The notes under the pieces are model-generated. The model did not search any database and was not told the DNA's origin. It saw nothing but the letters and a program-made list of their open reading frames with translations. DNA of 64,000 bases from contig SVJM01000004.1 of the NCBI GenBank assembly GCA_015068975.1, forward strand, positions 1-64,000, read 5' to 3'. Numbering within the stretch: position 1 is the stretch's first letter; each line of letters starts with the position of its first letter. The translations under genes and the position numbers were made by a program. Shown one piece after another: positions 1-64,000 of this stretch. The stretch is from Oscillospiraceae bacterium (GTDB lineage Bacteria > Bacillota > Clostridia > UMGS1810).

Positions 1-52
1 ATACCCCACATCGCAAAACGGTAAGGGTAATAATAGAAAAATCTTCTAATGT

Positions 53-90
53 AGGAAACCGAATTATCATTAAATTCGGTTTCCTCTTAT
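53..90. terminator. Hairpin, probable terminator of an upstream gene outside the window
   Basis: Positions 53-65 and 73-85 form a perfect 13-bp stem with a 7-base loop, followed by a T-rich but interrupted tail. It is consistent with an intrinsic terminator reading rightward. The weak U tract keeps confidence moderate. Confidence 0.55.
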
Positions 91-106
91 TATACACCGT
101 TTTGCT

Positions 107-163
107 ATTGTCAAACAGAACCTCTCGGAGTATCGCATACACCTTCGGATTCTGTTTGACAAT
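107..163. repeat. 14-bp perfect inverted repeat with 29-base loop
   Basis: Arm 107-120 (ATTGTCAAACAGAA) is exactly complementary to arm 150-163. It lies next to two other hairpins. No T tract follows, so it is not an obvious terminator. It may be the end of a small non-autonomous repeat. Confidence 0.6.
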
Positions 164-219
164 TGTGAAGCATTTTTCCTATTTCCACGAAAATGTAAAA
201 ATCCCCGAATTCCATTTCG

Positions 220-254
220 GTCATCCTGAGCGTAGTCGAAGGATCTTCGCAAAG
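220..254 (+). repeat. REP-like dispersed intergenic repeat, single unit
   Basis: The unit begins GTCATCCTGAGCG and continues through CGAAGGATCT. The same sequence family recurs as an inverted pair at 37944-38031. Its minus-strand translation gives a SFDYAQDD-like peptide that is a common spurious annotation, so the open frame covering it is not a gene. Confidence 0.7.
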
Positions 255-326
255 CCACAAGGGATAAAATATATAATAAGTCCTTAATCAAATGTATAAA
301 TATTTTATATTTAAAATCGCTATTTG

Positions 327-362
327 TTAAGAGAATGTAATATTAAATTTACATTCTCTTAA
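327..362. repeat. 14-bp perfect hairpin, possible bidirectional terminator
   Basis: Arms 327-340 and 349-362 are perfectly complementary with an 8-base loop. The flanks are AT-rich but lack a clean U tract. It lies about 115 bases upstream of the lipoprotein gene start. Confidence 0.5.
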
Positions 363-476
363 TTATTTGATAAAGAATAATAGGTATAATATAATTGACA
401 AAACAAAAATATATCCATAATTGTATTACAATTAGATGGTATATTCTGACATTTTGATTATAAGGATGGTGTACAT

Positions 477-995
477 ATGAAAAAAGTATTGTTTAGTGTA
501 ATGATAATATGTATGATATTTACAATGTCAGGCTGCACATGGGGACAAAAACACATATACACACCCGAAGCAACCAATGACAAAGCATATACCACTGTTG
601 GCGTGGGTGAAAAGAAACATCAGGGCGATGGATATACCATTACGATTCCTGAGAAATCTTACCGCTATGAAAAAGACTATGATGATGGTGCTTTAGAAGA
701 AAAATGGGAATATACAAAAAAAGATGATGTTGAAATCACGGTAACCACTTACAAAAACACCGAAGAAATCACCGCAAGAGGTAAATTCTTAAGAGATAAT
801 GATGACTATATCTTTGAGGATATGACAGGGTATTCTATATGCGGAGTGGAGCCTGACGGAGATACCTTGTGGTTTAATCTTCATCAGATCGGGGACACAG
901 TTTATATAGTATCATGGGAGTATCCAAAGAATACAAAAGAGGATTTAATAAATGAGCTTTCAAGTATAGTAAGTACTTTTGAGCTTACAGAATAG
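477..995 (+). CDS. Small secreted lipoprotein, function unknown
   Basis: The 172-residue protein starts with a lipoprotein signal peptide. It has two lysines, a hydrophobic stretch and a lipobox ending SGC at about residue 20, so the mature protein should be lipid-anchored outside the membrane. The rest is hydrophilic and rich in charged and aromatic residues, compatible with a small beta-rich domain. I recognise no family. AAGGATGG precedes the ATG at normal spacing. It is the first gene of a tight four-gene run, 12 bases ahead of the serpin fusion, so it probably works with those surface proteins. Function is not assigned. Confidence 0.85.
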   Translation: MKKVLFSVMIICMIFTMSGCTWGQKHIYTPEATNDKAYTTVGVGEKKHQGDGYTITIPEKSYRYEKDYDDGALEEKWEYTKKDDVEITVTTYKNTEEITARGKFLRDNDDYIFEDMTGYSICGVEPDGDTLWFNLHQIGDTVYIVSWEYPKNTKEDLINELSSIVSTFELTE

Positions 996-1007
996 GAGGT
1001 ACACACA

Positions 1008-3293
1008 ATGAAAAGAGTATTATCCATTATCTTATCACTGGCAATCATTATTTCTTCATTTGCTTTTGTATTTGCAGATGGTGTTGACGGACCGATGCAA
1101 AAAGCTAAAATCAAAGTAGGAGTATCTGCAGATTATATGCCCTTTGAATATTATGATGAAAGTGGCAATATGACAGGCTTCAGTATTGATCTTATGAATT
1201 ATATAGGCGAAAGAATCGGTTATGATGTTGAGTATGTAAATATTCCTTTTGAAGAAATACTTACATCTGTAATAAATGGAGATGTGGATTGCGCCATATC
1301 AACCATTTCTGTTACACAAGAGAGAAAACAGTATGTAGATTATACAAGAGAGTATTTAAAGACAAATAATATCACAGTAATAAATGGTCAGAAGTCTGTG
1401 AAATTTGGTGAGAGCTATGCGGTGGTATTTAAAAAGGGCCTTGGAGAAGCTCCTTACAAGGAATCACCACTTACAGAAAAAGAAGCCTTATATGTGAAGG
1501 TAAATCAGGCAATAACTGACCTTTCTCATGACAGAACTGTTACCAAGCTTATTGAAAAATATGAACTAAACAAACCAATTACCGATGATGGTGAATATGT
1601 GGAGTACAGTGCAGTTATCAGTGGCGGTGACCCGGGTGCTATGACCTCGGCTACGTCAAACCCTGCAAGTGACTGGGCAATAGCCGACATTGAAAAGGCT
1701 AAGGCGTTAAATATCATAAGCGGAAATTACAATTTTCCGGGAAATATTACCCGTGAAGGATTTTGTGAGCTTGTGTATAATTATGTTTCAGAATTTGGTA
1801 AGCTTCCGTCTGATGATGGACATATTGTTTTTGCGGATACAGACAATATGAAAGCCCGTATTCTTAACACAATGGGAATTATAAAGGGTAAATCAGAGAC
1901 ACAATTTGCACCCAATGACTTACTGACCCGTGAAGAAGCGGCAACAATATTAAATCGCCTTATAAATATAGTGCATCCTGATTTAGCAAGTACAGAGTTA
2001 TATTTTGAATTTGCAGACAGTACACAGATTTCTGATTGGGCAATGAGCGCAATTCAGAGAATCTGCAATATTGGTATTATGAAAGGTGTTGGAAACAATA
2101 GTTTTGCACCGAAGGATAACTACACCACAGAGCAGGCTATTGCAACTCTTGTAAGAGTATATGCAAGTTCCGGTATAAGTAAATCTGATGATATGACCTT
2201 TGCAGATAAATTGAAGGCACAGATGCCGACAGGCAGTAACTATATGTTTTCTCCATTGTCAATCAAAATGGCTTTTGCTATGGCGGCAAATGGTGCGGAG
2301 GGAAACACCAAAACAGAGATTTTGAATGCTCTGGATATTGAAAACCTTGACGAATATAATGAGTATGCAAAAAAGCTGATTGAAGGTTATCAGAAAGCAG
2401 ATATATTAAAGCTTGATATTGCAAATGCACTTTGGATTAACGAAACCAACACTACACAAAAGTTTTCTGAAAAATATCAGAATACTCTCAAAAATTTCTA
2501 TGATGCTCAAGTGAACGGATCAACCAGAGACAAAATAGCAGGAGAAATCAACAGTTGGGTAAAAGAAAAGACAAATGATAAAATAGACAGTATTATATCA
2601 GATGAGTTAGCAAAAGATGAGCGTTTTATTATGGCACTATTGAATGCTGTATATTTCAAGGCAGTATGGCAGAATGAGTTTGATGAAGATGCAACAAAGA
2701 AGGACACCTTTACAGACAGAAATGGCGTAGAGAAACAGACTGACTTTATGAACGAAACTGCATACTATGGCTATTACAACGAAAACGGCACCGAAGTTCT
2801 GGCACTTCCGTATAAAAACAGAGTTTATGATGAAACAGCAGGAGAAATGCTTTCTTATGACTTTGATGTTTCCATGTATTTAGTAAGAGGTGACTATAGC
2901 GAAAATATCTTATCAAGTCTTATCGAAAACAACAGTTTTAAAAACAGGAGAATAAAACTAAGTATTCCAAAGTTTGAAAGCAGGTTTGATACATCGCTTA
3001 TTAACCTGATGAATAATCTCGGTGTTGTAGATGCTTTCGAAGAGGAAAAGGCAGATTTTAGGAAGATGTTTGATAAGGGAAATATGTACCTGATGGCAGC
3101 TCTCCACAAAACATATATCAAGGTTGATGAAAAAGGAACAGAAGCTGCTGCTGTAACAGCTTTAGCCGGTGGAACCTCATCTGTACCGCCTGAACCGATA
3201 GTTGTGAAGTTTGATACCCCCTTTACTTATGTTATCCGTGATGATGCAAATGGCGAAATACTCTTTATGGGAGAGTATGCCTTTGTAGAGTAG
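1008..3293 (+). CDS. Chimeric surface protein: truncated solute-binding domain, SLH repeats, serpin
   Basis: This 761-residue exported protein has a signal peptide (about 1-23). Residues 34-185 resemble a polar-amino-acid-type solute-binding protein but keep mainly lobe 1; most of the second lobe is missing. Three S-layer homology repeats follow at about 222-263, 275-322 and 338-388, predicted to bind secondary cell-wall polymer. A full serpin domain runs from about 397 to 761. Its hinge at 708-718 (EKGTEAAAVTA) matches the inhibitory-serpin pattern. Counting from P17 puts P1-P1' at Ser724-Ser725. The distal FDTPF segment is also typical. The likely role is a cell-surface-tethered serine or cysteine protease inhibitor. 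The target protease and the purpose of the half SBP are unknown. GGAGG lies just before the start. Confidence 0.9.
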   Translation: MKRVLSIILSLAIIISSFAFVFADGVDGPMQKAKIKVGVSADYMPFEYYDESGNMTGFSIDLMNYIGERIGYDVEYVNIPFEEILTSVINGDVDCAISTISVTQERKQYVDYTREYLKTNNITVINGQKSVKFGESYAVVFKKGLGEAPYKESPLTEKEALYVKVNQAITDLSHDRTVTKLIEKYELNKPITDDGEYVEYSAVISGGDPGAMTSATSNPASDWAIADIEKAKALNIISGNYNFPGNITREGFCELVYNYVSEFGKLPSDDGHIVFADTDNMKARILNTMGIIKGKSETQFAPNDLLTREEAATILNRLINIVHPDLASTELYFEFADSTQISDWAMSAIQRICNIGIMKGVGNNSFAPKDNYTTEQAIATLVRVYASSGISKSDDMTFADKLKAQMPTGSNYMFSPLSIKMAFAMAANGAEGNTKTEILNALDIENLDEYNEYAKKLIEGYQKADILKLDIANALWINETNTTQKFSEKYQNTLKNFYDAQVNGSTRDKIAGEINSWVKEKTNDKIDSIISDELAKDERFIMALLNAVYFKAVWQNEFDEDATKKDTFTDRNGVEKQTDFMNETAYYGYYNENGTEVLALPYKNRVYDETAGEMLSYDFDVSMYLVRGDYSENILSSLIENNSFKNRRIKLSIPKFESRFDTSLINLMNNLGVVDAFEEEKADFRKMFDKGNMYLMAALHKTYIKVDEKGTEAAAVTALAGGTSSVPPEPIVVKFDTPFTYVIRDDANGEILFMGEYAFVE

Positions 3294-3304
3294 GAGGAAG
3301 GTAA

Positions 3305-4312
3305 ATGAAAAGAAAAATATTTATACTTTTCTTTGTATTGTTGTGGTTGTTTTCTTTCACATCATTTGCAGGATCAATAGATATGGATCTTATGCATGAT
3401 GATGCATCATTAGTATTTATCGGCAAAGTGGATGATTATACAGTCACAGATACTGAGGATGATTATCTGAATACAGAATATTCACTTACAGTTACACCTT
3501 TGAAAAAACTCAAAGGCGATGTTGAAGTTAATAAACCAATTGACTTTGAAAAAGTGGATACATATGATATGAAGCTTACAAAGGATACACAATATTTCTT
3601 CGGATATACAAAGAATGAATTATACATATGGGAGCTTGATTCATATGATAATCTCTTTAACTGGGAAATAGACACATATACAAGAAACAGTATTATCCTT
3701 AAAGAACGACACAATGATACAGTATCACAGGGAGTTCAGGAATATTTAAATGGTGGAATCTTTGAAAAGGCAGAAGAAGAGAGGCTTAGCCTTGGTAAGA
3801 ATAAATCCTTTGCTGATTACATTGGCGGAGATTTGTTCGCTGCAGACAAGATAACATTTACAATATTTAATCAAAAATACATAGTTGACAAAGAAATATT
3901 TGTTAACCTTGCAGATGAAATACAGATAACCAATGTAAAAAACGAAACCATAAAAAGTACAAATTACGATCACGTGCTTTTTGTTCAGTGTGAAAATGAT
4001 GATGGCACAGGAATCCCTGATATGTTTGCCGCTGTAGCACCATATGGTGAGGTGGACAAACTAAGCTGGGGTATGAGCAGGCTGATGGCTTCAGATTATA
4101 CAATGGAAAAAGAGGATATAGAGAAGCTGTATACCTTACTACCGGAAAATGTTCAGAAAAAAATCCCTGAATACCACAAAATGCCCGATGAAGGAGACAA
4201 GCCTGTTACTATAGTAAGCACAACTTTCATAATGGTAGTTGCATTGTTTATCATAGTTATGGTATCATTAATTATAATCATTTCAAAAATGAAACATCAG
4301 GAGGGGAAATAA
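3305..4312 (+). CDS. Membrane-anchored extracellular protein, unknown function
   Basis: The 335-residue product has an N-terminal signal peptide (about 1-22), a long hydrophilic exterior region, and one C-terminal membrane helix at about 305-326 followed by a short basic tail. This predicts a type I topology with most of the protein outside. I recognise no catalytic motif. The gene starts 12 bases after the serpin gene with a GGAGG site and ends one base before the next ATG, so it is part of the same operon. Confidence 0.8.
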   Translation: MKRKIFILFFVLLWLFSFTSFAGSIDMDLMHDDASLVFIGKVDDYTVTDTEDDYLNTEYSLTVTPLKKLKGDVEVNKPIDFEKVDTYDMKLTKDTQYFFGYTKNELYIWELDSYDNLFNWEIDTYTRNSIILKERHNDTVSQGVQEYLNGGIFEKAEEERLSLGKNKSFADYIGGDLFAADKITFTIFNQKYIVDKEIFVNLADEIQITNVKNETIKSTNYDHVLFVQCENDDGTGIPDMFAAVAPYGEVDKLSWGMSRLMASDYTMEKEDIEKLYTLLPENVQKKIPEYHKMPDEGDKPVTIVSTTFIMVVALFIIVMVSLIIIISKMKHQEGK

Positions 4313-4313
4313 T

Positions 4314-5441
4314 ATGAAACGTATATTATCATCAGTTTTAGTTTTATCTTTGATTATTGCCACAATGGTTCCTACATTTGCGGCAAATGGAGACATTGCA
4401 GGGCACATTTATTCCACAGATATACGTGCTTTTATAAACGGAATTGAAGTGGAATCATACAATATCGGTGGCAAGACCGCAGTGGTTATAGAGGATTTGT
4501 TCGGAGAGAGGACACATCTCTGTCAGTATAATGATGATACAAGGACACTTAAGTTTTCAGGACTTGCACCATCTTTTCTTGAAGAAGGGAAGAATAAGGG
4601 TGACTATGCTCCCGGTACAATTATAGGCAATGTGTATGAAACAGATATCAAGACATCTGTATACGATGTGGTTATACCAAGCTATAATATTGGTGGCAAA
4701 ACCGCAGTTGCTATAGAGGATTTAGGATACAACGGAGAGTTTTCTCCCATTGGCGGTAAATTTATATGGGATGATAAAGAGCGTACTATAAGCCTTGAAT
4801 TTCTTTATTCAAACACGGATGGTATTCCAAAGGATAAGAAAACCATCATAACTGCCAATGAAGATATGACAGAGGCTAATGTTACATTTGAAGAAGTGCT
4901 TCATTGTGGAGGTCACGAGGAATTCCGTTTCCCTGAATATGTGACAGACGATACGGATATCGAAACAGTGATGCCTATTAAATCAGGTGATGAAACAATC
5001 GGATATTACTTCAGAAGACCGTCTGATGTATACAAATTTACTGCTTTTACATATTATTATCCTGACAAGGTAAAGGAAGCAGAAAAGACCTTCACACCCT
5101 ATCCCTGGAAAACAAAAGAAAACATTATAACGCATTTCCTTACCAATCACAGTGTTGGTGAGCCAAGAGAAAGATTTGACACAGATGAGTATTCTTTTGT
5201 ATATATATCTGTGGCAGGTACATCATGGACAGCATACAATCTTTTGCAGGTTTATGAAGACGGCACATATATTGACTACAAAGATCAGATTCATATGAAC
5301 AACCGTTCTCCGCAAAACCTTACAGTAGACAAAGAAAATCAGAAGGTTACCTTCAGACATGCCGACAGATATCACAGTGAGTGGTATACCGATTATGAAA
5401 TCGACTTAAAAGAAGGTATTATAAGGGAGCTCATTCAATAA
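4314..5441 (+). CDS. Secreted protein with two related N-terminal repeats, unknown function
   Basis: The 375-residue product has a signal peptide (about 1-23). Two related repeats of roughly 60-75 residues follow. Each carries the motif SYNIGGKTAV(V/A)IEDL, seen near residues 45 and 123, and the second ends in a WDDKERT strand like those of copper-amine-oxidase-N-type stalk domains. The remaining 220 residues show no known signature. An SD of AGGAGGGG precedes the start. It closes the surface operon; the next element is the TPP riboswitch. The repeats may be a wall or matrix interaction module, which is inference. Confidence 0.8.
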   Translation: MKRILSSVLVLSLIIATMVPTFAANGDIAGHIYSTDIRAFINGIEVESYNIGGKTAVVIEDLFGERTHLCQYNDDTRTLKFSGLAPSFLEEGKNKGDYAPGTIIGNVYETDIKTSVYDVVIPSYNIGGKTAVAIEDLGYNGEFSPIGGKFIWDDKERTISLEFLYSNTDGIPKDKKTIITANEDMTEANVTFEEVLHCGGHEEFRFPEYVTDDTDIETVMPIKSGDETIGYYFRRPSDVYKFTAFTYYYPDKVKEAEKTFTPYPWKTKENIITHFLTNHSVGEPRERFDTDEYSFVYISVAGTSWTAYNLLQVYEDGTYIDYKDQIHMNNRSPQNLTVDKENQKVTFRHADRYHSEWYTDYEIDLKEGIIRELIQ

Positions 5442-5457
5442 TTCTTATAAAAAACAC

Positions 5458-5486
5458 TTGAAAAAATATTTCAGTTGTGATATATT
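5458..5486 (+). promoter_or_regulatory. Promoter of the thiamine operon
   Basis: TTGAAA at 5458-5463 and TATATT at 5481-5486 are separated by 17 bases, with a TG dinucleotide giving an extended -10. Transcription would begin just upstream of the TPP aptamer. Confidence 0.7.
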
Positions 5487-5502
5487 AGTCTAAACTTAAT
5501 AA

Positions 5503-5592
5503 AAACGGGAGCTTGTATACAGGCTGAGAGGAAGGTGTGACCTTCGACCGAGAACCTGATTTGGATAATGCCAACGTAGGGATGCCTTATAC
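5503..5592 (+). ncRNA. TPP riboswitch (THI element)
   Basis: The conserved TPP aptamer parts are present in order: GGGAGC, a short P3 hairpin, CTGAGA, a variable GAAGG/CCTTC hairpin, then ACCTGATTTGGATAATGCC and AACGTAGGGA. An intrinsic terminator (5621-5653) follows and thiM begins 61 bases after it. This fits thiamine pyrophosphate turning off the downstream salvage operon by premature termination. Confidence 0.97.
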
Positions 5593-5620
5593 AAATGTAT
5601 TTGGAAAGGAATGAACTTAT

Positions 5621-5653
5621 AGGAAGTTACCAAACCGGTAACTTCCTTTTTTG
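5621..5653 (+). terminator. Riboswitch expression-platform terminator
   Basis: Arms 5621-5631 and 5637-5647 form an 11-bp perfect stem with a 5-base loop and a run of seven Ts. It lies between the aptamer and thiM, so it is expected to form when TPP is bound. Confidence 0.93.
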
Positions 5654-5713
5654 TTTGGCAAGGGTTGTTATTAAGTTAATAAATAGCCAAAAAAAGGCAG
5701 AAAGAGGTAAAAA

Positions 5714-6535
5714 ATGTTAGAAAAAGCAATGGAAAATGTAAGAAAGGAAACACCCCTTGTGCACAACATCACAAACTATGTGACAGTAAATGATGTGGCA
5801 AATGCAATTCTTGCCTGTGGTGCAAGTCCCATTATGTCAGATGAACCACAGGATGTATCAGACATCACATCTATCTGCGGTGGACTTAATATCAACATCG
5901 GTACTCTCAACGAAAGAAGTATTGAGGCAATGTTTGTTGCAGGAAAAAGGGCAAAGGAGCTTGACCATATTGTTTTGCTTGATCCTGTAGGTGCAGGAGC
6001 AAGTAAGCTTCGTACAGATACTGCTACAAGAATAATGAATGAAATTAAGCCTGATATCATTCGCGGAAATATATCAGAAATCAAAACTCTTGCGTTAGGG
6101 TCGGGTACTACAAAGGGTGTAGATGCGGATATTGCAGATAGTGTAACAGAAGGTAATCTTTCTGATATGATATCATTTGCAAAGGCTTTTTCCAAAAGAA
6201 CAAATGCGGTTATAGCAATAACAGGTGCTATAGACCTTGTAGCAGACAGTGATAAATGCTATGTGATACGAAACGGAGTGCTTGAGATGAGTCGTATCAC
6301 AGGTACAGGATGTCAGCTTTCGGGAATAGCTACTGCATATGCTGTGGCAAATAAAGATGATATTACAAATGCAGTTGCAGCTGCAGTATGTGTGATGGGA
6401 CTTGCAGGGGAGATAGGCTTTGCCAATCTAAAAGAAAATGAAGGTAATTCCACCTTGAGAAACAGGATAATAGATGCAATCTGTAATATGGATGAAGAAT
6501 CTCTGACAAAAGGAGCTAAATATGAACTTAGATAA
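5714..6535 (+). CDS. thiM: Hydroxyethylthiazole kinase
   Basis: The 273-residue protein has the ThiM layout and usual length. It has the N-terminal PLVHNITNYV segment, the LDPVGAG phosphate-binding region, and RGN(I)SEI near residue 117. The catalytic-loop motif ITGTGCQLS sits near residue 196. It phosphorylates 4-methyl-5-(2-hydroxyethyl)thiazole for thiamine salvage. It is the first gene after the TPP riboswitch and overlaps thiE by 14 bases. AGAGGT precedes the start. No thiG, thiC or thiL is seen in the window, which suggests a salvage-oriented route here. Confidence 0.96.
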   Translation: MLEKAMENVRKETPLVHNITNYVTVNDVANAILACGASPIMSDEPQDVSDITSICGGLNINIGTLNERSIEAMFVAGKRAKELDHIVLLDPVGAGASKLRTDTATRIMNEIKPDIIRGNISEIKTLALGSGTTKGVDADIADSVTEGNLSDMISFAKAFSKRTNAVIAITGAIDLVADSDKCYVIRNGVLEMSRITGTGCQLSGIATAYAVANKDDITNAVAAAVCVMGLAGEIGFANLKENEGNSTLRNRIIDAICNMDEESLTKGAKYELR

Positions 6536-7166
6536 AAAGGATATGTTGCTTTATGCTGTTACAGACAGGTCATGGCTTGGGAATATGACACTGTTACAGC
6601 AGGTGGAACAGGCAATAATTGGCGGAGCAACATTTATTCAGCTTCGTGAGAAGGATATGGATGAGGAAGCTTTTCTCAAAGAAGCTCTTGAAATTAAGTC
6701 CCTTTGCAAAAGGTACAATGTGCCTTTTGTGATAAATGACAATGTGGAAATTGCAAAAAAGATAAACGCAGATGGTGTCCATGTGGGACAAAGTGATATG
6801 AAAGCAGGAAATGTAAGAGAAATCCTTGGAGAAGACAAGATACTTGGTGTATCGGCTCAGACAGTGGAGCAGGCTCTTCTTGCTGAAAAAGAGGGTGCTG
6901 ATTATCTTGGAGTGGGTGCAGTATTTCCTACAGGGTCAAAGGCAGATGCAGAGGATGTAAGCTTTGATACCCTAAAGGAAATATGCAATGGGGTACACAT
7001 ACCTGTTGTTGCCATAGGCGGAATAGGCATACATAATGTTTCAAAGCTGATTGGAAGCGGAATATCTGGTGTGGCGGTTATAAGTGCTATCTTTGCTTCA
7101 AAGGATATCACTAAGGCGGCTGCAGAATTAAAGGAGCGTACAAAGAGGGTGGTTTCGGATGATTAA
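6522..7166 (+). CDS. thiE: Thiamine-phosphate synthase
   Basis: The 214-residue TIM-barrel protein carries ThiE motifs: VTDR near the start, IQLREKD, VINDNVEIA, DGVHVGQSD, the phosphate loop GAVFPTGSK, and AIGGIG. It joins HMP-pyrophosphate and thiazole phosphate into thiamine phosphate. The start overlaps thiM and the end overlaps the HAD gene by 8 bases, indicating translational coupling within the riboswitch operon. Confidence 0.96.
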   Translation: MNLDKKDMLLYAVTDRSWLGNMTLLQQVEQAIIGGATFIQLREKDMDEEAFLKEALEIKSLCKRYNVPFVINDNVEIAKKINADGVHVGQSDMKAGNVREILGEDKILGVSAQTVEQALLAEKEGADYLGVGAVFPTGSKADAEDVSFDTLKEICNGVHIPVVAIGGIGIHNVSKLIGSGISGVAVISAIFASKDITKAAAELKERTKRVVSDD

Positions 7167-7815
7167 AGGTGCAATATTTGATATGGACGGAACCATCATC
7201 GATTCTATGTTTATATGGGATACAATAGCTGAAGATTATCTTTTGTCCCTTGGTATAGAACCAAAAGAAAATCTTGGGGAAACATTCAAAACCTTTACAC
7301 TTGAACAATCGGCAGAATACTATCGCAAAAACTATGGAGTCACATTGACTGTATCTGAAATCAAAGATGGGATAAACAGTATGGTGGAAGATATATACAG
7401 AAAAAAAGTAACTCTCAAAGATGGGGCAGGGGATTTCCTGGAAAGACTTAGTGCTTCCGGTGTCAAAATGTGTATTGCTACTGTTACAGACAGGTATATT
7501 GCAGAGAAAGTGCTTAGTCGTCTTGGTGTGGATAAATACTTTTCTGATATATTTGTATGCAGTGAGGTGGGATTTAACAAAGAATCTCCTGAGATTTACA
7601 GATATGCATTAAAGCATCTGGGAACCAAAAAAGAAGAAACAGTTGTATTCGAAGATGTGGCGCATGCACTTAAAACAGCGAAGGAAGATGGATTTGTGAC
7701 TGTGGGCGTTTTTGATGTCCATGAAAAAAATCAAGAGAAACTCAAAATGATGTCAGATTATTATATTGAGAGCTATTCAGATTTTGAAAAGTTTTGGAAT
7801 AGTATAAACAAATAA
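7159..7815 (+). CDS. HAD-family phosphatase in the thiamine operon
   Basis: The 218-residue protein opens with the HAD motif DMDGT (Asp nucleophile near residue 8). It has a helical cap (about 16-85), a motif II ATVTDR segment near 110, Lys near 140 in NKESPEIY, and a VVFEDV motif near 160. It belongs to the beta-phosphoglucomutase/Gph-like HAD group. Its overlap with thiE and its TPP-controlled position suggest it dephosphorylates thiamine phosphate or a pyrimidine or thiazole phosphate intermediate. The substrate is inferred from context only. Confidence 0.88.
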   Translation: MIKGAIFDMDGTIIDSMFIWDTIAEDYLLSLGIEPKENLGETFKTFTLEQSAEYYRKNYGVTLTVSEIKDGINSMVEDIYRKKVTLKDGAGDFLERLSASGVKMCIATVTDRYIAEKVLSRLGVDKYFSDIFVCSEVGFNKESPEIYRYALKHLGTKKEETVVFEDVAHALKTAKEDGFVTVGVFDVHEKNQEKLKMMSDYYIESYSDFEKFWNSINK

Positions 7816-7894
7816 ATAAACAAGCGGCAGATTGGGGGCACCACCTTATGTCGCTATATAAAACGATGCTGAAAAACGAAAGGAGAATGAAGCT

Positions 7895-8707
7895 ATGAAA
7901 ATGAAAACAGCATTGACCATTGCAGGAAGCGACTGCAGTGGAGGCGCCGGTATTCAGGCAGATATTAAAACAATGACGATGAATGGTGTTTATGCCATGA
8001 GTGCTGTCACGGCACTGACAGCACAAAATACAACCGGTGTTAGAGCAATTCAGGAGGCAACACCTGATTTTCTGAAACAACAAATTGATGCAGTGTTTGA
8101 GGATATCTTCCCCGATAGTGTAAAAATCGGCATGGTATCTTCAAGGGAATTGATATGTGTAATAGCAGACAGACTGAAATATTATAAGGCAAAAAACATT
8201 GTTGTGGATCCTGTTATGGTGGCAACAAGTGGTTCTCATCTTATGAAAACAGAAGCGATTAAGACATTGACAGATGAGCTTCTGGCAATTGCAACACTGG
8301 TTACGCCGAACATACCCGAGGCTGAAGTTCTGTCAGAATTTAGCATAGAAACCAAGGAGGATATGTATTCTGCAGCAAAATTTATATCAGACACATATGG
8401 GTGTTCCGTTCTGTTAAAAGGCGGGCACAGTATTAACGATGCTAATGACCTTTTATATTCAAATGGTAAAATGCTTTGGTTTGAAGGAAAACGAATAGAT
8501 AACCCAAATACTCACGGTACAGGATGTACATTATCAAGTGCAATTGCATCAAATCTTGCAAAGGGCTTTACCCTTGAGGAATCTGTAAAAAGAGCAAAGG
8601 AATATATTTCAGGCGCTCTCTCTGCAATGCTTGACTTAGGACAAGGCTCAGGTCCAATGAAGCATAATTTTGATTTGCAGGGCGAATATGAAAAGGAGGC
8701 TGAATAA
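7895..8707 (+). CDS. thiD: Hydroxymethylpyrimidine/phosphomethylpyrimidine kinase
   Basis: The 270-residue ribokinase-fold protein has the ThiD N-terminus TIAGSDCSGGAGIQADIKT, the VVDPVMVATSG segment, TPNIPEAE, LLKGGH, and the anion-hole NTHGTGCTLSSAI motif. It phosphorylates HMP and HMP-P to make the ThiE substrate. AAAGGAGAATGAAGC precedes the ATG. It lies 79 bases after the HAD gene and two bases before cytX, so it is likely co-transcribed from the riboswitch promoter. Confidence 0.96.
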   Translation: MKMKTALTIAGSDCSGGAGIQADIKTMTMNGVYAMSAVTALTAQNTTGVRAIQEATPDFLKQQIDAVFEDIFPDSVKIGMVSSRELICVIADRLKYYKAKNIVVDPVMVATSGSHLMKTEAIKTLTDELLAIATLVTPNIPEAEVLSEFSIETKEDMYSAAKFISDTYGCSVLLKGGHSINDANDLLYSNGKMLWFEGKRIDNPNTHGTGCTLSSAIASNLAKGFTLEESVKRAKEYISGALSAMLDLGQGSGPMKHNFDLQGEYEKEAE

Positions 8708-8708
8708 T

Positions 8709-9887
8709 ATGAACAAACCTACATCATTATTTGAAAACGGACTTATCTGGTTTGGAGCAGCAGTATCCATTGCGGAAATTCTTACAGGAACTTATTTTGC
8801 ACCTCTTGGATTTAATAAAGGGTTACTTGCAATAATTATAGGTCATATAATTGGTTGTGCAATGCTTTTTTTAGCCGGAGTTATTGGGGGTAAGGTTCGC
8901 AAAAGCTCAATGGAAACAGCTAAGATGAGCTTCGGAAGTAAAGGTGCTTTGCTTTTCTCTGTGCTTAATATTATTCAGCTTATTGGGTGGACTGCTATTA
9001 TGATTTATGACGGAGCACTAGCGGCAAATAGTATTTTTGATGTTGGAAATTGGATTTGGTGTATTGTTATCGGTGTGTTAATTGTATTGTGGATTATGAT
9101 TGGTATCAAAAATCTCGGTAAATTAAACACTGTTTCGATGACAACACTATTTATCCTGACAATTATACTTAGCTTTGTTATCTTCGGGAAAGGTACAATG
9201 CATAATACTGCCGAAGGGGGTATGACCTTTGGTGCAGCTGTAGAGTTATCTGTGGCGATGCCGCTTTCCTGGTTACCGTTGATCAGTGACTACACAAGAG
9301 AAGCTGATAAACCTATAAAGTATACCGCTGTAAGTGCAATTACATACGGTATTGTAAGTTGTTGGATGTATATAATCGGTATGGGTGCAGCAATATTTAC
9401 ATTAGAATCAGATATTGCACAAATTATGGTAAAAGCAGGTCTTGGTATGGCAGGACTTATAATTATTGTATTCTCAACAGTTACAACAACATTTCTTGAT
9501 GCATATTCTGCAGGAGTTTCCAGTGAATCTATCACTGAAAATGTCAATGCTAAATGGATTGCTATAGCAGTAGCTGTTATCGGGACTGCAGGAGCAATAT
9601 TTTTACCGCTTACGGATATTACAGACTTTTTGTATTTTATAGGTTCGGTATTTGCACCGATGATTGCAATTCAGATTGCTGATTTTTTTATCCTGAAGCA
9701 AAACAGTCAAGCTGAAGCTTTTAATATTCAGAATTTGATTATCTGGTTAGTAGGTTTTGTTATTTACAGAATACTTATGAGAGTTGATATTGTTATCGGA
9801 AGCACATTGGCAGATGTGATTTTAACCATAGTAATCTGCATCATATTCAGATTTTGTAAGAAAAATATGTATCACCCATCCCATTGA
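8709..9887 (+). CDS. cytX: Putative hydroxymethylpyrimidine transporter (CytX-type)
   Basis: The chosen start gives 392 residues; an upstream in-frame ATG-less extension lies within thiD and is rejected because AAAGGAGG sits just before 8709. The protein has about 12 hydrophobic segments and the purine-cytosine permease (NCS1) layout, including an N-terminal FGAAVSIAEILTGTYFAPLG helix and a SWLPLISDYTR segment near residue 190. Position directly after thiD under TPP control supports uptake of HMP or a related pyrimidine, as proposed for CytX proteins. Confidence 0.9.
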   Translation: MNKPTSLFENGLIWFGAAVSIAEILTGTYFAPLGFNKGLLAIIIGHIIGCAMLFLAGVIGGKVRKSSMETAKMSFGSKGALLFSVLNIIQLIGWTAIMIYDGALAANSIFDVGNWIWCIVIGVLIVLWIMIGIKNLGKLNTVSMTTLFILTIILSFVIFGKGTMHNTAEGGMTFGAAVELSVAMPLSWLPLISDYTREADKPIKYTAVSAITYGIVSCWMYIIGMGAAIFTLESDIAQIMVKAGLGMAGLIIIVFSTVTTTFLDAYSAGVSSESITENVNAKWIAIAVAVIGTAGAIFLPLTDITDFLYFIGSVFAPMIAIQIADFFILKQNSQAEAFNIQNLIIWLVGFVIYRILMRVDIVIGSTLADVILTIVICIIFRFCKKNMYHPSH

Positions 9888-9912
9888 CCGGTTTTTAAAT
9901 TTATGATATAAT
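9884..9912 (+). promoter_or_regulatory. Promoter ahead of the DUF1538 gene
   Basis: TTGACC at 9884-9889 overlaps the cytX stop. It is followed by a 17-base spacer and TATAAT at 9907-9912 with an extended TG. It would give a leader of about 90 bases before 10012. Confidence 0.6.
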
Positions 9913-10011
9913 TCATTCATACTTAATCTGCAAAAAGAAAGGGCTGTTGACTTAAAGCGCGAAAAGGCGATGCTTAATAATAAAGAATAGAAATATAGGA
10001 GTTTTGAAGTA

Positions 10012-11541
10012 ATGGCACATATTTTTTCATCCATAAAAGAATCGCTTACATCAGTTCTTCCCATAGCGATTATAGTGTTGATACTTTCTGTCACTTGCGT
10101 ATCATTGGATGCAGGTGTTCTTGTGCTGTTTTTGTTCGGTACTATACTGCTTATTCTTGGTATGAGTTTCTTTACCATAGGCTCTACCATTTCAATGGAG
10201 CCTTTGGGTGACGGTATAGGTAAATCTCTTAATAAAAATTCAAAGATAATAATGCCTCTTATTATATGCTTTGTACTTGGGTTTATCATCACAATATCAG
10301 AGCCGGATCTTCAGGCACTTGCAGAACAGGTGCCAACAATCCCAAATGCCATGCTGATAGGATGTGTAGGCGTGGGAGTAGGGATATTTTTAAGTATCAC
10401 TCTTGTCAGAAACAAAAAGGATATTTCTTTGAGAAGTATGCTTATGGTATTCTATATTCTTATTATAGGGTTATCGTTTTTTGCACCTGATGAGTTTGTT
10501 GCTACTGCATTTGACTCAGGCGGTGTTACAACAGGTCCTATTACAGTCCCGTTTATTATGGCTCTTGGTGCAGGTCTTGCGTCAGGTATGAAGGGTAAGC
10601 ATAGCGGTGAGCAGAGCTTCGGTCTTGTTGCTTTGTGCAGTATCGGACCGATTTTGTCAGTATTGCTGCTCAGTATTTTTTTCAATCCGCATCCTGCCAC
10701 TTCTGAGTATGTGATAACTGATGTAGCGACTACAATAGATGCATTCATACGGTTTTTGATTGCTATTCCGGAGTTTGCTCAGGAGGTTTGTGTGGCTTTT
10801 GTGCCCATTGTGGTGTTGTTTGTTGTTTATCAGCTTATTACAAGAAGATTTCATATACACAATATCCTTAAGATGTCTGTGGGATTTGTATATACATATG
10901 TAGGACTTGTAATGTTTCTTACCGGAGCAAATGTTGGCTTTATGCCTGCAGGTAGACTTATCGGCGCTGAGATCGGGGCAAGTTCCTATAAGGCGATGCT
11001 TATACCTATTGGTATGATAATGGGATATTATGTAGTATCCGCCGAGCCGGCAGTTCATTCTCTCAAAAGACAGGTAAGTGAAATTACTAAGGGTGCAATA
11101 TCCCAGAAGGCGGTTGCTGTTGCTCTCAGTGTAGGTGTATCGGTTTCTGTGGGGATTTCTATGCTGAGAGTTCTTACAGGAATATCCATCATGCCTTTTC
11201 TTATTACAGGCTATGCAATATCACTTATTATAAGCTTTTATGTTCCTCATATTTATACAGGTATTGCATTTGACTCAGGTGGAGTTGCAAGCGGTCCCAT
11301 GACCTCTACATTTATGCTTCCCTTTGCAATGGGTGCCTGTGAAGCTTTAGGCGGAAATGTGATGACTGATGCCTTTGGTATAGTGGCAATGATTGCTATG
11401 ACTCCTCTTATTACCATACAGATTCTGGGGCTTTATGAAAGGAGAAAGCATATGAGAAGGATAAGAAAGCTCCACACCGAAATCAGCATGGTAAAAGATG
11501 ATATTATTTTCTTTGATGAGGAGGGGGATACGGATGAATAA
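10012..11541 (+). CDS. DUF1538 multipass membrane protein, probable transporter
   Basis: The 509-residue protein is a two-fold repeat of the DUF1538 membrane domain. The signature FDSGGVTTGP appears near residue 167 and again as FDSGGVASGP near residue 420, about half the protein apart. This suggests an internal duplication like that of many transporters. About 12 or more hydrophobic segments are visible and the C-terminus is charged. The downstream gene encodes a tandem PII-like protein and overlaps it by 8 bases. That resembles the coupling of AmtB to GlnK, so a PII-regulated transporter is a reasonable inference. The substrate is unknown. GGAG precedes the ATG. Confidence 0.88.
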   Translation: MAHIFSSIKESLTSVLPIAIIVLILSVTCVSLDAGVLVLFLFGTILLILGMSFFTIGSTISMEPLGDGIGKSLNKNSKIIMPLIICFVLGFIITISEPDLQALAEQVPTIPNAMLIGCVGVGVGIFLSITLVRNKKDISLRSMLMVFYILIIGLSFFAPDEFVATAFDSGGVTTGPITVPFIMALGAGLASGMKGKHSGEQSFGLVALCSIGPILSVLLLSIFFNPHPATSEYVITDVATTIDAFIRFLIAIPEFAQEVCVAFVPIVVLFVVYQLITRRFHIHNILKMSVGFVYTYVGLVMFLTGANVGFMPAGRLIGAEIGASSYKAMLIPIGMIMGYYVVSAEPAVHSLKRQVSEITKGAISQKAVAVALSVGVSVSVGISMLRVLTGISIMPFLITGYAISLIISFYVPHIYTGIAFDSGGVASGPMTSTFMLPFAMGACEALGGNVMTDAFGIVAMIAMTPLITIQILGLYERRKHMRRIRKLHTEISMVKDDIIFFDEEGDTDE

Positions 11542-12202
11542 AAGACTCCTTGCGGTTTTGTCTATTGTGGAACGTGACAAAGGACAAAAGCTTATAAAAC
11601 TGCTTCAGGATATGGGTATACGGATGAATTTTCAGTGTGTGGGGTTCGGTACTGCTCCCACTGAGATGATGGATATATTCGGTATTGGCTCAAATGATAA
11701 GGATATCATAATAAGTATTGCTTCCGATACAAATATCAAGGATATGATGAGTGATTTCGGAGCAAATGTGGACAGCAATACAAAGTTTGGCGGACTTATG
11801 ATTGTAGTCAGTGTAAGTGCTGCAGGAAGAGTACTTACAGAGCTTCTGACACATAACAGTAATAACTCGGGAGAGAAGGGAAATGATGCTATGAAAAATG
11901 AACATCAGAATAACTTGATTATAATATCCATAAACGAAGGCTATGCAGACAGCGTAATGCAGGTGGCAAGAAAAGCGGGTGCCACAGGAGGAACTGTAAT
12001 CAAAGGAAGACTTGCAGATGCAGAGTTTGTGTCTGAGCTTAAAAATACTCAGATAGACGAAGAAAGAGAAATCCTTGTTATCCTTGCTCCGCTTAATACC
12101 AGCAAACAGATTATGGAGGACGTAAACCGTGAGTTTGGTATGAGCTCCAAAGCCAATGGAATAATAACAGCCATTCCTACTGAAAAAGCGTTTAAGATAT
12201 AA
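11534..12202 (+). CDS. Tandem PII-like signalling protein
   Basis: The start at 11534 is preceded by GGAGGGGG. It gives 222 residues. Two PII-like ferredoxin-fold halves are visible, about 1-105 and 122-222. The second has the PII-type ARKAGATGGTVIKGRL segment near residue 155, which in GlnB/GlnK precedes the T-loop. The first half has LLQDMGIRMNFQCVGFGTAP at the comparable place. The gene overlaps the DUF1538 gene. It is likely a regulator that senses a small ligand and controls the membrane partner. The uridylylation-site Tyr of classical PII is not evident, so the regulatory chemistry probably differs. Confidence 0.82.
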   Translation: MNKRLLAVLSIVERDKGQKLIKLLQDMGIRMNFQCVGFGTAPTEMMDIFGIGSNDKDIIISIASDTNIKDMMSDFGANVDSNTKFGGLMIVVSVSAAGRVLTELLTHNSNNSGEKGNDAMKNEHQNNLIIISINEGYADSVMQVARKAGATGGTVIKGRLADAEFVSELKNTQIDEEREILVILAPLNTSKQIMEDVNREFGMSSKANGIITAIPTEKAFKI

Positions 12203-12204
12203 TG

Positions 12205-12240
12205 AAAAAAAGAACTTTTGTTTTTCAAAAGTTCTTTTTT
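12205..12240 (+). terminator. Terminator after the PII-like gene
   Basis: Arms 12206-12220 and 12226-12240 are complementary with a 5-base loop, and the descending arm ends in six Ts. Confidence 0.92.
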
Positions 12241-12318
12241 GTTTTACTCATATTTACTCTTTACATATTTGGTGTTATAATTGATTAGTAAAAAACGAAT
12301 TAGATAAACTTGTATTTA

Positions 12319-12354
12319 TTGAACTCAACATAAAACAATATTTATGTTGTTCAA
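12319..12354. promoter_or_regulatory. Inverted repeat, possible TetR operator
   Basis: CAACATAAA (12326-12334) and its exact complement (12341-12349) are separated by 6 bases and flanked by TTGAA/TTCAA outer arms with a small bulge. It lies upstream of the small membrane gene that is co-directional with a TetR gene. It may be the TetR binding site. Confidence 0.4.
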
Positions 12355-12408
12355 ATTTCCTTCTTTAGTTGTTAAAATAGAATTGTAAAACAAAAGGAGG
12401 TTTTTATT

Positions 12409-12759
12409 ATGAACACGGACAAAATTATTGCAGAATCAATCGCAAAGGACTATGCACCGAAGGAAAGCTCAAAAATAGTTGCACTTAAAAAATTGGACAA
12501 CAGAGCGAAACTACCTGCCACGATTTTCACTTACTCTTGCGGCATAATATCCACACTTGTTTTTGGTACGGGAATGTGTCTTGCAATGCAGGTAATCGGG
12601 AAGGGCTTGGCTGGTATGGTGCTTGGCATTATTATCGGAATTATCGGAATGATCGGTTGCGGTGTGAATTATCCCATTTACAAGAAAATGCTTGAAAAAG
12701 GCAAAGCGAAATATGCTTATGAAATCGTTCAGCTTGCAAATGAAATTGCTGATAAGTAA
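12409..12759 (+). CDS. Small membrane protein, unknown function
   Basis: The 116-residue protein has a charged N-terminal third and two close hydrophobic segments (about 42-63 and 66-86) separated by a short glycine-rich turn. A basic/amphipathic C-terminal helix follows, so both ends are probably cytoplasmic. AAAGGAGG precedes the ATG. Similar proteins in Clostridia are sometimes labelled dihydropteridine reductase, but no Rossmann motif is visible and I would not accept that name. The gene lies 29 bases before a TetR regulator that may control it. Confidence 0.75.
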   Translation: MNTDKIIAESIAKDYAPKESSKIVALKKLDNRAKLPATIFTYSCGIISTLVFGTGMCLAMQVIGKGLAGMVLGIIIGIIGMIGCGVNYPIYKKMLEKGKAKYAYEIVQLANEIADK

Positions 12760-12788
12760 GAATAATATTTTTTGTAAGGAGTGTCTAT

Positions 12789-13373
12789 ATGAATAAATCG
12801 GAAAGTAAATATTTTAACACTGCCGTCAGATTTGACAAAGCACTCCTTTTTTTGCTTGAAAAGAAACCTTTTGAGTACATAACGATTAGCGAAATATGTG
12901 AAAAAGCCGGGGTTAATCGTTCAACCTTTTATCTTCACTATGAAAACACACGGGATTTACTGAAAGAAACGATTGACTATGTCCTCGATAGTTTTACTTC
13001 ATATTTCGATGTTGATACTGAAAATATCACATCAGGATTTAAAAATTGTGATTTGCAGGAACTAAATTATATCGACGATAAGTATCTGCATCCTTATCTT
13101 TTATTTATCAAAGAAAACAGACGAGTGTTTTTTGCAGTGTTGTCGCAACCGGTAACATTTGACTCAAATAATATTTTTCAGAGGCTGTTCGATAATATAT
13201 TTAATCCTATTTTAGATAGATTTCACTATCCACGAGAAGAACAAAACTATGTTATGATGTTTTATCTCAATGGTATTACTGCCATTATTACAGAATGGTT
13301 GAAAGATGACTGCAAAAAAAGTATTAAAGAAATTTCAAATATAATTCGTTACTGTATTTTCGGGAGAGAATGA
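12789..13373 (+). CDS. TetR-family transcriptional regulator
   Basis: The 194-residue protein begins with a TetR-type HTH at about residues 10-55. It contains FEYITISEICEKAGVNRSTFYLHYENTRDLLKE-like spacing, with the classical TFYLHY recognition segment. The C-terminal domain is helical and suited to ligand binding or dimerisation. TAAGGAG precedes the ATG. It probably regulates the adjacent small membrane gene and itself; the inverted repeat at 12319-12354 is a candidate site. The ligand is unknown. Confidence 0.92.
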   Translation: MNKSESKYFNTAVRFDKALLFLLEKKPFEYITISEICEKAGVNRSTFYLHYENTRDLLKETIDYVLDSFTSYFDVDTENITSGFKNCDLQELNYIDDKYLHPYLLFIKENRRVFFAVLSQPVTFDSNNIFQRLFDNIFNPILDRFHYPREEQNYVMMFYLNGITAIITEWLKDDCKKSIKEISNIIRYCIFGRE

Positions 13374-13401
13374 ATAACTCCAATTTAACTATTTGAAACT
13401 T

Positions 13402-13436
13402 AGAGTCTTGAATTTTTTAGTTTAGGACTCTTTTTT
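13402..13436 (+). terminator. Terminator after the TetR gene
   Basis: Arms 13402-13412 and 13421-13431 pair over 11 bases with two G-U pairs, followed by a run of six Ts. Confidence 0.85.
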
Positions 13437-13455
13437 CATATTTAAGGATAAAGGT

Positions 13456-13490
13456 AAAATCGACAAGACTCTATCGAATCTTGTCGATTT

Positions 13491-13491
<1 letters not shown>
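13456..13491 (-). terminator. Terminator for the tRNA-Pro gene (minus strand)
   Basis: Arms 13456-13468 and 13479-13491 are perfectly complementary (CGACAAGA core). On the minus strand the hairpin follows directly after the CCA end of the tRNA and ends in four Ts. It could also act on plus-strand transcripts. Confidence 0.75.
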
Positions 13492-13567
<76 letters not shown>

Positions 13568-13583
13568 ATTGGCAACATCAAAT

Positions 13584-13612
13584 ATTATATAGCACAATAC
13601 TGATTTTGTCAA
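13584..13612 (-). promoter_or_regulatory. Consensus promoter of tRNA-Pro
   Basis: On the minus strand TTGACA (complement of 13607-13612) and TATAAT (complement of 13584-13589) are spaced by 17 bases. Transcription would start close to the tRNA 5' end. Confidence 0.88.
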
Positions 13613-13621
13613 CATCAAAAG

Positions 13622-15274
13622 CTAAAATTTCACCTTGAACAAAGTACCTTGATTTAAGGTGGATTCTGCAGTTATTTCAAATCCGTTTCTTACACAAATA
13701 TGCTTTACTATAGATAGCCCAAGACCTGTTCCGTTTACCTTTTTGGAACGACTTTTGTCTGCTCTGAAAAATCTCTCAAATATTCTTGGAAGATCATCTT
13801 CACTGATTCCGATACCGGTGTCTTCTACGGTTAGGGTATTAGTGTTTAATGTGACAGTAACCTTTCCATCGTCTCTGTTGTATTTAATTGCATTTTCCAT
13901 CAGGTTGTATATCAGTTCGTTTATTTCTCCTGATGGTGCTTTTATATATAGGGGCTCCGTTGAAACTTCGATTGATACGCCTTTTTCCTCTGCCTTGGGC
14001 AAGAGTGTTTCTGTGATTTCTTTTATGATTTCTGCTACGTTGACTTCCTCTGAAGTCTCATTTGAAAATGCTTCTTCGTCAAGCTTGGATAGCTTGATTA
14101 TATCTTCGATAAGTCTTAAGAGTCTTGAGGATTCTTTTTCTATTTTTTGTGTGAAGTTCTTTATATCTTCATTTTTTGCAATACCACTGTTTATAAGCTG
14201 GGAATACCCGAGAATAGTGGTAAGGGGTGTTTTTAATTCATGGGATACATTCGCAGAAAACTCCTTTCGGATAAGCTCCAGTCTGGCTTCTTCGTTTGTA
14301 TCCACAATCATCATTACAACACCGATAAGCTTATCATCCTGATATACAGGATTTGCAAATGCACGGTAATAGATGTCGTTAATTTTTAGCGGCAGAGAGC
14401 ATTTTTCACCCTCAAAAGCCCTTTCTGTAAGGGAAATTATTTCTTTGCTGTCCGTAATATCTGTTATAGATGGCATAAATACGAAATTTTCGTCTGTATT
14501 AAATATCTTTGAAGCACCTTTGTTAAGTACTGTGATATTTTTGCCTGCATCAAAAAGAATAAATCCTTCTGTCATATTTTCGCTTATGGTATTGAGTCTT
14601 GCCTTTTGTCTTGAGACTCTTTCTGCCTGCAGGATAATTTCTTTGCTCTGACCTGAGATTCTTTTTAAAAATGGCACAAGCTCGGGGTATATTTCATCAT
14701 AATTCTCTGATTTTATATCGATTTTTTCGATTGGCTTCACAATGGATTTGGTGATTTCTGATGCAATAAGCTTACAAAGGATATATATGAGAATTATTAC
14801 AAGTATAACCGGGATGAGCATAGTAAGGACAACACCCAGCATATTGTTTTCTACACTGCCTATACGGATGATCCTTCCGTCAGGCATTTTTTCAGCATAG
14901 TAGGTGATGATGGAATTTTTGCTTTGAGAATATCTTTTGGTATAACCTGATTCTCCGTTAATGGCACTAAGTATTTCTTTTTGTCCTGATATATCCTTGC
15001 CGACCTCAGGGTCTGAAAAGGTATCATCAATTATTATTCCATTATCTGTAATAATGGTGATTCTTCTTTTCTGAGATGGAGGGAGGGTGGACAGGATATC
15101 ATCCTTTGAACTGTCAGACATTATCAGACTTGTAAGCACTTCACATTCAGCCTTAAGTTCTTCCTTGATTTTTTGATTGGATATAACATTGTTTATAGTA
15201 AGGATGAGTGTAGAAGAAAGGATAAGTGTAATAATAGCCATTATATTCAGACTTCTGTATATTTTTTTGTACAA
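13622..15274 (-). CDS. PhoR-like sensor histidine kinase
   Basis: The 550-residue kinase has an N-terminal membrane helix (about 11-32), an extracytoplasmic sensor region (about 33-143) and a second helix (about 146-170). A HAMP-like linker, a PAS domain (about 224-330), a HisKA domain with SHELKTP (His345), and a HATPase domain follow. The last has the N box ENAIKYN, G1 DTGIGIS and G2 GTGLGLS. It autophosphorylates and passes phosphate to the response regulator encoded 3 bases upstream. The layout matches PhoR/WalK-type kinases. No pst or phoU gene is present, so the signal cannot be assigned. Confidence 0.93.
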   Translation of the reverse strand: MYKKIYRSLNIMAIITLILSSTLILTINNVISNQKIKEELKAECEVLTSLIMSDSSKDDILSTLPPSQKRRITIITDNGIIIDDTFSDPEVGKDISGQKEILSAINGESGYTKRYSQSKNSIITYYAEKMPDGRIIRIGSVENNMLGVVLTMLIPVILVIILIYILCKLIASEITKSIVKPIEKIDIKSENYDEIYPELVPFLKRISGQSKEIILQAERVSRQKARLNTISENMTEGFILFDAGKNITVLNKGASKIFNTDENFVFMPSITDITDSKEIISLTERAFEGEKCSLPLKINDIYYRAFANPVYQDDKLIGVVMMIVDTNEEARLELIRKEFSANVSHELKTPLTTILGYSQLINSGIAKNEDIKNFTQKIEKESSRLLRLIEDIIKLSKLDEEAFSNETSEEVNVAEIIKEITETLLPKAEEKGVSIEVSTEPLYIKAPSGEINELIYNLMENAIKYNRDDGKVTVTLNTNTLTVEDTGIGISEDDLPRIFERFFRADKSRSKKVNGTGLGLSIVKHICVRNGFEITAESTLNQGTLFKVKF

Positions 15275-15277
15275 GAT

Positions 15278-15955
15278 TTATCCCACCTTATAGCCAACAT
15301 TTCTTATTGTCTGTATGTATTCGCCGAACTGTCCAAGCTTCTGTCTTAAGCTTCTTATGTGTACATCAACAGTTCTTGTTTCGCCTTCAAAGTCTGTTTC
15401 CCACACCTTAAGCATAAGTGTTTCTCTGGAAAGCACAATGCCTTTATTAACAATAAGAGTATACAAAAGCTCAAATTCTTTGTATGTAAGTGTTATTTCA
15501 TCATTTCCTGCAGTTACCTTTCTGCTGACAGGGTCAATAGATATTTCTTTGTATGAATATTCTTTAGACTTTTCTTTTTTGGGTATTCGTCTTATTACTG
15601 CATTGATTCTTGCCACAAGCTCCATTATGTCGAATGGCTTTGTGATATAATCATCAGCACCAAGGTTTAAGCCCTTGATTTTATCCATCTGACCTGACTT
15701 GGCTGTGAGCATTATCACAGGGATATCTTTTGTAGAGTTGTCATGTCTCAGCTCTGAAAGGATACTGATTCCGTCAGAATCCGGAAGCATAATATCAAGC
15801 AAAATAAGTGTAGGAGAGGAGACCTTTATTTCTTCAAAGAAATCCTTAGCACAGGAAAATCCCTTCACGTCGTATCCCACATTAGTAAGGGTGTATTCAA
15901 CTAATTCTCTGATGTTTTCTTCGTCTTCAACGCAAAATATCTTGTTCATTTTCAA
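15278..15955 (-). CDS. OmpR/PhoB-family response regulator
   Basis: The 225-residue protein has a receiver domain with acidic pair near residues 10-12, phosphoacceptor Asp54 in LLDIMLP, and Lys106 in TKPFD. A C-terminal winged-helix domain follows (about 130-225), with the RTVDVHIRSLRQKLG segment typical of PhoB/PhoP regulators. AAAGGA precedes the start; ATG two codons later is an alternative. It is transcribed with the kinase from a promoter divergent from lysA. It is phosphate-regulator-like by sequence, but the regulon is unknown. Confidence 0.94.
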   Translation of the reverse strand: MKMNKIFCVEDEENIRELVEYTLTNVGYDVKGFSCAKDFFEEIKVSSPTLILLDIMLPDSDGISILSELRHDNSTKDIPVIMLTAKSGQMDKIKGLNLGADDYITKPFDIMELVARINAVIRRIPKKEKSKEYSYKEISIDPVSRKVTAGNDEITLTYKEFELLYTLIVNKGIVLSRETLMLKVWETDFEGETRTVDVHIRSLRQKLGQFGEYIQTIRNVGYKVG

Positions 15956-15979
15956 TATCCTTTCGTGTACTTAACTAAA

Positions 15980-16008
15980 ATTTTAATAGAAACAATTCAA
16001 AAAGTCAA
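15980..16008 (-). promoter_or_regulatory. Promoter of the two-component operon
   Basis: On the minus strand TTGACT (16003-16008) and TAAAAT (15980-15985) are separated by 17 bases. The -35 lies inside the left arm of the inverted repeat at 15999-16031. Confidence 0.75.
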
Positions 16009-16031
16009 CAGTTAAACTCTGTCGACTTTTT
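15999..16031. promoter_or_regulatory. Inverted repeat over the two-component promoter
   Basis: Arms 15999-16011 and 16019-16031 pair with one imperfect position (AAAAAGTCAACAG against CTGTCGACTTTTT). The left arm covers the -35 of the divergent response-regulator gene. It is a candidate operator. It is not positioned as a terminator of either gene. Confidence 0.45.
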
Positions 16032-16067
16032 GCAAATTATAAAACTGTCTTACAATGATAGTAAAGA

Positions 16068-16097
16068 TTGACAATATACATATTATTGTGTTATAAT
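16068..16097 (+). promoter_or_regulatory. Promoter of lysA
   Basis: TTGACA (16068-16073), an 18-base spacer and TATAAT (16092-16097) with an extended TG precede the lysA start at 16133. Confidence 0.8.
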
Positions 16098-16132
16098 TAC
16101 GAATTATATTTGCATATTTCGGAGGTAACATT

Positions 16133-17431
16133 ATGATTCACGAAAATTTGAGTATAAATAACAAAGGGGAGCTTTGCGTGGCAGGGTTAAGCACTGTTGA
16201 TCTTGCATCAAAATACGGTACACCTTTGTATATTATGGACGAAAACAAAATAAGAGATAATATGAGACTTTACAACGAAGGTATGAAAGAGGTCCTTGGT
16301 GATGACTTTTTGGTGATATATGCAAGTAAGGCGTGTTCTTTTGTGAGAATGGCACAGATTGCCAAGGAAGAAGGCATTGGTCTTGATTCTGTAAGTATAG
16401 GCGAAGTTTACACTGCCAAGGCTGCAGGCTTTGATATGTCAAAGATATTCTTCCATGGCAATTTTAAGACAGATGAGGATATAGAAGCAGCAATAGAAGA
16501 AGGAGTAGGGTATTTTGTTGCAGACTGTATGGAAGAAATAGAAACCATCCAGTATTTTGCTGAAAAAAAGGGTGTTAAACAAAAGATTCTTGTAAGACTT
16601 ACTCCGGGTATCAATCCTGATACATTCGAGGCCGTAAATACCGGTAAGATCGATTCTAAGTTTGGTTTTTCCATGATTGGTGACAATGCAGAAAAGACTC
16701 TTTTAAAAGTCCTTTCTATGCCAAATATTCAGCTTGAGGGATTTCATTTTCATCTCGGCTCACAGATGTTTGACAGTGAACCGCTTGTAGACGGAGCGAA
16801 GATTATCCTTGAGTTTATGGTAGAAATGAATAAGAAGCATGGGTATGAGGCGAAGATTCTTGATATTGGTGGCGGATGTGCCGTAAGATATACAGAAGAT
16901 GATGAAAAAATCGACAAAAAGAAATGGATAATGCACGCAGTAACCGGTGTTAAAAAAGAGTGTGAAAGACTTGGAATAAAAGTACCTTTCATTATTACAG
17001 AGCCGGGCAGAAGTCTTGTGGCTGATGCAGGCACCACTGTGTATAAAGTGGGCTGTGTGAAGGTAATAGAGGGATATAAGACCTATGTTGCAATTGATGG
17101 GGGTATGAGTGACAATCCAAGATATGCTCTCTACAAAGCACCATATACAGTAATGAGTGCTAATAACGCAGACAAGGAAGCAACTGTGAAATGTTCTGTT
17201 GTGGGACGCCTTTGCGAAAGCGGAGACATCATCCAGGAGGATGTATATCTTCCTGAGTGCAAAAGGGGAGATATGGTGGCAGTTCTTTCTACAGGGGCAT
17301 ACAATTTCTCTATGTCATCAAATTACAATCGTGTGCACCGTCCTGCAGTTGTTATGATAAAGGACGGTCAGGATTATGTAGCAGTAAAAAGACAGACAAC
17401 AGAAGAGCTTCTTTCGGGAGATGTAAGATAG
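16133..17431 (+). CDS. lysA: Diaminopimelate decarboxylase
   Basis: The 432-residue PLP enzyme has the LysA alanine-racemase-like barrel with the PLP lysine in YASKAC (Lys66). It has HFHLGSQ near residue 206, DIGGGCAV near 245, EPGRSLVADAG near 288, and the GRLCESGD motif with the catalytic Cys near residue 361. It converts meso-DAP to lysine as the last step of lysine synthesis. CGGAGG precedes the ATG. It heads a short operon with an RluA-type pseudouridine synthase and is divergent from the two-component system. Confidence 0.96.
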   Translation: MIHENLSINNKGELCVAGLSTVDLASKYGTPLYIMDENKIRDNMRLYNEGMKEVLGDDFLVIYASKACSFVRMAQIAKEEGIGLDSVSIGEVYTAKAAGFDMSKIFFHGNFKTDEDIEAAIEEGVGYFVADCMEEIETIQYFAEKKGVKQKILVRLTPGINPDTFEAVNTGKIDSKFGFSMIGDNAEKTLLKVLSMPNIQLEGFHFHLGSQMFDSEPLVDGAKIILEFMVEMNKKHGYEAKILDIGGGCAVRYTEDDEKIDKKKWIMHAVTGVKKECERLGIKVPFIITEPGRSLVADAGTTVYKVGCVKVIEGYKTYVAIDGGMSDNPRYALYKAPYTVMSANNADKEATVKCSVVGRLCESGDIIQEDVYLPECKRGDMVAVLSTGAYNFSMSSNYNRVHRPAVVMIKDGQDYVAVKRQTTEELLSGDVR

Positions 17432-17436
17432 GATAA

Positions 17437-18099
17437 ATGAAAATTCTTTTTGAAGACAATGATATTATTGTAATAAATAAGCCTTCGGGTATTTCTTCTG
17501 AAGCTGATGTGACTAAAGGCAACAATGTGCTGACAGTCCTTATGGATAATGGCTATAAGGGAGAGCTGTACACTGTTCACAGACTGGATATGTCAGTTGG
17601 TGGCGTGATGGTATATGCTAAGAATAAATCCTCAGCGGCGAAGCTTTCCTTACTTATTCAGGAAAATAAGCTCACTAAATACTATCTTGCAGTATGCGGC
17701 GGGCTTCCCGATGAAAAAGAGGGAATGATGGAAGATATACTTTTTAAGGATAGTTCAAAGCAAAAGAGCTTTGTGGTAAAAAAAGAGAGAAAAGGCACAA
17801 AAAAAGCTTCTCTCCACTACGAAGTACTGGATAGTGTTAATGACACAACTCTTTGTAAGATACATCTTCACACAGGAAGATTTCATCAGATACGCTGTCA
17901 GTTTGCTTCAAGAAAGATGCCCCTTCTGGGAGATGGCAAATATGGAAGCAAGGACAATAAGTCAAAGAGTATAGCATTGTTTTCGTATCTTATAGGCTTT
18001 AATCATCCGACAACAAATAAATATATGGAGTTTTCAGATTTGCCTGATGCAGAGGTGTATCCATGGAATAATTATCAGGATATAATAAAAACGCTGTGA
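17437..18099 (+). CDS. RluA-family RNA pseudouridine synthase
   Basis: The 220-residue protein has the RluA catalytic motif HRLDMSVGG (catalytic Asp near residue 51) in place of the common HRLDxxTSG. The downstream LHTGRFHQIRCQF motif is also present. It lacks the N-terminal S4 domain of RluD-type enzymes, so it resembles the short RluA/TruC group. It isomerises uridine in rRNA or tRNA; the target cannot be told. It starts five bases after the lysA stop. Its stop codon lies in the stem of the following terminator. Confidence 0.9.
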   Translation: MKILFEDNDIIVINKPSGISSEADVTKGNNVLTVLMDNGYKGELYTVHRLDMSVGGVMVYAKNKSSAAKLSLLIQENKLTKYYLAVCGGLPDEKEGMMEDILFKDSSKQKSFVVKKERKGTKKASLHYEVLDSVNDTTLCKIHLHTGRFHQIRCQFASRKMPLLGDGKYGSKDNKSKSIALFSYLIGFNHPTTNKYMEFSDLPDAEVYPWNNYQDIIKTL

Positions 18100-18115
18100 T
18101 TTTCACAGCGTTTTT
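18087..18115. terminator. Bidirectional terminator between rluA and DUF554 genes
   Basis: Arms 18087-18099 and 18103-18115 form a 13-bp perfect stem with a 3-base loop. A- and T-runs on either side serve both converging genes. Confidence 0.92.
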
Positions 18116-18116
18116 G

Positions 18117-18815
18117 TCATATAAGTGCAGAAATCCATTCCGAAAGATAATAAAATATGGGAGAGAGGAATATTGCAGGCATAAAGTTTGCCACTTTTAT
18201 CTTTGTGATTGACATAAGATTAAGTCCCAATGCAAGTATTATCACAGATCCGCAGAGAGTTATTTCTCCAATAACAGCTTCATTTAATACGGGTTCGAGA
18301 TATGATGCAAGGATTACTATCGATCCCTGAAATACAAATACAAACACAGATGACAGAAGCACCCCAAAGCCAAGAGTTACCGAAAGCATCATAGATGACA
18401 TAAAATCAAGTGCAGATTTTGCAAATATCAGAGTATGATCTTCTGATATACCTGAGTTGATAGAACCTACAATAGTCATAGCACCTGTGCAGAAAAGGAG
18501 ACTTCCTGTTACAAATCCTACGGACAAAGAAACCGAATTATCCTCTGATAATCTCTTTTGTACATAATCCCCAAGAGTGTTAAGTTTACTGTCAATATCA
18601 ATAAGTGAGCCGATTATTACTCCCACAAGTATTGATGCAATGAGTATCAGTATATTTCCTCCATTTACCATTCCTGAAATTGCGATGTATATGACGCAAA
18701 GTCCTATACCCTTCATTGCAGTATCTGATATATTTTCAGGAATCGCTTTTTTGAACAGAAGTCCTGCAAGACTTCCCAGAATCACAGTTATACAGTTTAC
18801 AATTACGCCTAACAT
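18117..18815 (-). CDS. DUF554 family membrane protein
   Basis: The 232-residue protein has about seven hydrophobic segments and the DUF554 (YdfK-like) layout. It has an N-terminal GVIVNCITVILGSLAGLLFK helix and a central GFVTGSLLFCTGAMTIVGSINSG segment near residue 105. The function of this family is not established; transport is often suspected. It begins directly after the SMP-30 gene (no gap), so the two are translated from one transcript. Confidence 0.88.
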   Translation of the reverse strand: MLGVIVNCITVILGSLAGLLFKKAIPENISDTAMKGIGLCVIYIAISGMVNGGNILILIASILVGVIIGSLIDIDSKLNTLGDYVQKRLSEDNSVSLSVGFVTGSLLFCTGAMTIVGSINSGISEDHTLIFAKSALDFMSSMMLSVTLGFGVLLSSVFVFVFQGSIVILASYLEPVLNEAVIGEITLCGSVIILALGLNLMSITKIKVANFMPAIFLSPIFYYLSEWISALI

Positions 18816-19679
18816 TTATTTCGCCTCTTTTGTTTTGAATAAAAATGGTTTTCTTCCCTTAGCAAAATGATCGTGAGAAAATGTATATCCTGCATTTTTA
18901 TCTTCTTTTGCTATGTCTTTGAAGTTTGCAGTGACTGTGATAAGCTTTTCCATATCCGATCCTGCAAAACCACAACTTGCGGGAATCTTGGCAGGCACAT
19001 CTATATTTCCTTTTACCGTAAGAGTTTTTGTATCAATTATTATGAGATATCCATATCCCCATGCAGCAACAAGAAGATTGCCTTCCTTGTCTACGGTAAA
19101 TCCGTCAACAGCCGTAAGCCTTATTTCTCGTCCGGTAAATTCTATATTTCCCGATTCTTTGTCAAAGGCATATTCTTTGATTGTTTTTGTATCGCTGTCA
19201 GTATGATAGAGAAATTTCTCATCAAGAGACCACTCGAGACCGTTTGAGAGAATAAGGTTATCAAGAAGAACTTTTACATTGCCTTCGTTGTCTATACTGT
19301 ACAGCTTGCCATCGATATTACCTGAGCCTGTTTTTCTCTTTTCTGACTGTGTTCCCACATAGATTTTGCCATCAGGTCCTACCTTCATATCGTTGCAGTA
19401 TTTAATATCAAACTTATTTTTGTCATAAAGGGGAGAACGCGTACCATCGGAATTTAAGATATGAACTCCGTCTTCCTGACTTGCAATAATATCACCCTTG
19501 TCAGAAAACGCTATTGCACATACGGGGATATCAGTTTTTATGTATTTTGTTTCTTTTGTATATATATCAAGAATTCTGTATTCGCTTTCATATGGATTGA
19601 CATAGTACAGCTTTTGTTCCTTTTCATTCCATACAGGACCTTCACCTATAATAGTTCTGTTTTGGTTTAGTATTTCCAT
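18816..19679 (-). CDS. SMP-30/gluconolactonase-family beta-propeller protein
   Basis: The start at 19679 is preceded by AGGAGG at proper spacing and gives 287 residues; an upstream in-frame extension is rejected. The protein opens with the SMP-30 pattern GEGPVWNEKEQKLYYVN. It has NDMKVGPDGKIYVGT near residue 100 and SNGLEWSLDEKFLYHTDS near 145, which supply the conserved metal-binding Asn/Asp residues. It likely hydrolyses a sugar lactone or related ester. The substrate is unknown. It is co-transcribed with a DUF554 membrane protein. Confidence 0.88.
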   Translation of the reverse strand: MEILNQNRTIIGEGPVWNEKEQKLYYVNPYESEYRILDIYTKETKYIKTDIPVCAIAFSDKGDIIASQEDGVHILNSDGTRSPLYDKNKFDIKYCNDMKVGPDGKIYVGTQSEKRKTGSGNIDGKLYSIDNEGNVKVLLDNLILSNGLEWSLDEKFLYHTDSDTKTIKEYAFDKESGNIEFTGREIRLTAVDGFTVDKEGNLLVAAWGYGYLIIIDTKTLTVKGNIDVPAKIPASCGFAGSDMEKLITVTANFKDIAKEDKNAGYTFSHDHFAKGRKPFLFKTKEAK

Positions 19680-19705
19680 TTTGCCTGACCTCCTTTTCGA
19701 ATGAT

Positions 19706-19734
19706 ATAATAACATATTTCGGTGAAAAACACAA
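19706..19734 (-). promoter_or_regulatory. Promoter of the SMP-30/DUF554 operon
   Basis: On the minus strand TTGTGT (19729-19734) and TATTAT (19706-19711) with an extended TG are spaced by 17 bases. Confidence 0.65.
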
Positions 19735-19760
19735 TATTTAGTTATTTTGTAAAATTTTTG

Positions 19761-19789
19761 TTGTATTAACGGAGATTTTTTGCTATAAT
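19761..19789 (+). promoter_or_regulatory. Promoter of the ATP synthase operon
   Basis: TTGTAT (19761-19766), a 17-base spacer and TATAAT (19784-19789) with extended TGC lie 40 bases upstream of the first gene. Confidence 0.72.
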
Positions 19790-19829
19790 ATAAAAATAGA
19801 TATTATATATAATATACGGATGTGATTAT

Positions 19830-20240
19830 ATGTTTAAGAATACAAATCCTACAGTTGTATCCGAAACAAAATATATCGCTTTTGTTACAGTCATATTGAG
19901 TATTCTTCTGCAGAGTGTTTTTCTAATAATCGGTATGTGGAATTATAAAGTCCTCCTTGGAAATATATATTCAGGTTTTTTTGTGATTCTCAATTTTTAC
20001 CTTATGGGAATGTCTGTTGCAAAGGCAGTTGACAAGGACGAAAAAGAAGCAAGAAATGTAATGAAGACTTCAATGTCATTGAGAGGGCTTATGTTATTTG
20101 CAGCAGTGGCAGTGGGAGTACTTATACCTTTGTTTGATATATTTGCTGTTCTGATACCATTGTTTTTTGTAAGGATTGCGGTGTTTTTAAGACCGTTTAT
20201 AAAAAAAGAAATTACAGAGAAAGGAGAGAAAAATGAATAA
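19830..20240 (+). CDS. atpI: AtpI-like small membrane protein of the ATP synthase operon
   Basis: The 136-residue protein has four hydrophobic segments (about 15-35, 41-60, 86-103, 105-123) arranged as in AtpI proteins, and basic termini. AtpI proteins assist c-ring assembly or carry cations in several bacteria. It is the first gene after the operon promoter and overlaps atpB by 8 bases. Sequence similarity to AtpI is low by eye, so the name rests mainly on position, size and topology. Confidence 0.72.
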   Translation: MFKNTNPTVVSETKYIAFVTVILSILLQSVFLIIGMWNYKVLLGNIYSGFFVILNFYLMGMSVAKAVDKDEKEARNVMKTSMSLRGLMLFAAVAVGVLIPLFDIFAVLIPLFFVRIAVFLRPFIKKEITEKGEKNE

Positions 20241-21135
20241 AAATACTCTTCGCTTCAAAATAGTGGATACATTGTATATACTTATGATGGCATTACCGAT
20301 CCTTGGCTGTATCATACTTAAGATACTTACTTATCCTCCATCGGAAGGTATAGCTATCAGGGGTGCACTTATATATTTTTCTTTCCCGATGCCCATTATG
20401 GATATGGTTGTTACTGAGTCCCAGATAAATTCTCTGGCAGTTCTTATAGCCGTCTGGGGACTTTGTATGTATCTTACTCACGGGATGGGACACATCCCGA
20501 TGCTCAGAAGACACCACCTTGCAGAATGGATGGTGCAGAGTGTAAAAAATATGGTGAGAGGTAATATGGGAGAGTACTTTATGGCATTTGCACCATTTGT
20601 TGTATCGATACTTGCCCTTTCGGGATTCTCCAGTTTGCTTAGTCTTTTCGGATTGTATCCGCCTACCTCTGATATAAATATTGTGTCGGGATGGGCAATA
20701 CTGGTATTTATTCTTATCACATATTACAAGATGAAGTGCGGACCGATTCAGTATATTAAGTCTTTTGGAGATCCGGTGCCGTTTCTTGCACCACTTAATA
20801 TCATAAGTGAGGTGGCTACACCTATTTCCATGGCATTCCGTCATTACGGAAACGTGCTTTCGGGACTTGTAATATCGGTGCTTGTTGCAACGGGACTTTC
20901 GGGACTTTCTAATATGGTTTTTGGATTTTTGCCTGGATTTCTCGGTGAGTTTCCATTTTTGCAGATAGGTATCCCTGCAGTGCTTTCAATATATTTCGAT
21001 ATATTCTCGGGGCTTCTTCAGGCGTATATATTTGCTATGCTTACTATGCTCTATATTTCGAGTGGTTTCCCGCTTGATTTATATAATAAGAGAAAAATGA
21101 TGAAAAAACAAAAATACGCAAATGCGAAAAATTGA
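20233..21135 (+). CDS. atpB: F1Fo ATP synthase subunit a
   Basis: The 300-residue membrane protein carries the stator Arg motif as SMAFRHYGNVLSG near residue 205, equivalent to the usual FRLFGN segment. The C-terminal QAYIFAMLTMLYIS helix is also typical. It forms the ion half-channels beside the c ring. At 300 residues it is somewhat longer than the common 220-270. It has about six hydrophobic segments and an extra N-terminal helix. AAAGGAGAG precedes the start within atpI. Confidence 0.93.
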   Translation: MNKNTLRFKIVDTLYILMMALPILGCIILKILTYPPSEGIAIRGALIYFSFPMPIMDMVVTESQINSLAVLIAVWGLCMYLTHGMGHIPMLRRHHLAEWMVQSVKNMVRGNMGEYFMAFAPFVVSILALSGFSSLLSLFGLYPPTSDINIVSGWAILVFILITYYKMKCGPIQYIKSFGDPVPFLAPLNIISEVATPISMAFRHYGNVLSGLVISVLVATGLSGLSNMVFGFLPGFLGEFPFLQIGIPAVLSIYFDIFSGLLQAYIFAMLTMLYISSGFPLDLYNKRKMMKKQKYANAKN

Positions 21136-21435
<300 letters not shown>

Positions 21436-21469
21436 TTTTGACGGATTTAATGGATAATGGAGTGATAAT

Positions 21470-21968
21470 ATGCAAGCATTGGATGTTATATCTGTCAATT
21501 TCTGGCAGATAATTATATCGTTAACAAATTTAATTCTGTTATTTCTTCTTGTGAAAAAGTTTCTCTTTGGTCCTGTGGAAAGAATGCTTCAAAAAAGACA
21601 GGATGATATAGATAACCGCTATAAAGATGCCGATGAAGCAAAGAAAAGAGCATCCGAAGATGAATCGAAGTGGTCTGATAAGCTTAAAAATGCAGATGCA
21701 GAGGCAGAAGAAATTATCAAAAATGCTTCTGACAGTGCGAAGATAAACAGTGATAAGATTATCCTTGATGCGAGAGAAAAGGCCGATAATATTGTAAAAC
21801 AGGCTGAAGAAAAAGCCAGACTTGAAATGATAGGTGCCAGAGAAAGCATCAAAAAAGAAATCGTGGATGTGTCAAGCGAACTTGCTTCCAAGCTTATTAT
21901 GAGAGAGCTTAACAAAGATGACCACAAGGAGCTTATAAATGATTTTATTGACAAAGTAGGAGAGAGCG

Positions 21969-21985
<17 letters not shown>
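21470..21985 (+). CDS. atpF: F1Fo ATP synthase subunit b
   Basis: The 171-residue protein has one N-terminal membrane helix (about 10-29, ending in the LLVKKFLFGPVERML segment). A long charged, coiled-coil-prone helix follows (about 40-140) that acts as peripheral stalk. Length and position between atpE and atpH are normal. The stop overlaps the atpH start by 17 bases. Confidence 0.95.
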
Positions 21986-23989
<2,004 letters not shown>

Positions 23990-23993
23990 TTAA

Positions 23994-26209
<2,216 letters not shown>

Positions 26210-26473
26210 ATGAATACCTTTAGACTAAATATATCTTCATATGAGGGTACAGTTTTTGAAGAAGAGGTAACAATGCTTATTCTTCGTGGTGCATCGGGGG
26301 ATCTTGCCATTATGGCAGGACATATCCCGTTTGCCACATCAGTTGTACCGGGAGAAATCCGGATAATGATCGACGACGCCAAAGAACTGAAAGCAAAAAC
26401 CGATGGTGGTCTTCTTACTGTTGATAAGGATAAAACCACACTTTTGTCAGGAAGCTTTCAGTGGGTGGAATAA
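26210..26473 (+). CDS. atpC: F1Fo ATP synthase subunit epsilon, beta-sandwich domain only
   Basis: The 87-residue protein covers the epsilon N-terminal beta-sandwich, including LRGASGDLAIMAGHIPF near residue 26 and the DGGLLTVDKDKTTLLSG strand. It ends where the C-terminal two-helix regulatory domain (about 45-50 residues in usual 130-140-residue epsilons) should begin. A terminator follows 10 bases later, and no remnant of the missing domain is seen in other frames. The enzyme should therefore lack inhibition by the epsilon C-terminal domain. The gene overlaps nothing and ends the operon. Confidence 0.92.
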   Translation: MNTFRLNISSYEGTVFEEEVTMLILRGASGDLAIMAGHIPFATSVVPGEIRIMIDDAKELKAKTDGGLLTVDKDKTTLLSGSFQWVE

Positions 26474-26483
26474 AACCAAAAAG

Positions 26484-26515
26484 AAAAATCCCCTATTTCA
26501 GGGGATTTTTCTTTT
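26484..26515. terminator. Terminator of the atp operon, bidirectional
   Basis: Arms 26484-26494 and 26500-26510 form an 11-bp stem (AAAAATCCCCT and its complement) with a 5-base loop. T-runs on both strands serve atpC and the converging glycosidase gene. Confidence 0.93.
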
Positions 26516-28499
26516 AATATTCAGCAACTATCACCTTATGACAATGAAGCTTATCCACCTTGAAGGTGATGTATCCTTTGTGGATATCATAAGGTATTTC
26601 TTCATTTGTCAATCCGTCATAAAGTTTAGTTATCTTTTCATTTACATTAATTTTTACATCAATATCATAGATCGGGCATATATCCTCGATGATTTCATAT
26701 TTGCCTCTTTTTACAGGGGACACATAGAGAAGATTCAGCACATAGCGGTTTTTGTGAGGCTGACGTATGAGAGATACTCTTCCCTGAGAATACATATTTG
26801 TTTCAACCGTTGGCTCAAATCCAAGTATCTCCAATGCCTTGATAAAATAATTTTTGTGGAATACGCAGCCTGCATTTTTGTATGAAGTGGCAATATCATT
26901 TGCCATATATACTATGTTTCCCTTTTTTGTCATTGCAGGGTATCTTGTGGCATCTTTGTCATATGGAGTATTTCTGTGACTGCAGTAATGACCATATGTT
27001 CTCGAAAAATATGGCGGAACACATTCTGCCAGTATATCTGCATCAATACTTCTTACAATATTTCCCGGGTTATATATAAGAAATGGAGTTTTTGGTATGT
27101 TTTCCGAAGGATTCATCATAAGTATATAATCTTTGTCAAATGTGGGCTCTGATACAAACTCAAGTCCTGTATCAATCTGGAATCTGTTATCTTTAATAAG
27201 ACTGTGACCTGAAATAATCACCTTTTTGCCCGAATTGATATACTCATTAAGCTTATCTACTTCTTCATCATTAAGTACAACTCCGTCAGGAAATATCACA
27301 AGATCAAATTGGTGGAAGTTTCCATCCTTTACAATGCAAAAATCAAGCTGATTTTCCAGAAGTATATTTGAGACGCCTGTATTTGCATTTCTGTTTGATG
27401 AAAGATACAGGCCGATATTTGCCATATTTTTTCCGCCAAATGAAAACTCTTCAAGCTTTTTGTAATATGAAAATGCATATCCGATATTTTCGTAAGTTTC
27501 TTTATCAAGTGCTCCGTCAGGGTGCATCTGATCACCGACTGATATGGCTGCACCATACATAGCCATTGAAGCGGCTTCTGCTTTTAAAGCTTCCTTTGTC
27601 TTAAATCCACCGAATTCTCCCCAGTCAGTATGAAATTTACCTGTCATACCCATATAGAAAGAATCTGTATTTTCAAAGTATTTGGCATTTAATGCCATCT
27701 TGTCATATCCACCCCATGCAGTAGGCAGATCCTCTATTTCATAGTGTGTTTCATAGGGTAGAATGTGAGGTGCATATATGTTTGCTCCGCCTGAATTAAA
27801 AAACAGAGTTGCATCAGGATTATTTTTGTCAAGGATCTGTCGGATCTTTATCATAAACTCATAGTGTGTATCATCATAGTATTTCTGTGCATCTTCGTCA
27901 TTTTCAGGATCAAGGCCTCTTTCCTTCATTCCCTTTATACATTCATCACAATAGCATGGACCGCCTACAAAGCATATATCATAGAAAAGACCGTCAAGCA
28001 TTTCGTATCTCTGGCACACTTCTTCGGTAATATCATATATCTCCTTGAGGTAATGAGGATTACTCATACAAAGATGCTGCCATGCACCTTCGGGGATAGG
28101 CTCATCATCATTGTGAATGTCCTGATACAAATTGTTTTTATATGAGCCGTCTTTGTTTTTTGCAAGGTATTCAGGGTGCCTTTCTATATCAAGGATGGAG
28201 CGGCCTGCAGTTATGTATACAGGTGCTCTTAACCCATATTTGTGACAGGCTTCAATCATTGCTCCGGTAAGGTCGAATTTAAGTCCCGGATGCATTGTAC
28301 CAACCTTTGTGGGATAGTAGCAGTATCCGTGATGACATTTGGCAAATATGGTGATGCTTTCCACATCTGCTTTTTTTAGTGTATCTGCGAACGTTTCTCC
28401 GTCAAAATTCTCCCCGATGCCATCTATCAGGGGAGATGTATGAAAGTCCAGATGGACTTGCCTTTTCGGTAATATGCTTTTGTATTCGATGTTTTTCAT
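26514..28499 (-). CDS. GHL6-like putative glycoside hydrolase (alpha-fucosidase-like barrel)
   Basis: The 661-residue intracellular protein has no signal peptide. Residues about 10-340 look like a TIM barrel of the hypothetical glycosyl hydrolase 6 group: QVHLDFHTSP, FAKCHHGYCYYPT, and LDGLFYDICFVGG with acidic residues at strand ends. Residues about 365-570 resemble the beta-galactosidase trimerisation, amidotransferase-like domain (QFDLVIFPDG, KKVIISGHS). A C-terminal beta region follows. Such proteins are often labelled alpha-L-fucosidase, but the substrate is uncertain. GGAGAAT precedes the start. It is divergent from an AraC regulator that probably controls it. Confidence 0.8.
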   Translation of the reverse strand: MKNIEYKSILPKRQVHLDFHTSPLIDGIGENFDGETFADTLKKADVESITIFAKCHHGYCYYPTKVGTMHPGLKFDLTGAMIEACHKYGLRAPVYITAGRSILDIERHPEYLAKNKDGSYKNNLYQDIHNDDEPIPEGAWQHLCMSNPHYLKEIYDITEEVCQRYEMLDGLFYDICFVGGPCYCDECIKGMKERGLDPENDEDAQKYYDDTHYEFMIKIRQILDKNNPDATLFFNSGGANIYAPHILPYETHYEIEDLPTAWGGYDKMALNAKYFENTDSFYMGMTGKFHTDWGEFGGFKTKEALKAEAASMAMYGAAISVGDQMHPDGALDKETYENIGYAFSYYKKLEEFSFGGKNMANIGLYLSSNRNANTGVSNILLENQLDFCIVKDGNFHQFDLVIFPDGVVLNDEEVDKLNEYINSGKKVIISGHSLIKDNRFQIDTGLEFVSEPTFDKDYILMMNPSENIPKTPFLIYNPGNIVRSIDADILAECVPPYFSRTYGHYCSHRNTPYDKDATRYPAMTKKGNIVYMANDIATSYKNAGCVFHKNYFIKALEILGFEPTVETNMYSQGRVSLIRQPHKNRYVLNLLYVSPVKRGKYEIIEDICPIYDIDVKINVNEKITKLYDGLTNEEIPYDIHKGYITFKVDKLHCHKVIVAEY

Positions 28500-28542
28500 A
28501 TTAATTCTCCTTTTTGGGAGTTTTGTTTTTTTAAAAGTGTAA

Positions 28543-28571
28543 TTGCATTTTGTATAAATATAGCATATAAT
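28543..28571 (+). promoter_or_regulatory. Promoter of the AraC regulator
   Basis: TTGCAT (28543-28548), a 17-base spacer and TATAAT (28566-28571) precede the regulator start at 28622. Confidence 0.65.
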
Positions 28572-28621
28572 ATAGAAAAATTAAAGGTAATAATATTTTA
28601 AAAAATGGGAGATTTGTTTTT

Positions 28622-29428
28622 ATGTTTGAATATTTACCCAATACTATTATGAAATATGAACTTCTGAGAATGAATATAACCGTTGAGGAAGCTACATATG
28701 TGAAACTTGATAACGGATGGCGAAGAGAATGGATAAGCACATATCCCTTCACAAGAATATATCTTATAACCAATGGACAAGGGGAGATAGAATGCAACGG
28801 CAAAAGAATCATTCTCTATCCCGGAAACATATATATAATTCCCTCGGGGGCATATTTCAGATTTTTTTGTGATGATTATATGGAAAAACTGTATTTCCAT
28901 ATCAAACTATTAAAATATGACGGAATGGATTTGCTGAGTGAACTTGGAGAATGTGTCATTCTCGCAAATCAGCAAAAAATCATAGATGATGCAGTGAAGA
29001 ACTATTATGATAAAGATATGCTTTCTGCAGTGAATCTTAAAACGATAATCTATAGTATCGTATCTTTGGCACTGGGGAATGTGAACAGACCTATAGAGAT
29101 CAAAAAGTATTCTCCTCTTACCAAACAGATTATAAGGTACATAGACGAAAATCTCACAAACGAACTTAATATAGAGAGGATATGTGAGCATACGTTTGTG
29201 TCCAGGAGTAAGGTTCAGGCGGTGTTTTGTAATGAGGTGGGGATTCCTGTGGGCACATATATTAAGAAGCGACTTATAGAGAAGGCAGAAGAAATGCTCA
29301 GAAAGACAGAATTTTCCTCAAAAGAAATAAGTAATATTTTGAAATTCTGCGATGAAAGTTACTTTGTAAGAGTCTTTAAGAAGGTGTATGGGATGACACC
29401 CAAAAAATACAGAAAAATGATGGGATAA
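28622..29428 (+). CDS. AraC-family regulator of the divergent glycosidase gene
   Basis: The 268-residue protein has an N-terminal cupin-like sensor (about 20-100) with GQGEIECNGKRIILYPGNIYIIPSG-type strands. The C-terminal double HTH occupies about 170-268. The first HTH has LNIERICEHTFVSRSKVQAVF and the second has SSKEISNILKFCDESYFVRVFKK, ending in the usual GMTPKKYRK. It likely senses a sugar and controls the glycosidase gene divergent from it across a 122-base gap. Confidence 0.93.
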   Translation: MFEYLPNTIMKYELLRMNITVEEATYVKLDNGWRREWISTYPFTRIYLITNGQGEIECNGKRIILYPGNIYIIPSGAYFRFFCDDYMEKLYFHIKLLKYDGMDLLSELGECVILANQQKIIDDAVKNYYDKDMLSAVNLKTIIYSIVSLALGNVNRPIEIKKYSPLTKQIIRYIDENLTNELNIERICEHTFVSRSKVQAVFCNEVGIPVGTYIKKRLIEKAEEMLRKTEFSSKEISNILKFCDESYFVRVFKKVYGMTPKKYRKMMG

Positions 29429-29454
29429 AAATCTCAGAGATTGCTTGGATTACA

Positions 29455-29483
29455 TTGACTTAATGTGGGTATTGTGTTAAAAT
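29455..29483 (+). promoter_or_regulatory. Promoter of the acyltransferase-like gene
   Basis: TTGACT (29455-29460), a 17-base spacer and TAAAAT (29478-29483) with an extended TG lie about 80 bases upstream of 29566. Confidence 0.7.
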
Positions 29484-29565
29484 TTTTGTGTGAATGTAAT
29501 ACAGACAATGAATAATTTTTAATAAAGTTACTTCTGTGTGAAGTGATAAACACCGGGAGGTACAT

Positions 29566-30444
29566 ATGATAGCAAAAAATTTATTGTCAGATATTGGTTT
29601 TTCCGATGAAGATATAAAGGATTATCAATATTACAGAAGTATAGTCAGTGGAAAAATAGAAGAATATGCATACAACTATATGCACTCTGAGGACAGATTG
29701 ACAGACACCCTTGAGAAGGTGTCTTCGCTTAAAACAGACAAAATTCACGAATATACTGTACATCTTCTGTTTGTGCTTGAATGTACGGGATACCTTGAAG
29801 AACTTTATATAAAAAATAATATTTCTCTTGATATATTTGTCAATTCGATGAAAGATATTAAGTGCAAATTGAATGAATGCAGAATGGTCCACAATATCTT
29901 TGGTACATTTGTGGCAAGTTGGTATGGGGGATTTTTCAGAATGAACAGGTTTGCTTTTGGCAGACTGCAGTTTGATTTGTGTAAGCACGAAGGTGAAAGT
30001 GTAACAGTATCGGGACATACATTAAATGAAGGTGATTTCTATCTGGGATGTCATATACCTTCATCAGGTCCGCTCCTTCCCGAACTTGTTGAAGATTCTT
30101 TTAGAATGGCATACGATACATACAAAGACAGACTAAGTGGCAACACATTGTTTATAAAATGCGGTACATATCTTTTTTATCCGCCCTTTGAAAGTGTGTT
30201 CGGAGAAGAGTCAAATACTGTCAGATTTGCAAAGTGTTTTGAACTGACCCAAGTGAAACAGGGTGAAACATTCAACGATGCATGGAGGATATTTGGTGAA
30301 GATTATAGAGGAATTACATCAGGCTTAAAAAGAGAAACATCACTTCAAAAAAAGTTCATTTCTTATATTGATAATGACGGTACCTTTGGTTTGGGTATCG
30401 GATATGCTTTGTTTAACGGAAAAAGGATTATTACAAAAAGATAA
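29566..30444 (+). CDS. GNAT_C/NAT_N-type acyltransferase-like protein
   Basis: The 292-residue soluble protein resembles the acyltransferase-domain family made of an N-terminal helical NAT_N part (about 1-120) and a C-terminal GNAT-like part (about 125-285). Visible landmarks are the GRLQFDLC strand near 143, GCHIPSSGPLLPELVEDSFRMA near 164, and the THE-like strand replaced by IKCGTYLFYPPFESVF. The substrate is unknown. GGGAGG precedes the ATG. It has its own promoter and sits between the AraC regulator and the nitrilase-family gene. The family call is from memory of the pattern, not a search. Confidence 0.68.
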   Translation: MIAKNLLSDIGFSDEDIKDYQYYRSIVSGKIEEYAYNYMHSEDRLTDTLEKVSSLKTDKIHEYTVHLLFVLECTGYLEELYIKNNISLDIFVNSMKDIKCKLNECRMVHNIFGTFVASWYGGFFRMNRFAFGRLQFDLCKHEGESVTVSGHTLNEGDFYLGCHIPSSGPLLPELVEDSFRMAYDTYKDRLSGNTLFIKCGTYLFYPPFESVFGEESNTVRFAKCFELTQVKQGETFNDAWRIFGEDYRGITSGLKRETSLQKKFISYIDNDGTFGLGIGYALFNGKRIITKR

Positions 30445-30488
30445 AGGGTGAATATACTTTAAAGGAAATATGTCTATAGGAATTTTGA

Positions 30489-30517
30489 TTGACTGACTGT
30501 ATGAAAAGTGATATAAG
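30489..30517 (+). promoter_or_regulatory. Promoter of the carbon-nitrogen hydrolase gene
   Basis: TTGACT (30489-30494), a 17-base spacer and TATAAG (30512-30517) lie in the 168-base gap before 30613. Confidence 0.6.
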
Positions 30518-30612
30518 GTGCATAAATGACTATGAGACTTGAAGCTTGTAAATTGTACTTCGTGTATATAAGGCAATATTGCCGAATAGCTATGAAAAGG
30601 AGAGACAGATAA

Positions 30613-31422
30613 ATGTTAAGTGTAACTGTAATTCAACCAAAGTATTTCTCGGGAGAAAATCCTGATGAAAAAATATCTGAGTTTATCTTAAGAGAGTTGG
30701 AAAAAGTTCCGGAAGGCGGACTTATTGTAGCTCCCGAATATTCCAATGCAGGGGGGCTATCCGATGCGCAAAGTGAAATCAATGCAATGCCGCGTGCGGA
30801 AGTTATGTTAAAAAAAGCGTCAGAAATTGCAGAAAGAAAATCTGCGTATGTTGCAATAAATGTACTGGAGCGCCGAAATGAACAAATAAAGAACAGTACA
30901 TATTTGTTTGACAAAAAAGGGAAGGTTGCGTTTGTTTATGATAAGCAACATTTACCTCCTTCTGAAATAAAGCTGGGAGTATCAGCAGGAAATGGCTCAG
31001 GTAAGTGCCAGTGTCTTTGTGAACTGGACGGCATAAGATTTGCTTTTATGACCTGTTATGATGTGTATTTCAATGAGCAGATAGAGCACATTGCAAAAGA
31101 AAACGCAGATATTATTCTTATTCCCGGTTATCAGCGAGGAGAGCGTACCGATATCATTTGTGCACAAGCAAAGCTTACTGCATTCAGATGCAATGCATAT
31201 GTTGCAAGGTCTTCTTATTCTATGGACACTGATGAGAATGGCGGATGTTCAATGATTGTTGCTCCTGATGGAAAAATAATCAAAAACATTGGTAAGGATA
31301 TCGGAAGTATTTCAGCGACAATTGATCCTTTCGAAAAGTATATGCGTTCTGCAGGCTATGGAGAGGGTCTTGTGAAAAATAACGATTTCATATCCAACGG
31401 ACTGTGCCCTGAGGCATTTTAA
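30613..31422 (+). CDS. Carbon-nitrogen hydrolase (nitrilase superfamily)
   Basis: The 269-residue protein has the full Glu-Lys-Cys triad of the nitrilase superfamily: Glu42 in VAPEYSN, Lys111 in YDKQHLPP, and Cys148 in FMTCYDVYF. It would hydrolyse or condense an amide or carbamoyl substrate in the cytoplasm. Length fits the omega-amidase/carbamoylputrescine amidase class, but the substrate cannot be chosen. AAGGAGAG precedes the ATG. Confidence 0.93.
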   Translation: MLSVTVIQPKYFSGENPDEKISEFILRELEKVPEGGLIVAPEYSNAGGLSDAQSEINAMPRAEVMLKKASEIAERKSAYVAINVLERRNEQIKNSTYLFDKKGKVAFVYDKQHLPPSEIKLGVSAGNGSGKCQCLCELDGIRFAFMTCYDVYFNEQIEHIAKENADIILIPGYQRGERTDIICAQAKLTAFRCNAYVARSSYSMDTDENGGCSMIVAPDGKIIKNIGKDIGSISATIDPFEKYMRSAGYGEGLVKNNDFISNGLCPEAF

Positions 31423-31498
31423 GATACTATATGATATCTAAATTATTTTAATATGTGTTGGATATGTGACAAATGAAAAAAGATAAAGGATGAATACT

Positions 31499-32401
31499 AT
31501 GATTTTGTTAATGGTATTTACAGCTAATATATTTTGTTTTCTGATGACAGCAATTTTGTGGAATTTTGCCAGAAAAACAGAACAAAAGAAAATATCCCAC
31601 CTTGATTTGTCATTTATATCATTCATATCTGCGCTTATACTTACAACTGCTTCGGTTGTTGACGAAATGGTATCTCTTCATTGGTATATGTATGGCGTCA
31701 GCAATGTACTATTCTCAGTATGTATGGGTATATCGGGTTTCTTTTTTTCGCAATCGGTATTTGATGTATCGAAAAATGCAGGAAGCCTTAAAAGAAATGT
31801 GGTATCTTCTTCGGTGATGCTTATATTTGGTTTGATAAGCGTTTGGTTCGTTAAGTATCGTATCAGGATAACTTTATATATATGGATTTTAGCAATGAGT
31901 TATTTTGTACTTAAAACTATGTATGCTAAAATATCTGTGGACAACCTTACCCGTCTTCATAACCGTTATGGTATGGATGAAGAAATCCGTGAACAGCTTC
32001 AGCAGTATGCTAAAGACAAAAATGATTCCTTTTATCTGATAGTATGCGATTTGGATAATTTTAAGCATATAAATGACACTTGGGGACATCTTGAGGGGGA
32101 CAGAGCATTGATTCTCATTTCTTCCGCATTGCTTGAAGTATCGAAGGAATTTAACTCAAAAGTATTCAGAATCGGAGGAGACGAGTTTGTAATCATTACG
32201 GATAAATCTGATGAAGGACTTGCATACAGGATTACAGAGAGAATCAAAGAACAGCTTGATAAGATAGATTTCCGTGATGATTTTAGGATAAAGATTAGTA
32301 TGGGAGTTTCCCTCTATGACGGAAAAACTCGCATAAAGGACCTTCTTGAAAATGCTGATAAAAAGATGTACGAAGCAAAGATACTTGCAAAGGATTTATA
32401 A
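31499..32401 (+). CDS. Membrane-bound diguanylate cyclase (GGDEF)
   Basis: The ATG at 31499 is preferred over 31490 because AAAGGA is then at proper spacing; this gives 300 residues. About five to six hydrophobic helices (about 1-140) precede a GGDEF domain (about 145-300) with DNLTRLHNRYG, CDLDNFKHIND and the active site GGDEF beginning at Gly226. The allosteric RxxD I-site is replaced by residues EFNS, so product inhibition should be absent. It makes cyclic di-GMP. It is the first gene of a run with a nucleoside-hydrolase-like and a GH78-like gene (gaps of 9 and 2 bases). Confidence 0.93.
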   Translation: MILLMVFTANIFCFLMTAILWNFARKTEQKKISHLDLSFISFISALILTTASVVDEMVSLHWYMYGVSNVLFSVCMGISGFFFSQSVFDVSKNAGSLKRNVVSSSVMLIFGLISVWFVKYRIRITLYIWILAMSYFVLKTMYAKISVDNLTRLHNRYGMDEEIREQLQQYAKDKNDSFYLIVCDLDNFKHINDTWGHLEGDRALILISSALLEVSKEFNSKVFRIGGDEFVIITDKSDEGLAYRITERIKEQLDKIDFRDDFRIKISMGVSLYDGKTRIKDLLENADKKMYEAKILAKDL

Positions 32402-32410
32402 GGAGAAAAA

Positions 32411-33298
32411 ATGAGAACATTTATACTTGGTACAGACTGGTGGACAGACTGTGATGATGCAGTTGCATTAAGGATGCTTTTTAAAGCCCACAATGAAAAT
32501 AAAATCAAGCTTCTTGGTATTGGTATAAATGCCTGTATGGAGTATTCTGTCACATCTATGGAAGGCTTTATGAATCTTGAGGGCATATGTGACATTCCTC
32601 TCAGTATAGATATAAATGCTACAGACTTTGGAGGAAGACCACCATACCAGGAAAGGCTCTCCAAATATGCTGAAAAATACACTTCCAATAGTGATGTGGA
32701 AGATGCAGTAGAGATGTATCGCAGGATATTAAGCGAAATTGAGGGCAAAACTGAAATCATTGAAATAGGCTATCCTCAGGTCCTTGCAAATCTTTTGGAA
32801 AGTAAGCCTGATGATATATCAGACAAATTGGGATATGAGCTTGTCAAAGAAAAAGTCTCAAAGATATGGATGATGGCAGGCAAGTGGGATGAGGACAAAG
32901 GACTTGAAAACAATTTCAGGAGAAATCCTCGTTCAAGAGAAGCATCACACAGATTTCTTAAAGCCTGTCCCGTACCAATCACATTTCTCGGTTGGGAAGT
33001 AGGATATGATGTAATAACCGGTGGAAAGCTTTCGAAAGATGACCATTTGTATCAGGTGCTGTCTGATCACAAATCCTATGAGGGAAGAATGTCCTGGGAT
33101 CCTATGCTTATGTTACTTGCTCTGATTGGGGATGAAGAGAAGGCAGGCTATGATACAGTTACAGGTACAGCTTATGTAGATATTGATACAGGAGCAAACA
33201 GCTTTATAGTAGATCCATCAGGGCTTCATAAATATGTGATTAAGAAAAGAGAAAATGACTATTACAAGACAGAGATTGACTCTCTTCTGGAAAGGTAA
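32411..33298 (+). CDS. Nucleoside hydrolase-like protein (IUNH fold)
   Basis: The 295-residue protein begins with a metal-binding loop, DWWTDCDD (residues 9-16), aligned with the DTDPGIDD motif of inosine-uridine nucleoside hydrolases. The second Asp is Trp11, while an extra Asp13 replaces the glycine. Further landmarks are IWMMAGKW near 155 and the FRRNPRSREASHRFL segment near 173 that matches the family's substrate-binding helix. It may cleave an N- or O-ribosyl bond, or another sugar derivative, given its GH78-like neighbour. AAGGAG precedes the ATG. Middle gene of a three-gene operon. Confidence 0.82.
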   Translation: MRTFILGTDWWTDCDDAVALRMLFKAHNENKIKLLGIGINACMEYSVTSMEGFMNLEGICDIPLSIDINATDFGGRPPYQERLSKYAEKYTSNSDVEDAVEMYRRILSEIEGKTEIIEIGYPQVLANLLESKPDDISDKLGYELVKEKVSKIWMMAGKWDEDKGLENNFRRNPRSREASHRFLKACPVPITFLGWEVGYDVITGGKLSKDDHLYQVLSDHKSYEGRMSWDPMLMLLALIGDEEKAGYDTVTGTAYVDIDTGANSFIVDPSGLHKYVIKKRENDYYKTEIDSLLER

Positions 33299-33300
33299 CG

Positions 33301-35295
33301 ATGACATATATGAGAACTTTTACAGGTAAATGGATAACAAATAAGGATTTTTATGATTTAAAGCCAATAAATGTTTTTCATAAGGCAGAAGAACCATTTG
33401 AATATACACCAAGAGAAGAAATCCAGAATAAGCACATTCTCTTTCGTTGTGAATTTACACTGGATGATATAAATGGTACAAAAATATTTATTAGTGCAGA
33501 CGATTATTATAAGCTTTATATAAACGGAAAATTTGTATCTATGGGACCTTGTCCCGGATATAATTTTGAATACTATTACAACGAAATAGATATTTCTGAT
33601 TTTGTAACTGTGGGTAAAAATACCATTGCAGTACATACATATTATCAGGGACTTATAAACAGAGCATGGGTGTCAGGTGACGAAAGACATGGTCTTATAT
33701 TTGATATAGAAAACAATGATAAGGTGATTCTTTCAAGTTGCGAAAGTGTGAAGTGTAAATATCACACAGGTTTTTCTTCTCTTGGGCTTTTGGGGTATCA
33801 GACTGCATTCAGAGAGTGTTATGATGCAGGATGTGATGAGGCTGGTTTTGAAAAAGAGGATTTCGATGATTCAGACTGGGACAAATCATATATTAAGACA
33901 TATGATGATTATACACTTGTGCCTCAGCCGGTAAAACCACTTGTTGTATATAACAAAAAGCCTGTAATAAGCGAAAGAAAAGATAATAAGATATTTCTTG
34001 ATTTTGGTCAGGAAATGGTGGGATATCTTACATTTAAGGCAAAAGGCAAAAAGGGAAGTAAGATTACCCTTCATTTCTCTGAAGAATTAAATGATGACGG
34101 ATCTCCTCGCTATGAGTTAAGATGCAACTGCATCTACGAAGAAGAGATGATACTTTCAGGAAAAGAAGATATCTTAAATCAGTATGACTACAAAGCCTTC
34201 AGATATGCTGAGATTATATTTGATGAAGGCACAGAAATAGATAATGACAGTATAGAATTTATCGTAAGACATTATCCCTATGAAGAAAAGGTGTTCAATA
34301 TAAAGGATGAAAAACTTGCACCCATAGTAAAACTGTGCCTTGCCTCTGTTAAGTACGGTACACAGGAAGTATATATGGATTGCCCTACAAGAGAAAAAGG
34401 ACAGTATATATGCGACTGCGGACTTATCGGCTTAAGCCATATTGTGGCAACAGGGGATAATGCTATGTTTAAGAAATTTCTTTACAACATTGCATCATCG
34501 GATTTTATCTGCAAGGGTCTTATGACAGAAGCACCATGCTCACATATGCAGGAGATAGCAGATTATTCCCTGCAGTTTTCATTCTTTGTATGGAAATACT
34601 ATGAAATGACAGGTGACAAAGAAACCTTAAAGGATATGTTGCCTGTATGTGAAGGTGTATGGGAATACTTCAAAAAATATGAAACAAAAGAGGGACTTAT
34701 AGAAAGTGTTACAGAAAAGTGGAATATGGTTGACTGGCCAAAGAACTTAAGGGATGATTATGACTTCCCTATAGAAAAACCTATCGGACCGGGACTACAC
34801 AATGTAATCAATGCATTCTATATCGGACTTCTTGTTTACATTGACAAGATTTATGATGAACTTGGTATAGACAAAAAGACTGATGCAGAATCAAAGAAAA
34901 AAGCCTTTATCAATGCTTTTTACAATAAGGATACACATCTCTATAATGACAGTGAAAGTTCCACTCATTCTGCAATTCATTCAAATGTGTTGCCACTTCT
35001 TTTTGATATTATTCCTGATGATGAGTGTAAGGGAAATATCCTTAATATGATTGATGAAAAGAGACTTACCAAGTGCAATTTCTTTATGGGTGCATTTATG
35101 CTCTTTGCGTTGCAGAAAGAAGGAGAGAAGGAATTACTATACAATATCATAACTGATGAGAGAGCATGGGTAAATATGCTTAAGGAAGGTGCTACCACTA
35201 CCTTTGAAGCATGGGGTAAGGAGCAAAAATGGAATACATCATTGTGTCATCCTGTTGGAGCAATACCTCTGATATTTCTTGATGACATAAATTGA
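33301..35295 (+). CDS. GH78-like alpha-L-rhamnosidase family protein
   Basis: The 664-residue intracellular protein has N-terminal beta domains (about 1-330), including a jelly-roll carbohydrate-binding-like part near 45-120, and an (alpha/alpha)6 barrel (about 335-640). The GH78 active-site loop is present as DCPTREKGQYICD, keeping the three acidic positions Asp360, Glu365 and Asp372. A second catalytic Glu candidate is Glu636 in TTFEAW. This supports an active inverting glycosidase of the rhamnosidase type. No signal peptide is seen, so it would act on imported oligosaccharides. It closes the operon with the cyclase and nucleoside-hydrolase-like genes. Confidence 0.85.
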   Translation: MTYMRTFTGKWITNKDFYDLKPINVFHKAEEPFEYTPREEIQNKHILFRCEFTLDDINGTKIFISADDYYKLYINGKFVSMGPCPGYNFEYYYNEIDISDFVTVGKNTIAVHTYYQGLINRAWVSGDERHGLIFDIENNDKVILSSCESVKCKYHTGFSSLGLLGYQTAFRECYDAGCDEAGFEKEDFDDSDWDKSYIKTYDDYTLVPQPVKPLVVYNKKPVISERKDNKIFLDFGQEMVGYLTFKAKGKKGSKITLHFSEELNDDGSPRYELRCNCIYEEEMILSGKEDILNQYDYKAFRYAEIIFDEGTEIDNDSIEFIVRHYPYEEKVFNIKDEKLAPIVKLCLASVKYGTQEVYMDCPTREKGQYICDCGLIGLSHIVATGDNAMFKKFLYNIASSDFICKGLMTEAPCSHMQEIADYSLQFSFFVWKYYEMTGDKETLKDMLPVCEGVWEYFKKYETKEGLIESVTEKWNMVDWPKNLRDDYDFPIEKPIGPGLHNVINAFYIGLLVYIDKIYDELGIDKKTDAESKKKAFINAFYNKDTHLYNDSESSTHSAIHSNVLPLLFDIIPDDECKGNILNMIDEKRLTKCNFFMGAFMLFALQKEGEKELLYNIITDERAWVNMLKEGATTTFEAWGKEQKWNTSLCHPVGAIPLIFLDDIN

Positions 35296-35301
35296 CTTTT
35301 T

Positions 35302-35337
35302 GGGTTGTGACATAACAAATGTCGCAGCCCTTTTTTT
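35302..35337 (+). terminator. Terminator after the GH78-like gene
   Basis: GGGTTGTGACAT (35302-35313) pairs with ATGTCGCAGCCC (35319-35330) through G-U pairs and is followed by seven Ts. Confidence 0.92.
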
Positions 35338-35585
35338 GCTAAATTACAGAAAAACACTGGTTTAACTTGAAATAAAAGGCAATATTTTTGTAATATGTAG
35401 CGATATTTGAATATTTTTTGTTTTATTGTGTTGTATTGTAAATATATAACAAAAATAAACAACAAAAAATCATTTGTGCATATCAATATTTGAAAAGTAT
35501 TCGATATATTTGATAATATTTGCAAACTTTTGTTCAATTATTTAATATATACTTTAACTACAATATACATAAAAGGAGGAAGATT

Positions 35586-37886
35586 ATGAAAAAAGTAATT
35601 TGCTTATTTTTGACAATGATAATGATTGCTTCATCATTTGTATTCACAGCACTTGCAGATGATGGCATAAAAATCCTTATCGACGGTGAGAAAAAGACCT
35701 TTGATTCTATGCCGGTTATTGTTAATTCAAGAACACTTGTACCTATGCGTGGTATATTTGAAGCATTTCGTACAGTGATTGAATGGGATGATGCTTCAAA
35801 GACAGTATCTGCAAAAGCAAATGGGTCGGTTATTACTCTTAAAATCGGAGATGAAAATGCTGTAGTTAATGGCAAAACAATTCAGCTTGACTGTCCTGCT
35901 CAGATTATAAACGACCGAACAATGGTTCCTGTAAGATTTGTTGCAGAAACATTGGGGTGCAAGGTTGATTGGGATGACGGTACAAGAACAGTAATCATCA
36001 ATAAGGGGGATTACGATTTTGTTCGTCCCGGTATGAAGGCACTTGTAAGTGACGTGCATAGAAATGTTCCTACAGAATTTACAAAGTCAAATGATATGAA
36101 TGATATTCTTCATTTTGAAAAGCCTCCAATCGAAGAACAGGAAAAGGTATACAATGAGCTTAAGCCAAAGGGTGAAGTGGTTTGTGACAATGATGAGTTC
36201 CTTCAGGAATTCAGCGTAAAAGGTGCAGGACATGGTTCTTATGAAGTAGTTAATGTGGAAGGTCAATCCTTTGACAGGGCATTGAGAATTACAAGTAAAG
36301 CGGCTTTAAGCAATCCTGCTGATTTTATTGTAAAATCCACCGCTACTCCCGAAAAGGTTCCGGGCGAGGGAGTAAAAAAAGAGGATGCACTTCTTCTTGC
36401 ATTCCGTATGAGATGTGTTGATGGGGGTGACGAAACAGGAACAGCTAAAGTTCTTGTTCAGGTAGAGGAGCTTAAAACAGGAAAATTCAGAAAGGCAGTA
36501 TTTGATGTATGTTATGCAGGTAAGGATTGGGAAATGGTTTACTTCCCGTTTAAGCCGCAGGTAGACGCAACCTCAATAGGTATCAGAGCAGGTTACCATG
36601 CACAGACAGTAGAAATCGGAGGATTTGAGATCATCAACTTTGGTCCCGATTATGACAAGGGCTCACTTCCATCCACAGCAAACAACTTCCCCGAATTAAA
36701 GCCGGGAGCTAAGTGGAGAACAGAGGCTTTTGACAGAATAGAAAAGAACAGAAAAGGTGACTTCACAGTTGTAGTCAAGGACAAAAGCGGCAACGTTATC
36801 CCTGATGCAGATGTAGAGCTTGATATGTTTGAGCACGAGTTTCAGTTCGGTACAGCTATTAATGGTAATGTAAAAGCCAACGAGGAATATCATAAGGCTA
36901 TGAACAAAGAGTTCAACACTATTGTTCTTGAGCACAATATGAAATGGCATCCTTATGAAGAGAAGCCTTCGAGAGCTCAGAATCAGGTTGAGCTCGCAAT
37001 CAAGCATGGTATCAAATACGTAAGAGGCCATGCTATGATCTGGGAAAAGCCACAGGGCGGCAACAAGTCAGCCTGGATTACACCCAAAGAGCTTTTTGAA
37101 GAGCCAAATATTTCAAACAAAGAGCTTATAATGGAAAGATCAAAAAAACTTATCCACACAATGGCAAAGGACGAACACTTCTACAACGTGGTAACTGATT
37201 GGGACGTTGTAAATGAATGTATGGGTTATGATGCCTTCAGAAAGGTTCACGGAAACAGCCTTCTTAAATACTGGTTTGACGAAGCAAGAAAAGCTGTAAA
37301 CCCTGAAGCAGAGCTTTATTATAATGAATCCACCGGTATATGGCAGCCTGAATTCTGGGATATGCTTGATGTATTTGAAAAAGAAAATGTTGACTATGAC
37401 GGTATTGGCATCCAGTCGCATTATGATTGGTTTTTTAAGACACCGGTTGAAATGGTTGAATTCTATGATAAAATTGTAGAAAGGACAGGAAAGAGACTTA
37501 AAGCAACAGAATTTTCCTGTTCAATAAATGACCCGGTATTCCAGGCAAACTTTGTAAGAGATGCTATGATTGCCGTCTTTGCTGAAGAAAATATGGATGG
37601 CTTCCTTATGTGGGGGTTCTGGAATGGCTCACTTTATGCGGAGTTTTCACCAATGTACAATTATGACTGGACACTCAACGATGCAGGAAGAGTTTATGAA
37701 GATCTTGTTTACAATAAGTGGTGGACAAGAGATGCTAAGGCGAAAACAGACAGCGAAGGTAAAGCAACCATCAGAGGCTTCTACGGAGATTATGATGTAA
37801 AAGTGACTTGTAACGGTGCGGAAAAGAACCTTATGGCATCATTCCATAAAAATTACGAAAACGTACTTGAAATAATAGTAGAATAA
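35586..37886 (+). CDS. Secreted GH10 xylanase-like protein with stalk domain and CBM-like region
   Basis: The ATG at 35586 follows AAAGGAGG and gives 766 residues; the longer frame is rejected. Domains in order: signal peptide (about 1-24); copper-amine-oxidase-N-type stalk domain (about 26-142), with SRTLVPMRGIFEA and DRTMVPVRFVAETLG; a jelly-roll CBM-like region (about 190-345); an Ig-like segment; the GH10 barrel (about 410-690); and a C-terminal GFYGDYDVKV module. The acid/base is Glu544 in VVNECM and the nucleophile Glu642 in KATEFS. It likely cleaves beta-1,4-xylan outside the cell. There is no SLH or dockerin. Confidence 0.92.
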   Translation: MKKVICLFLTMIMIASSFVFTALADDGIKILIDGEKKTFDSMPVIVNSRTLVPMRGIFEAFRTVIEWDDASKTVSAKANGSVITLKIGDENAVVNGKTIQLDCPAQIINDRTMVPVRFVAETLGCKVDWDDGTRTVIINKGDYDFVRPGMKALVSDVHRNVPTEFTKSNDMNDILHFEKPPIEEQEKVYNELKPKGEVVCDNDEFLQEFSVKGAGHGSYEVVNVEGQSFDRALRITSKAALSNPADFIVKSTATPEKVPGEGVKKEDALLLAFRMRCVDGGDETGTAKVLVQVEELKTGKFRKAVFDVCYAGKDWEMVYFPFKPQVDATSIGIRAGYHAQTVEIGGFEIINFGPDYDKGSLPSTANNFPELKPGAKWRTEAFDRIEKNRKGDFTVVVKDKSGNVIPDADVELDMFEHEFQFGTAINGNVKANEEYHKAMNKEFNTIVLEHNMKWHPYEEKPSRAQNQVELAIKHGIKYVRGHAMIWEKPQGGNKSAWITPKELFEEPNISNKELIMERSKKLIHTMAKDEHFYNVVTDWDVVNECMGYDAFRKVHGNSLLKYWFDEARKAVNPEAELYYNESTGIWQPEFWDMLDVFEKENVDYDGIGIQSHYDWFFKTPVEMVEFYDKIVERTGKRLKATEFSCSINDPVFQANFVRDAMIAVFAEENMDGFLMWGFWNGSLYAEFSPMYNYDWTLNDAGRVYEDLVYNKWWTRDAKAKTDSEGKATIRGFYGDYDVKVTCNGAEKNLMASFHKNYENVLEIIVE

Positions 37887-37943
37887 ATAACCTTCAAAGG
37901 GTGGAGTTTTTTTAAGTATCATTAAGTTAAGAGTTTATCGGTC

Positions 37944-38031
37944 GTCATTCTGAGTGAAGACGGAGGCGAAGTTGAAGAATCTAAGAAATTTAAAGAGATC
38001 CTTCGATGGGCTTCTCTTACTCAGGATGACG
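37944..38031. repeat. REP-like dispersed repeat as an imperfect inverted pair
   Basis: The left unit starts GTCATTCTGAG at 37944 and reaches GAAGAATCT near 37981. The right unit runs AGATCCTTCG to CTCAGGATGAC, ending at 38031, and is its imperfect complement. The right unit matches the single unit at 220-254 in inverted form. The element could fold into a long hairpin downstream of the GH10 gene and may serve as its 3' end. Confidence 0.75.
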
Positions 38032-38091
38032 TTTCTCTTTTCATAATGATATTGGTTTTTAATATTTCCTTTACTTTTTGGCGAATTTGGG

Positions 38092-38120
38092 TTGCATTTA
38101 GCTTTGTTTGGTATTAAAAT
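38092..38120 (+). promoter_or_regulatory. Promoter of the ferritin-like/VIT1 gene
   Basis: TTGCAT (38092-38097), a 17-base spacer and TAAAAT (38115-38120) are 34 bases upstream of the start at 38155. Confidence 0.65.
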
Positions 38121-38154
38121 ATACACATAGTAATTTATACCTTGGGAGGAATTT

Positions 38155-39036
38155 ATGAATAAAATTATTTCTGCACAGGCAATGAAAATCATATCAAAGA
38201 TGCAACAGAATGAGCTTACAGAAAGTGTCATATACAGAGAGATTGCAAAATTTGCAAAAGGAGAAGAAAACAAAGAGACACTTCTGAGACTTTCTCAGGA
38301 AGAAAAAGCTCATTATGAAATATGGAAAAAGTATACAGGAAAAGAGCTTAAGCCTGAAAAGGGTAAGATATTTAAATTTAAGCTGATTGCACGTATTCTC
38401 GGATTTACATTTGCAGTGAAGCTTATGGAAAACGGAGAAGAACTTGCACAAAGTGAATACGATATTATTGCACAGGAAGTTGAGGAGAGTGTAAGCATAA
38501 GAAATCAGGAAGAAGAGCACGAAAAGGCACTTCTGGATATGCTTGATGAAGAGCGACTTCAGTATGTGGGAAGTATGGTTCTCGGTATGAATGATGCTCT
38601 GGTAGAGCTTACAGGCTCTCTTGCAGGCTTCACATTCGCTATGCAAAGCACACGACTTGTAGCATTGTCAGGGCTTATAATGGGTATATCTGCCACATTT
38701 TCTATGGCATCAAGTGAGTTTCTTGCCGCAAGAAACGAAGGAAGAAAAGATGCGCTTAAATCATGCTCATACACAGGTATAGCATATCTTATTACAGTGG
38801 CACTTCTTATTGCACCTTATCTTATCTTCGGTGACAGTCAGTGCTATGTGGCACTTGCTTCTATGATCGCAGTTGTTATCCTTATTATTGCAGGATTTAC
38901 TTATTACATATCAGTGGCAAAGGGCGAAAGATTCAGACCAAGATTTCTTGAAATGTCGTCAATAAGCATTTCTGTTGCAGTGCTTTCATTTATTGTTGGC
39001 ATACTTGCAAAGAGATTTCTTGGTGTAGAATTATAA
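38155..39036 (+). CDS. Ferritin-like/VIT1 fusion iron (or manganese) transporter
   Basis: The 293-residue protein fuses a rubrerythrin/ferritin-like helical domain (about 1-135) to a CCC1/VIT1 membrane domain (about 140-293) with about five helices. The first part has the metal-ligand type motifs YREIAKF, EEKAHYE and EEEHEKAL. The second starts with the VIT1-type VGSMVLGMNDALVELTGSLAG segment. This is the layout of MbfA-type exporters, in which the soluble domain binds Fe(II) and the membrane part expels it. It likely protects against excess iron. GGGAGG precedes the ATG. Confidence 0.9.
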   Translation: MNKIISAQAMKIISKMQQNELTESVIYREIAKFAKGEENKETLLRLSQEEKAHYEIWKKYTGKELKPEKGKIFKFKLIARILGFTFAVKLMENGEELAQSEYDIIAQEVEESVSIRNQEEEHEKALLDMLDEERLQYVGSMVLGMNDALVELTGSLAGFTFAMQSTRLVALSGLIMGISATFSMASSEFLAARNEGRKDALKSCSYTGIAYLITVALLIAPYLIFGDSQCYVALASMIAVVILIIAGFTYYISVAKGERFRPRFLEMSSISISVAVLSFIVGILAKRFLGVEL

Positions 39037-39057
39037 TAATGTGAAGGAGATATTTTT

Positions 39058-39609
39058 ATGGCAAAAAGATACTATGCATGTGTTTATGGTGGCGCTTCAG
39101 AAAGGATTGCCCATAAACATATCGAGGATATAGAAAGACTTGGAAAAATTATCGCTTATAATGATTATTCACTTGTATATGGTGCAGGTGCATCAGGTTG
39201 TATGGGAGCAGTTGCCAGAGGAGTTACAGAAAATGATGGTTATGTAATGGGTATTTCACCACACTTTATAAGTGAATTTGAGCCTATCTATGATTGCGAC
39301 AATACTGTTATGGTAGAAACCATGAGCGAAAGAAAAATGCTTATGGAAAAGCACGCCGATGTGTATTTTATAGCACCGGGCGGTGTAGGTACAATGGATG
39401 AGTTCTTTCAGGTGCTTACGCTGAAGTATCTGAACAGAATTTCAGAGCCTATAGTAATACTTAATATTGATGGATTTTATGACAGTCTGATCGCATTTAT
39501 AGATGACCTTGTAAAAAAAGGTGCAGTTATAGAGAATATTCATAAGCTCTATAACGTAGAAGATAAGATTGATCAGGATACTCTCAAAAAATACTTTGTC
39601 AAAAAGTAA
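39058..39609 (+). CDS. LOG-family nucleotide phosphoribohydrolase-like protein
   Basis: The 183-residue protein has the LOG family (TIGR00730) motifs: VYGGASE near the N-terminus, VYGAGASGCMGAVA near residue 40, the MSERK(M) segment near 94, and PGGVGTMDEFF near residue 106. Family members cleave nucleoside 5'-monophosphates to base and ribose 5-phosphate. The physiological substrate here is unknown. GAAGGAG precedes the ATG, and it lies in a run with the transporter before it and the PHP gene after it. Confidence 0.93.
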   Translation: MAKRYYACVYGGASERIAHKHIEDIERLGKIIAYNDYSLVYGAGASGCMGAVARGVTENDGYVMGISPHFISEFEPIYDCDNTVMVETMSERKMLMEKHADVYFIAPGGVGTMDEFFQVLTLKYLNRISEPIVILNIDGFYDSLIAFIDDLVKKGAVIENIHKLYNVEDKIDQDTLKKYFVKK

Positions 39610-39623
39610 ATATGGAGGGAAAT

Positions 39624-40652
39624 ATGAAAAAGTATTTGTTGCCAAAAGAAGGAACGTTTTTTAAAGCAAATCTTCATACTCATACCAACAGATCAGATGG
39701 TGCACAATCTCCTGAAAAGGTAAAAGAAGTATATAAAGATCTGGGATACTCTGTGGTAGCGTATACCGACCATGATATATTTATTGATTCTCAGCATCTT
39801 ACTGATGATACATTTGTAGCACTTAACGGTGTGGAATATTCCTCTCCTCTTGGAGATCCTGACAAACCACCCAAGCAGAGAAGATTTTGTCACTTCTGTG
39901 CTATACAAAAGGACAAGACAAAGCTTATAGATCCTTTGTATCACAGAACAAAGTATTTTAATTCATTCACCAGCGAAGAGGACAAGAAGAAAATTGTATT
40001 CGATGAAAATGTTCCTGACTTTGAAAGAGAGTACAGTGCTGACTGCATAAATGAAATGATGAAAAAGTGCAAAGAAGCAGGCTTTTTTGTAACATACAAT
40101 CATCCTGGTGGTTCTCTGGAAAGATATCCTGATTATATGCAATACAAATATATGGATGCAATGGAAATATATAATGGTTGCAGTATAATGAGTGGGCATA
40201 CAGACTATAATCCCAGAGAATATGAAGATTTCCTTATGAATGGAAGAAGGCTTTTTTGTGTAGGCGGAGATGATAGTCATCTTAAGTATATGGATAGTCC
40301 TGTTCATACTGATGCAGGAAGAGCCTTCACTATGATCAAAGCGAAAGAGCTTACTTACGAAGCCATTATTGACAGTCTTACAAAAGGACATTTCTATGCA
40401 TCAGAAGGCCCTGAAATATATGAGCTTTACTATGAAGACGGAAAGGTGCATATTAAAACTTCTGATTGTGACAGAATCACACTTTCTATGTGCGGAAGAA
40501 AAAACAGAAGTGTAAAGGATGAGGGCAAGGGACTTAACGAAGCTACGTTTGATGTTCTGGAAGATGATATTTATATAAGGTTTACCGTATGTGATAAATA
40601 CAGAAAAACTGCAAGTACTATTGCATATTTTATTGAAGATTTTATGAAGTAA
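39624..40652 (+). CDS. PHP-domain phosphoesterase
   Basis: The ATG at 39624 follows ATGGAGGG, which would itself be the upstream ATG, so 342 residues is preferred. The N-terminal PHP domain has all metal-binding motifs: NLHTHTNRSDG, YTDHD, NGVEYS, CHFCA, YNHPGG and VGGDDSH. The last 80 residues form a beta-rich tail. It likely hydrolyses a phosphoester, as do YciV/RnaseAM and histidinol-phosphatase-like relatives. The substrate is unknown. It is the last gene in its short operon. Confidence 0.9.
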   Translation: MKKYLLPKEGTFFKANLHTHTNRSDGAQSPEKVKEVYKDLGYSVVAYTDHDIFIDSQHLTDDTFVALNGVEYSSPLGDPDKPPKQRRFCHFCAIQKDKTKLIDPLYHRTKYFNSFTSEEDKKKIVFDENVPDFEREYSADCINEMMKKCKEAGFFVTYNHPGGSLERYPDYMQYKYMDAMEIYNGCSIMSGHTDYNPREYEDFLMNGRRLFCVGGDDSHLKYMDSPVHTDAGRAFTMIKAKELTYEAIIDSLTKGHFYASEGPEIYELYYEDGKVHIKTSDCDRITLSMCGRKNRSVKDEGKGLNEATFDVLEDDIYIRFTVCDKYRKTASTIAYFIEDFMK

Positions 40653-40657
40653 CAAAT

Positions 40658-40700
40658 ACAGAGAATGAGATAAGTAATTATCACATTCTCTGTTGTTTTT
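40658..40700 (+). terminator. Terminator after the PHP gene
   Basis: ACAGAGAATGAGATAA (40658-40673) pairs with 40678-40693 with one mismatch and a 4-base loop, followed by GTTTTTT. Confidence 0.88.
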
Positions 40701-40756
40701 TGGAAAATAAAACTTTTTTAATCTAAAATACAACGATTTTAATGAGTTTAGTCCGA

Positions 40757-40784
40757 TTGATTGACTTTTAAAAATCCTTATAAT
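40757..40784 (+). promoter_or_regulatory. Promoter of the second GH10 gene
   Basis: TTGATT (40757-40762) and TATAAT (40779-40784) are spaced by 16 bases, about 40 bases before the start at 40825. Confidence 0.6.
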
Positions 40785-40824
40785 AGAATAAAATTGTACA
40801 AAAAATATATAAAGGAGCAAAAAA

Positions 40825-43725
40825 ATGAAAAAGTTTTTATGTATGATTATGGCGATTTCCCTTATCATTTCATCTTTTGGTATGATAAGTGTTTTTGCTG
40901 ATAGTGACATCAAGGTTCAGATCAACGGCAAAGCGTGTGATTTCGATACAAAACCTATGATTATCAACTCAAGAACTATGGTGCCTATGCGTGCAATATT
41001 TGAAGCACTGGGAGCCAAAATCACATGGGTTGACAGAACAAAAACTGTAGTAGGGGTCAGAAATCAGAAGATTGTAAAGCTTACAATCAATTCACCTAAG
41101 GCATACATTGACGGGGCAGAGGTTACACTTGATTCTGCACCTGTAATTGTTGACAGCCGTACATATGTGCCTGTAAGATTTGTGTCAGAAGCCCTTGGCG
41201 AAAAGGTGGACTGGGATGGAGATACAAAGACAGTAATCATTGATTCTGATTACTTAAAGGCAGTTGCAGTAGACAAGGGGCTTGACAATCTTGTATCCAC
41301 ATATCACAGACCAATACCAAAGGAAGATGAATTCAAGGCAACAAGCGACTGGAATGACCTTATTTTCTATGATTCAGATGCCAAAAGTCCTGATGAGATT
41401 TTCGCATCACTTCCTGAAGGTAAGGTAATATTTGACAAATCAAAGTTTATGCCTTATTCCAAAATCCAAAAGGGCAATGACAATACCACAGTAACCACAA
41501 GAGAAGACCCTGAGCTTGGTACAGTTCTGGTTCTTGAAACAAAGGAAGTTCCTGAGGATACAGCAGGACTTATCGTCAAGTGGTATGATGCAATAAAGGG
41601 TATGTATTCAACTGATGATGTAATGCTTCTTAAGTTTAAAGCTCGTACAGTATCAGGCGGTCAGGAAGGCATCGGAAGAATTATGATGCAGATAGAAGAG
41701 CAGGTATCCACAAAGTTTTATAAGGCTCTTTTTGAATCATATGCTCCCTCTCCTGAGTGGACAACCTTCTATACACCTATCCGTCCTATAGAAAATGGGG
41801 ACAACTTCGGTATAAGATTCGGATATTTTAAACAGAAGATAGAAGTGGCAGACCTTGAGATGATAGTATATTCAGGAGATATCAAGCTTGAGGAGCTTCC
41901 TGTGTCAAAGGGTGCTATGTATCAGACAGTGGCACAAAAGGATGCTAAATGGAGAAATGATGCTATAGCAAAAATCCCTCAGGTGCGTTCAGGAGATTTT
42001 ACAGTAAAAGTTGTTGACAAGGATGGAAATCCCGTACCTGATGCAAATATCAATGTGGAACAGTATGAAACAGAATTTCGCTTCGGTTCAGCACTTAACG
42101 GCAATGTGGAAACTAAGGAAAAATACAGACTCAATGCAGGTAAGTACTTTAATACCGCAGTAGCAGAAAGTGCTTCTAAATGGGATTATCCAAAGGCAGT
42201 TGAAGGAAGCATCAATCAGCTTAAGATGTTCCGTGATGCAGGTATCAAATACTTAAGAGGTCATGTGCTTGTTGTAGGTACATTGTCATTTGTTCATCCA
42301 ACAGTTGCAGATGCTTATAAGGTTGCTTTCAATCAGGATACTCCTGATGATATGCAGAAGCTTATTCAGGACCATATATATGAATACACAGATGCACATC
42401 TTGGACTTGTGGAAGACTGGGATGTAGAAAATGAACACATTACTCATACTACATTTGCAGATAAATTCGGATACGACCTTATGAAGCCATGGTATCAGTG
42501 GACAAGAGAAGGGGATCCGGGAGTTAAGCTTTGCTACAATGACTATAAGGTTGACGACAGCTTTACAAATATTGTTCAGAAGTTCCACGATCTTGGATAT
42601 GATATAGATGCAATCGGTATGCAGTCACACTATGACACACCATTTGCATCCCCTGAGGATATTGCAAAGCTATATGAATTTATAGGAAATCTCGGCTATA
42701 GAGTAAAGCTTACAGAATACTCCTGCTCACTTACAGAGGATGATCAGGTTTATCAGGCAAACTACACAAGAGACACACTCCTTCTTGCACTTGCAAGTGA
42801 ATATGTGGATGACTTCATTATGTGGGGTTATTACGACGGACATGGCATCAAAAAGAATGCTCCGATGTTTGATATAAACTGGAACAAAAAGCTTGCAGGA
42901 GATCAGCTTATAGATATTATCTACAACAAGATGTGGACACATTCAACTGATCTTAAATCAGATGCATCAGGTATTGCTACATTTAAAGGCTACTATGGAG
43001 ATTATGATGTGAAGGTAAGTGCAAAGGGCATTACAAAGACTATTATGGTACCATTCCATAAGGGATTTGAAAATGTGGTTACTGTAGTTATGGATGAAGA
43101 TAATTCTTTGGCTTATGATATGGTAACACCAGATGCACCGGCAGTTGATTCAAAGCCTGATGAAAAAAAGGAAGACACAAAACTTCCTGCAGAAGAGAAA
43201 CCCTCCAAGCCTGTTGAATCAGTAACAGGTGTATCTCTTGAAGGCGGAAATGTGGTAATCTCTCCTGATGATATGAAGAATATTACCAAGACAGAGAGAG
43301 CAGGTAAGATAGGATTCGCCGATGGTGTTCTTACAGTTGACTGTACAGAAGCTACTACCAATCAGCAGGATCTTGCATTAAGCTTTAAAAAGACTCTTGA
43401 TGGACTTGTTACAGACGGAGATACATGTGTAATGGCGTTTAAAGTAAGACTTCTCTCAGGTGGTAATAGCGATGTAGGTAAGATCAAAATGCAGGTGCAG
43501 GGCGATGCAAGTGTTAATCACAGAAAGGTAGTATTTGCAGAAGTACCATTTGGCAAGGAATGGACAGAAGTGGTGATACCATTCGGTGCAACATCAGTGT
43601 CTACAATGGTAGGTATCAGATGCTCATTCGGTGTACAGAAATTTGAAATAAAGGATTTTCAGATTGTAAACTTCGGTACATCAAAAGCACTTACGGATTT
43701 CCCTGCTAGTGTAAAAGCAAAATAG
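40825..43725 (+). CDS. Large secreted GH10 xylanase-like protein with two CBM-like regions
   Basis: The 966-residue protein is a paralogue of the GH10 protein at 35586. Order: signal peptide (about 1-25); stalk domain (about 26-145) with SRTMVPMRAIFEALG and SRTYVPVRFVSEALG; a CBM-like jelly roll (about 195-350); an Ig-like segment; the GH10 barrel (about 405-680); a GYYGDYDVKV module; a Pro/Lys/Glu-rich linker (about 765-800); and an extra C-terminal CBM-like domain (about 805-960). The acid/base is Glu537 in VENEH and the nucleophile Glu631 in KLTEYS. AAAGGAG precedes the ATG. It likely degrades xylan outside the cell. Confidence 0.92.
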   Translation: MKKFLCMIMAISLIISSFGMISVFADSDIKVQINGKACDFDTKPMIINSRTMVPMRAIFEALGAKITWVDRTKTVVGVRNQKIVKLTINSPKAYIDGAEVTLDSAPVIVDSRTYVPVRFVSEALGEKVDWDGDTKTVIIDSDYLKAVAVDKGLDNLVSTYHRPIPKEDEFKATSDWNDLIFYDSDAKSPDEIFASLPEGKVIFDKSKFMPYSKIQKGNDNTTVTTREDPELGTVLVLETKEVPEDTAGLIVKWYDAIKGMYSTDDVMLLKFKARTVSGGQEGIGRIMMQIEEQVSTKFYKALFESYAPSPEWTTFYTPIRPIENGDNFGIRFGYFKQKIEVADLEMIVYSGDIKLEELPVSKGAMYQTVAQKDAKWRNDAIAKIPQVRSGDFTVKVVDKDGNPVPDANINVEQYETEFRFGSALNGNVETKEKYRLNAGKYFNTAVAESASKWDYPKAVEGSINQLKMFRDAGIKYLRGHVLVVGTLSFVHPTVADAYKVAFNQDTPDDMQKLIQDHIYEYTDAHLGLVEDWDVENEHITHTTFADKFGYDLMKPWYQWTREGDPGVKLCYNDYKVDDSFTNIVQKFHDLGYDIDAIGMQSHYDTPFASPEDIAKLYEFIGNLGYRVKLTEYSCSLTEDDQVYQANYTRDTLLLALASEYVDDFIMWGYYDGHGIKKNAPMFDINWNKKLAGDQLIDIIYNKMWTHSTDLKSDASGIATFKGYYGDYDVKVSAKGITKTIMVPFHKGFENVVTVVMDEDNSLAYDMVTPDAPAVDSKPDEKKEDTKLPAEEKPSKPVESVTGVSLEGGNVVISPDDMKNITKTERAGKIGFADGVLTVDCTEATTNQQDLALSFKKTLDGLVTDGDTCVMAFKVRLLSGGNSDVGKIKMQVQGDASVNHRKVVFAEVPFGKEWTEVVIPFGATSVSTMVGIRCSFGVQKFEIKDFQIVNFGTSKALTDFPASVKAK

Positions 43726-43734
43726 AATAAAAAT

Positions 43735-43771
43735 AAAAAGCTTTGTTGTTTAAATACAGCAAAGCTTTTTT
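43735..43771. terminator. Terminator between the second GH10 gene and a converging TetR gene
   Basis: AAAAAGCTTTG (43735-43745) pairs with CAAAGCTTTTT (43760-43770) across a 14-base loop. T-runs are present on both strands. Confidence 0.87.
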
Positions 43772-43784
43772 GTAAAAATATTGA

Positions 43785-44357
43785 TTATATAGCAGAAAGT
43801 ATCTCCTGTATAGTTTTTCTTATCACATCTATGGTTTCGGAGTCATTTTCTATTTCGCCTTTGTTCATCATCATGATGGCACCGTATACGGCTGCTCTGA
43901 GAGAGATTATTATTTGTTTGGTTTTTTCATCGGATAAGTTTTTTTCTTTGCATAAGTTTTCTGTAAGGTGCTTTGTTATCTGAGCGAGTTCCCGGATTTC
44001 TCCGGATCTTTTTCCGAAGGCTTCATCGGTGTTTATCATAAGCACAGAACGAAACTTCGGATTTGCCATCCAGAATTTTATATAGGATACACACATTTCT
44101 GTGATTTGTTTTTTGATATCCTCTTTGAATATATCCATTATCTGTGTAGCAAGAAGATGCCACTGTGTATATATATACTTGCTTATTTCAAATATAAATT
44201 CATCCTTATTTTTGAAATGCTTATATGGTGCAGCACATGAAACAGAGCATGCAGAAGCAACTCTTCTCAAAGAAAACCCGTTTATACCGTGATTCTCCAG
44301 TTCAGTTATTCCCTGAAGTATAAGCTTCTCTTTGACAGTGTCCTGGATTATGTCCAT
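43785..44357 (-). CDS. TetR-family transcriptional regulator
   Basis: The 190-residue protein has an N-terminal TetR HTH (about 10-55) with GFSLRRVASACSVSCAAPYKHFKNKDEFI. The C-terminal helical domain resembles TetR_C_33-type regions. AAAGGAGA precedes the start. It lies 31 bases after the zinc-ribbon/SH3 gene on the same strand, so it may be the last gene of the envelope operon and regulate it. The ligand is unknown. Confidence 0.92.
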   Translation of the reverse strand: MDIIQDTVKEKLILQGITELENHGINGFSLRRVASACSVSCAAPYKHFKNKDEFIFEISKYIYTQWHLLATQIMDIFKEDIKKQITEMCVSYIKFWMANPKFRSVLMINTDEAFGKRSGEIRELAQITKHLTENLCKEKNLSDEKTKQIIISLRAAVYGAIMMMNKGEIENDSETIDVIRKTIQEILSAI

Positions 44358-44388
44358 TATAATCTCCTTTTATATTATGTATAGAATA

Positions 44389-45141
44389 CTATTTGAGCTT
44401 TACAAGGTCACTACGTACCCAACCCGGACCGTTTGCGGGAGTGTTTACTTTGATCCAGAGATATCCTTCGGAGTCATATTCCTCTTCACCCAGACATACA
44501 AGATCGGTTGCACTGTAATAGAGAAGCACAACATATTTGTCACTCTTGCTTGGAGTTGGTCTGATGTATACGTTTGTGGTATTCAGATTCAACACAGTAC
44601 CCTTGTCATACAGAAGGCTGCTTTGCTTGTCTATATGTAAAACTCTGGTTTCTGAGTGCCCGTCTGCAGATGCGAAGGTAAGTAATATGAAGTTTTCTCC
44701 ATCATTAAGTGATACAGGTTCACTCCATACCTTTTCTTTTTCCCCGGAAATCAGGGTTTCTATTATCTGACCGTTTAAGGTAAGTGTTGCATCAGCATCA
44801 GAGCTTTTGATAGTACCTTTGAGGACTATGCTTTCCTGATTTGTCTGTGCAGGTGTCTCTTCACATGTAAATGCAAATCCGTGATCTGCGTTCCCTGCAA
44901 TATTAACACACAAAACAACTATTATAAATACTATAAGCAAAAATGATACTGTCCCCAGTGCGATCCATAACCCCAAAGGAACTTTATCCTCAGGATTCTT
45001 CTGAGGAGAAGGGGAGACCGGTTCATAATTTTCAATTATAATATCCTTTGTCTCTGAGTGTGTGTTATTTATATTCTTTTTACAATTTGGACAAGAGATT
45101 GCATTATCTTCAAGCTTTGTTCCGCATTCACTACAATACAT
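44389..45141 (-). CDS. Zinc-ribbon membrane protein with exterior SH3 domain
   Basis: The 250-residue protein starts with a zinc ribbon (CSEC...CPNC, residues 3-20). An acidic linker and one membrane helix (about 57-82) follow, so the ribbon is cytoplasmic and the rest outside. The exterior part has an Ig-like region (about 95-165) and a bacterial SH3 domain (about 175-250) ending in GWVRSDLVKLK. SH3 domains of this kind bind peptidoglycan peptides. It is a paralogue of the next gene upstream and lies in the VanY-type operon. GGAGG precedes the start. Confidence 0.85.
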   Translation of the reverse strand: MYCSECGTKLEDNAISCPNCKKNINNTHSETKDIIIENYEPVSPSPQKNPEDKVPLGLWIALGTVSFLLIVFIIVVLCVNIAGNADHGFAFTCEETPAQTNQESIVLKGTIKSSDADATLTLNGQIIETLISGEKEKVWSEPVSLNDGENFILLTFASADGHSETRVLHIDKQSSLLYDKGTVLNLNTTNVYIRPTPSKSDKYVVLLYYSATDLVCLGEEEYDSEGYLWIKVNTPANGPGWVRSDLVKLK

Positions 45142-45155
45142 ATCTGTACCTCCTA

Positions 45156-45869
45156 TTAATAATACTGATAATTAGCAACCAGATCACTTCGTACATATCC
45201 GCGTTTTCCCCGTGGGGATATGATCTGATACCATACATATCCGTCATATGATACAACAGAGTAACCTGTGTATGTCATTGATGAGGAATAATCATTTGCT
45301 GAGATAAAGTCAATTACATCGTAATATGTTCCTGCATATTCACGGATATTTAATCCGCCTGCCTTTTTCTTTCTGAGACTGCATCCGGCAACAATTGGTT
45401 TTTGAACATATTTTACTACATTATTCAGTGCCTGATATGATATTTCTCTTGTTTCCTCGGTTTTGTTTCCATTGATATCCTCAACTACGAAGTCAAGTCT
45501 GTGATTGTTACTGAGTACAGTAAATGTTTTGGACCATTTAGCCTGTTCTCCTGCTTTTTGGGTAGCAGCAACTACCTGACCATTTATTCTGAGGGTACAG
45601 GGACCATTGTCGCTGACAATATATCCTTCAGCTCTTGCAGAAATATTGTTTGAAGTAACATTATCGGGACATTCTGTAATGATAAGGATAGGTGGTGCTG
45701 CTTTTGCGATCTCATCAGAGGTATCCTTTGGAGAAAATGTACCTGTGGCAATTGTAATAACCAGTCCTGCTATCAAAGCGACAGACAATACTGCTATTGA
45801 CGAAACTACCGCTATCATTTTTGCACTCCATACATTTTTTGTTGATGTGGGAGTATTGTATCCGTTCAT
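45156..45869 (-). CDS. Membrane-anchored Ig-like/SH3 protein
   Basis: The 237-residue protein has one membrane helix (about 17-42). An exterior Ig-like region (about 55-145) and a C-terminal SH3-like domain (about 155-237) follow, with LNIREYAGTYYDVIDFI and GYVRSDLVANY. The architecture copies the neighbouring zinc-ribbon protein without the ribbon. It probably binds the cell wall next to the carboxypeptidase encoded 17 bases upstream. AAAGGTGATAT precedes the start. Function is otherwise unknown. Confidence 0.82.
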   Translation of the reverse strand: MNGYNTPTSTKNVWSAKMIAVVSSIAVLSVALIAGLVITIATGTFSPKDTSDEIAKAAPPILIITECPDNVTSNNISARAEGYIVSDNGPCTLRINGQVVAATQKAGEQAKWSKTFTVLSNNHRLDFVVEDINGNKTEETREISYQALNNVVKYVQKPIVAGCSLRKKKAGGLNIREYAGTYYDVIDFISANDYSSSMTYTGYSVVSYDGYVWYQIISPRGKRGYVRSDLVANYQYY

Positions 45870-45886
45870 TATATCACCTTTCTTTT

Positions 45887-47017
45887 TTATTTATTCTGAA
45901 TATATCTTGCATAATACTCTTCAAAGGTGTCTATCTGTTTTTCTCTCATATCTGTTGCGGCTTCTACACCTATGTATCTTATATGCCATGGTTCGAATTC
46001 ATATCCTGTGATAAATTCTCCGGTTTCGGTATATCGGATAATAAATCCGTATTTGTGGGCATTTTCTTTTACCCATGGGTATTCGGGTGTGTTTATGAAG
46101 TTTCTCAATCCGTGAGTAGAGCCAAACAGGTCTATAGCCATACCTGTGTGATGCTCACTGTATCCCGGACGTGCACTGTATCTGTCAACATTTTGCTGTG
46201 AATCGGATTGCAGATAAGAATTGTACAGATTGTCCTGATATTCAACTGATCTGTATCCTGATACAGCCATAATACTGAGTCCTTCATTTGATGCAGCATT
46301 TCTCATTCTGATAAAAGCTTCACCTGTTTCTTTTCTCAAAAGCTGATTGTCAAATGATTCAAGATCAGGTGGCCTGAAATCTCTTGGCACCTTGTAAAAC
46401 TTATTTACAATGATATATGGGTCATCATATCCCGATGCAGGTATATCTGTGCTGAATTTAGGCTTGTCCAGACTCATATTTACCTGCCATACTATATCAT
46501 CAGGAGCCATATCACTGTTAGCGTTGGCATATGCGATATATCTGTCAAGGTTTTCACTTATGTAAAAATCAAACTGAGAATACAGGCTTTCATCAGCCTT
46601 TGGTTTTTCTTCCTCTATAGGAGGATCTGTTTTTATATCGGATGTTGGTGTATCTGTTTTTTCGGTTACATTAGTGGGCTGATCCTCAGGCATAAACTGA
46701 GACATTACCAACTTAACTGAAAAGAACACAATCAACACAACAAATATCCATACACATATGGTAATATTTCTGCGTTTTTTGCGTATTTTTTCTAATCGGA
46801 GACGTTCTTGTCTTCTTTCCATATACTGCTTTTGCGATTGTTCAAGACGTTTAATTTCTTCATCATAATCGGTGTGCAGTTGTGTTGTTCCCTGTATATT
46901 GTTCCAGTAATCTTCGCTGGTATGATCTTCTCCGAGAGCCTCATTCCAATATGATTTACTGAAATCAAGTTTGTCTTTGGTAGAAATAATAACACCTTCT
47001 TTGATTTGTTTAAGCAA
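45887..47017 (-). CDS. VanY-type D-alanyl-D-alanine carboxypeptidase, membrane-anchored
   Basis: The frame of up to 376 residues has a charged cytoplasmic N-terminus with a coiled-coil-prone part (about 55-88) and one membrane helix (about 90-110). The exterior VanY peptidase domain (about 200-370) carries the zinc motif SEHHTGMAIDLFG, and EPWHIRYIG supplies the catalytic Glu and third His. It removes the terminal D-Ala from wall stem peptides. The start is uncertain: TTG at 47017 lacks a good SD, whereas AAGAAGGTG about ten codons later fits an unusual ATT start. It is the first gene of the envelope operon. Confidence 0.88.
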   Translation of the reverse strand: MLKQIKEGVIISTKDKLDFSKSYWNEALGEDHTSEDYWNNIQGTTQLHTDYDEEIKRLEQSQKQYMERRQERLRLEKIRKKRRNITICVWIFVVLIVFFSVKLVMSQFMPEDQPTNVTEKTDTPTSDIKTDPPIEEEKPKADESLYSQFDFYISENLDRYIAYANANSDMAPDDIVWQVNMSLDKPKFSTDIPASGYDDPYIIVNKFYKVPRDFRPPDLESFDNQLLRKETGEAFIRMRNAASNEGLSIMAVSGYRSVEYQDNLYNSYLQSDSQQNVDRYSARPGYSEHHTGMAIDLFGSTHGLRNFINTPEYPWVKENAHKYGFIIRYTETGEFITGYEFEPWHIRYIGVEAATDMREKQIDTFEEYYARYIQNK

Positions 47018-47055
47018 AAATATACATAATGTATCATTTTATGCTCATTTTTGAC

Positions 47056-47084
47056 ATTATATCATATTCTTTTTGATTTGTCAC
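47056..47084 (-). promoter_or_regulatory. Promoter of the VanY/SH3 operon
   Basis: On the minus strand GTGACA (47079-47084) and TATAAT (47056-47061) with an extended TG are spaced by 17 bases. The first base of RNA would be near 47049. Confidence 0.7.
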
Positions 47085-47157
47085 TAATAAAATCAAAATT
47101 GTATGTATAATAACAAAACAAATAATCAGATTATTTAAGAAAAAAACGCGAAATTCC

Positions 47158-47185
47158 TTGACTTTTTCAATAAAAGGAGTATAAT
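47158..47185 (+). promoter_or_regulatory. Promoter of the aromatic amino acid operon
   Basis: TTGACT (47158-47163) and TATAAT (47180-47185) are spaced by 16 bases. The predicted start of RNA falls just before the palindrome at 47200-47218. Confidence 0.8.
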
Positions 47186-47199
47186 ATATAAAAAGCTTA

Positions 47200-47218
47200 A
47201 AGTTAACAGTGTTAACTT
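47200..47218. promoter_or_regulatory. Perfect 19-bp palindrome, candidate operator of the aro operon
   Basis: AAGTTAACA at 47200-47208 and its exact complement at 47210-47218 flank a single central base. It lies between the -10 box and the pheA ribosome binding site. The one-base centre argues against an RNA hairpin and for binding of a dimeric repressor. No regulator gene is adjacent. Confidence 0.7.
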
Positions 47219-47234
47219 ATGGGAGGAATATAGT

Positions 47235-48317
47235 ATGAACAAACTGGAAATAGCGAGAGATATTATAAATAAAGTTGACAAAGAAATGGCTGAGCTTTTC
47301 GAAGAGCGTATGAAAGCCGCGCAGATGGTGGCTGAATACAAGAGGGAAAGAGGCCTTCCTATTTATGACGAAAAGAGAGAAGAACAGGTCATCGAAAAGA
47401 ATTCTCAGTACATAATAAATGATGAAATAAGATCATACTACAACAACTTTATCAGATACACAATGAAGCAGTCAAGAAAATATCAGCATTTTCTTATGTC
47501 AGGTACAACTGTTGCATATGCAGGAATTGAGGGGGCATTTGCTCACATTGCTGCCAAAAGAATAGTTCCTGACGGAAGTTTCATATCCTATCCTGACTTT
47601 ATGAGTGCATACGAAGCTGTAGTAAAAGGGGATTGTGATTTGTGTGTACTTCCCATAGAAAACAGCTATGCAGGTGAAGTGGGACAGGTAATTGATATTG
47701 CCTTTTCAGGTCCGCTTCATATTAACGGAATATATGAACAGTCAATTGTTCAGAATCTTCTCGGAATCGAAGGTGCCAGTGCGCCACAGATAGAAAAGGT
47801 CATAAGTCATCCACAGGCATTGATGCAGTGTGCAGAATATATCAAAAAGCATGGGCTTGATACTGAGGAAGCCACCAATACAGCTATTGCTGCCAAAATG
47901 GTAAAAGAACTGAATAATCCGAAGGTGGCTGCAATTGCCAGTGATGAAACTGCAGAAACCTATGGACTTGAAATTATTGAGACAAATATAAATACAGTTA
48001 ATAATAATACAACAAGATTTGCTTTGTTTTCAAGAGTTATGCTCACAGAAAACACAAACAGCAATATTATTCTCTTTACCGTTAAGAATGAATCGGGAAG
48101 TTTATCAAAGGCAGTAAGTATTATTTCCAGATATGGATACAATATGACAACCCTTCGTTCAAGACCTATTAAGGGACTTATGTGGGAGTATTATTTCTTC
48201 GTTGAAATCGAAGGGGATATCAGCTGCCCAAGCGGACAGATGATGCTCAGTGAGCTTGAAGAGCTTTGTGACAAAATCAAAGTCCTTGGCTCTTACAATC
48301 AGTCAAAAGGAGAATAA
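47235..48317 (+). CDS. pheA: Bifunctional chorismate mutase/prephenate dehydratase (P-protein)
   Basis: The 360-residue protein has an AroQ-type chorismate mutase (about 1-90, with IINKVDKEMAELFEERMKAA and YDEKREE). A prephenate dehydratase domain (about 95-270) follows, with YAGIEGAFAH, PIENSYAGEVG and the catalytic NNTTRFALF. An ACT domain (about 280-350) contains NESGSLSKAVSIISRYGYN, expected to bind phenylalanine. It turns chorismate to phenylpyruvate. GGGAGG precedes the ATG. It is the first gene of the operon. Confidence 0.96.
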   Translation: MNKLEIARDIINKVDKEMAELFEERMKAAQMVAEYKRERGLPIYDEKREEQVIEKNSQYIINDEIRSYYNNFIRYTMKQSRKYQHFLMSGTTVAYAGIEGAFAHIAAKRIVPDGSFISYPDFMSAYEAVVKGDCDLCVLPIENSYAGEVGQVIDIAFSGPLHINGIYEQSIVQNLLGIEGASAPQIEKVISHPQALMQCAEYIKKHGLDTEEATNTAIAAKMVKELNNPKVAAIASDETAETYGLEIIETNINTVNNNTTRFALFSRVMLTENTNSNIILFTVKNESGSLSKAVSIISRYGYNMTTLRSRPIKGLMWEYYFFVEIEGDISCPSGQMMLSELEELCDKIKVLGSYNQSKGE

Positions 48318-48319
48318 GT

Positions 48320-49327
48320 ATGGAAATCAAAATGAATTTAGGAGACAATTCATATCCTATTATCATAAAGAATAAAGGCTTATGTGAAGTGGAGAAGTAT
48401 TTTGATCTTCAGAGAAAGGTGCTTATCATCACTGATGAAAACGTACCTGTATCATATGCATGTGCTGTTAAGGAAAAGTGCAGAGAAGGCTACATCGTCA
48501 CACTTCCTTCAGGTGAAGGTACAAAGAGCTTTTTACATCTTCAGATGCTTCTTAAGGTAATGACCGAGAAGGGATTTTCCAGAAAAGATGCAGTGGTAAG
48601 TGTGGGCGGCGGTGTGATTGGCGATCTGGGTGGATTTTGTGCATCTTGCTATATGAGAGGGGTAGATTTTTATAATGTGCCTACCACAACACTATCACAG
48701 ATTGACTCATCAATCGGCGGAAAGTGTGCCATAAACTTTGAAGGAATAAAGAATATTATCGGTGCATTCTATCAGCCAAAGGCGGTGCTTGTAGACATAG
48801 AGCTTCTTAAATCACTCGACAAAAGACAGATTGATTCAGGGCTTACAGAAGCGGCTAAGATGGCTGCCACATTTGATGAAGAATTGTTCAGGCTTTTTGA
48901 AACTGAAGATATATATGAAAACTTAGAAAAAATCATCATCCGTTCACTTGAGCTAAAAAAAGACGTGGTGGAAAAGGATGAAAAAGAAACAGGACTTAGA
49001 AAAGTTCTTAATTTCGGTCATACTATAGGCCATGGAATCGAAGCATATTTTGAAGGTAAATACACACATGGGGAATGTGTTGGTTCAGGTATGCTGTATA
49101 TGAGCTCTGACAGTGTCAGGGAAAGAATCAGAAGGGTACTTGATAAGCTTAATGCACCTTCTATTGACAAGTTTGATACAAATGTAGTATCAAAGCTTGT
49201 ATCCCTGGACAAAAAATCAAACTCAAATGGTATAAGCTGTGTATGGGTGGAAAAAATCGGAGAGTTTCAGTTTAAAAACTTCACATCAGAGGAAATCAAA
49301 AAACTTTTAGAGGATGGTATATTATGA
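48320..49327 (+). CDS. aroB: 3-dehydroquinate synthase
   Basis: The 335-residue protein has the NAD-binding GGGVIGDLGGF motif near residue 95. The substrate and zinc-site segments include MRGVDFYNVPTTTLSQIDSSIGGK, the Glu in EAAKMAA, and the His residues of NFGHTIGHGIE. It converts DAHP to 3-dehydroquinate. It starts two bases after the pheA stop with AAAAGGAG upstream, and its stop overlaps aroC (ATGA). Confidence 0.96.
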   Translation: MEIKMNLGDNSYPIIIKNKGLCEVEKYFDLQRKVLIITDENVPVSYACAVKEKCREGYIVTLPSGEGTKSFLHLQMLLKVMTEKGFSRKDAVVSVGGGVIGDLGGFCASCYMRGVDFYNVPTTTLSQIDSSIGGKCAINFEGIKNIIGAFYQPKAVLVDIELLKSLDKRQIDSGLTEAAKMAATFDEELFRLFETEDIYENLEKIIIRSLELKKDVVEKDEKETGLRKVLNFGHTIGHGIEAYFEGKYTHGECVGSGMLYMSSDSVRERIRRVLDKLNAPSIDKFDTNVVSKLVSLDKKSNSNGISCVWVEKIGEFQFKNFTSEEIKKLLEDGIL

Positions 49328-50412
49328 AAAATACATTCGGACAAAGCCTTTGTGTCACACTATTCGGAGAAAGTCACGGAGAGGCAATAGGAGTTGTAAT
49401 AGATGGTCTTACTCCCGGGATTAAGATAGATGAATTAAGGATCAGACACTTTCTTTCTTTGAGAAGACCATCGGGAAAAATATCTACCAAAAGGGTGGAG
49501 CCTGATAACTTCAGAATAGTATCCGGTGTATTTGATGGATATTCCACAGGCACTCCTCTTACCATTATTATAGAAAATACTTCCACAAGAAGTCGTGATT
49601 ACGAAAAGACCAGATATCTTATGAGACCTTCACATGCCGATTATACTGCAGAGTGTAAGTATCACGGATTTCAGGATTACAGAGGCGGCGGCCACTTCAG
49701 TGGAAGAATCACAGCTGCTCTTGTTGCGGCAGGTGCAATTATCATAGACGCTCTTAAAAATAAGGGCATACATATAGCAACTCATATCAAAGAGATAGGC
49801 GGAGTATCTGACAGAGGATTTGAAGATTTTGTATCTGATGCAGAATTTCTTAATAATTCAGAATTTCCTGTACTTGACAGTGAAAAAATGTCACAGATGA
49901 AGGAAGTCATATCAAAGGTAGCACAAGAAGGTGACAGTATAGGCGGTATTCTTAATACAGTTGTATACAATATTCCAAAGGGTGTAGGAGAGCCTTGGTT
50001 TGACAGTGTGGAAAGTGTGCTTTCTCATATGATGTTTTCTATACCTGCAGTTAAGGGAATCGAATTTGGCGAAGGATTTAACTTTAAGAATATTACAGGC
50101 AAAACAGCAAACGACCCATTGAGAGTACAAAATGGAAACATCGTTACTTCAAAGAATGCAAACGGTGGCATAAATGGGGGAATCACAAATGGTATGCCTA
50201 TTGATTTCTCCACTGTGATCAAGCCTACACCATCTATTTATAAGGAACAGGATACTGTGGATATCAGTACCAATACCAACGAGAAGATTCAGATAGAAGG
50301 CCGTCACGACCCAGCCATTATTCACAGAGCTGCAATCGTGCAGACATCAGTAACTGCTATTGCAATATGTGATATGCTTCTTTCAAGATTTGGTACAGAC
50401 TGGCTTAAATGA
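49324..50412 (+). CDS. aroC: Chorismate synthase
   Basis: The 362-residue protein has the chorismate synthase signatures GESHGEAIG near the start, RRPSGKISTKR near residue 48, RPSHADYTAECKYHGFQDYRGGGHFSGRITA near residue 102, and RHDPAIIHRAAIV near the C-terminus. It forms chorismate from EPSP and needs reduced FMN. It overlaps aroB by 4 bases and is followed 10 bases later by the aroE-aroK fusion. Confidence 0.97.
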   Translation: MKNTFGQSLCVTLFGESHGEAIGVVIDGLTPGIKIDELRIRHFLSLRRPSGKISTKRVEPDNFRIVSGVFDGYSTGTPLTIIIENTSTRSRDYEKTRYLMRPSHADYTAECKYHGFQDYRGGGHFSGRITAALVAAGAIIIDALKNKGIHIATHIKEIGGVSDRGFEDFVSDAEFLNNSEFPVLDSEKMSQMKEVISKVAQEGDSIGGILNTVVYNIPKGVGEPWFDSVESVLSHMMFSIPAVKGIEFGEGFNFKNITGKTANDPLRVQNGNIVTSKNANGGINGGITNGMPIDFSTVIKPTPSIYKEQDTVDISTNTNEKIQIEGRHDPAIIHRAAIVQTSVTAIAICDMLLSRFGTDWLK

Positions 50413-50422
50413 GGTGACATAT

Positions 50423-51652
50423 ATGAAGTACGGATGCATAGGAGAGCATTTGGCACACAGCTTTTCAAAAGAAATTCACAATGCTTTATGTGATTACGAA
50501 TATGAGATAAAAGAGATACCCAGAGATGAGCTCGACTTATTTATGCAAAAAAAGGAATTCAACGCTATCAATGTGACAATTCCTTATAAGGAACTGGTAA
50601 TACCTCATCTTCATTACATAAGTGACGAAGCAAAAATGATTGGTGCCGTAAATACAATTATAAATAAAGATGGCAACCTTTACGGATATAATACAGACTT
50701 TTTGGGTATGAAGTCCCTTATTCTTAAAAATAATATGGATTTTAGTGGCAAAAAAGTCCTTATCCTTGGTACAGGTGGCACATCAAAGACTGCCCATGCT
50801 GTATCAGAAAGTCTTGGTGCAAATGAAATCATAACAGTATCAAGAAAAAGAAGTGATAAGGCAATAGACTATGATGATATGTATCAGTGTCACTTTGATG
50901 CGGACTATATTATAAACACTACACCTGTGGGGATGTATCCGAATATATATGCATCACCTGTAAAGCTTGATAAGTTTAAATCCCTTTCGGGAGTAGTTGA
51001 TGCTATATACAATCCATTGTCATCAGCTCTTGTATCAGAGGCAAAGAGAATTGGAATCAATGCAACAGGCGGGCTTTATATGCTGGTAAAACAGGCGGCA
51101 TATGCGGCGGAGAAGTTTATAAATACTCATATTTCAGAAGAAAAAAGCGATGAAGTCTATAATAAGATTTTTTCGAAGAAGCAAAATATCGTACTTATCG
51201 GTATGCCTTCATCAGGTAAGACTACAATTGGAGAAAAGCTTTCTAAGTTTTTAGGACGCAAAATGATAGATACTGATCAATTGATAGGTATGAGAGAAGG
51301 TAAAGAAATCACTGAGATATTTTCTGATAATGGAGAAGAATATTTCAGAAAGTGCGAAAAAGAAGTGATCGCCCAGGTATCAAAGGAATCAGGACTTATA
51401 ATATCCACAGGTGGCGGATGTATACTTGATGAGGACAATATCAGAAATCTTAAAATGAATGGTAAGGTATATTTCATAGACAGAAATTTAGAAAACCTTA
51501 CCGCAACCAAATCAAGACCATTATCCTCTGATATGGAAGCCCTTAAGAAACGTTATGAAGAGAGATATGATAAATATATGAAACTTTGTGACGTAAGAGT
51601 GGACAACAATGGTTCTATAGAAGATGTAATCAACAAAATACTGGAGAGATAA
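50423..51652 (+). CDS. aroEK: Fused shikimate dehydrogenase/shikimate kinase
   Basis: The ATG at 50423 follows GAGGTGACAT and gives 409 residues; the longer frame overlaps aroC and is rejected. Residues 1-250 are AroE: a GEHLAHSFSKEIHN shikimate loop, catalytic Lys56 in VTIPYK, Asp92 in NTDFLG, and NADP-binding LGTGGTSKTA near 118. Residues about 255-409 are AroK with Walker A GMPSSGKTTIGEKL, the DTDQLI motif and STGGGC. The join is in-frame without stop and has a short linker. One protein thus makes shikimate and shikimate 3-phosphate. Confidence 0.95.
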   Translation: MKYGCIGEHLAHSFSKEIHNALCDYEYEIKEIPRDELDLFMQKKEFNAINVTIPYKELVIPHLHYISDEAKMIGAVNTIINKDGNLYGYNTDFLGMKSLILKNNMDFSGKKVLILGTGGTSKTAHAVSESLGANEIITVSRKRSDKAIDYDDMYQCHFDADYIINTTPVGMYPNIYASPVKLDKFKSLSGVVDAIYNPLSSALVSEAKRIGINATGGLYMLVKQAAYAAEKFINTHISEEKSDEVYNKIFSKKQNIVLIGMPSSGKTTIGEKLSKFLGRKMIDTDQLIGMREGKEITEIFSDNGEEYFRKCEKEVIAQVSKESGLIISTGGGCILDEDNIRNLKMNGKVYFIDRNLENLTATKSRPLSSDMEALKKRYEERYDKYMKLCDVRVDNNGSIEDVINKILER

Positions 51653-51655
51653 GCT

Positions 51656-52093
51656 ATGAAAATACTTGTAATAAACGGGCCAAATATAAATATGCTTGGC
51701 ATAAGAGAGCCTGATATATATGGAAAAGGTACATACAGAGACCTTATAACCACAATAAGCACTCATTGCGAAAAGAAGGATATCTATCTTGAGTGCTTTC
51801 AGTCAAATCACGAAGGGGATATTGTGGATAAAATTCAGGCGGCATACCTTAAGTTTGACGGAATTGTAATCAATCCTGCCGCATATACACATACAAGTGT
51901 AGCAATCCTTGATGCACTTAAATCTGTGGGTATTCCTACTGTGGAGGTGCATATTTCAAAGGTGAACGAAAGAGAAGCCTTCAGACAGATAAGCTATGTA
52001 TCATATTATGCATCAAAGGTTATTACGGGACTTGGATTTGATGGATATCTTAAGGCTATTGACTTTCTTGAAGAAAACTTCAATAATCTTTGA
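51656..52093 (+). CDS. aroQ: Type II 3-dehydroquinate dehydratase
   Basis: The 145-residue protein has type II signatures: NGPNINMLGIREPDIYG at the start with the catalytic Tyr near residue 22, FQSNHEGDIVDKIQ near residue 45, INPAAYTHTSVAI near 74, and VEVHISKVNERE near 99. It dehydrates 3-dehydroquinate and normally forms a dodecamer. It begins 3 bases after the aroEK stop. Confidence 0.97.
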   Translation: MKILVINGPNINMLGIREPDIYGKGTYRDLITTISTHCEKKDIYLECFQSNHEGDIVDKIQAAYLKFDGIVINPAAYTHTSVAILDALKSVGIPTVEVHISKVNEREAFRQISYVSYYASKVITGLGFDGYLKAIDFLEENFNNL

Positions 52094-52109
52094 AAGGATA
52101 TGAATCACC

Positions 52110-53327
52110 ATGCGTGTTAGAATAGAAAAAAGCCTTGCATCAGGCATACTTGATGCACCTCCTTCAAAGAGTATAGTACACAGACTTCTCATATGTGCAG
52201 CATTGTCGGAGGGTGTAAGCCATATAAAAAATCTGGAAGGCTCACAGGATATCCTGGCTACTATGGATTGCCTTAAGAGTCTTGGGGCAAAGATAAAATT
52301 TGAAGATAACTCTGCTATGGTAGAGGGAATAAATATATCTGACATTAAGGATGAATGTGAGCTTAATTGCAGAGAGTCGGGAAGTACACTGAGGTTTTTT
52401 ATTCCTATTGTGCTTCTTACAGGGAAAAAAGCCACCCTTTATGGATCAGAAACTCTTTTTCAAAGACCTCTCACAGTTTATGAGGAGATTTTTAAGAAAG
52501 AGAATATTAAGTATACAAAAACAAATAACTCTATTACTCTCAAAGGAAAAATCAATGGTGGATTCTATAAGCTTCAGGGGAATATCTCCAGTCAGTTTAT
52601 AAGCGGTCTTCTATTTGCTCTTCCCTTGGTAGACAAGGATACAACCATAAATATAATTCCACCTATAGAGAGTCTTTCTTATATCAATCTGACAGTTCAG
52701 GCTCTTAAGGATTTTGGAATAAGTATTCAGTGGAAAGACGAAAGGACGTTATTTATCCCCGGCAAACAAAAATATAAGGCAAATAATATTGTAACTGAGG
52801 GTGACTATTCAAACACTGCCTTTTTTGAAGCCATGAACATACTTGGTTCAAGTGTAGATATTCGTGGACTTAATGAAGCCAGCATCCAGGGGGACAAGGC
52901 GTATGAAAGATATTTCCCTATGATAGAAAGGGGAACTCCCACAATAAATATTTCAGATTGTCCTGATCTTGGACCTGTGCTTTTTGCACTGTCAGGTGCC
53001 AGATCAGGTGGAGTATTTACGGGAACAAGAAGGCTTAAGATAAAAGAAAGTGACAGAGCCGCCGCTATGGCTGAAGAGCTTGATAAATTCGGTATAAGTG
53101 TCAGAGTTATGGAGGATACAGTAATAGTATATCCCAATGAGTTTCACGCTCCGACTACTATTCTCAATTCTCACAATGACCACAGAATTGTTATGGCACT
53201 TACAGTCCTTCTGATGCTTACAGGAGGAGAGATAGAAGGAGCAGAAGCGGTTAATAAGAGCTTTCCCGACTTCTTTTCGAGATTGAATAATTTAGGTGTG
53301 AAGGTGACGGTTTATGAAGACAATTAA
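52110..53327 (+). CDS. aroA: 5-enolpyruvylshikimate-3-phosphate synthase
   Basis: The 405-residue enzyme has APPSKSIVHRLL near residue 18, NCRESGSTLRFFIP near residue 86, QGNISSQFISGLLFALP near residue 155, and RLKIKESDRAAAMAEEL near residue 310. It lacks the usual GNAGTAMR form of the second motif and has CRESGSTLR instead, as in class II-like enzymes. Sensitivity to glyphosate cannot be judged. It overlaps tyrA by 14 bases. Confidence 0.95.
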   Translation: MRVRIEKSLASGILDAPPSKSIVHRLLICAALSEGVSHIKNLEGSQDILATMDCLKSLGAKIKFEDNSAMVEGINISDIKDECELNCRESGSTLRFFIPIVLLTGKKATLYGSETLFQRPLTVYEEIFKKENIKYTKTNNSITLKGKINGGFYKLQGNISSQFISGLLFALPLVDKDTTINIIPPIESLSYINLTVQALKDFGISIQWKDERTLFIPGKQKYKANNIVTEGDYSNTAFFEAMNILGSSVDIRGLNEASIQGDKAYERYFPMIERGTPTINISDCPDLGPVLFALSGARSGGVFTGTRRLKIKESDRAAAMAEELDKFGISVRVMEDTVIVYPNEFHAPTTILNSHNDHRIVMALTVLLMLTGGEIEGAEAVNKSFPDFFSRLNNLGVKVTVYEDN

Positions 53328-54168
53328 AGATATGAACATCCTTATTGTAGGTCTTGGACTTATGGGCGGAAGCTATGCTATGGCGCTGAAAAAACAGGGT
53401 ATAAAAGTAAATGCCATTACCAAGGAACAGGATTCTATAGACTACGCTATAGAAAATGGAATAATAGATAAGGGCAGTACAGAGATTGATGCTGATATGA
53501 TAGGAGAGGCAGATCTTGTTGTATTTGCATTGTACCCGAATGTTTTTAAAAAATGGATTGAAGAAAATCAGAACTATCTTAAATCAGGATCTATTATCAC
53601 AGATGTTACAGGTGTCAAAACATCAGTTGTGTATGATATACAAAAAATCTTAAGAGATGATGTGGAGTTTATTGCGGCACATCCTATGGCAGGTCGAGAA
53701 GTATATGGTGTAAGAAACAGTGATCCTTCGATTTTTGAGAAGGCAAACTATATTGTAACTCCTACAGAGAAGAATACAAGTGAAGCAATAAGGCTTTGCA
53801 AGGAATTAGGAGAGATGCTTGGATTTTTAAGAGTGTCTGCATTATCCCCTGAAGAGCATGATGAGGTTATAGGCTTTGTATCGCAGCTTACCCACTGTAT
53901 AGCAATTACCCTTATGACTTGTAACGAAAAAGAAAACCTTGAAAAGTACACAGGTGACTCCTTCAGAGATCTTACAAGGATTGCACGTATCAATGAGGAT
54001 ATGTGGAGTGAGCTTTTTATGATGAACAAAGCCGCACTTCTTACTCAGATGGATATGTTTGAAGAAAGGTTTATTGACCTTAGAAAAATGATAAGAACAG
54101 ACAATGTGGAAGGTATCAAGGAAATGATGAGACATTCCACCAAAAGAAGAGCATTATTTGATAAATAA
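53314..54168 (+). CDS. tyrA: Prephenate dehydrogenase
   Basis: The 284-residue protein has an N-terminal NAD(P)-binding motif VGLGLMGGSYAMAL, TDVTGVKTSVV near residue 90, HPMAGRE near residue 125, and a helical C-domain with FVSQLTHCIA. It oxidises prephenate to 4-hydroxyphenylpyruvate for tyrosine. There is no C-terminal ACT domain, so direct tyrosine feedback through ACT is absent. It starts within aroA, indicating coupling. Confidence 0.95.
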   Translation: MKTIKDMNILIVGLGLMGGSYAMALKKQGIKVNAITKEQDSIDYAIENGIIDKGSTEIDADMIGEADLVVFALYPNVFKKWIEENQNYLKSGSIITDVTGVKTSVVYDIQKILRDDVEFIAAHPMAGREVYGVRNSDPSIFEKANYIVTPTEKNTSEAIRLCKELGEMLGFLRVSALSPEEHDEVIGFVSQLTHCIAITLMTCNEKENLEKYTGDSFRDLTRIARINEDMWSELFMMNKAALLTQMDMFEERFIDLRKMIRTDNVEGIKEMMRHSTKRRALFDK

Positions 54169-54191
54169 TACACGTGAAAGGATGACAAAAA

Positions 54192-55220
54192 ATGAGTATG
54201 GATTTCAAACGAAAGCTTCCTATCCCTATGGAGATAAAGGAAAAATTTCCTTTAAGCTATGAAGGTTCGCAGATTAAAGCTAAGAGAGATAAGGAACTTG
54301 CAGATATATTTGAGGGTAAGGATAACAGAATGGCACTTATCATAGGACCTTGCTCAGCAGATAATGAAGATGCAGTAATTGATTATATCCTAAGGCTCAG
54401 AAAGGTTCAGGAAAAGGTAGAAGATAAGATCTTTATCGTGCCGAGAATATATACAAACAAACCCCGTACAACAGGCGACGGATATAAGGGTATGCTTCAT
54501 CAGCCAAATCCTGAAAAGGATCCGGATATGCTTGAAGGTCTTATAGCTATAAGAAAGCTTCATATGAGAGCAATCAATGAAACAGGCTTTACCTGCGCAG
54601 ACGAAATGCTCTATCCAGAGAACTACAGATATCTGTCCGATGTACTTGGATACTCTGCAGTAGGAGCAAGAAGTGTAGAAAACCAGTTCCATCGTCTTGT
54701 AGCAAGTGGTATGGAGATTCCTGTAGGTATGAAAAATCCTACAAGCGGAGATATTTCTGTTATGATGAATTCCATCACTGCGGCACAGCATTCTCATACA
54801 TTTCTTTACAGAGGCTGGGAGGTAAAAAGCACCGGTAATCCTCACGCACATGCAATACTTCGTGGTTATATGAATAAGCACGGGCAGTCAATGCCTAACT
54901 ATCACTATGAGGACCTTTTGCATCTTTGTGAAACATACGCTGAGTCAGGACTTAACAATCCTGCAGTAATCATCGATACAAACCATGCAAATTCAGGCAA
55001 GAAATACCTTGAGCAAGTGAGAATCGCAAAGGATGTAATCCACTCCTGCACACACAGTAATGATATAAAGAAGCTTGTAAAGGGCTTTATGATAGAAAGC
55101 TATATCGAAGACGGTGCACAAAAGATAGGAGAGAACATCTACGGAAAGTCCATTACAGACCCTTGTCTTGGATGGGAAAAGACAGAAAAGCTAATAATGG
55201 ATATTGCAGATCTTATATAA
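54192..55220 (+). CDS. aroF: DAHP synthase, class I AroFGH type
   Basis: The 342-residue protein has IIGPCSADNEDA near residue 52, PRIYTNKPRTTGDGYKG near residue 83, VGARSVENQFHR near residue 153, MKNPTSGD near residue 177, and DTNHANSGKK near residue 255. These are hallmarks of the class I AroF/G/H type. It condenses PEP and erythrose 4-phosphate, the first committed step. Being last in the operon is notable. It ends at a terminator shared with glpP. Confidence 0.96.
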   Translation: MSMDFKRKLPIPMEIKEKFPLSYEGSQIKAKRDKELADIFEGKDNRMALIIGPCSADNEDAVIDYILRLRKVQEKVEDKIFIVPRIYTNKPRTTGDGYKGMLHQPNPEKDPDMLEGLIAIRKLHMRAINETGFTCADEMLYPENYRYLSDVLGYSAVGARSVENQFHRLVASGMEIPVGMKNPTSGDISVMMNSITAAQHSHTFLYRGWEVKSTGNPHAHAILRGYMNKHGQSMPNYHYEDLLHLCETYAESGLNNPAVIIDTNHANSGKKYLEQVRIAKDVIHSCTHSNDIKKLVKGFMIESYIEDGAQKIGENIYGKSITDPCLGWEKTEKLIMDIADLI

Positions 55221-55254
55221 AAACAGGGATGAATTAAGTTCATCCCTGTTTTTT
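55219..55254. terminator. Terminator between the aro and glp operons
   Basis: AAACAGGGATGAA (55221-55233) pairs with TTCATCCCTGTTT (55239-55251) across a 5-base loop, followed by a T-run. A-rich sequence on the other side lets it serve the converging glpP. Confidence 0.92.
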
Positions 55255-55792
55255 ATATATTCCAAAATTCCTTTTTGCCCGTTGATACTGCGGTAGCACC
55301 TGATGATAGAAGCTCTGTTATCTCCTCTGTAGAATCAATAAGTCCCCCTGCTACTATTGGCATCTTAAGCTCTGATTTGAGTCTTTTTACCACCTTTGGA
55401 AGTAATCCGGGCATTATTTCTACCATATCGGGTTTGGATGAGGTGGCAGTATCTATGATTGTTTCAATGGATTGTGAATCAAGTGCAAAAAGTCTCTGTA
55501 CTGTATAAAGATCTTCTTTTTTTGCAAGCTTTATAATATTTGATCTTGTACTGATTATTCCGTCTGCACCATTATCTTTTGCAAATTTTATACCATAAGC
55601 GTCTTTTCCGATTCCCTCTGCAAGATCAAGATGTATAAAGAATTTCTTTCCTGATTTGTGTGCAATCTCAGAAAGATAGTTAAGATTCATTATGTTTACA
55701 TTAAGCATAAATATCATATCTGCCTTTGACTCTGCGGCAAATTTAAGCTCTTCTTCATTTCTGACTGCTGCTATGATTCTGTTTTTGTTCAT
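55253..55792 (-). CDS. glpP: Glycerol-3-phosphate responsive antiterminator
   Basis: The 179-residue TIM-barrel protein matches GlpP: FMLNVNIMNL near residue 28, FIHLDLAEGIGKD near residue 52, GADGIISTRSN near residue 75, EIMPGLLPKV near residue 127, PIVAGGLI near 145, and GATAVSTG at the end. GlpP binds mRNA leaders with glycerol 3-phosphate and prevents early termination. It is the last gene of the glp operon, whose leader carries the matching terminator at 58846-58895, so it probably regulates its own operon. Confidence 0.95.
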   Translation of the reverse strand: MNKNRIIAAVRNEEELKFAAESKADMIFMLNVNIMNLNYLSEIAHKSGKKFFIHLDLAEGIGKDAYGIKFAKDNGADGIISTRSNIIKLAKKEDLYTVQRLFALDSQSIETIIDTATSSKPDMVEIMPGLLPKVVKRLKSELKMPIVAGGLIDSTEEITELLSSGATAVSTGKKEFWNI

Positions 55793-55803
55793 TATATTTC
55801 TCC

Positions 55804-56148
55804 TTATTTAAGATTCTTTGAAGAAACGATTCTACTGCCGAATACATCTTCTATTATAACATCTCCTATGGAGACAGGCAAGATGGGGGATGCATTATTT
55901 ATAATCTTCATTGCATCCATAATTTTATCCTTGGGGATAGGCTTGGAAGTTTTAACAGGGAGCAGCTCTCCTGATTTGCATCTTACAGTTGTTGTGATTG
56001 TACGGGTAGGGTTGGTGCACTCGTTTGTTGCGTAGTTTTTGCCTCTGGGACAGGTGTTTCCGTGCACATCCATTACTTTGTTGTCTTTTAATTCTACTGT
56101 CATATTGCATCCCATAGGGCATATGATGCATGTAAGCTCTTTTGTCAT
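55804..56148 (-). CDS. DUF1667 Cys-rich redox protein of the glp operon
   Basis: The 114-residue protein has the DUF1667 pattern with CIICPMGC (Cys residues 7-14) and CPRGKNYA near residue 33. The four Cys residues are suited to an iron-sulfur cluster. The rest is TTTVRCKSGELLPVKTSKPIPK-like beta sequence. In Clostridia it accompanies GlpA- and GlpB-like flavoproteins and may take the electron-transfer place of GlpC. It is adjacent to glpB with shared bases at the stop/start. Confidence 0.88.
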   Translation of the reverse strand: MTKELTCIICPMGCNMTVELKDNKVMDVHGNTCPRGKNYATNECTNPTRTITTTVRCKSGELLPVKTSKPIPKDKIMDAMKIINNASPILPVSIGDVIIEDVFGSRIVSSKNLK

Positions 56149-57383
56149 TATTGTACCTCCAGTCTGAGAGTAAGCTCCTGAGTATTTTCAAGGTCGTCGC
56201 TTTTTATCCGGATACTTTCCATTTCACCCGGTGCAAGGGCAGGTTTCTTTTTGGACAAGATAACCTGATCGTTTTTAAGTACCATGATTGTAGCATTTTT
56301 AAACACATCGGATACTCTGAAATAGATTGTAGTATCCTTTTTCTCTGTAATCATCTGAGGAACAGAGTAACGGATTTTTCCGTCTGTGGTTATTTTTATG
56401 GATGTATTTTTTTCGTTTTTGCTCTGTATATATTCTGCGGCACTTATCCCTGCGATTTCTGACTCTTGGGAAACATAGTCCACAAGATCATGCACATGAA
56501 GTACATTTCCACAGGCAAATATGCCATCTGCTGATGTTTGTCTGTTCTGATCCACTACAGGTCCGCCTGTGATGTTATCCAATTTTACAGAGGCATATTT
56601 TGACAGTTCATTTTCGGGGATAAGACCTACAGACAAAAGGAGAGTGTCACATTCTATGTATTCTTCTGTGCCTTCTATCGGCTTTCTGAAGTTATCTACT
56701 TTTGCTATTGTAACACCCCGCAGTCTTTCTTTGCCATGTATCTCTGTTACTGTATGGCTGAGTTTGAGAGGAATATCATAGTCATCAAGGCATTGTACGA
56801 TATTTCTCTTAAGTCCGCCTGAATAGGGCATAAGCTCACACACTGCTTTTACCTTTGCACCCTCCAATGTCATTCTTCTTGCCATTATAAGACCGATATC
56901 GCCCGAGCCCAAGATGACAATATTCTTTCCGGGGAGATATCCCTCCATATTCACAAGCTTTTGTGCAGTACCCGCACTGTATATTCCTGACGGGCGTGTA
57001 CCCGGGATATTAAGAGCACCCTTTGAACGTTCACGACAACCCATAGCAAGAATGACTGCCTTTGCTTCTATGGTGAAAATCCCTTTTTCACTATTGGTAG
57101 CAGTTATTACTTTGTCTCTTGATATATCTGTCACCATAGTATCAAGCATTATCTTTATGTCTGTATTTCTTACAAGCTCTTCATATTTGTACGCATATTC
57201 AGGTCCTGTAAGCTCTTCACCGAATTTGTGCAGACCGAAGCCGTTGTGTATGCATTGCTGAAGAATTCCTCCAAGGGAACTGTCACGCTCAAGTATAAGG
57301 ATATCACGGATGCCTTTCTGATATGCAGCATATGCCGCACTCATTCCTGCAGGACCTCCGCCGATTATAACAAGGTCTGTCAT
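56148..57383 (-). CDS. FAD/NAD(P)-dependent oxidoreductase, GlpB-type partner
   Basis: The 411-residue flavoprotein has an N-terminal FAD motif IIGGGPAGMSAAYAA, a second nucleotide motif ILGSGDIGLIMARR near residue 160, and a GIFACGNVLHVHDLVD segment near 288 that binds FAD. It is a pyridine-nucleotide-disulfide-type reductase without the redox CxxC. The C-terminal 80 residues form a beta extension. It probably transfers electrons from the GlpA-like subunit to NAD or another carrier. It overlaps the GlpA-like gene by 4 bases. Confidence 0.9.
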   Translation of the reverse strand: MTDLVIIGGGPAGMSAAYAAYQKGIRDILILERDSSLGGILQQCIHNGFGLHKFGEELTGPEYAYKYEELVRNTDIKIMLDTMVTDISRDKVITATNSEKGIFTIEAKAVILAMGCRERSKGALNIPGTRPSGIYSAGTAQKLVNMEGYLPGKNIVILGSGDIGLIMARRMTLEGAKVKAVCELMPYSGGLKRNIVQCLDDYDIPLKLSHTVTEIHGKERLRGVTIAKVDNFRKPIEGTEEYIECDTLLLSVGLIPENELSKYASVKLDNITGGPVVDQNRQTSADGIFACGNVLHVHDLVDYVSQESEIAGISAAEYIQSKNEKNTSIKITTDGKIRYSVPQMITEKKDTTIYFRVSDVFKNATIMVLKNDQVILSKKKPALAPGEMESIRIKSDDLENTQELTLRLEVQ

Positions 57384-58819
57384 ATGTTTTCTACCTCCTT
57401 AGTTCTCATTGTTACAAGAGTTGAAGAGCCGCCCTTTTTGGTCACTGATTCATATGGAATATTCATTTCATCAGATATAAGTCGCATAATATACGGAGTA
57501 CAGAATCCACCCTGACATCTGCCCATCTGTGCTCTTGTGCGACGTTTCACTCCGTCAAGGTCATAAGCCTTGGGATTTGTTCTTAGCGCTTCAAGGATTT
57601 CGCCTTCTGTTACACCTTCGCAACGACAGATGATTTTGCCGAAGGATTTATCCCTTTTTATAATCTCATTTTTTTCTTCCACTGATGCTGATCTGAAATG
57701 ATGCATAGGCTTTCTTATTGGGTTAAAGTCCTTCTTTTCTGTAAGTGTACCAAGCTTTTCTTCTATCATGTCTTTTACCATTTCTGCTATTGCCGGAGAT
57801 GCGGTAAGCCCGGGTGATTCGATACCTGCCACATTTATAAAGCCGTCGATTGGGGAATTAATTATAAAGTCACCTGTGTCACCTGCGGCACGAAGTCCAC
57901 AGAACGACGTAATAGTTTTGTTATATGGTATTCCCTCTAGGTTTTCATTGGCTTCCCTTATAATGTTTGCAAAGCCATTTTGTGTTGTGCTTTTGTCCTC
58001 TTTGTCGGTAATGTTTTCTGAAGTAGGACCTGTGAGAAGGTTTCCATCAACAGTTGGAGTTACCAGAATACCTTTGCCCATTTTTGAGGGTGTTCTGAAA
58101 ATTGTATGTGAAACGATGCTTCCGCACTCTTTGTCAAGAAGTATGTATTCCCCTCTTCTTGGGGTGATTTTGAAGGATGTATCGCCAATCATTTCTGCGA
58201 TTTTATCTGCGAAAAGTCCTGCCGCATTTATAACTAATTTTGCTGCTACAGTTTCAATTTCTGATGATACTTCATATCCTTTATCTGTTTTTGTGATTTT
58301 TTCTACACAGAAATTTCTTTTAAACGTTGCACCGTTGTCCATAGCATTTCCTATAGCTGCGATAGTAAGCTCATATGGGCATATGATAGCGCCTGTAGGG
58401 GCATATAGTGCACATATCACACTGTCAGATATATTTGGCTCTATGGCTTTGAGCTGTTCTTTTCCGAGGATTTTTAATCCGTCAACGCCGTTTTTGATTC
58501 CTCTTTCTAAAAGGGATTCTATGGTTTTTCTGTCTTCTTCATTAAATCCTATTACAAGTGAGCCATTATTTATATATTTTACTCCAAGCTCATCTGTGAT
58601 TTTTTTCATCATTTTTGAGCCTTTTACATTGAGCTTTGCCTTAAGGCTTCCTTCTTTAGCATCAAAGCCTGCGTGGACTATGGCAGAGTTTGCCTTGGTA
58701 GCACCGCATGCCGCATCGTTTTCTTTTTCAAGGATGCATACATCAAGACCGAAGCGGCATAGTGTCCTTGCAATCATGGCACCGGTTACACCTGCACCGA
58801 TTACAGCTACATCATACAT
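57380..58819 (-). CDS. glpA: Glycerol-3-phosphate dehydrogenase-like flavoprotein (GlpA type)
   Basis: The 479-residue protein starts with the FAD Rossmann motif VIGAGVTGAMIARTL and has the DAO-fold segments ANSAIVHAGFDAKEGSLKAKLN and SPGLTASPAIA near residue 340. The C-terminal BFD-like [2Fe-2S] domain (about 395-450) has CRCEGVTEGEI and GRCQGGFC. It likely oxidises glycerol 3-phosphate to DHAP. AGGAGG precedes the start. It is the first gene of the operon with a GlpP-type leader. Confidence 0.92.
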   Translation of the reverse strand: MYDVAVIGAGVTGAMIARTLCRFGLDVCILEKENDAACGATKANSAIVHAGFDAKEGSLKAKLNVKGSKMMKKITDELGVKYINNGSLVIGFNEEDRKTIESLLERGIKNGVDGLKILGKEQLKAIEPNISDSVICALYAPTGAIICPYELTIAAIGNAMDNGATFKRNFCVEKITKTDKGYEVSSEIETVAAKLVINAAGLFADKIAEMIGDTSFKITPRRGEYILLDKECGSIVSHTIFRTPSKMGKGILVTPTVDGNLLTGPTSENITDKEDKSTTQNGFANIIREANENLEGIPYNKTITSFCGLRAAGDTGDFIINSPIDGFINVAGIESPGLTASPAIAEMVKDMIEEKLGTLTEKKDFNPIRKPMHHFRSASVEEKNEIIKRDKSFGKIICRCEGVTEGEILEALRTNPKAYDLDGVKRRTRAQMGRCQGGFCTPYIMRLISDEMNIPYESVTKKGGSSTLVTMRTKEVENI

Positions 58820-58845
58820 AAAATACTTCCTCCTTTATTTTGCAA

Positions 58846-58895
58846 CAAAAAAAGACGCACCAAAATAAACCTTATAAGTTTATTTCGATACGTCT
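58846..58895 (-). terminator. Leader terminator of the glp operon, GlpP antitermination target
   Basis: On the minus strand an 18-bp stem (58878-58895 with 58853-58870, three G-U pairs) closes a 7-base loop and is followed by a U tract (58847-58852). It lies between the promoter and the GlpA-like start, so readthrough must be regulated. glpP is in the same operon. Confidence 0.88.
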
Positions 58896-58916
58896 CCGAT
58901 TCTCTGTATCGTGGCA

Positions 58917-58945
58917 ATTATAGCATTTCTTAAATTAATTGTCAA
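58917..58945 (-). promoter_or_regulatory. Consensus promoter of the glp operon
   Basis: On the minus strand TTGACA (58940-58945) and TATAAT (58917-58922) with an extended TG are spaced by 17 bases. It is essentially perfect, which suits control by leader termination. Confidence 0.9.
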
Positions 58946-58951
58946 GTAAAA

Positions 58952-59962
58952 CTACAACAACTGTATTCCGTTTTCTTTGCAAAGTCTGATGGTTTCTTCA
59001 TCCCATACAGATGCCTGTACCTCGCCCACGTGAGCCTTGTGAAGGAAATACATACACATTCTTGACTGTCCTATTCCTCCGCCCATTGTGTAGGGAAGCT
59101 CCTGATTGAGGAGTGCTTTCTGGAATGGAAGCTCTGCGTTCTTTTCCATACCGCGGATTTTTAACTGTTTCAAAAGAGTTTCTTCGTCTACTCTTATGCC
59201 CATACTTGAAAGCTCAAGTGCAATATCAAGTACAGGATAATATACAATGATATCACCGTTAAGTGACCAGTCGTCATAGTCAGGTGCTCTTCCGTCATGG
59301 ATTTCTCCTGATTTGAGTGCTCCGCCAATCTGCATAATAAACACAGCACCCTTTTCTTTTGCGATAAGGTATTCTCTCTCTTTGGAAGTTTTATCAGGAT
59401 ACATATCCTCAAGCTCCTGAGTGGTCACAAAGGAGATTTCCTTGGGAAGCATTACCTTTTCTCTGAAATCATATTCTGTTGCAATATATCTTTCTGTATG
59501 CTTCAAAGAATTATATATACATCTTACTGTTTCCATAAGTGTATCCATGGTTCTGTCTTTTTTGTCAATGATTTTTTCCCAGTCCCACTGGTCTACAAAT
59601 ACTGAATGGATATTGTCTGTATCTTCATCACGACGGATAGCATTCATATCTGTATAAAGGCCTTCGTTTCTTTTGAATCCGTAGTGCTTCAAGGCAAATC
59701 TTTTCCACTTGGCAAGTGAGTGAACAATTTCGTATTCACCTTCCACACTTTTAAGATCGAAGCTTACAGGTCTTTCTACACCGTTTAAGGTGTCATTAAG
59801 TCCTGAATGTGAGTTTACAAAAAGAGGTGCGGATACTCTTGTAAGGTTTAGCTGTATAGCAAGATCCCTTTCAAAAAAGTCCTTTACCTTTTTAATAGCT
59901 ACTTCTGTTTGTCTTAAGGACAAAAGTGATTTATAATCTTTTGGAATAATCAGATTTCTCAT
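58952..59962 (-). CDS. asnA: Aspartate-ammonia ligase (asparagine synthetase A)
   Basis: The 336-residue class II aminoacyl-tRNA-synthetase-like enzyme starts with [20 protein letters not shown]. It has [16 protein letters not shown] near residue 43, VERPVSF near residue 63, VHSLAKWKR near residue 80, VDQWDWEK near residue 122, and [11 protein letters not shown] near the end. It makes asparagine from aspartate and ammonia with ATP. GGAGG precedes the start. It is transcribed on its own, upstream of the glp promoter. Confidence 0.97.
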
Positions 59963-59996
59963 TTTAAAAATCCTCCAACTAAATTTACACCAATAT

Positions 59997-60025
59997 ATAA
60001 TACCACTAATTTAAAAGTAAATCAA
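59997..60025 (-). promoter_or_regulatory. Promoter of asnA
   Basis: On the minus strand TTGATT (60020-60025) and TATTAT (59997-60002) are spaced by 17 bases, 35 bases before the asnA start. Confidence 0.68.
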
Positions 60026-60114
60026 GCAAATTTTTGGCAATTTTCGAAGAGAATATAAATAATGATGCGATTTAAAGGTAAGAATATACATATAAATTGA
60101 TGGAGGATGATATT

Positions 60115-61203
60115 TTGATTAAATACAGTGATAAATATTTTGATGCGAAATCCTCAGTATACAACAAAAGCCTGTCTGAGCTTTCTGCAAGGCTTATGCT
60201 CATTTCTCACAACAAAAGAGAGATGAGGGAGTTTTTTGAAGATAACGGATTTGAGTGTCGGTTTGTCAATTATCACAGTACAAAGAAGCCATCTTATTCT
60301 GTAGGGTTTGCAATAGGGTGGAAAAAAAGCAAAAAAATGGGAGATATATGTATAATATCCATAAGAGGCACTGTAAAGGGAGAGTGGTATTCAAACTTTG
60401 ATCTCTTTGAAAGAAACAACTCTGAATTTGATAAGCATATGGGGTTTTTCGGTGCGGCAGAGGATGTGATAGATGAGTGTGACAGACTGTTTTCTGAGAG
60501 AAATAATGTGCACTTTCTTGTGACAGGTCATTCAAGAGGTGGAGCGGTTGCAAATATTGTTTCATATGTGCTGTCGGAAGAAAAGGAATATACAAAAAAG
60601 GACCTTGTATTCGGAATCACTCTTGCTTCGCCCAATGTTTCAAAATCAATTGATACAGAAATGAACAATATATACAACTTTGTAAATAAGGATGACATTA
60701 TAACACTTATTCCTTTGAATGTCCACAATTCCCCCTGGGCATACAAACGCTATGGAGAAACAATCCTAATGGATATTAACTCAGGAAACAAAAGACTCAA
60801 CAAGCTTATTATAAAGTACTATCAAAGGATTACGGGAGAAGAATTTGTACCTATAGAAGAAGGAGATACAGATGATGTGATTGAAAGTGTATTGACCCTT
60901 TCTCCTGCACCATCAGATTATTATTCCAGAAAGAGCCATGCATTTCTTAAAAAGAAGGTAAGTATGTATGATTATTTCAGGCAGGGTATTCTTAAGATAC
61001 TGTCAGGCAATTCTCCTCTCTCGGGTGGGGTGTTTCTTCATCAGACAAAAAGGGGAGCTTACTCAACAGTGACGGAATACCTTATGAAATATGCCTCAGG
61101 AGAAATAAACTGTGACAGTCCATATGCCAAAGGAATAGAATGTAATCATTGCAGGGAGCTGTATTATTCTTTTGTTAAGGCGTACAACAAGCACACATAC
61201 TAA
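60115..61203 (+). CDS. Class 3 lipase-like alpha/beta hydrolase
   Basis: The TTG at 60115 lies eight bases after GGAGG and gives 362 residues. The earlier in-frame TTG/ATG overlap the SD and are rejected. The protein has the lipase (class 3) elbow TGHSRGGA with Ser140, preceded by IISIRGTVKGEWYSNFD near residue 82. The Asp is probably in NKDDIITLIP near residue 195, and a His in the C-terminal part (SKKSHAFLK-like) completes the triad. No signal peptide is visible. It likely hydrolyses an ester lipid; the substrate is unknown. Confidence 0.88.
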   Translation: MIKYSDKYFDAKSSVYNKSLSELSARLMLISHNKREMREFFEDNGFECRFVNYHSTKKPSYSVGFAIGWKKSKKMGDICIISIRGTVKGEWYSNFDLFERNNSEFDKHMGFFGAAEDVIDECDRLFSERNNVHFLVTGHSRGGAVANIVSYVLSEEKEYTKKDLVFGITLASPNVSKSIDTEMNNIYNFVNKDDIITLIPLNVHNSPWAYKRYGETILMDINSGNKRLNKLIIKYYQRITGEEFVPIEEGDTDDVIESVLTLSPAPSDYYSRKSHAFLKKKVSMYDYFRQGILKILSGNSPLSGGVFLHQTKRGAYSTVTEYLMKYASGEINCDSPYAKGIECNHCRELYYSFVKAYNKHTY

Positions 61204-61208
61204 AAAAG

Positions 61209-61237
61209 TTGCAATCGTATATTTTTTGTGATAAAAT
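61209..61237 (+). promoter_or_regulatory. Promoter of the LtaS-like gene
   Basis: TTGCAA (61209-61214), a 17-base spacer and TAAAAT (61232-61237) with an extended TG lie 36 bases before the start at 61273. Confidence 0.65.
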
Positions 61238-61272
61238 ATTCCAAAGAAATGCATATTTTTTGGAGGACATAT

Positions 61273-63192
61273 ATGTTAAATTCATTTAAAAAGTTTTTTT
61301 CATCATTGTATATAAAGATGATTATTCCGGCGGTAATTCTGTTTTTTATTACGTTTTTTACCGATGGCACATATAAGATGCTTATTGAGTATAACTGGGC
61401 TTCATTTCTGTTTATGATTGTTATGAATGTGGTGCCGGTGTATTTTTGCATATATTTCTTTTATCACATAAGCGCAAGGCTGTGGATTTCCACTGGGATA
61501 ACAGGCATAATTTACGGGATATTCCACACCATTAACTGCTATAAGATCATATACAGAGCAGAGCCTTTTAAGTTGTCTGATGTGCTTACAGCAAAGGAAG
61601 CTACAAATATTATTCAGAATTATAAGCTTGAGCCACAGGCTGAGATTATCACTATGTGGATACTGTTCTTTGTTGTTACAGCAGGGATTTTTGTACTGGA
61701 AAGATACGGGTTTTTTAAACCGCACCTGTTTGATTCAAAGGGCAAAAAAGCTACAACCTATATGATCAGAGCATTTGTAGCTCTGAGTCTGATGCTTTGT
61801 GCATACAATCTTTTGTATCAGAACACAGTTTTAATGAGTTCCATTACTGTTACAAATGAATACCTTGACTCGGTGAAAAAGCAAAAGAGAACAGGCTTTG
61901 TTGCTTATGTTCTTTCGGGTAAGATGGTGAATGATTTTAATGTACCTGAGGACTATAGTCAGGAAGAAACAGAAATGCTTGTAGATGAATATGAGAAAAA
62001 AGCTACAGAAGAAAACGATTATTTGCGCAAAAAGAACCTTACCTATCCTAATGTAATTGCAGTTATGAGTGAGTCGTTTTTTGATCCGCAGATAGGTAAA
62101 AATGTGGAGTTTTATCCGGACAAAAATCCACTTGTAAATTACAACAGGATCAAAAACTCTCCATATACCCGTTATGGCGAGATACTTGTGCCGGGAATAG
62201 GCGGAGGAACATCCGATACAGAGTATGAATTCCTTACAGGGTCAAATGTATCTGTGCTTGATACAAGTATGCCACCTGTATTTAAGACATATCTTAAGGA
62301 AAAGACATTCTCCATTGTACATCACTTCAAAGACCTTGGATATGAAACTCATGGTATTCATCCCGGTCACAGGTGGTTTTATAACCGCGGCGAAGTGTAT
62401 CAATGGCTTGGATTTGATGACTTTCTTTCTATGGAGAGTCTGCCCAAGGATGTGGATATGATCAACTTCTACGTAACAGACGATGTATCATTTGAGCTTA
62501 TCAAAAAAAGCTACGATGAATATCTTTTGAAAGAAGAGAAGAACGGTTACTTCAATTTCACTGTTACAATACAAAATCACGGTCCATATATGGATTATGA
62601 GACAGAAAGAGAGCCTGTGCTCAAAAGAGAGTGTATTGAGGATGAAAAGCTATATAACTCTATCAATAATTATATGATAGGCTTATCCGACTCTGACAGA
62701 ATGCTCAAAAATCTTGAGGAATATATCGACACCATAGAAGAGCCCACAGTGGTGTTATTCTTTGGGGATCATCTTCCTTATTTTGATGAAAAAAGGGAAG
62801 GACTTAAGCAACTTGGTGTAGATGTAGAAGAGGAGCTTGAAGACCTTGCAAGACGACATACAACACCATATATGATATTTGGAAATAAGGCATTTAAGAA
62901 CTGGCAGTGGATAAACAGACTTACTCCTCTTACCGGAAACAGCGGAAGGATATCATCAAGCTTTCTTGCAGGAGAGCTGTTTGATTATGCCCATATAGAA
63001 AAGCCGGCTCTTTATGTGTTTATAGATGAATTAAAACAGAAGCTTCAGGCTGTAAGACATTCGGTATTTTATATATCCAATGGTAATATCACAAAGGAAG
63101 TTCCTGAGGATGCAGAAGATATGCTTATGAAATATCAGAGACTTATATGCTATTATAATACCGAGTGGTCTAAAAGTAATAATCCGGAGTGA
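61273..63192 (+). CDS. LTA synthase (LtaS)-family membrane sulfatase-fold enzyme
   Basis: The start at 61273 follows TTTGGAGG and gives 639 residues. Five hydrophobic helices (about 12-190) precede an exterior sulfatase-fold domain. The metal and active-site residues match LtaS: Glu267 in SESFFDP, nucleophile Thr313 in GGGTSDTEYEF, HPGHRWFYNR near residue 369, and Asp499-His500 in FFGDHLP. It likely transfers glycerophosphate or a related group from phosphatidylglycerol to an envelope polymer. A wall or lipoglycan polymer other than LTA is also possible. Confidence 0.92.
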   Translation: MLNSFKKFFSSLYIKMIIPAVILFFITFFTDGTYKMLIEYNWASFLFMIVMNVVPVYFCIYFFYHISARLWISTGITGIIYGIFHTINCYKIIYRAEPFKLSDVLTAKEATNIIQNYKLEPQAEIITMWILFFVVTAGIFVLERYGFFKPHLFDSKGKKATTYMIRAFVALSLMLCAYNLLYQNTVLMSSITVTNEYLDSVKKQKRTGFVAYVLSGKMVNDFNVPEDYSQEETEMLVDEYEKKATEENDYLRKKNLTYPNVIAVMSESFFDPQIGKNVEFYPDKNPLVNYNRIKNSPYTRYGEILVPGIGGGTSDTEYEFLTGSNVSVLDTSMPPVFKTYLKEKTFSIVHHFKDLGYETHGIHPGHRWFYNRGEVYQWLGFDDFLSMESLPKDVDMINFYVTDDVSFELIKKSYDEYLLKEEKNGYFNFTVTIQNHGPYMDYETEREPVLKRECIEDEKLYNSINNYMIGLSDSDRMLKNLEEYIDTIEEPTVVLFFGDHLPYFDEKREGLKQLGVDVEEELEDLARRHTTPYMIFGNKAFKNWQWINRLTPLTGNSGRISSSFLAGELFDYAHIEKPALYVFIDELKQKLQAVRHSVFYISNGNITKEVPEDAEDMLMKYQRLICYYNTEWSKSNNPE

Positions 63193-63196
63193 GGTT

Positions 63197-64000
63197 ATGA
63201 ACAAGGTACAGGATGCACTGGCAAATGAAAAATTAAATATTTCAGGCATAATATTTGCAGATAAAATTCCTGTGATAAAGACCTTCAGTCCGCCACAGTC
63301 AAGTGGCAGATACAAGAGCGGCTTTGTCTTTATGCTTAAGGGTAAATGCAGATACGAATTTGAAAGTGACAGCTTTGATATCAGTGTGGGAGATATAGTA
63401 TATGTTCCTGAAGGATCCAACTACTGTTGCACCCATCTAACAGAGCCAAAAGAGACCAGATACTATGTGTTGGATTTCGATCTTACGGATTATGAAGGGA
63501 AGATTATGAATTTATCATCCTGTCCTGTAAGGTTTGATGGCTGTGACAAAGGAAAACTTAAATTTCTTTTTGAAAAGGTGCTTGAGGTATATAATGTGTA
63601 TGAGTTTTCAAACCACCTGATACTTAAGTCGGTTCTTATGGAGATACTTTATGTGGTGTCAAAGGCAGAGAATGTATTGGGTATAAGCAATCCTCGTTAT
63701 GATGACATAAAGAGAGCACTCAACTACGTGGAAACCCACTATAAGGATAATGTTTCATCTGAGGAACTGGCAAAAATGTATAATATGAGCCATTCTCATT
63801 TCAGACGGCTGTTTGTGAAGGCGGCAGGATATCCTCCCACCTTGTACAGAAACAGAATCAGAGTACATAAAGCCTATGAGATGCTCATAAACAGCGAGCT
63901 GTCCATATCACAGATAAGTGAAGCAGTGGGCTTTTGTGATGTGTACTATTTCAGTACAATGTTCAAAAAAATCATAGGTGTATCTCCATCTATGCTGAGA
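63197..64000 (+). CDS. AraC-family regulator, cut by the window end
   Basis: The reading frame starts at ATG 63197 after GAGG and runs 268 codons to the window edge without a stop. The N-terminal half is a cupin-like sensor with YKSGFVFMLKGKCRYEFE and SVGDIVYVPEG near residue 65. The C-terminal double HTH (about 170-268) has SSEELAKMYNMSHSHFRRLF and SISQISEAVGFCDVYYFSTMFKK, ending at the usual GVSPSMLR position. Only the last few residues should be missing. It begins four bases after the LtaS-like gene. Confidence 0.92.
   Translation, partial: MNKVQDALANEKLNISGIIFADKIPVIKTFSPPQSSGRYKSGFVFMLKGKCRYEFESDSFDISVGDIVYVPEGSNYCCTHLTEPKETRYYVLDFDLTDYEGKIMNLSSCPVRFDGCDKGKLKFLFEKVLEVYNVYEFSNHLILKSVLMEILYVVSKAENVLGISNPRYDDIKRALNYVETHYKDNVSSEELAKMYNMSHSHFRRLFVKAAGYPPTLYRNRIRVHKAYEMLINSELSISQISEAVGFCDVYYFSTMFKKIIGVSPSMLR

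Follow-up and report, generated by a model that had tools for sequence, protein, structure and literature searches.

The closest described systems include serpins of Clostridia. Clotm-serpins 1 and 2 of Clostridium thermocellum (Kang et al. 2006, as presented in the review PMC6718151) are inhibitory-type proteins that carry a dockerin as attachment module, and in the account of that review the cellulosomal serpin inhibits subtilisin, its proposed target. The siropins of gut Clostridia inhibit neutrophil elastase and proteinase 3 (PMC5127057); a term search of the text of that paper returned no mention of a surface anchor or an S-layer, and no head is known for these proteins. Similar in layout is WP_320690919.1 of the named gut species Monoglobus pectinilyticus, which is plasmid-borne, is annotated merely as 'serpin family protein' and joins an SLH-type N-terminus to a serpin. 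Among the open-licence literature we found no paper on a serpin joined to an SLH anchor. What bacterial serpins do is largely unsettled, and a wall-anchored serpin places the inhibitor on the producer's own surface.

We analysed a window of 64,000 nucleotides from an Oscillospiraceae bacterium (contig SVJM01000004.1), in which one gene on the forward strand (1008..3293) encodes a protein of 761 aa. The reading frame starts with ATG, has an AGGAGG ribosome-binding-site-like stretch shortly 5' and contains no internal stops. It encodes a signal peptide (residues 1-24, 1008..1079) with an MKR start, a hydrophobic core and an AFA-like end, all kept in relatives, followed by lobe I only of an SBP_bac_3 solute-binding protein (SBP; residues 35-185, 1110..1562, Pfam E 1.9e-32), a low-confidence linker (1575..1661), three SLH repeats (residues 219-390, 1662..2177, Pfam SLH E 4.6e-14) and a complete serpin (residues 402-757, 2211..3278, Pfam E 7.1e-82, PDB serpins with E down to 1.5e-42). 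A single exported protein with these three domains, all called by Pfam in one uninterrupted frame, is what the original prediction had described. Its worry that separate genes had been fused by an assembly artefact can be dismissed, since the same order, with the frame unbroken, recurs in two further genomes, making three: an Oscillospiraceae MAG (G004, SVJK01000013.1; 772 aa, 80% identity) and a sheep colon MAG (G359, JAFVPB010000070.1; 773 aa, about 52% identity), where Pfam likewise finds the three domains.

Like the Clotm-serpins, this protein is an exported clostridial serpin of inhibitory type with an attachment module and subtilisin as a candidate target, and both occur in fibre degraders: the window carries plant-fibre-degrader genes, namely two GH10 genes with stalk domains and one rhamnosidase. 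The attachment differs, as the SLH repeats would serve directly in place of a dockerin, for which a Pfam scan of the fusion protein gave no match, and the SBP lobe forms an additional head. With the siropins it shares the serpin fold, the inhibitory hinge and an origin in gut Clostridia, the head again setting it apart. The Monoglobus protein has a similar reactive loop (GTEAAAVTSIGMAGSALPPEP), but its SLH region is diverged, it has no SBP head and its serpin is 36% identical.

We consider the best explanation, at a probability of about 0.72, to be that the protein is a surface-held, irreversible protease trap whose head is an exchangeable accessory. After export, the SLH trimer would bind pyruvylated secondary cell-wall polymer on the wall and the serpin would expose a reactive loop rich in Gly, Ala, Ser and Thr. 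A serine protease of subtilisin or elastase type, be it the cell's own, a neighbour's or a pancreatic enzyme of the host, would cut this loop near Ser724 and be caught at the surface as an inactive covalent acyl complex. The single-lobe head in front of the SLH-serpin core would most likely act as a docking module or as a low-affinity amino-acid- or peptide-binding module. The cell-surface protease-inhibitor device proposed in the original prediction is thus the best reading of the signal peptide, the Sap-like SLH fold, CsaB and the intact hinge, while inhibition itself is predicted from these features; protection of the S-layer or of extracellular enzymes by the serpin, also proposed there, we can only infer.

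The serpin spans positions 10-367 of the 370 in the PF00079 profile, and the inhibitory hinge EKGTEAAAVTA lies at residues 708-718 (3129..3161), so that the full serpin with an inhibitory-type hinge stands as first described. Within it, GTEAAAV (710-716) corresponds to P15-P9, with Thr at P14 and small residues at P12-P9, and GTEAAA is invariant across 13 SLH-serpin relatives. The hinge-to-P1 spacing is 17 residues with no indel up to S724, and a collinear alignment with alpha1-antitrypsin-type serpins returns the P1 residue that had been proposed, giving a predicted P1-P1' pair Ser724-Ser725 (3177..3182). As siropins are cleaved at other positions, P3-P2 and P6-P5 (PMC5127057), Ser724 should be taken as a predicted P1.

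Serpins without inhibitory activity exist, and a storage, chaperone-like or scaffold role is conceivable in spite of the fold. We nevertheless regard such a role as very improbable here, given that the P15-P9 hinge (GTEAAAV) does not vary across the 13 relatives, at 42-80% identity to the present protein.

As to the protease class, the reactive loops are rich in Gly, Ala and Met, and most relatives have Ser or Thr at the predicted P1, which fits subtilisin- or elastase-type enzymes. Subtilases were found in 8 of 10 genomes checked, and the host genome of our gene (G000) has an exported one on contig C27. No subtilase exceeded the threshold in G074 or G002, genomes with an SLH-serpin or a stalk-serpin, and the producer's own subtilase would thus not be the sole target. 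Host pancreatic elastase is also a plausible target given the hindgut origin of relatives; those whose records state a source were recovered from the hindgut of deer and sheep.

The anchor is modelled as an SLH trimer that matches the SLH domain of Bacillus anthracis Sap (3PYW, 6BT4) with TM 0.78-0.81 by target. Pfam scores two SLH stretches on their own, and it is the match of the model of residues 1-395 to the three-repeat Sap fold that bears out the count of three repeats made from the sequence. Sap and the present protein share this fold; here the third repeat is degenerate (YTTEQA, lacking the TRE-type Arg of the canonical motif) and the cargo is a serpin. CsaB, the pyruvyl-transferase for the secondary cell-wall polymer, is encoded in G000 (TIGR03609, E 8.4e-82) and csaB was found in 5 of 6 relatives tested; none was seen in the SLH-serpin carrier G008, whose assembly consists of 250 contigs. 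The SLH fold together with CsaB in the genome supports anchoring to the wall, which we infer on this basis.

The head had been described as a truncated, half SBP. Half it is, as lobe I is complete and lobe II absent, but it does not result from a random truncation. When full-length SBPs of the same lineage are aligned with it, the lobe I segments at about residues 35-120 and 137-185 prove to be directly joined, with about 85 residues of lobe II missing between them; a C-terminally truncated SBP is rejected for the same reason, both lobe I segments being there and lobe II excised. In the AlphaFold model of residues 1-395 (mean pLDDT 75), most of the lobe reaches 80-90, while the joint at 110-160 and the linker at 190-216 are low, the latter below 50. 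The best PDB matches by Foldseek are 6XKS (LAO) and 6Y16, 6GPC and 7A99 (TmArgBP), with TM 0.74-0.79 by target. Pocket residues were mapped onto TmArgBP by alignment: Phe38 and Phe76 have the SADY Tyr and the NIPF Phe as their counterparts, both positions being aromatic throughout the three heads, each of which also retains the carboxylate-type Arg in VTQER.

The head thus has the lobe I fold and pocket residues, and without lobe II it does not have the two lobes that enclose a ligand via a hinge. It is related to working two-lobe SBP_bac_3 receptors but lies outside that group, and cannot serve as a classical two-lobed transport receptor. Engineered TmArgBP D1 (6GPC, 6Y16, 7A99) and LAO domain A (6XKS) likewise consist of lobe I without lobe II; these are laboratory dissections, whereas the present head is natural and joined to SLH repeats and a serpin. 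It is the natural counterpart of such engineered single lobes, any function being suggested by homology to the engineered domain. To our knowledge it is a natural example of a single-lobe binding protein, a form so far known through dissection, and so offers a natural test of the usefulness of half a Venus flytrap. In 398 genomes of the phylum, none of the further hits with E <= 1e-20 fell in a lobe-I-only or SLH-serpin frame; their frames measure 246-310 aa, the ordinary size of a full-length SBP.

Isolated TmArgBP D1 binds arginine with a Kd of about 3 uM (F57W variant; PMC7589609), and the head shares its lobe architecture, pocket aromatics and Arg. This favours a role for the head as a functional one-lobe sensor of ligands, linking the binding of a nutrient or peptide to serpin presentation or surface assembly. 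The ligand residues that lobe II would contribute are absent, though, and the linker from the head to the SLH region is low-confidence, and we hold a sensor to be quite unlikely.

Among relatives, heads are gained, lost and exchanged. In G010 the signal peptide and roughly the first 35 SBP residues remain and lead into the SLH region, the rest being lost in frame. Its joint lies at GATATTGA / GACATTGA, and in G004 both of these sequences border the part that G010 lost, the pattern that a deletion between short repeats would leave; the head may have been removed in this way. G074, G008 and others have an intact SLH-serpin core without an SBP head, and G001 and G002 have stalk-type N-termini. 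In G005 the head is a subtilisin prodomain (PF22148, above the cut-off), for which no source was found within the G005 genome; G006 is without the prodomain stretch, and its contig is 97-98% identical to that of G005 on either side. A subtilisin prodomain is a type of domain that inhibits subtilisins, and its presence with a serpin within one SLH protein hints at the likely protease class.

Such gains and losses, between near-identical strains in the case of G005 and G006 and with the core left intact in the headless relatives and in G010, would suit an SBP lobe that is a passive spacer or the leftover of a chance fusion, with the SLH repeats and the serpin alone being of consequence. Three genomes, however, maintain a full lobe I in an open frame, with the pocket aromatics and the Arg kept in 3 of 3 heads, and lobe II was removed cleanly, not by erosion of the gene. 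Moreover, nonsynonymous differences in the head stay well under synonymous ones (pN 0.23 against pS 0.76 for G000-G004; 0.34 against 0.71 for G000-G359), by which the head is under purifying constraint. We therefore consider a spacer or leftover doubtful and retain the surface-held trap with an exchangeable accessory head.

The modules also have different histories. Between G000 and G004 the synonymous difference is 0.745 in head and linker and 0.485 in the SLH-serpin part (permutation p 4e-4). An abrupt shift of identity at about residue 215-220 places the linker (1575..1661) near the inferred recombination joint. At the second joint, G010 compared with G000, G004 and G074 is 84-87% identical in the SLH region and 46-49% in the serpin, with pS of 0.47-0.58 and 0.79-0.82, respectively (p <= 8e-4). 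The trees conflict accordingly: the SLH alignment rejects a grouping of G010 with G359 (AU p 0.005), while the serpin alignment groups them (99/97) and rejects G010 with G000, G004 and G074 (AU p 6e-6). These AU clades were picked after the identities had been seen, which makes the p-values somewhat optimistic; three kinds of evidence agree in indicating recombination at both the head/SLH and the SLH/serpin joint.

The core is 88% identical between G000 and G004 and 78% between G000 and G074, compared to 77% and 67% for RpoB, yet G004 and G005, with 96% identity in RpoB, share just 49% in the core; DNA similarity between G000 and G004 ends about 20 bases or less from the gene ends. On these comparisons, the gene has likely moved between lineages. 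Because its modules differ in synonymous divergence and give trees that conflict, we regard it as a recombining cassette in which head, anchor and serpin are swapped between species. With serpin and head both replaceable on a single anchor, changing proteases may be the selective force, which would be the signature of an arms race. A further extension, which we judge unlikely, would be a recombining surface anti-protease cassette of gut Clostridia with an SLH anchor and swappable serpins and heads, where the head, be it a single-lobe receptor for amino acids or a subtilisin prodomain, would aim or gate the serpin, for example by retaining the target protease or as a sensor of freed amino acids or peptides.

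The arrangement had been put forward as unfamiliar, and this holds in part. The SBP-headed order is rare, being present in three genomes, but the SLH-serpin combination is common in the class: at least 17 of 391 genomes sampled from it, in seven families (f1, f11, f17, f18, f44, f51 and f66), have SLH and serpin in one match, the count being of single matches across both. Most of these proteins measure 560-620 aa and have SLH directly after the signal peptide. Another 398 genomes, sampled from the phylum, gave no match at 1e-60 apart from our own genome. Most genomes compared are fragmented MAGs. The unusual part is the single-lobe SBP head together with the cassette-like swapping of heads, anchors and serpins.

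Four closely packed ORFs lie on the forward strand here (477-5441), the second being the fusion gene. The first, a small lipoprotein-like ORF (477..995), ends 12 bases before the fusion gene and has a homologue (61% identity) directly upstream of the SLH-serpin of G074. The third (3305..4312) encodes an exported protein with a C-terminal membrane anchor or helix, and its homologues adjoin the SLH-serpins of G005 and G006 (L023 4019-5059; L024 3959-4999). The N-terminal barrel of this protein gave weak NTR-type matches (PCOLCE1, the C3/C4 C-terminal domain, Ancylostoma ES-2 and TIMP-2), but we rejected its assignment as a TIMP/NTR-type inhibitor, the fold matches having E of 0.09 or above (range to 1.4) and probability up to 0.95 on a model with mean pLDDT 57.5. 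The fourth (4314..5441) is an exported stalk-type protein whose N-terminus is related to the serpin heads of G001 and G002. A possible operon may start at a sigma-70-type promoter-like site before the first ORF (367..395, 11/12 consensus match), a kind of site whose number is near chance, and end at a strong terminator-like hairpin after the fourth (5621..5647, by pattern match).

Several other genes were noted in passing. Serpin relatives in family f51 (L046, L049, L050) lack SLH and some have lipobox-like N-termini (LLTAACG in L050), which suggests that lipoprotein anchoring may take the place of SLH. G006 has two more serpin pieces at contig ends (L024 1-372; L028 3465-3938), and its lineage may have several SLH-serpin-type genes. 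Adjoining the SLH-serpin of G005, L023 106-1869 encodes an SLH protein with PBP_like_2 (phosphate-type binding), i.e. a wall-anchored binding protein. Finally, G000 has a second serpin (L027 6806-9316; G000:C17 at about 98.8-101.3 kb) with a copper-amine-oxidase-N stalk instead of SLH, a PdaC-like segment (below the cut-off) and a long Lys/Glu linker, and the same type of stalk is found in the two GH10 proteins of the window (35520-37886 and 40825-43725).
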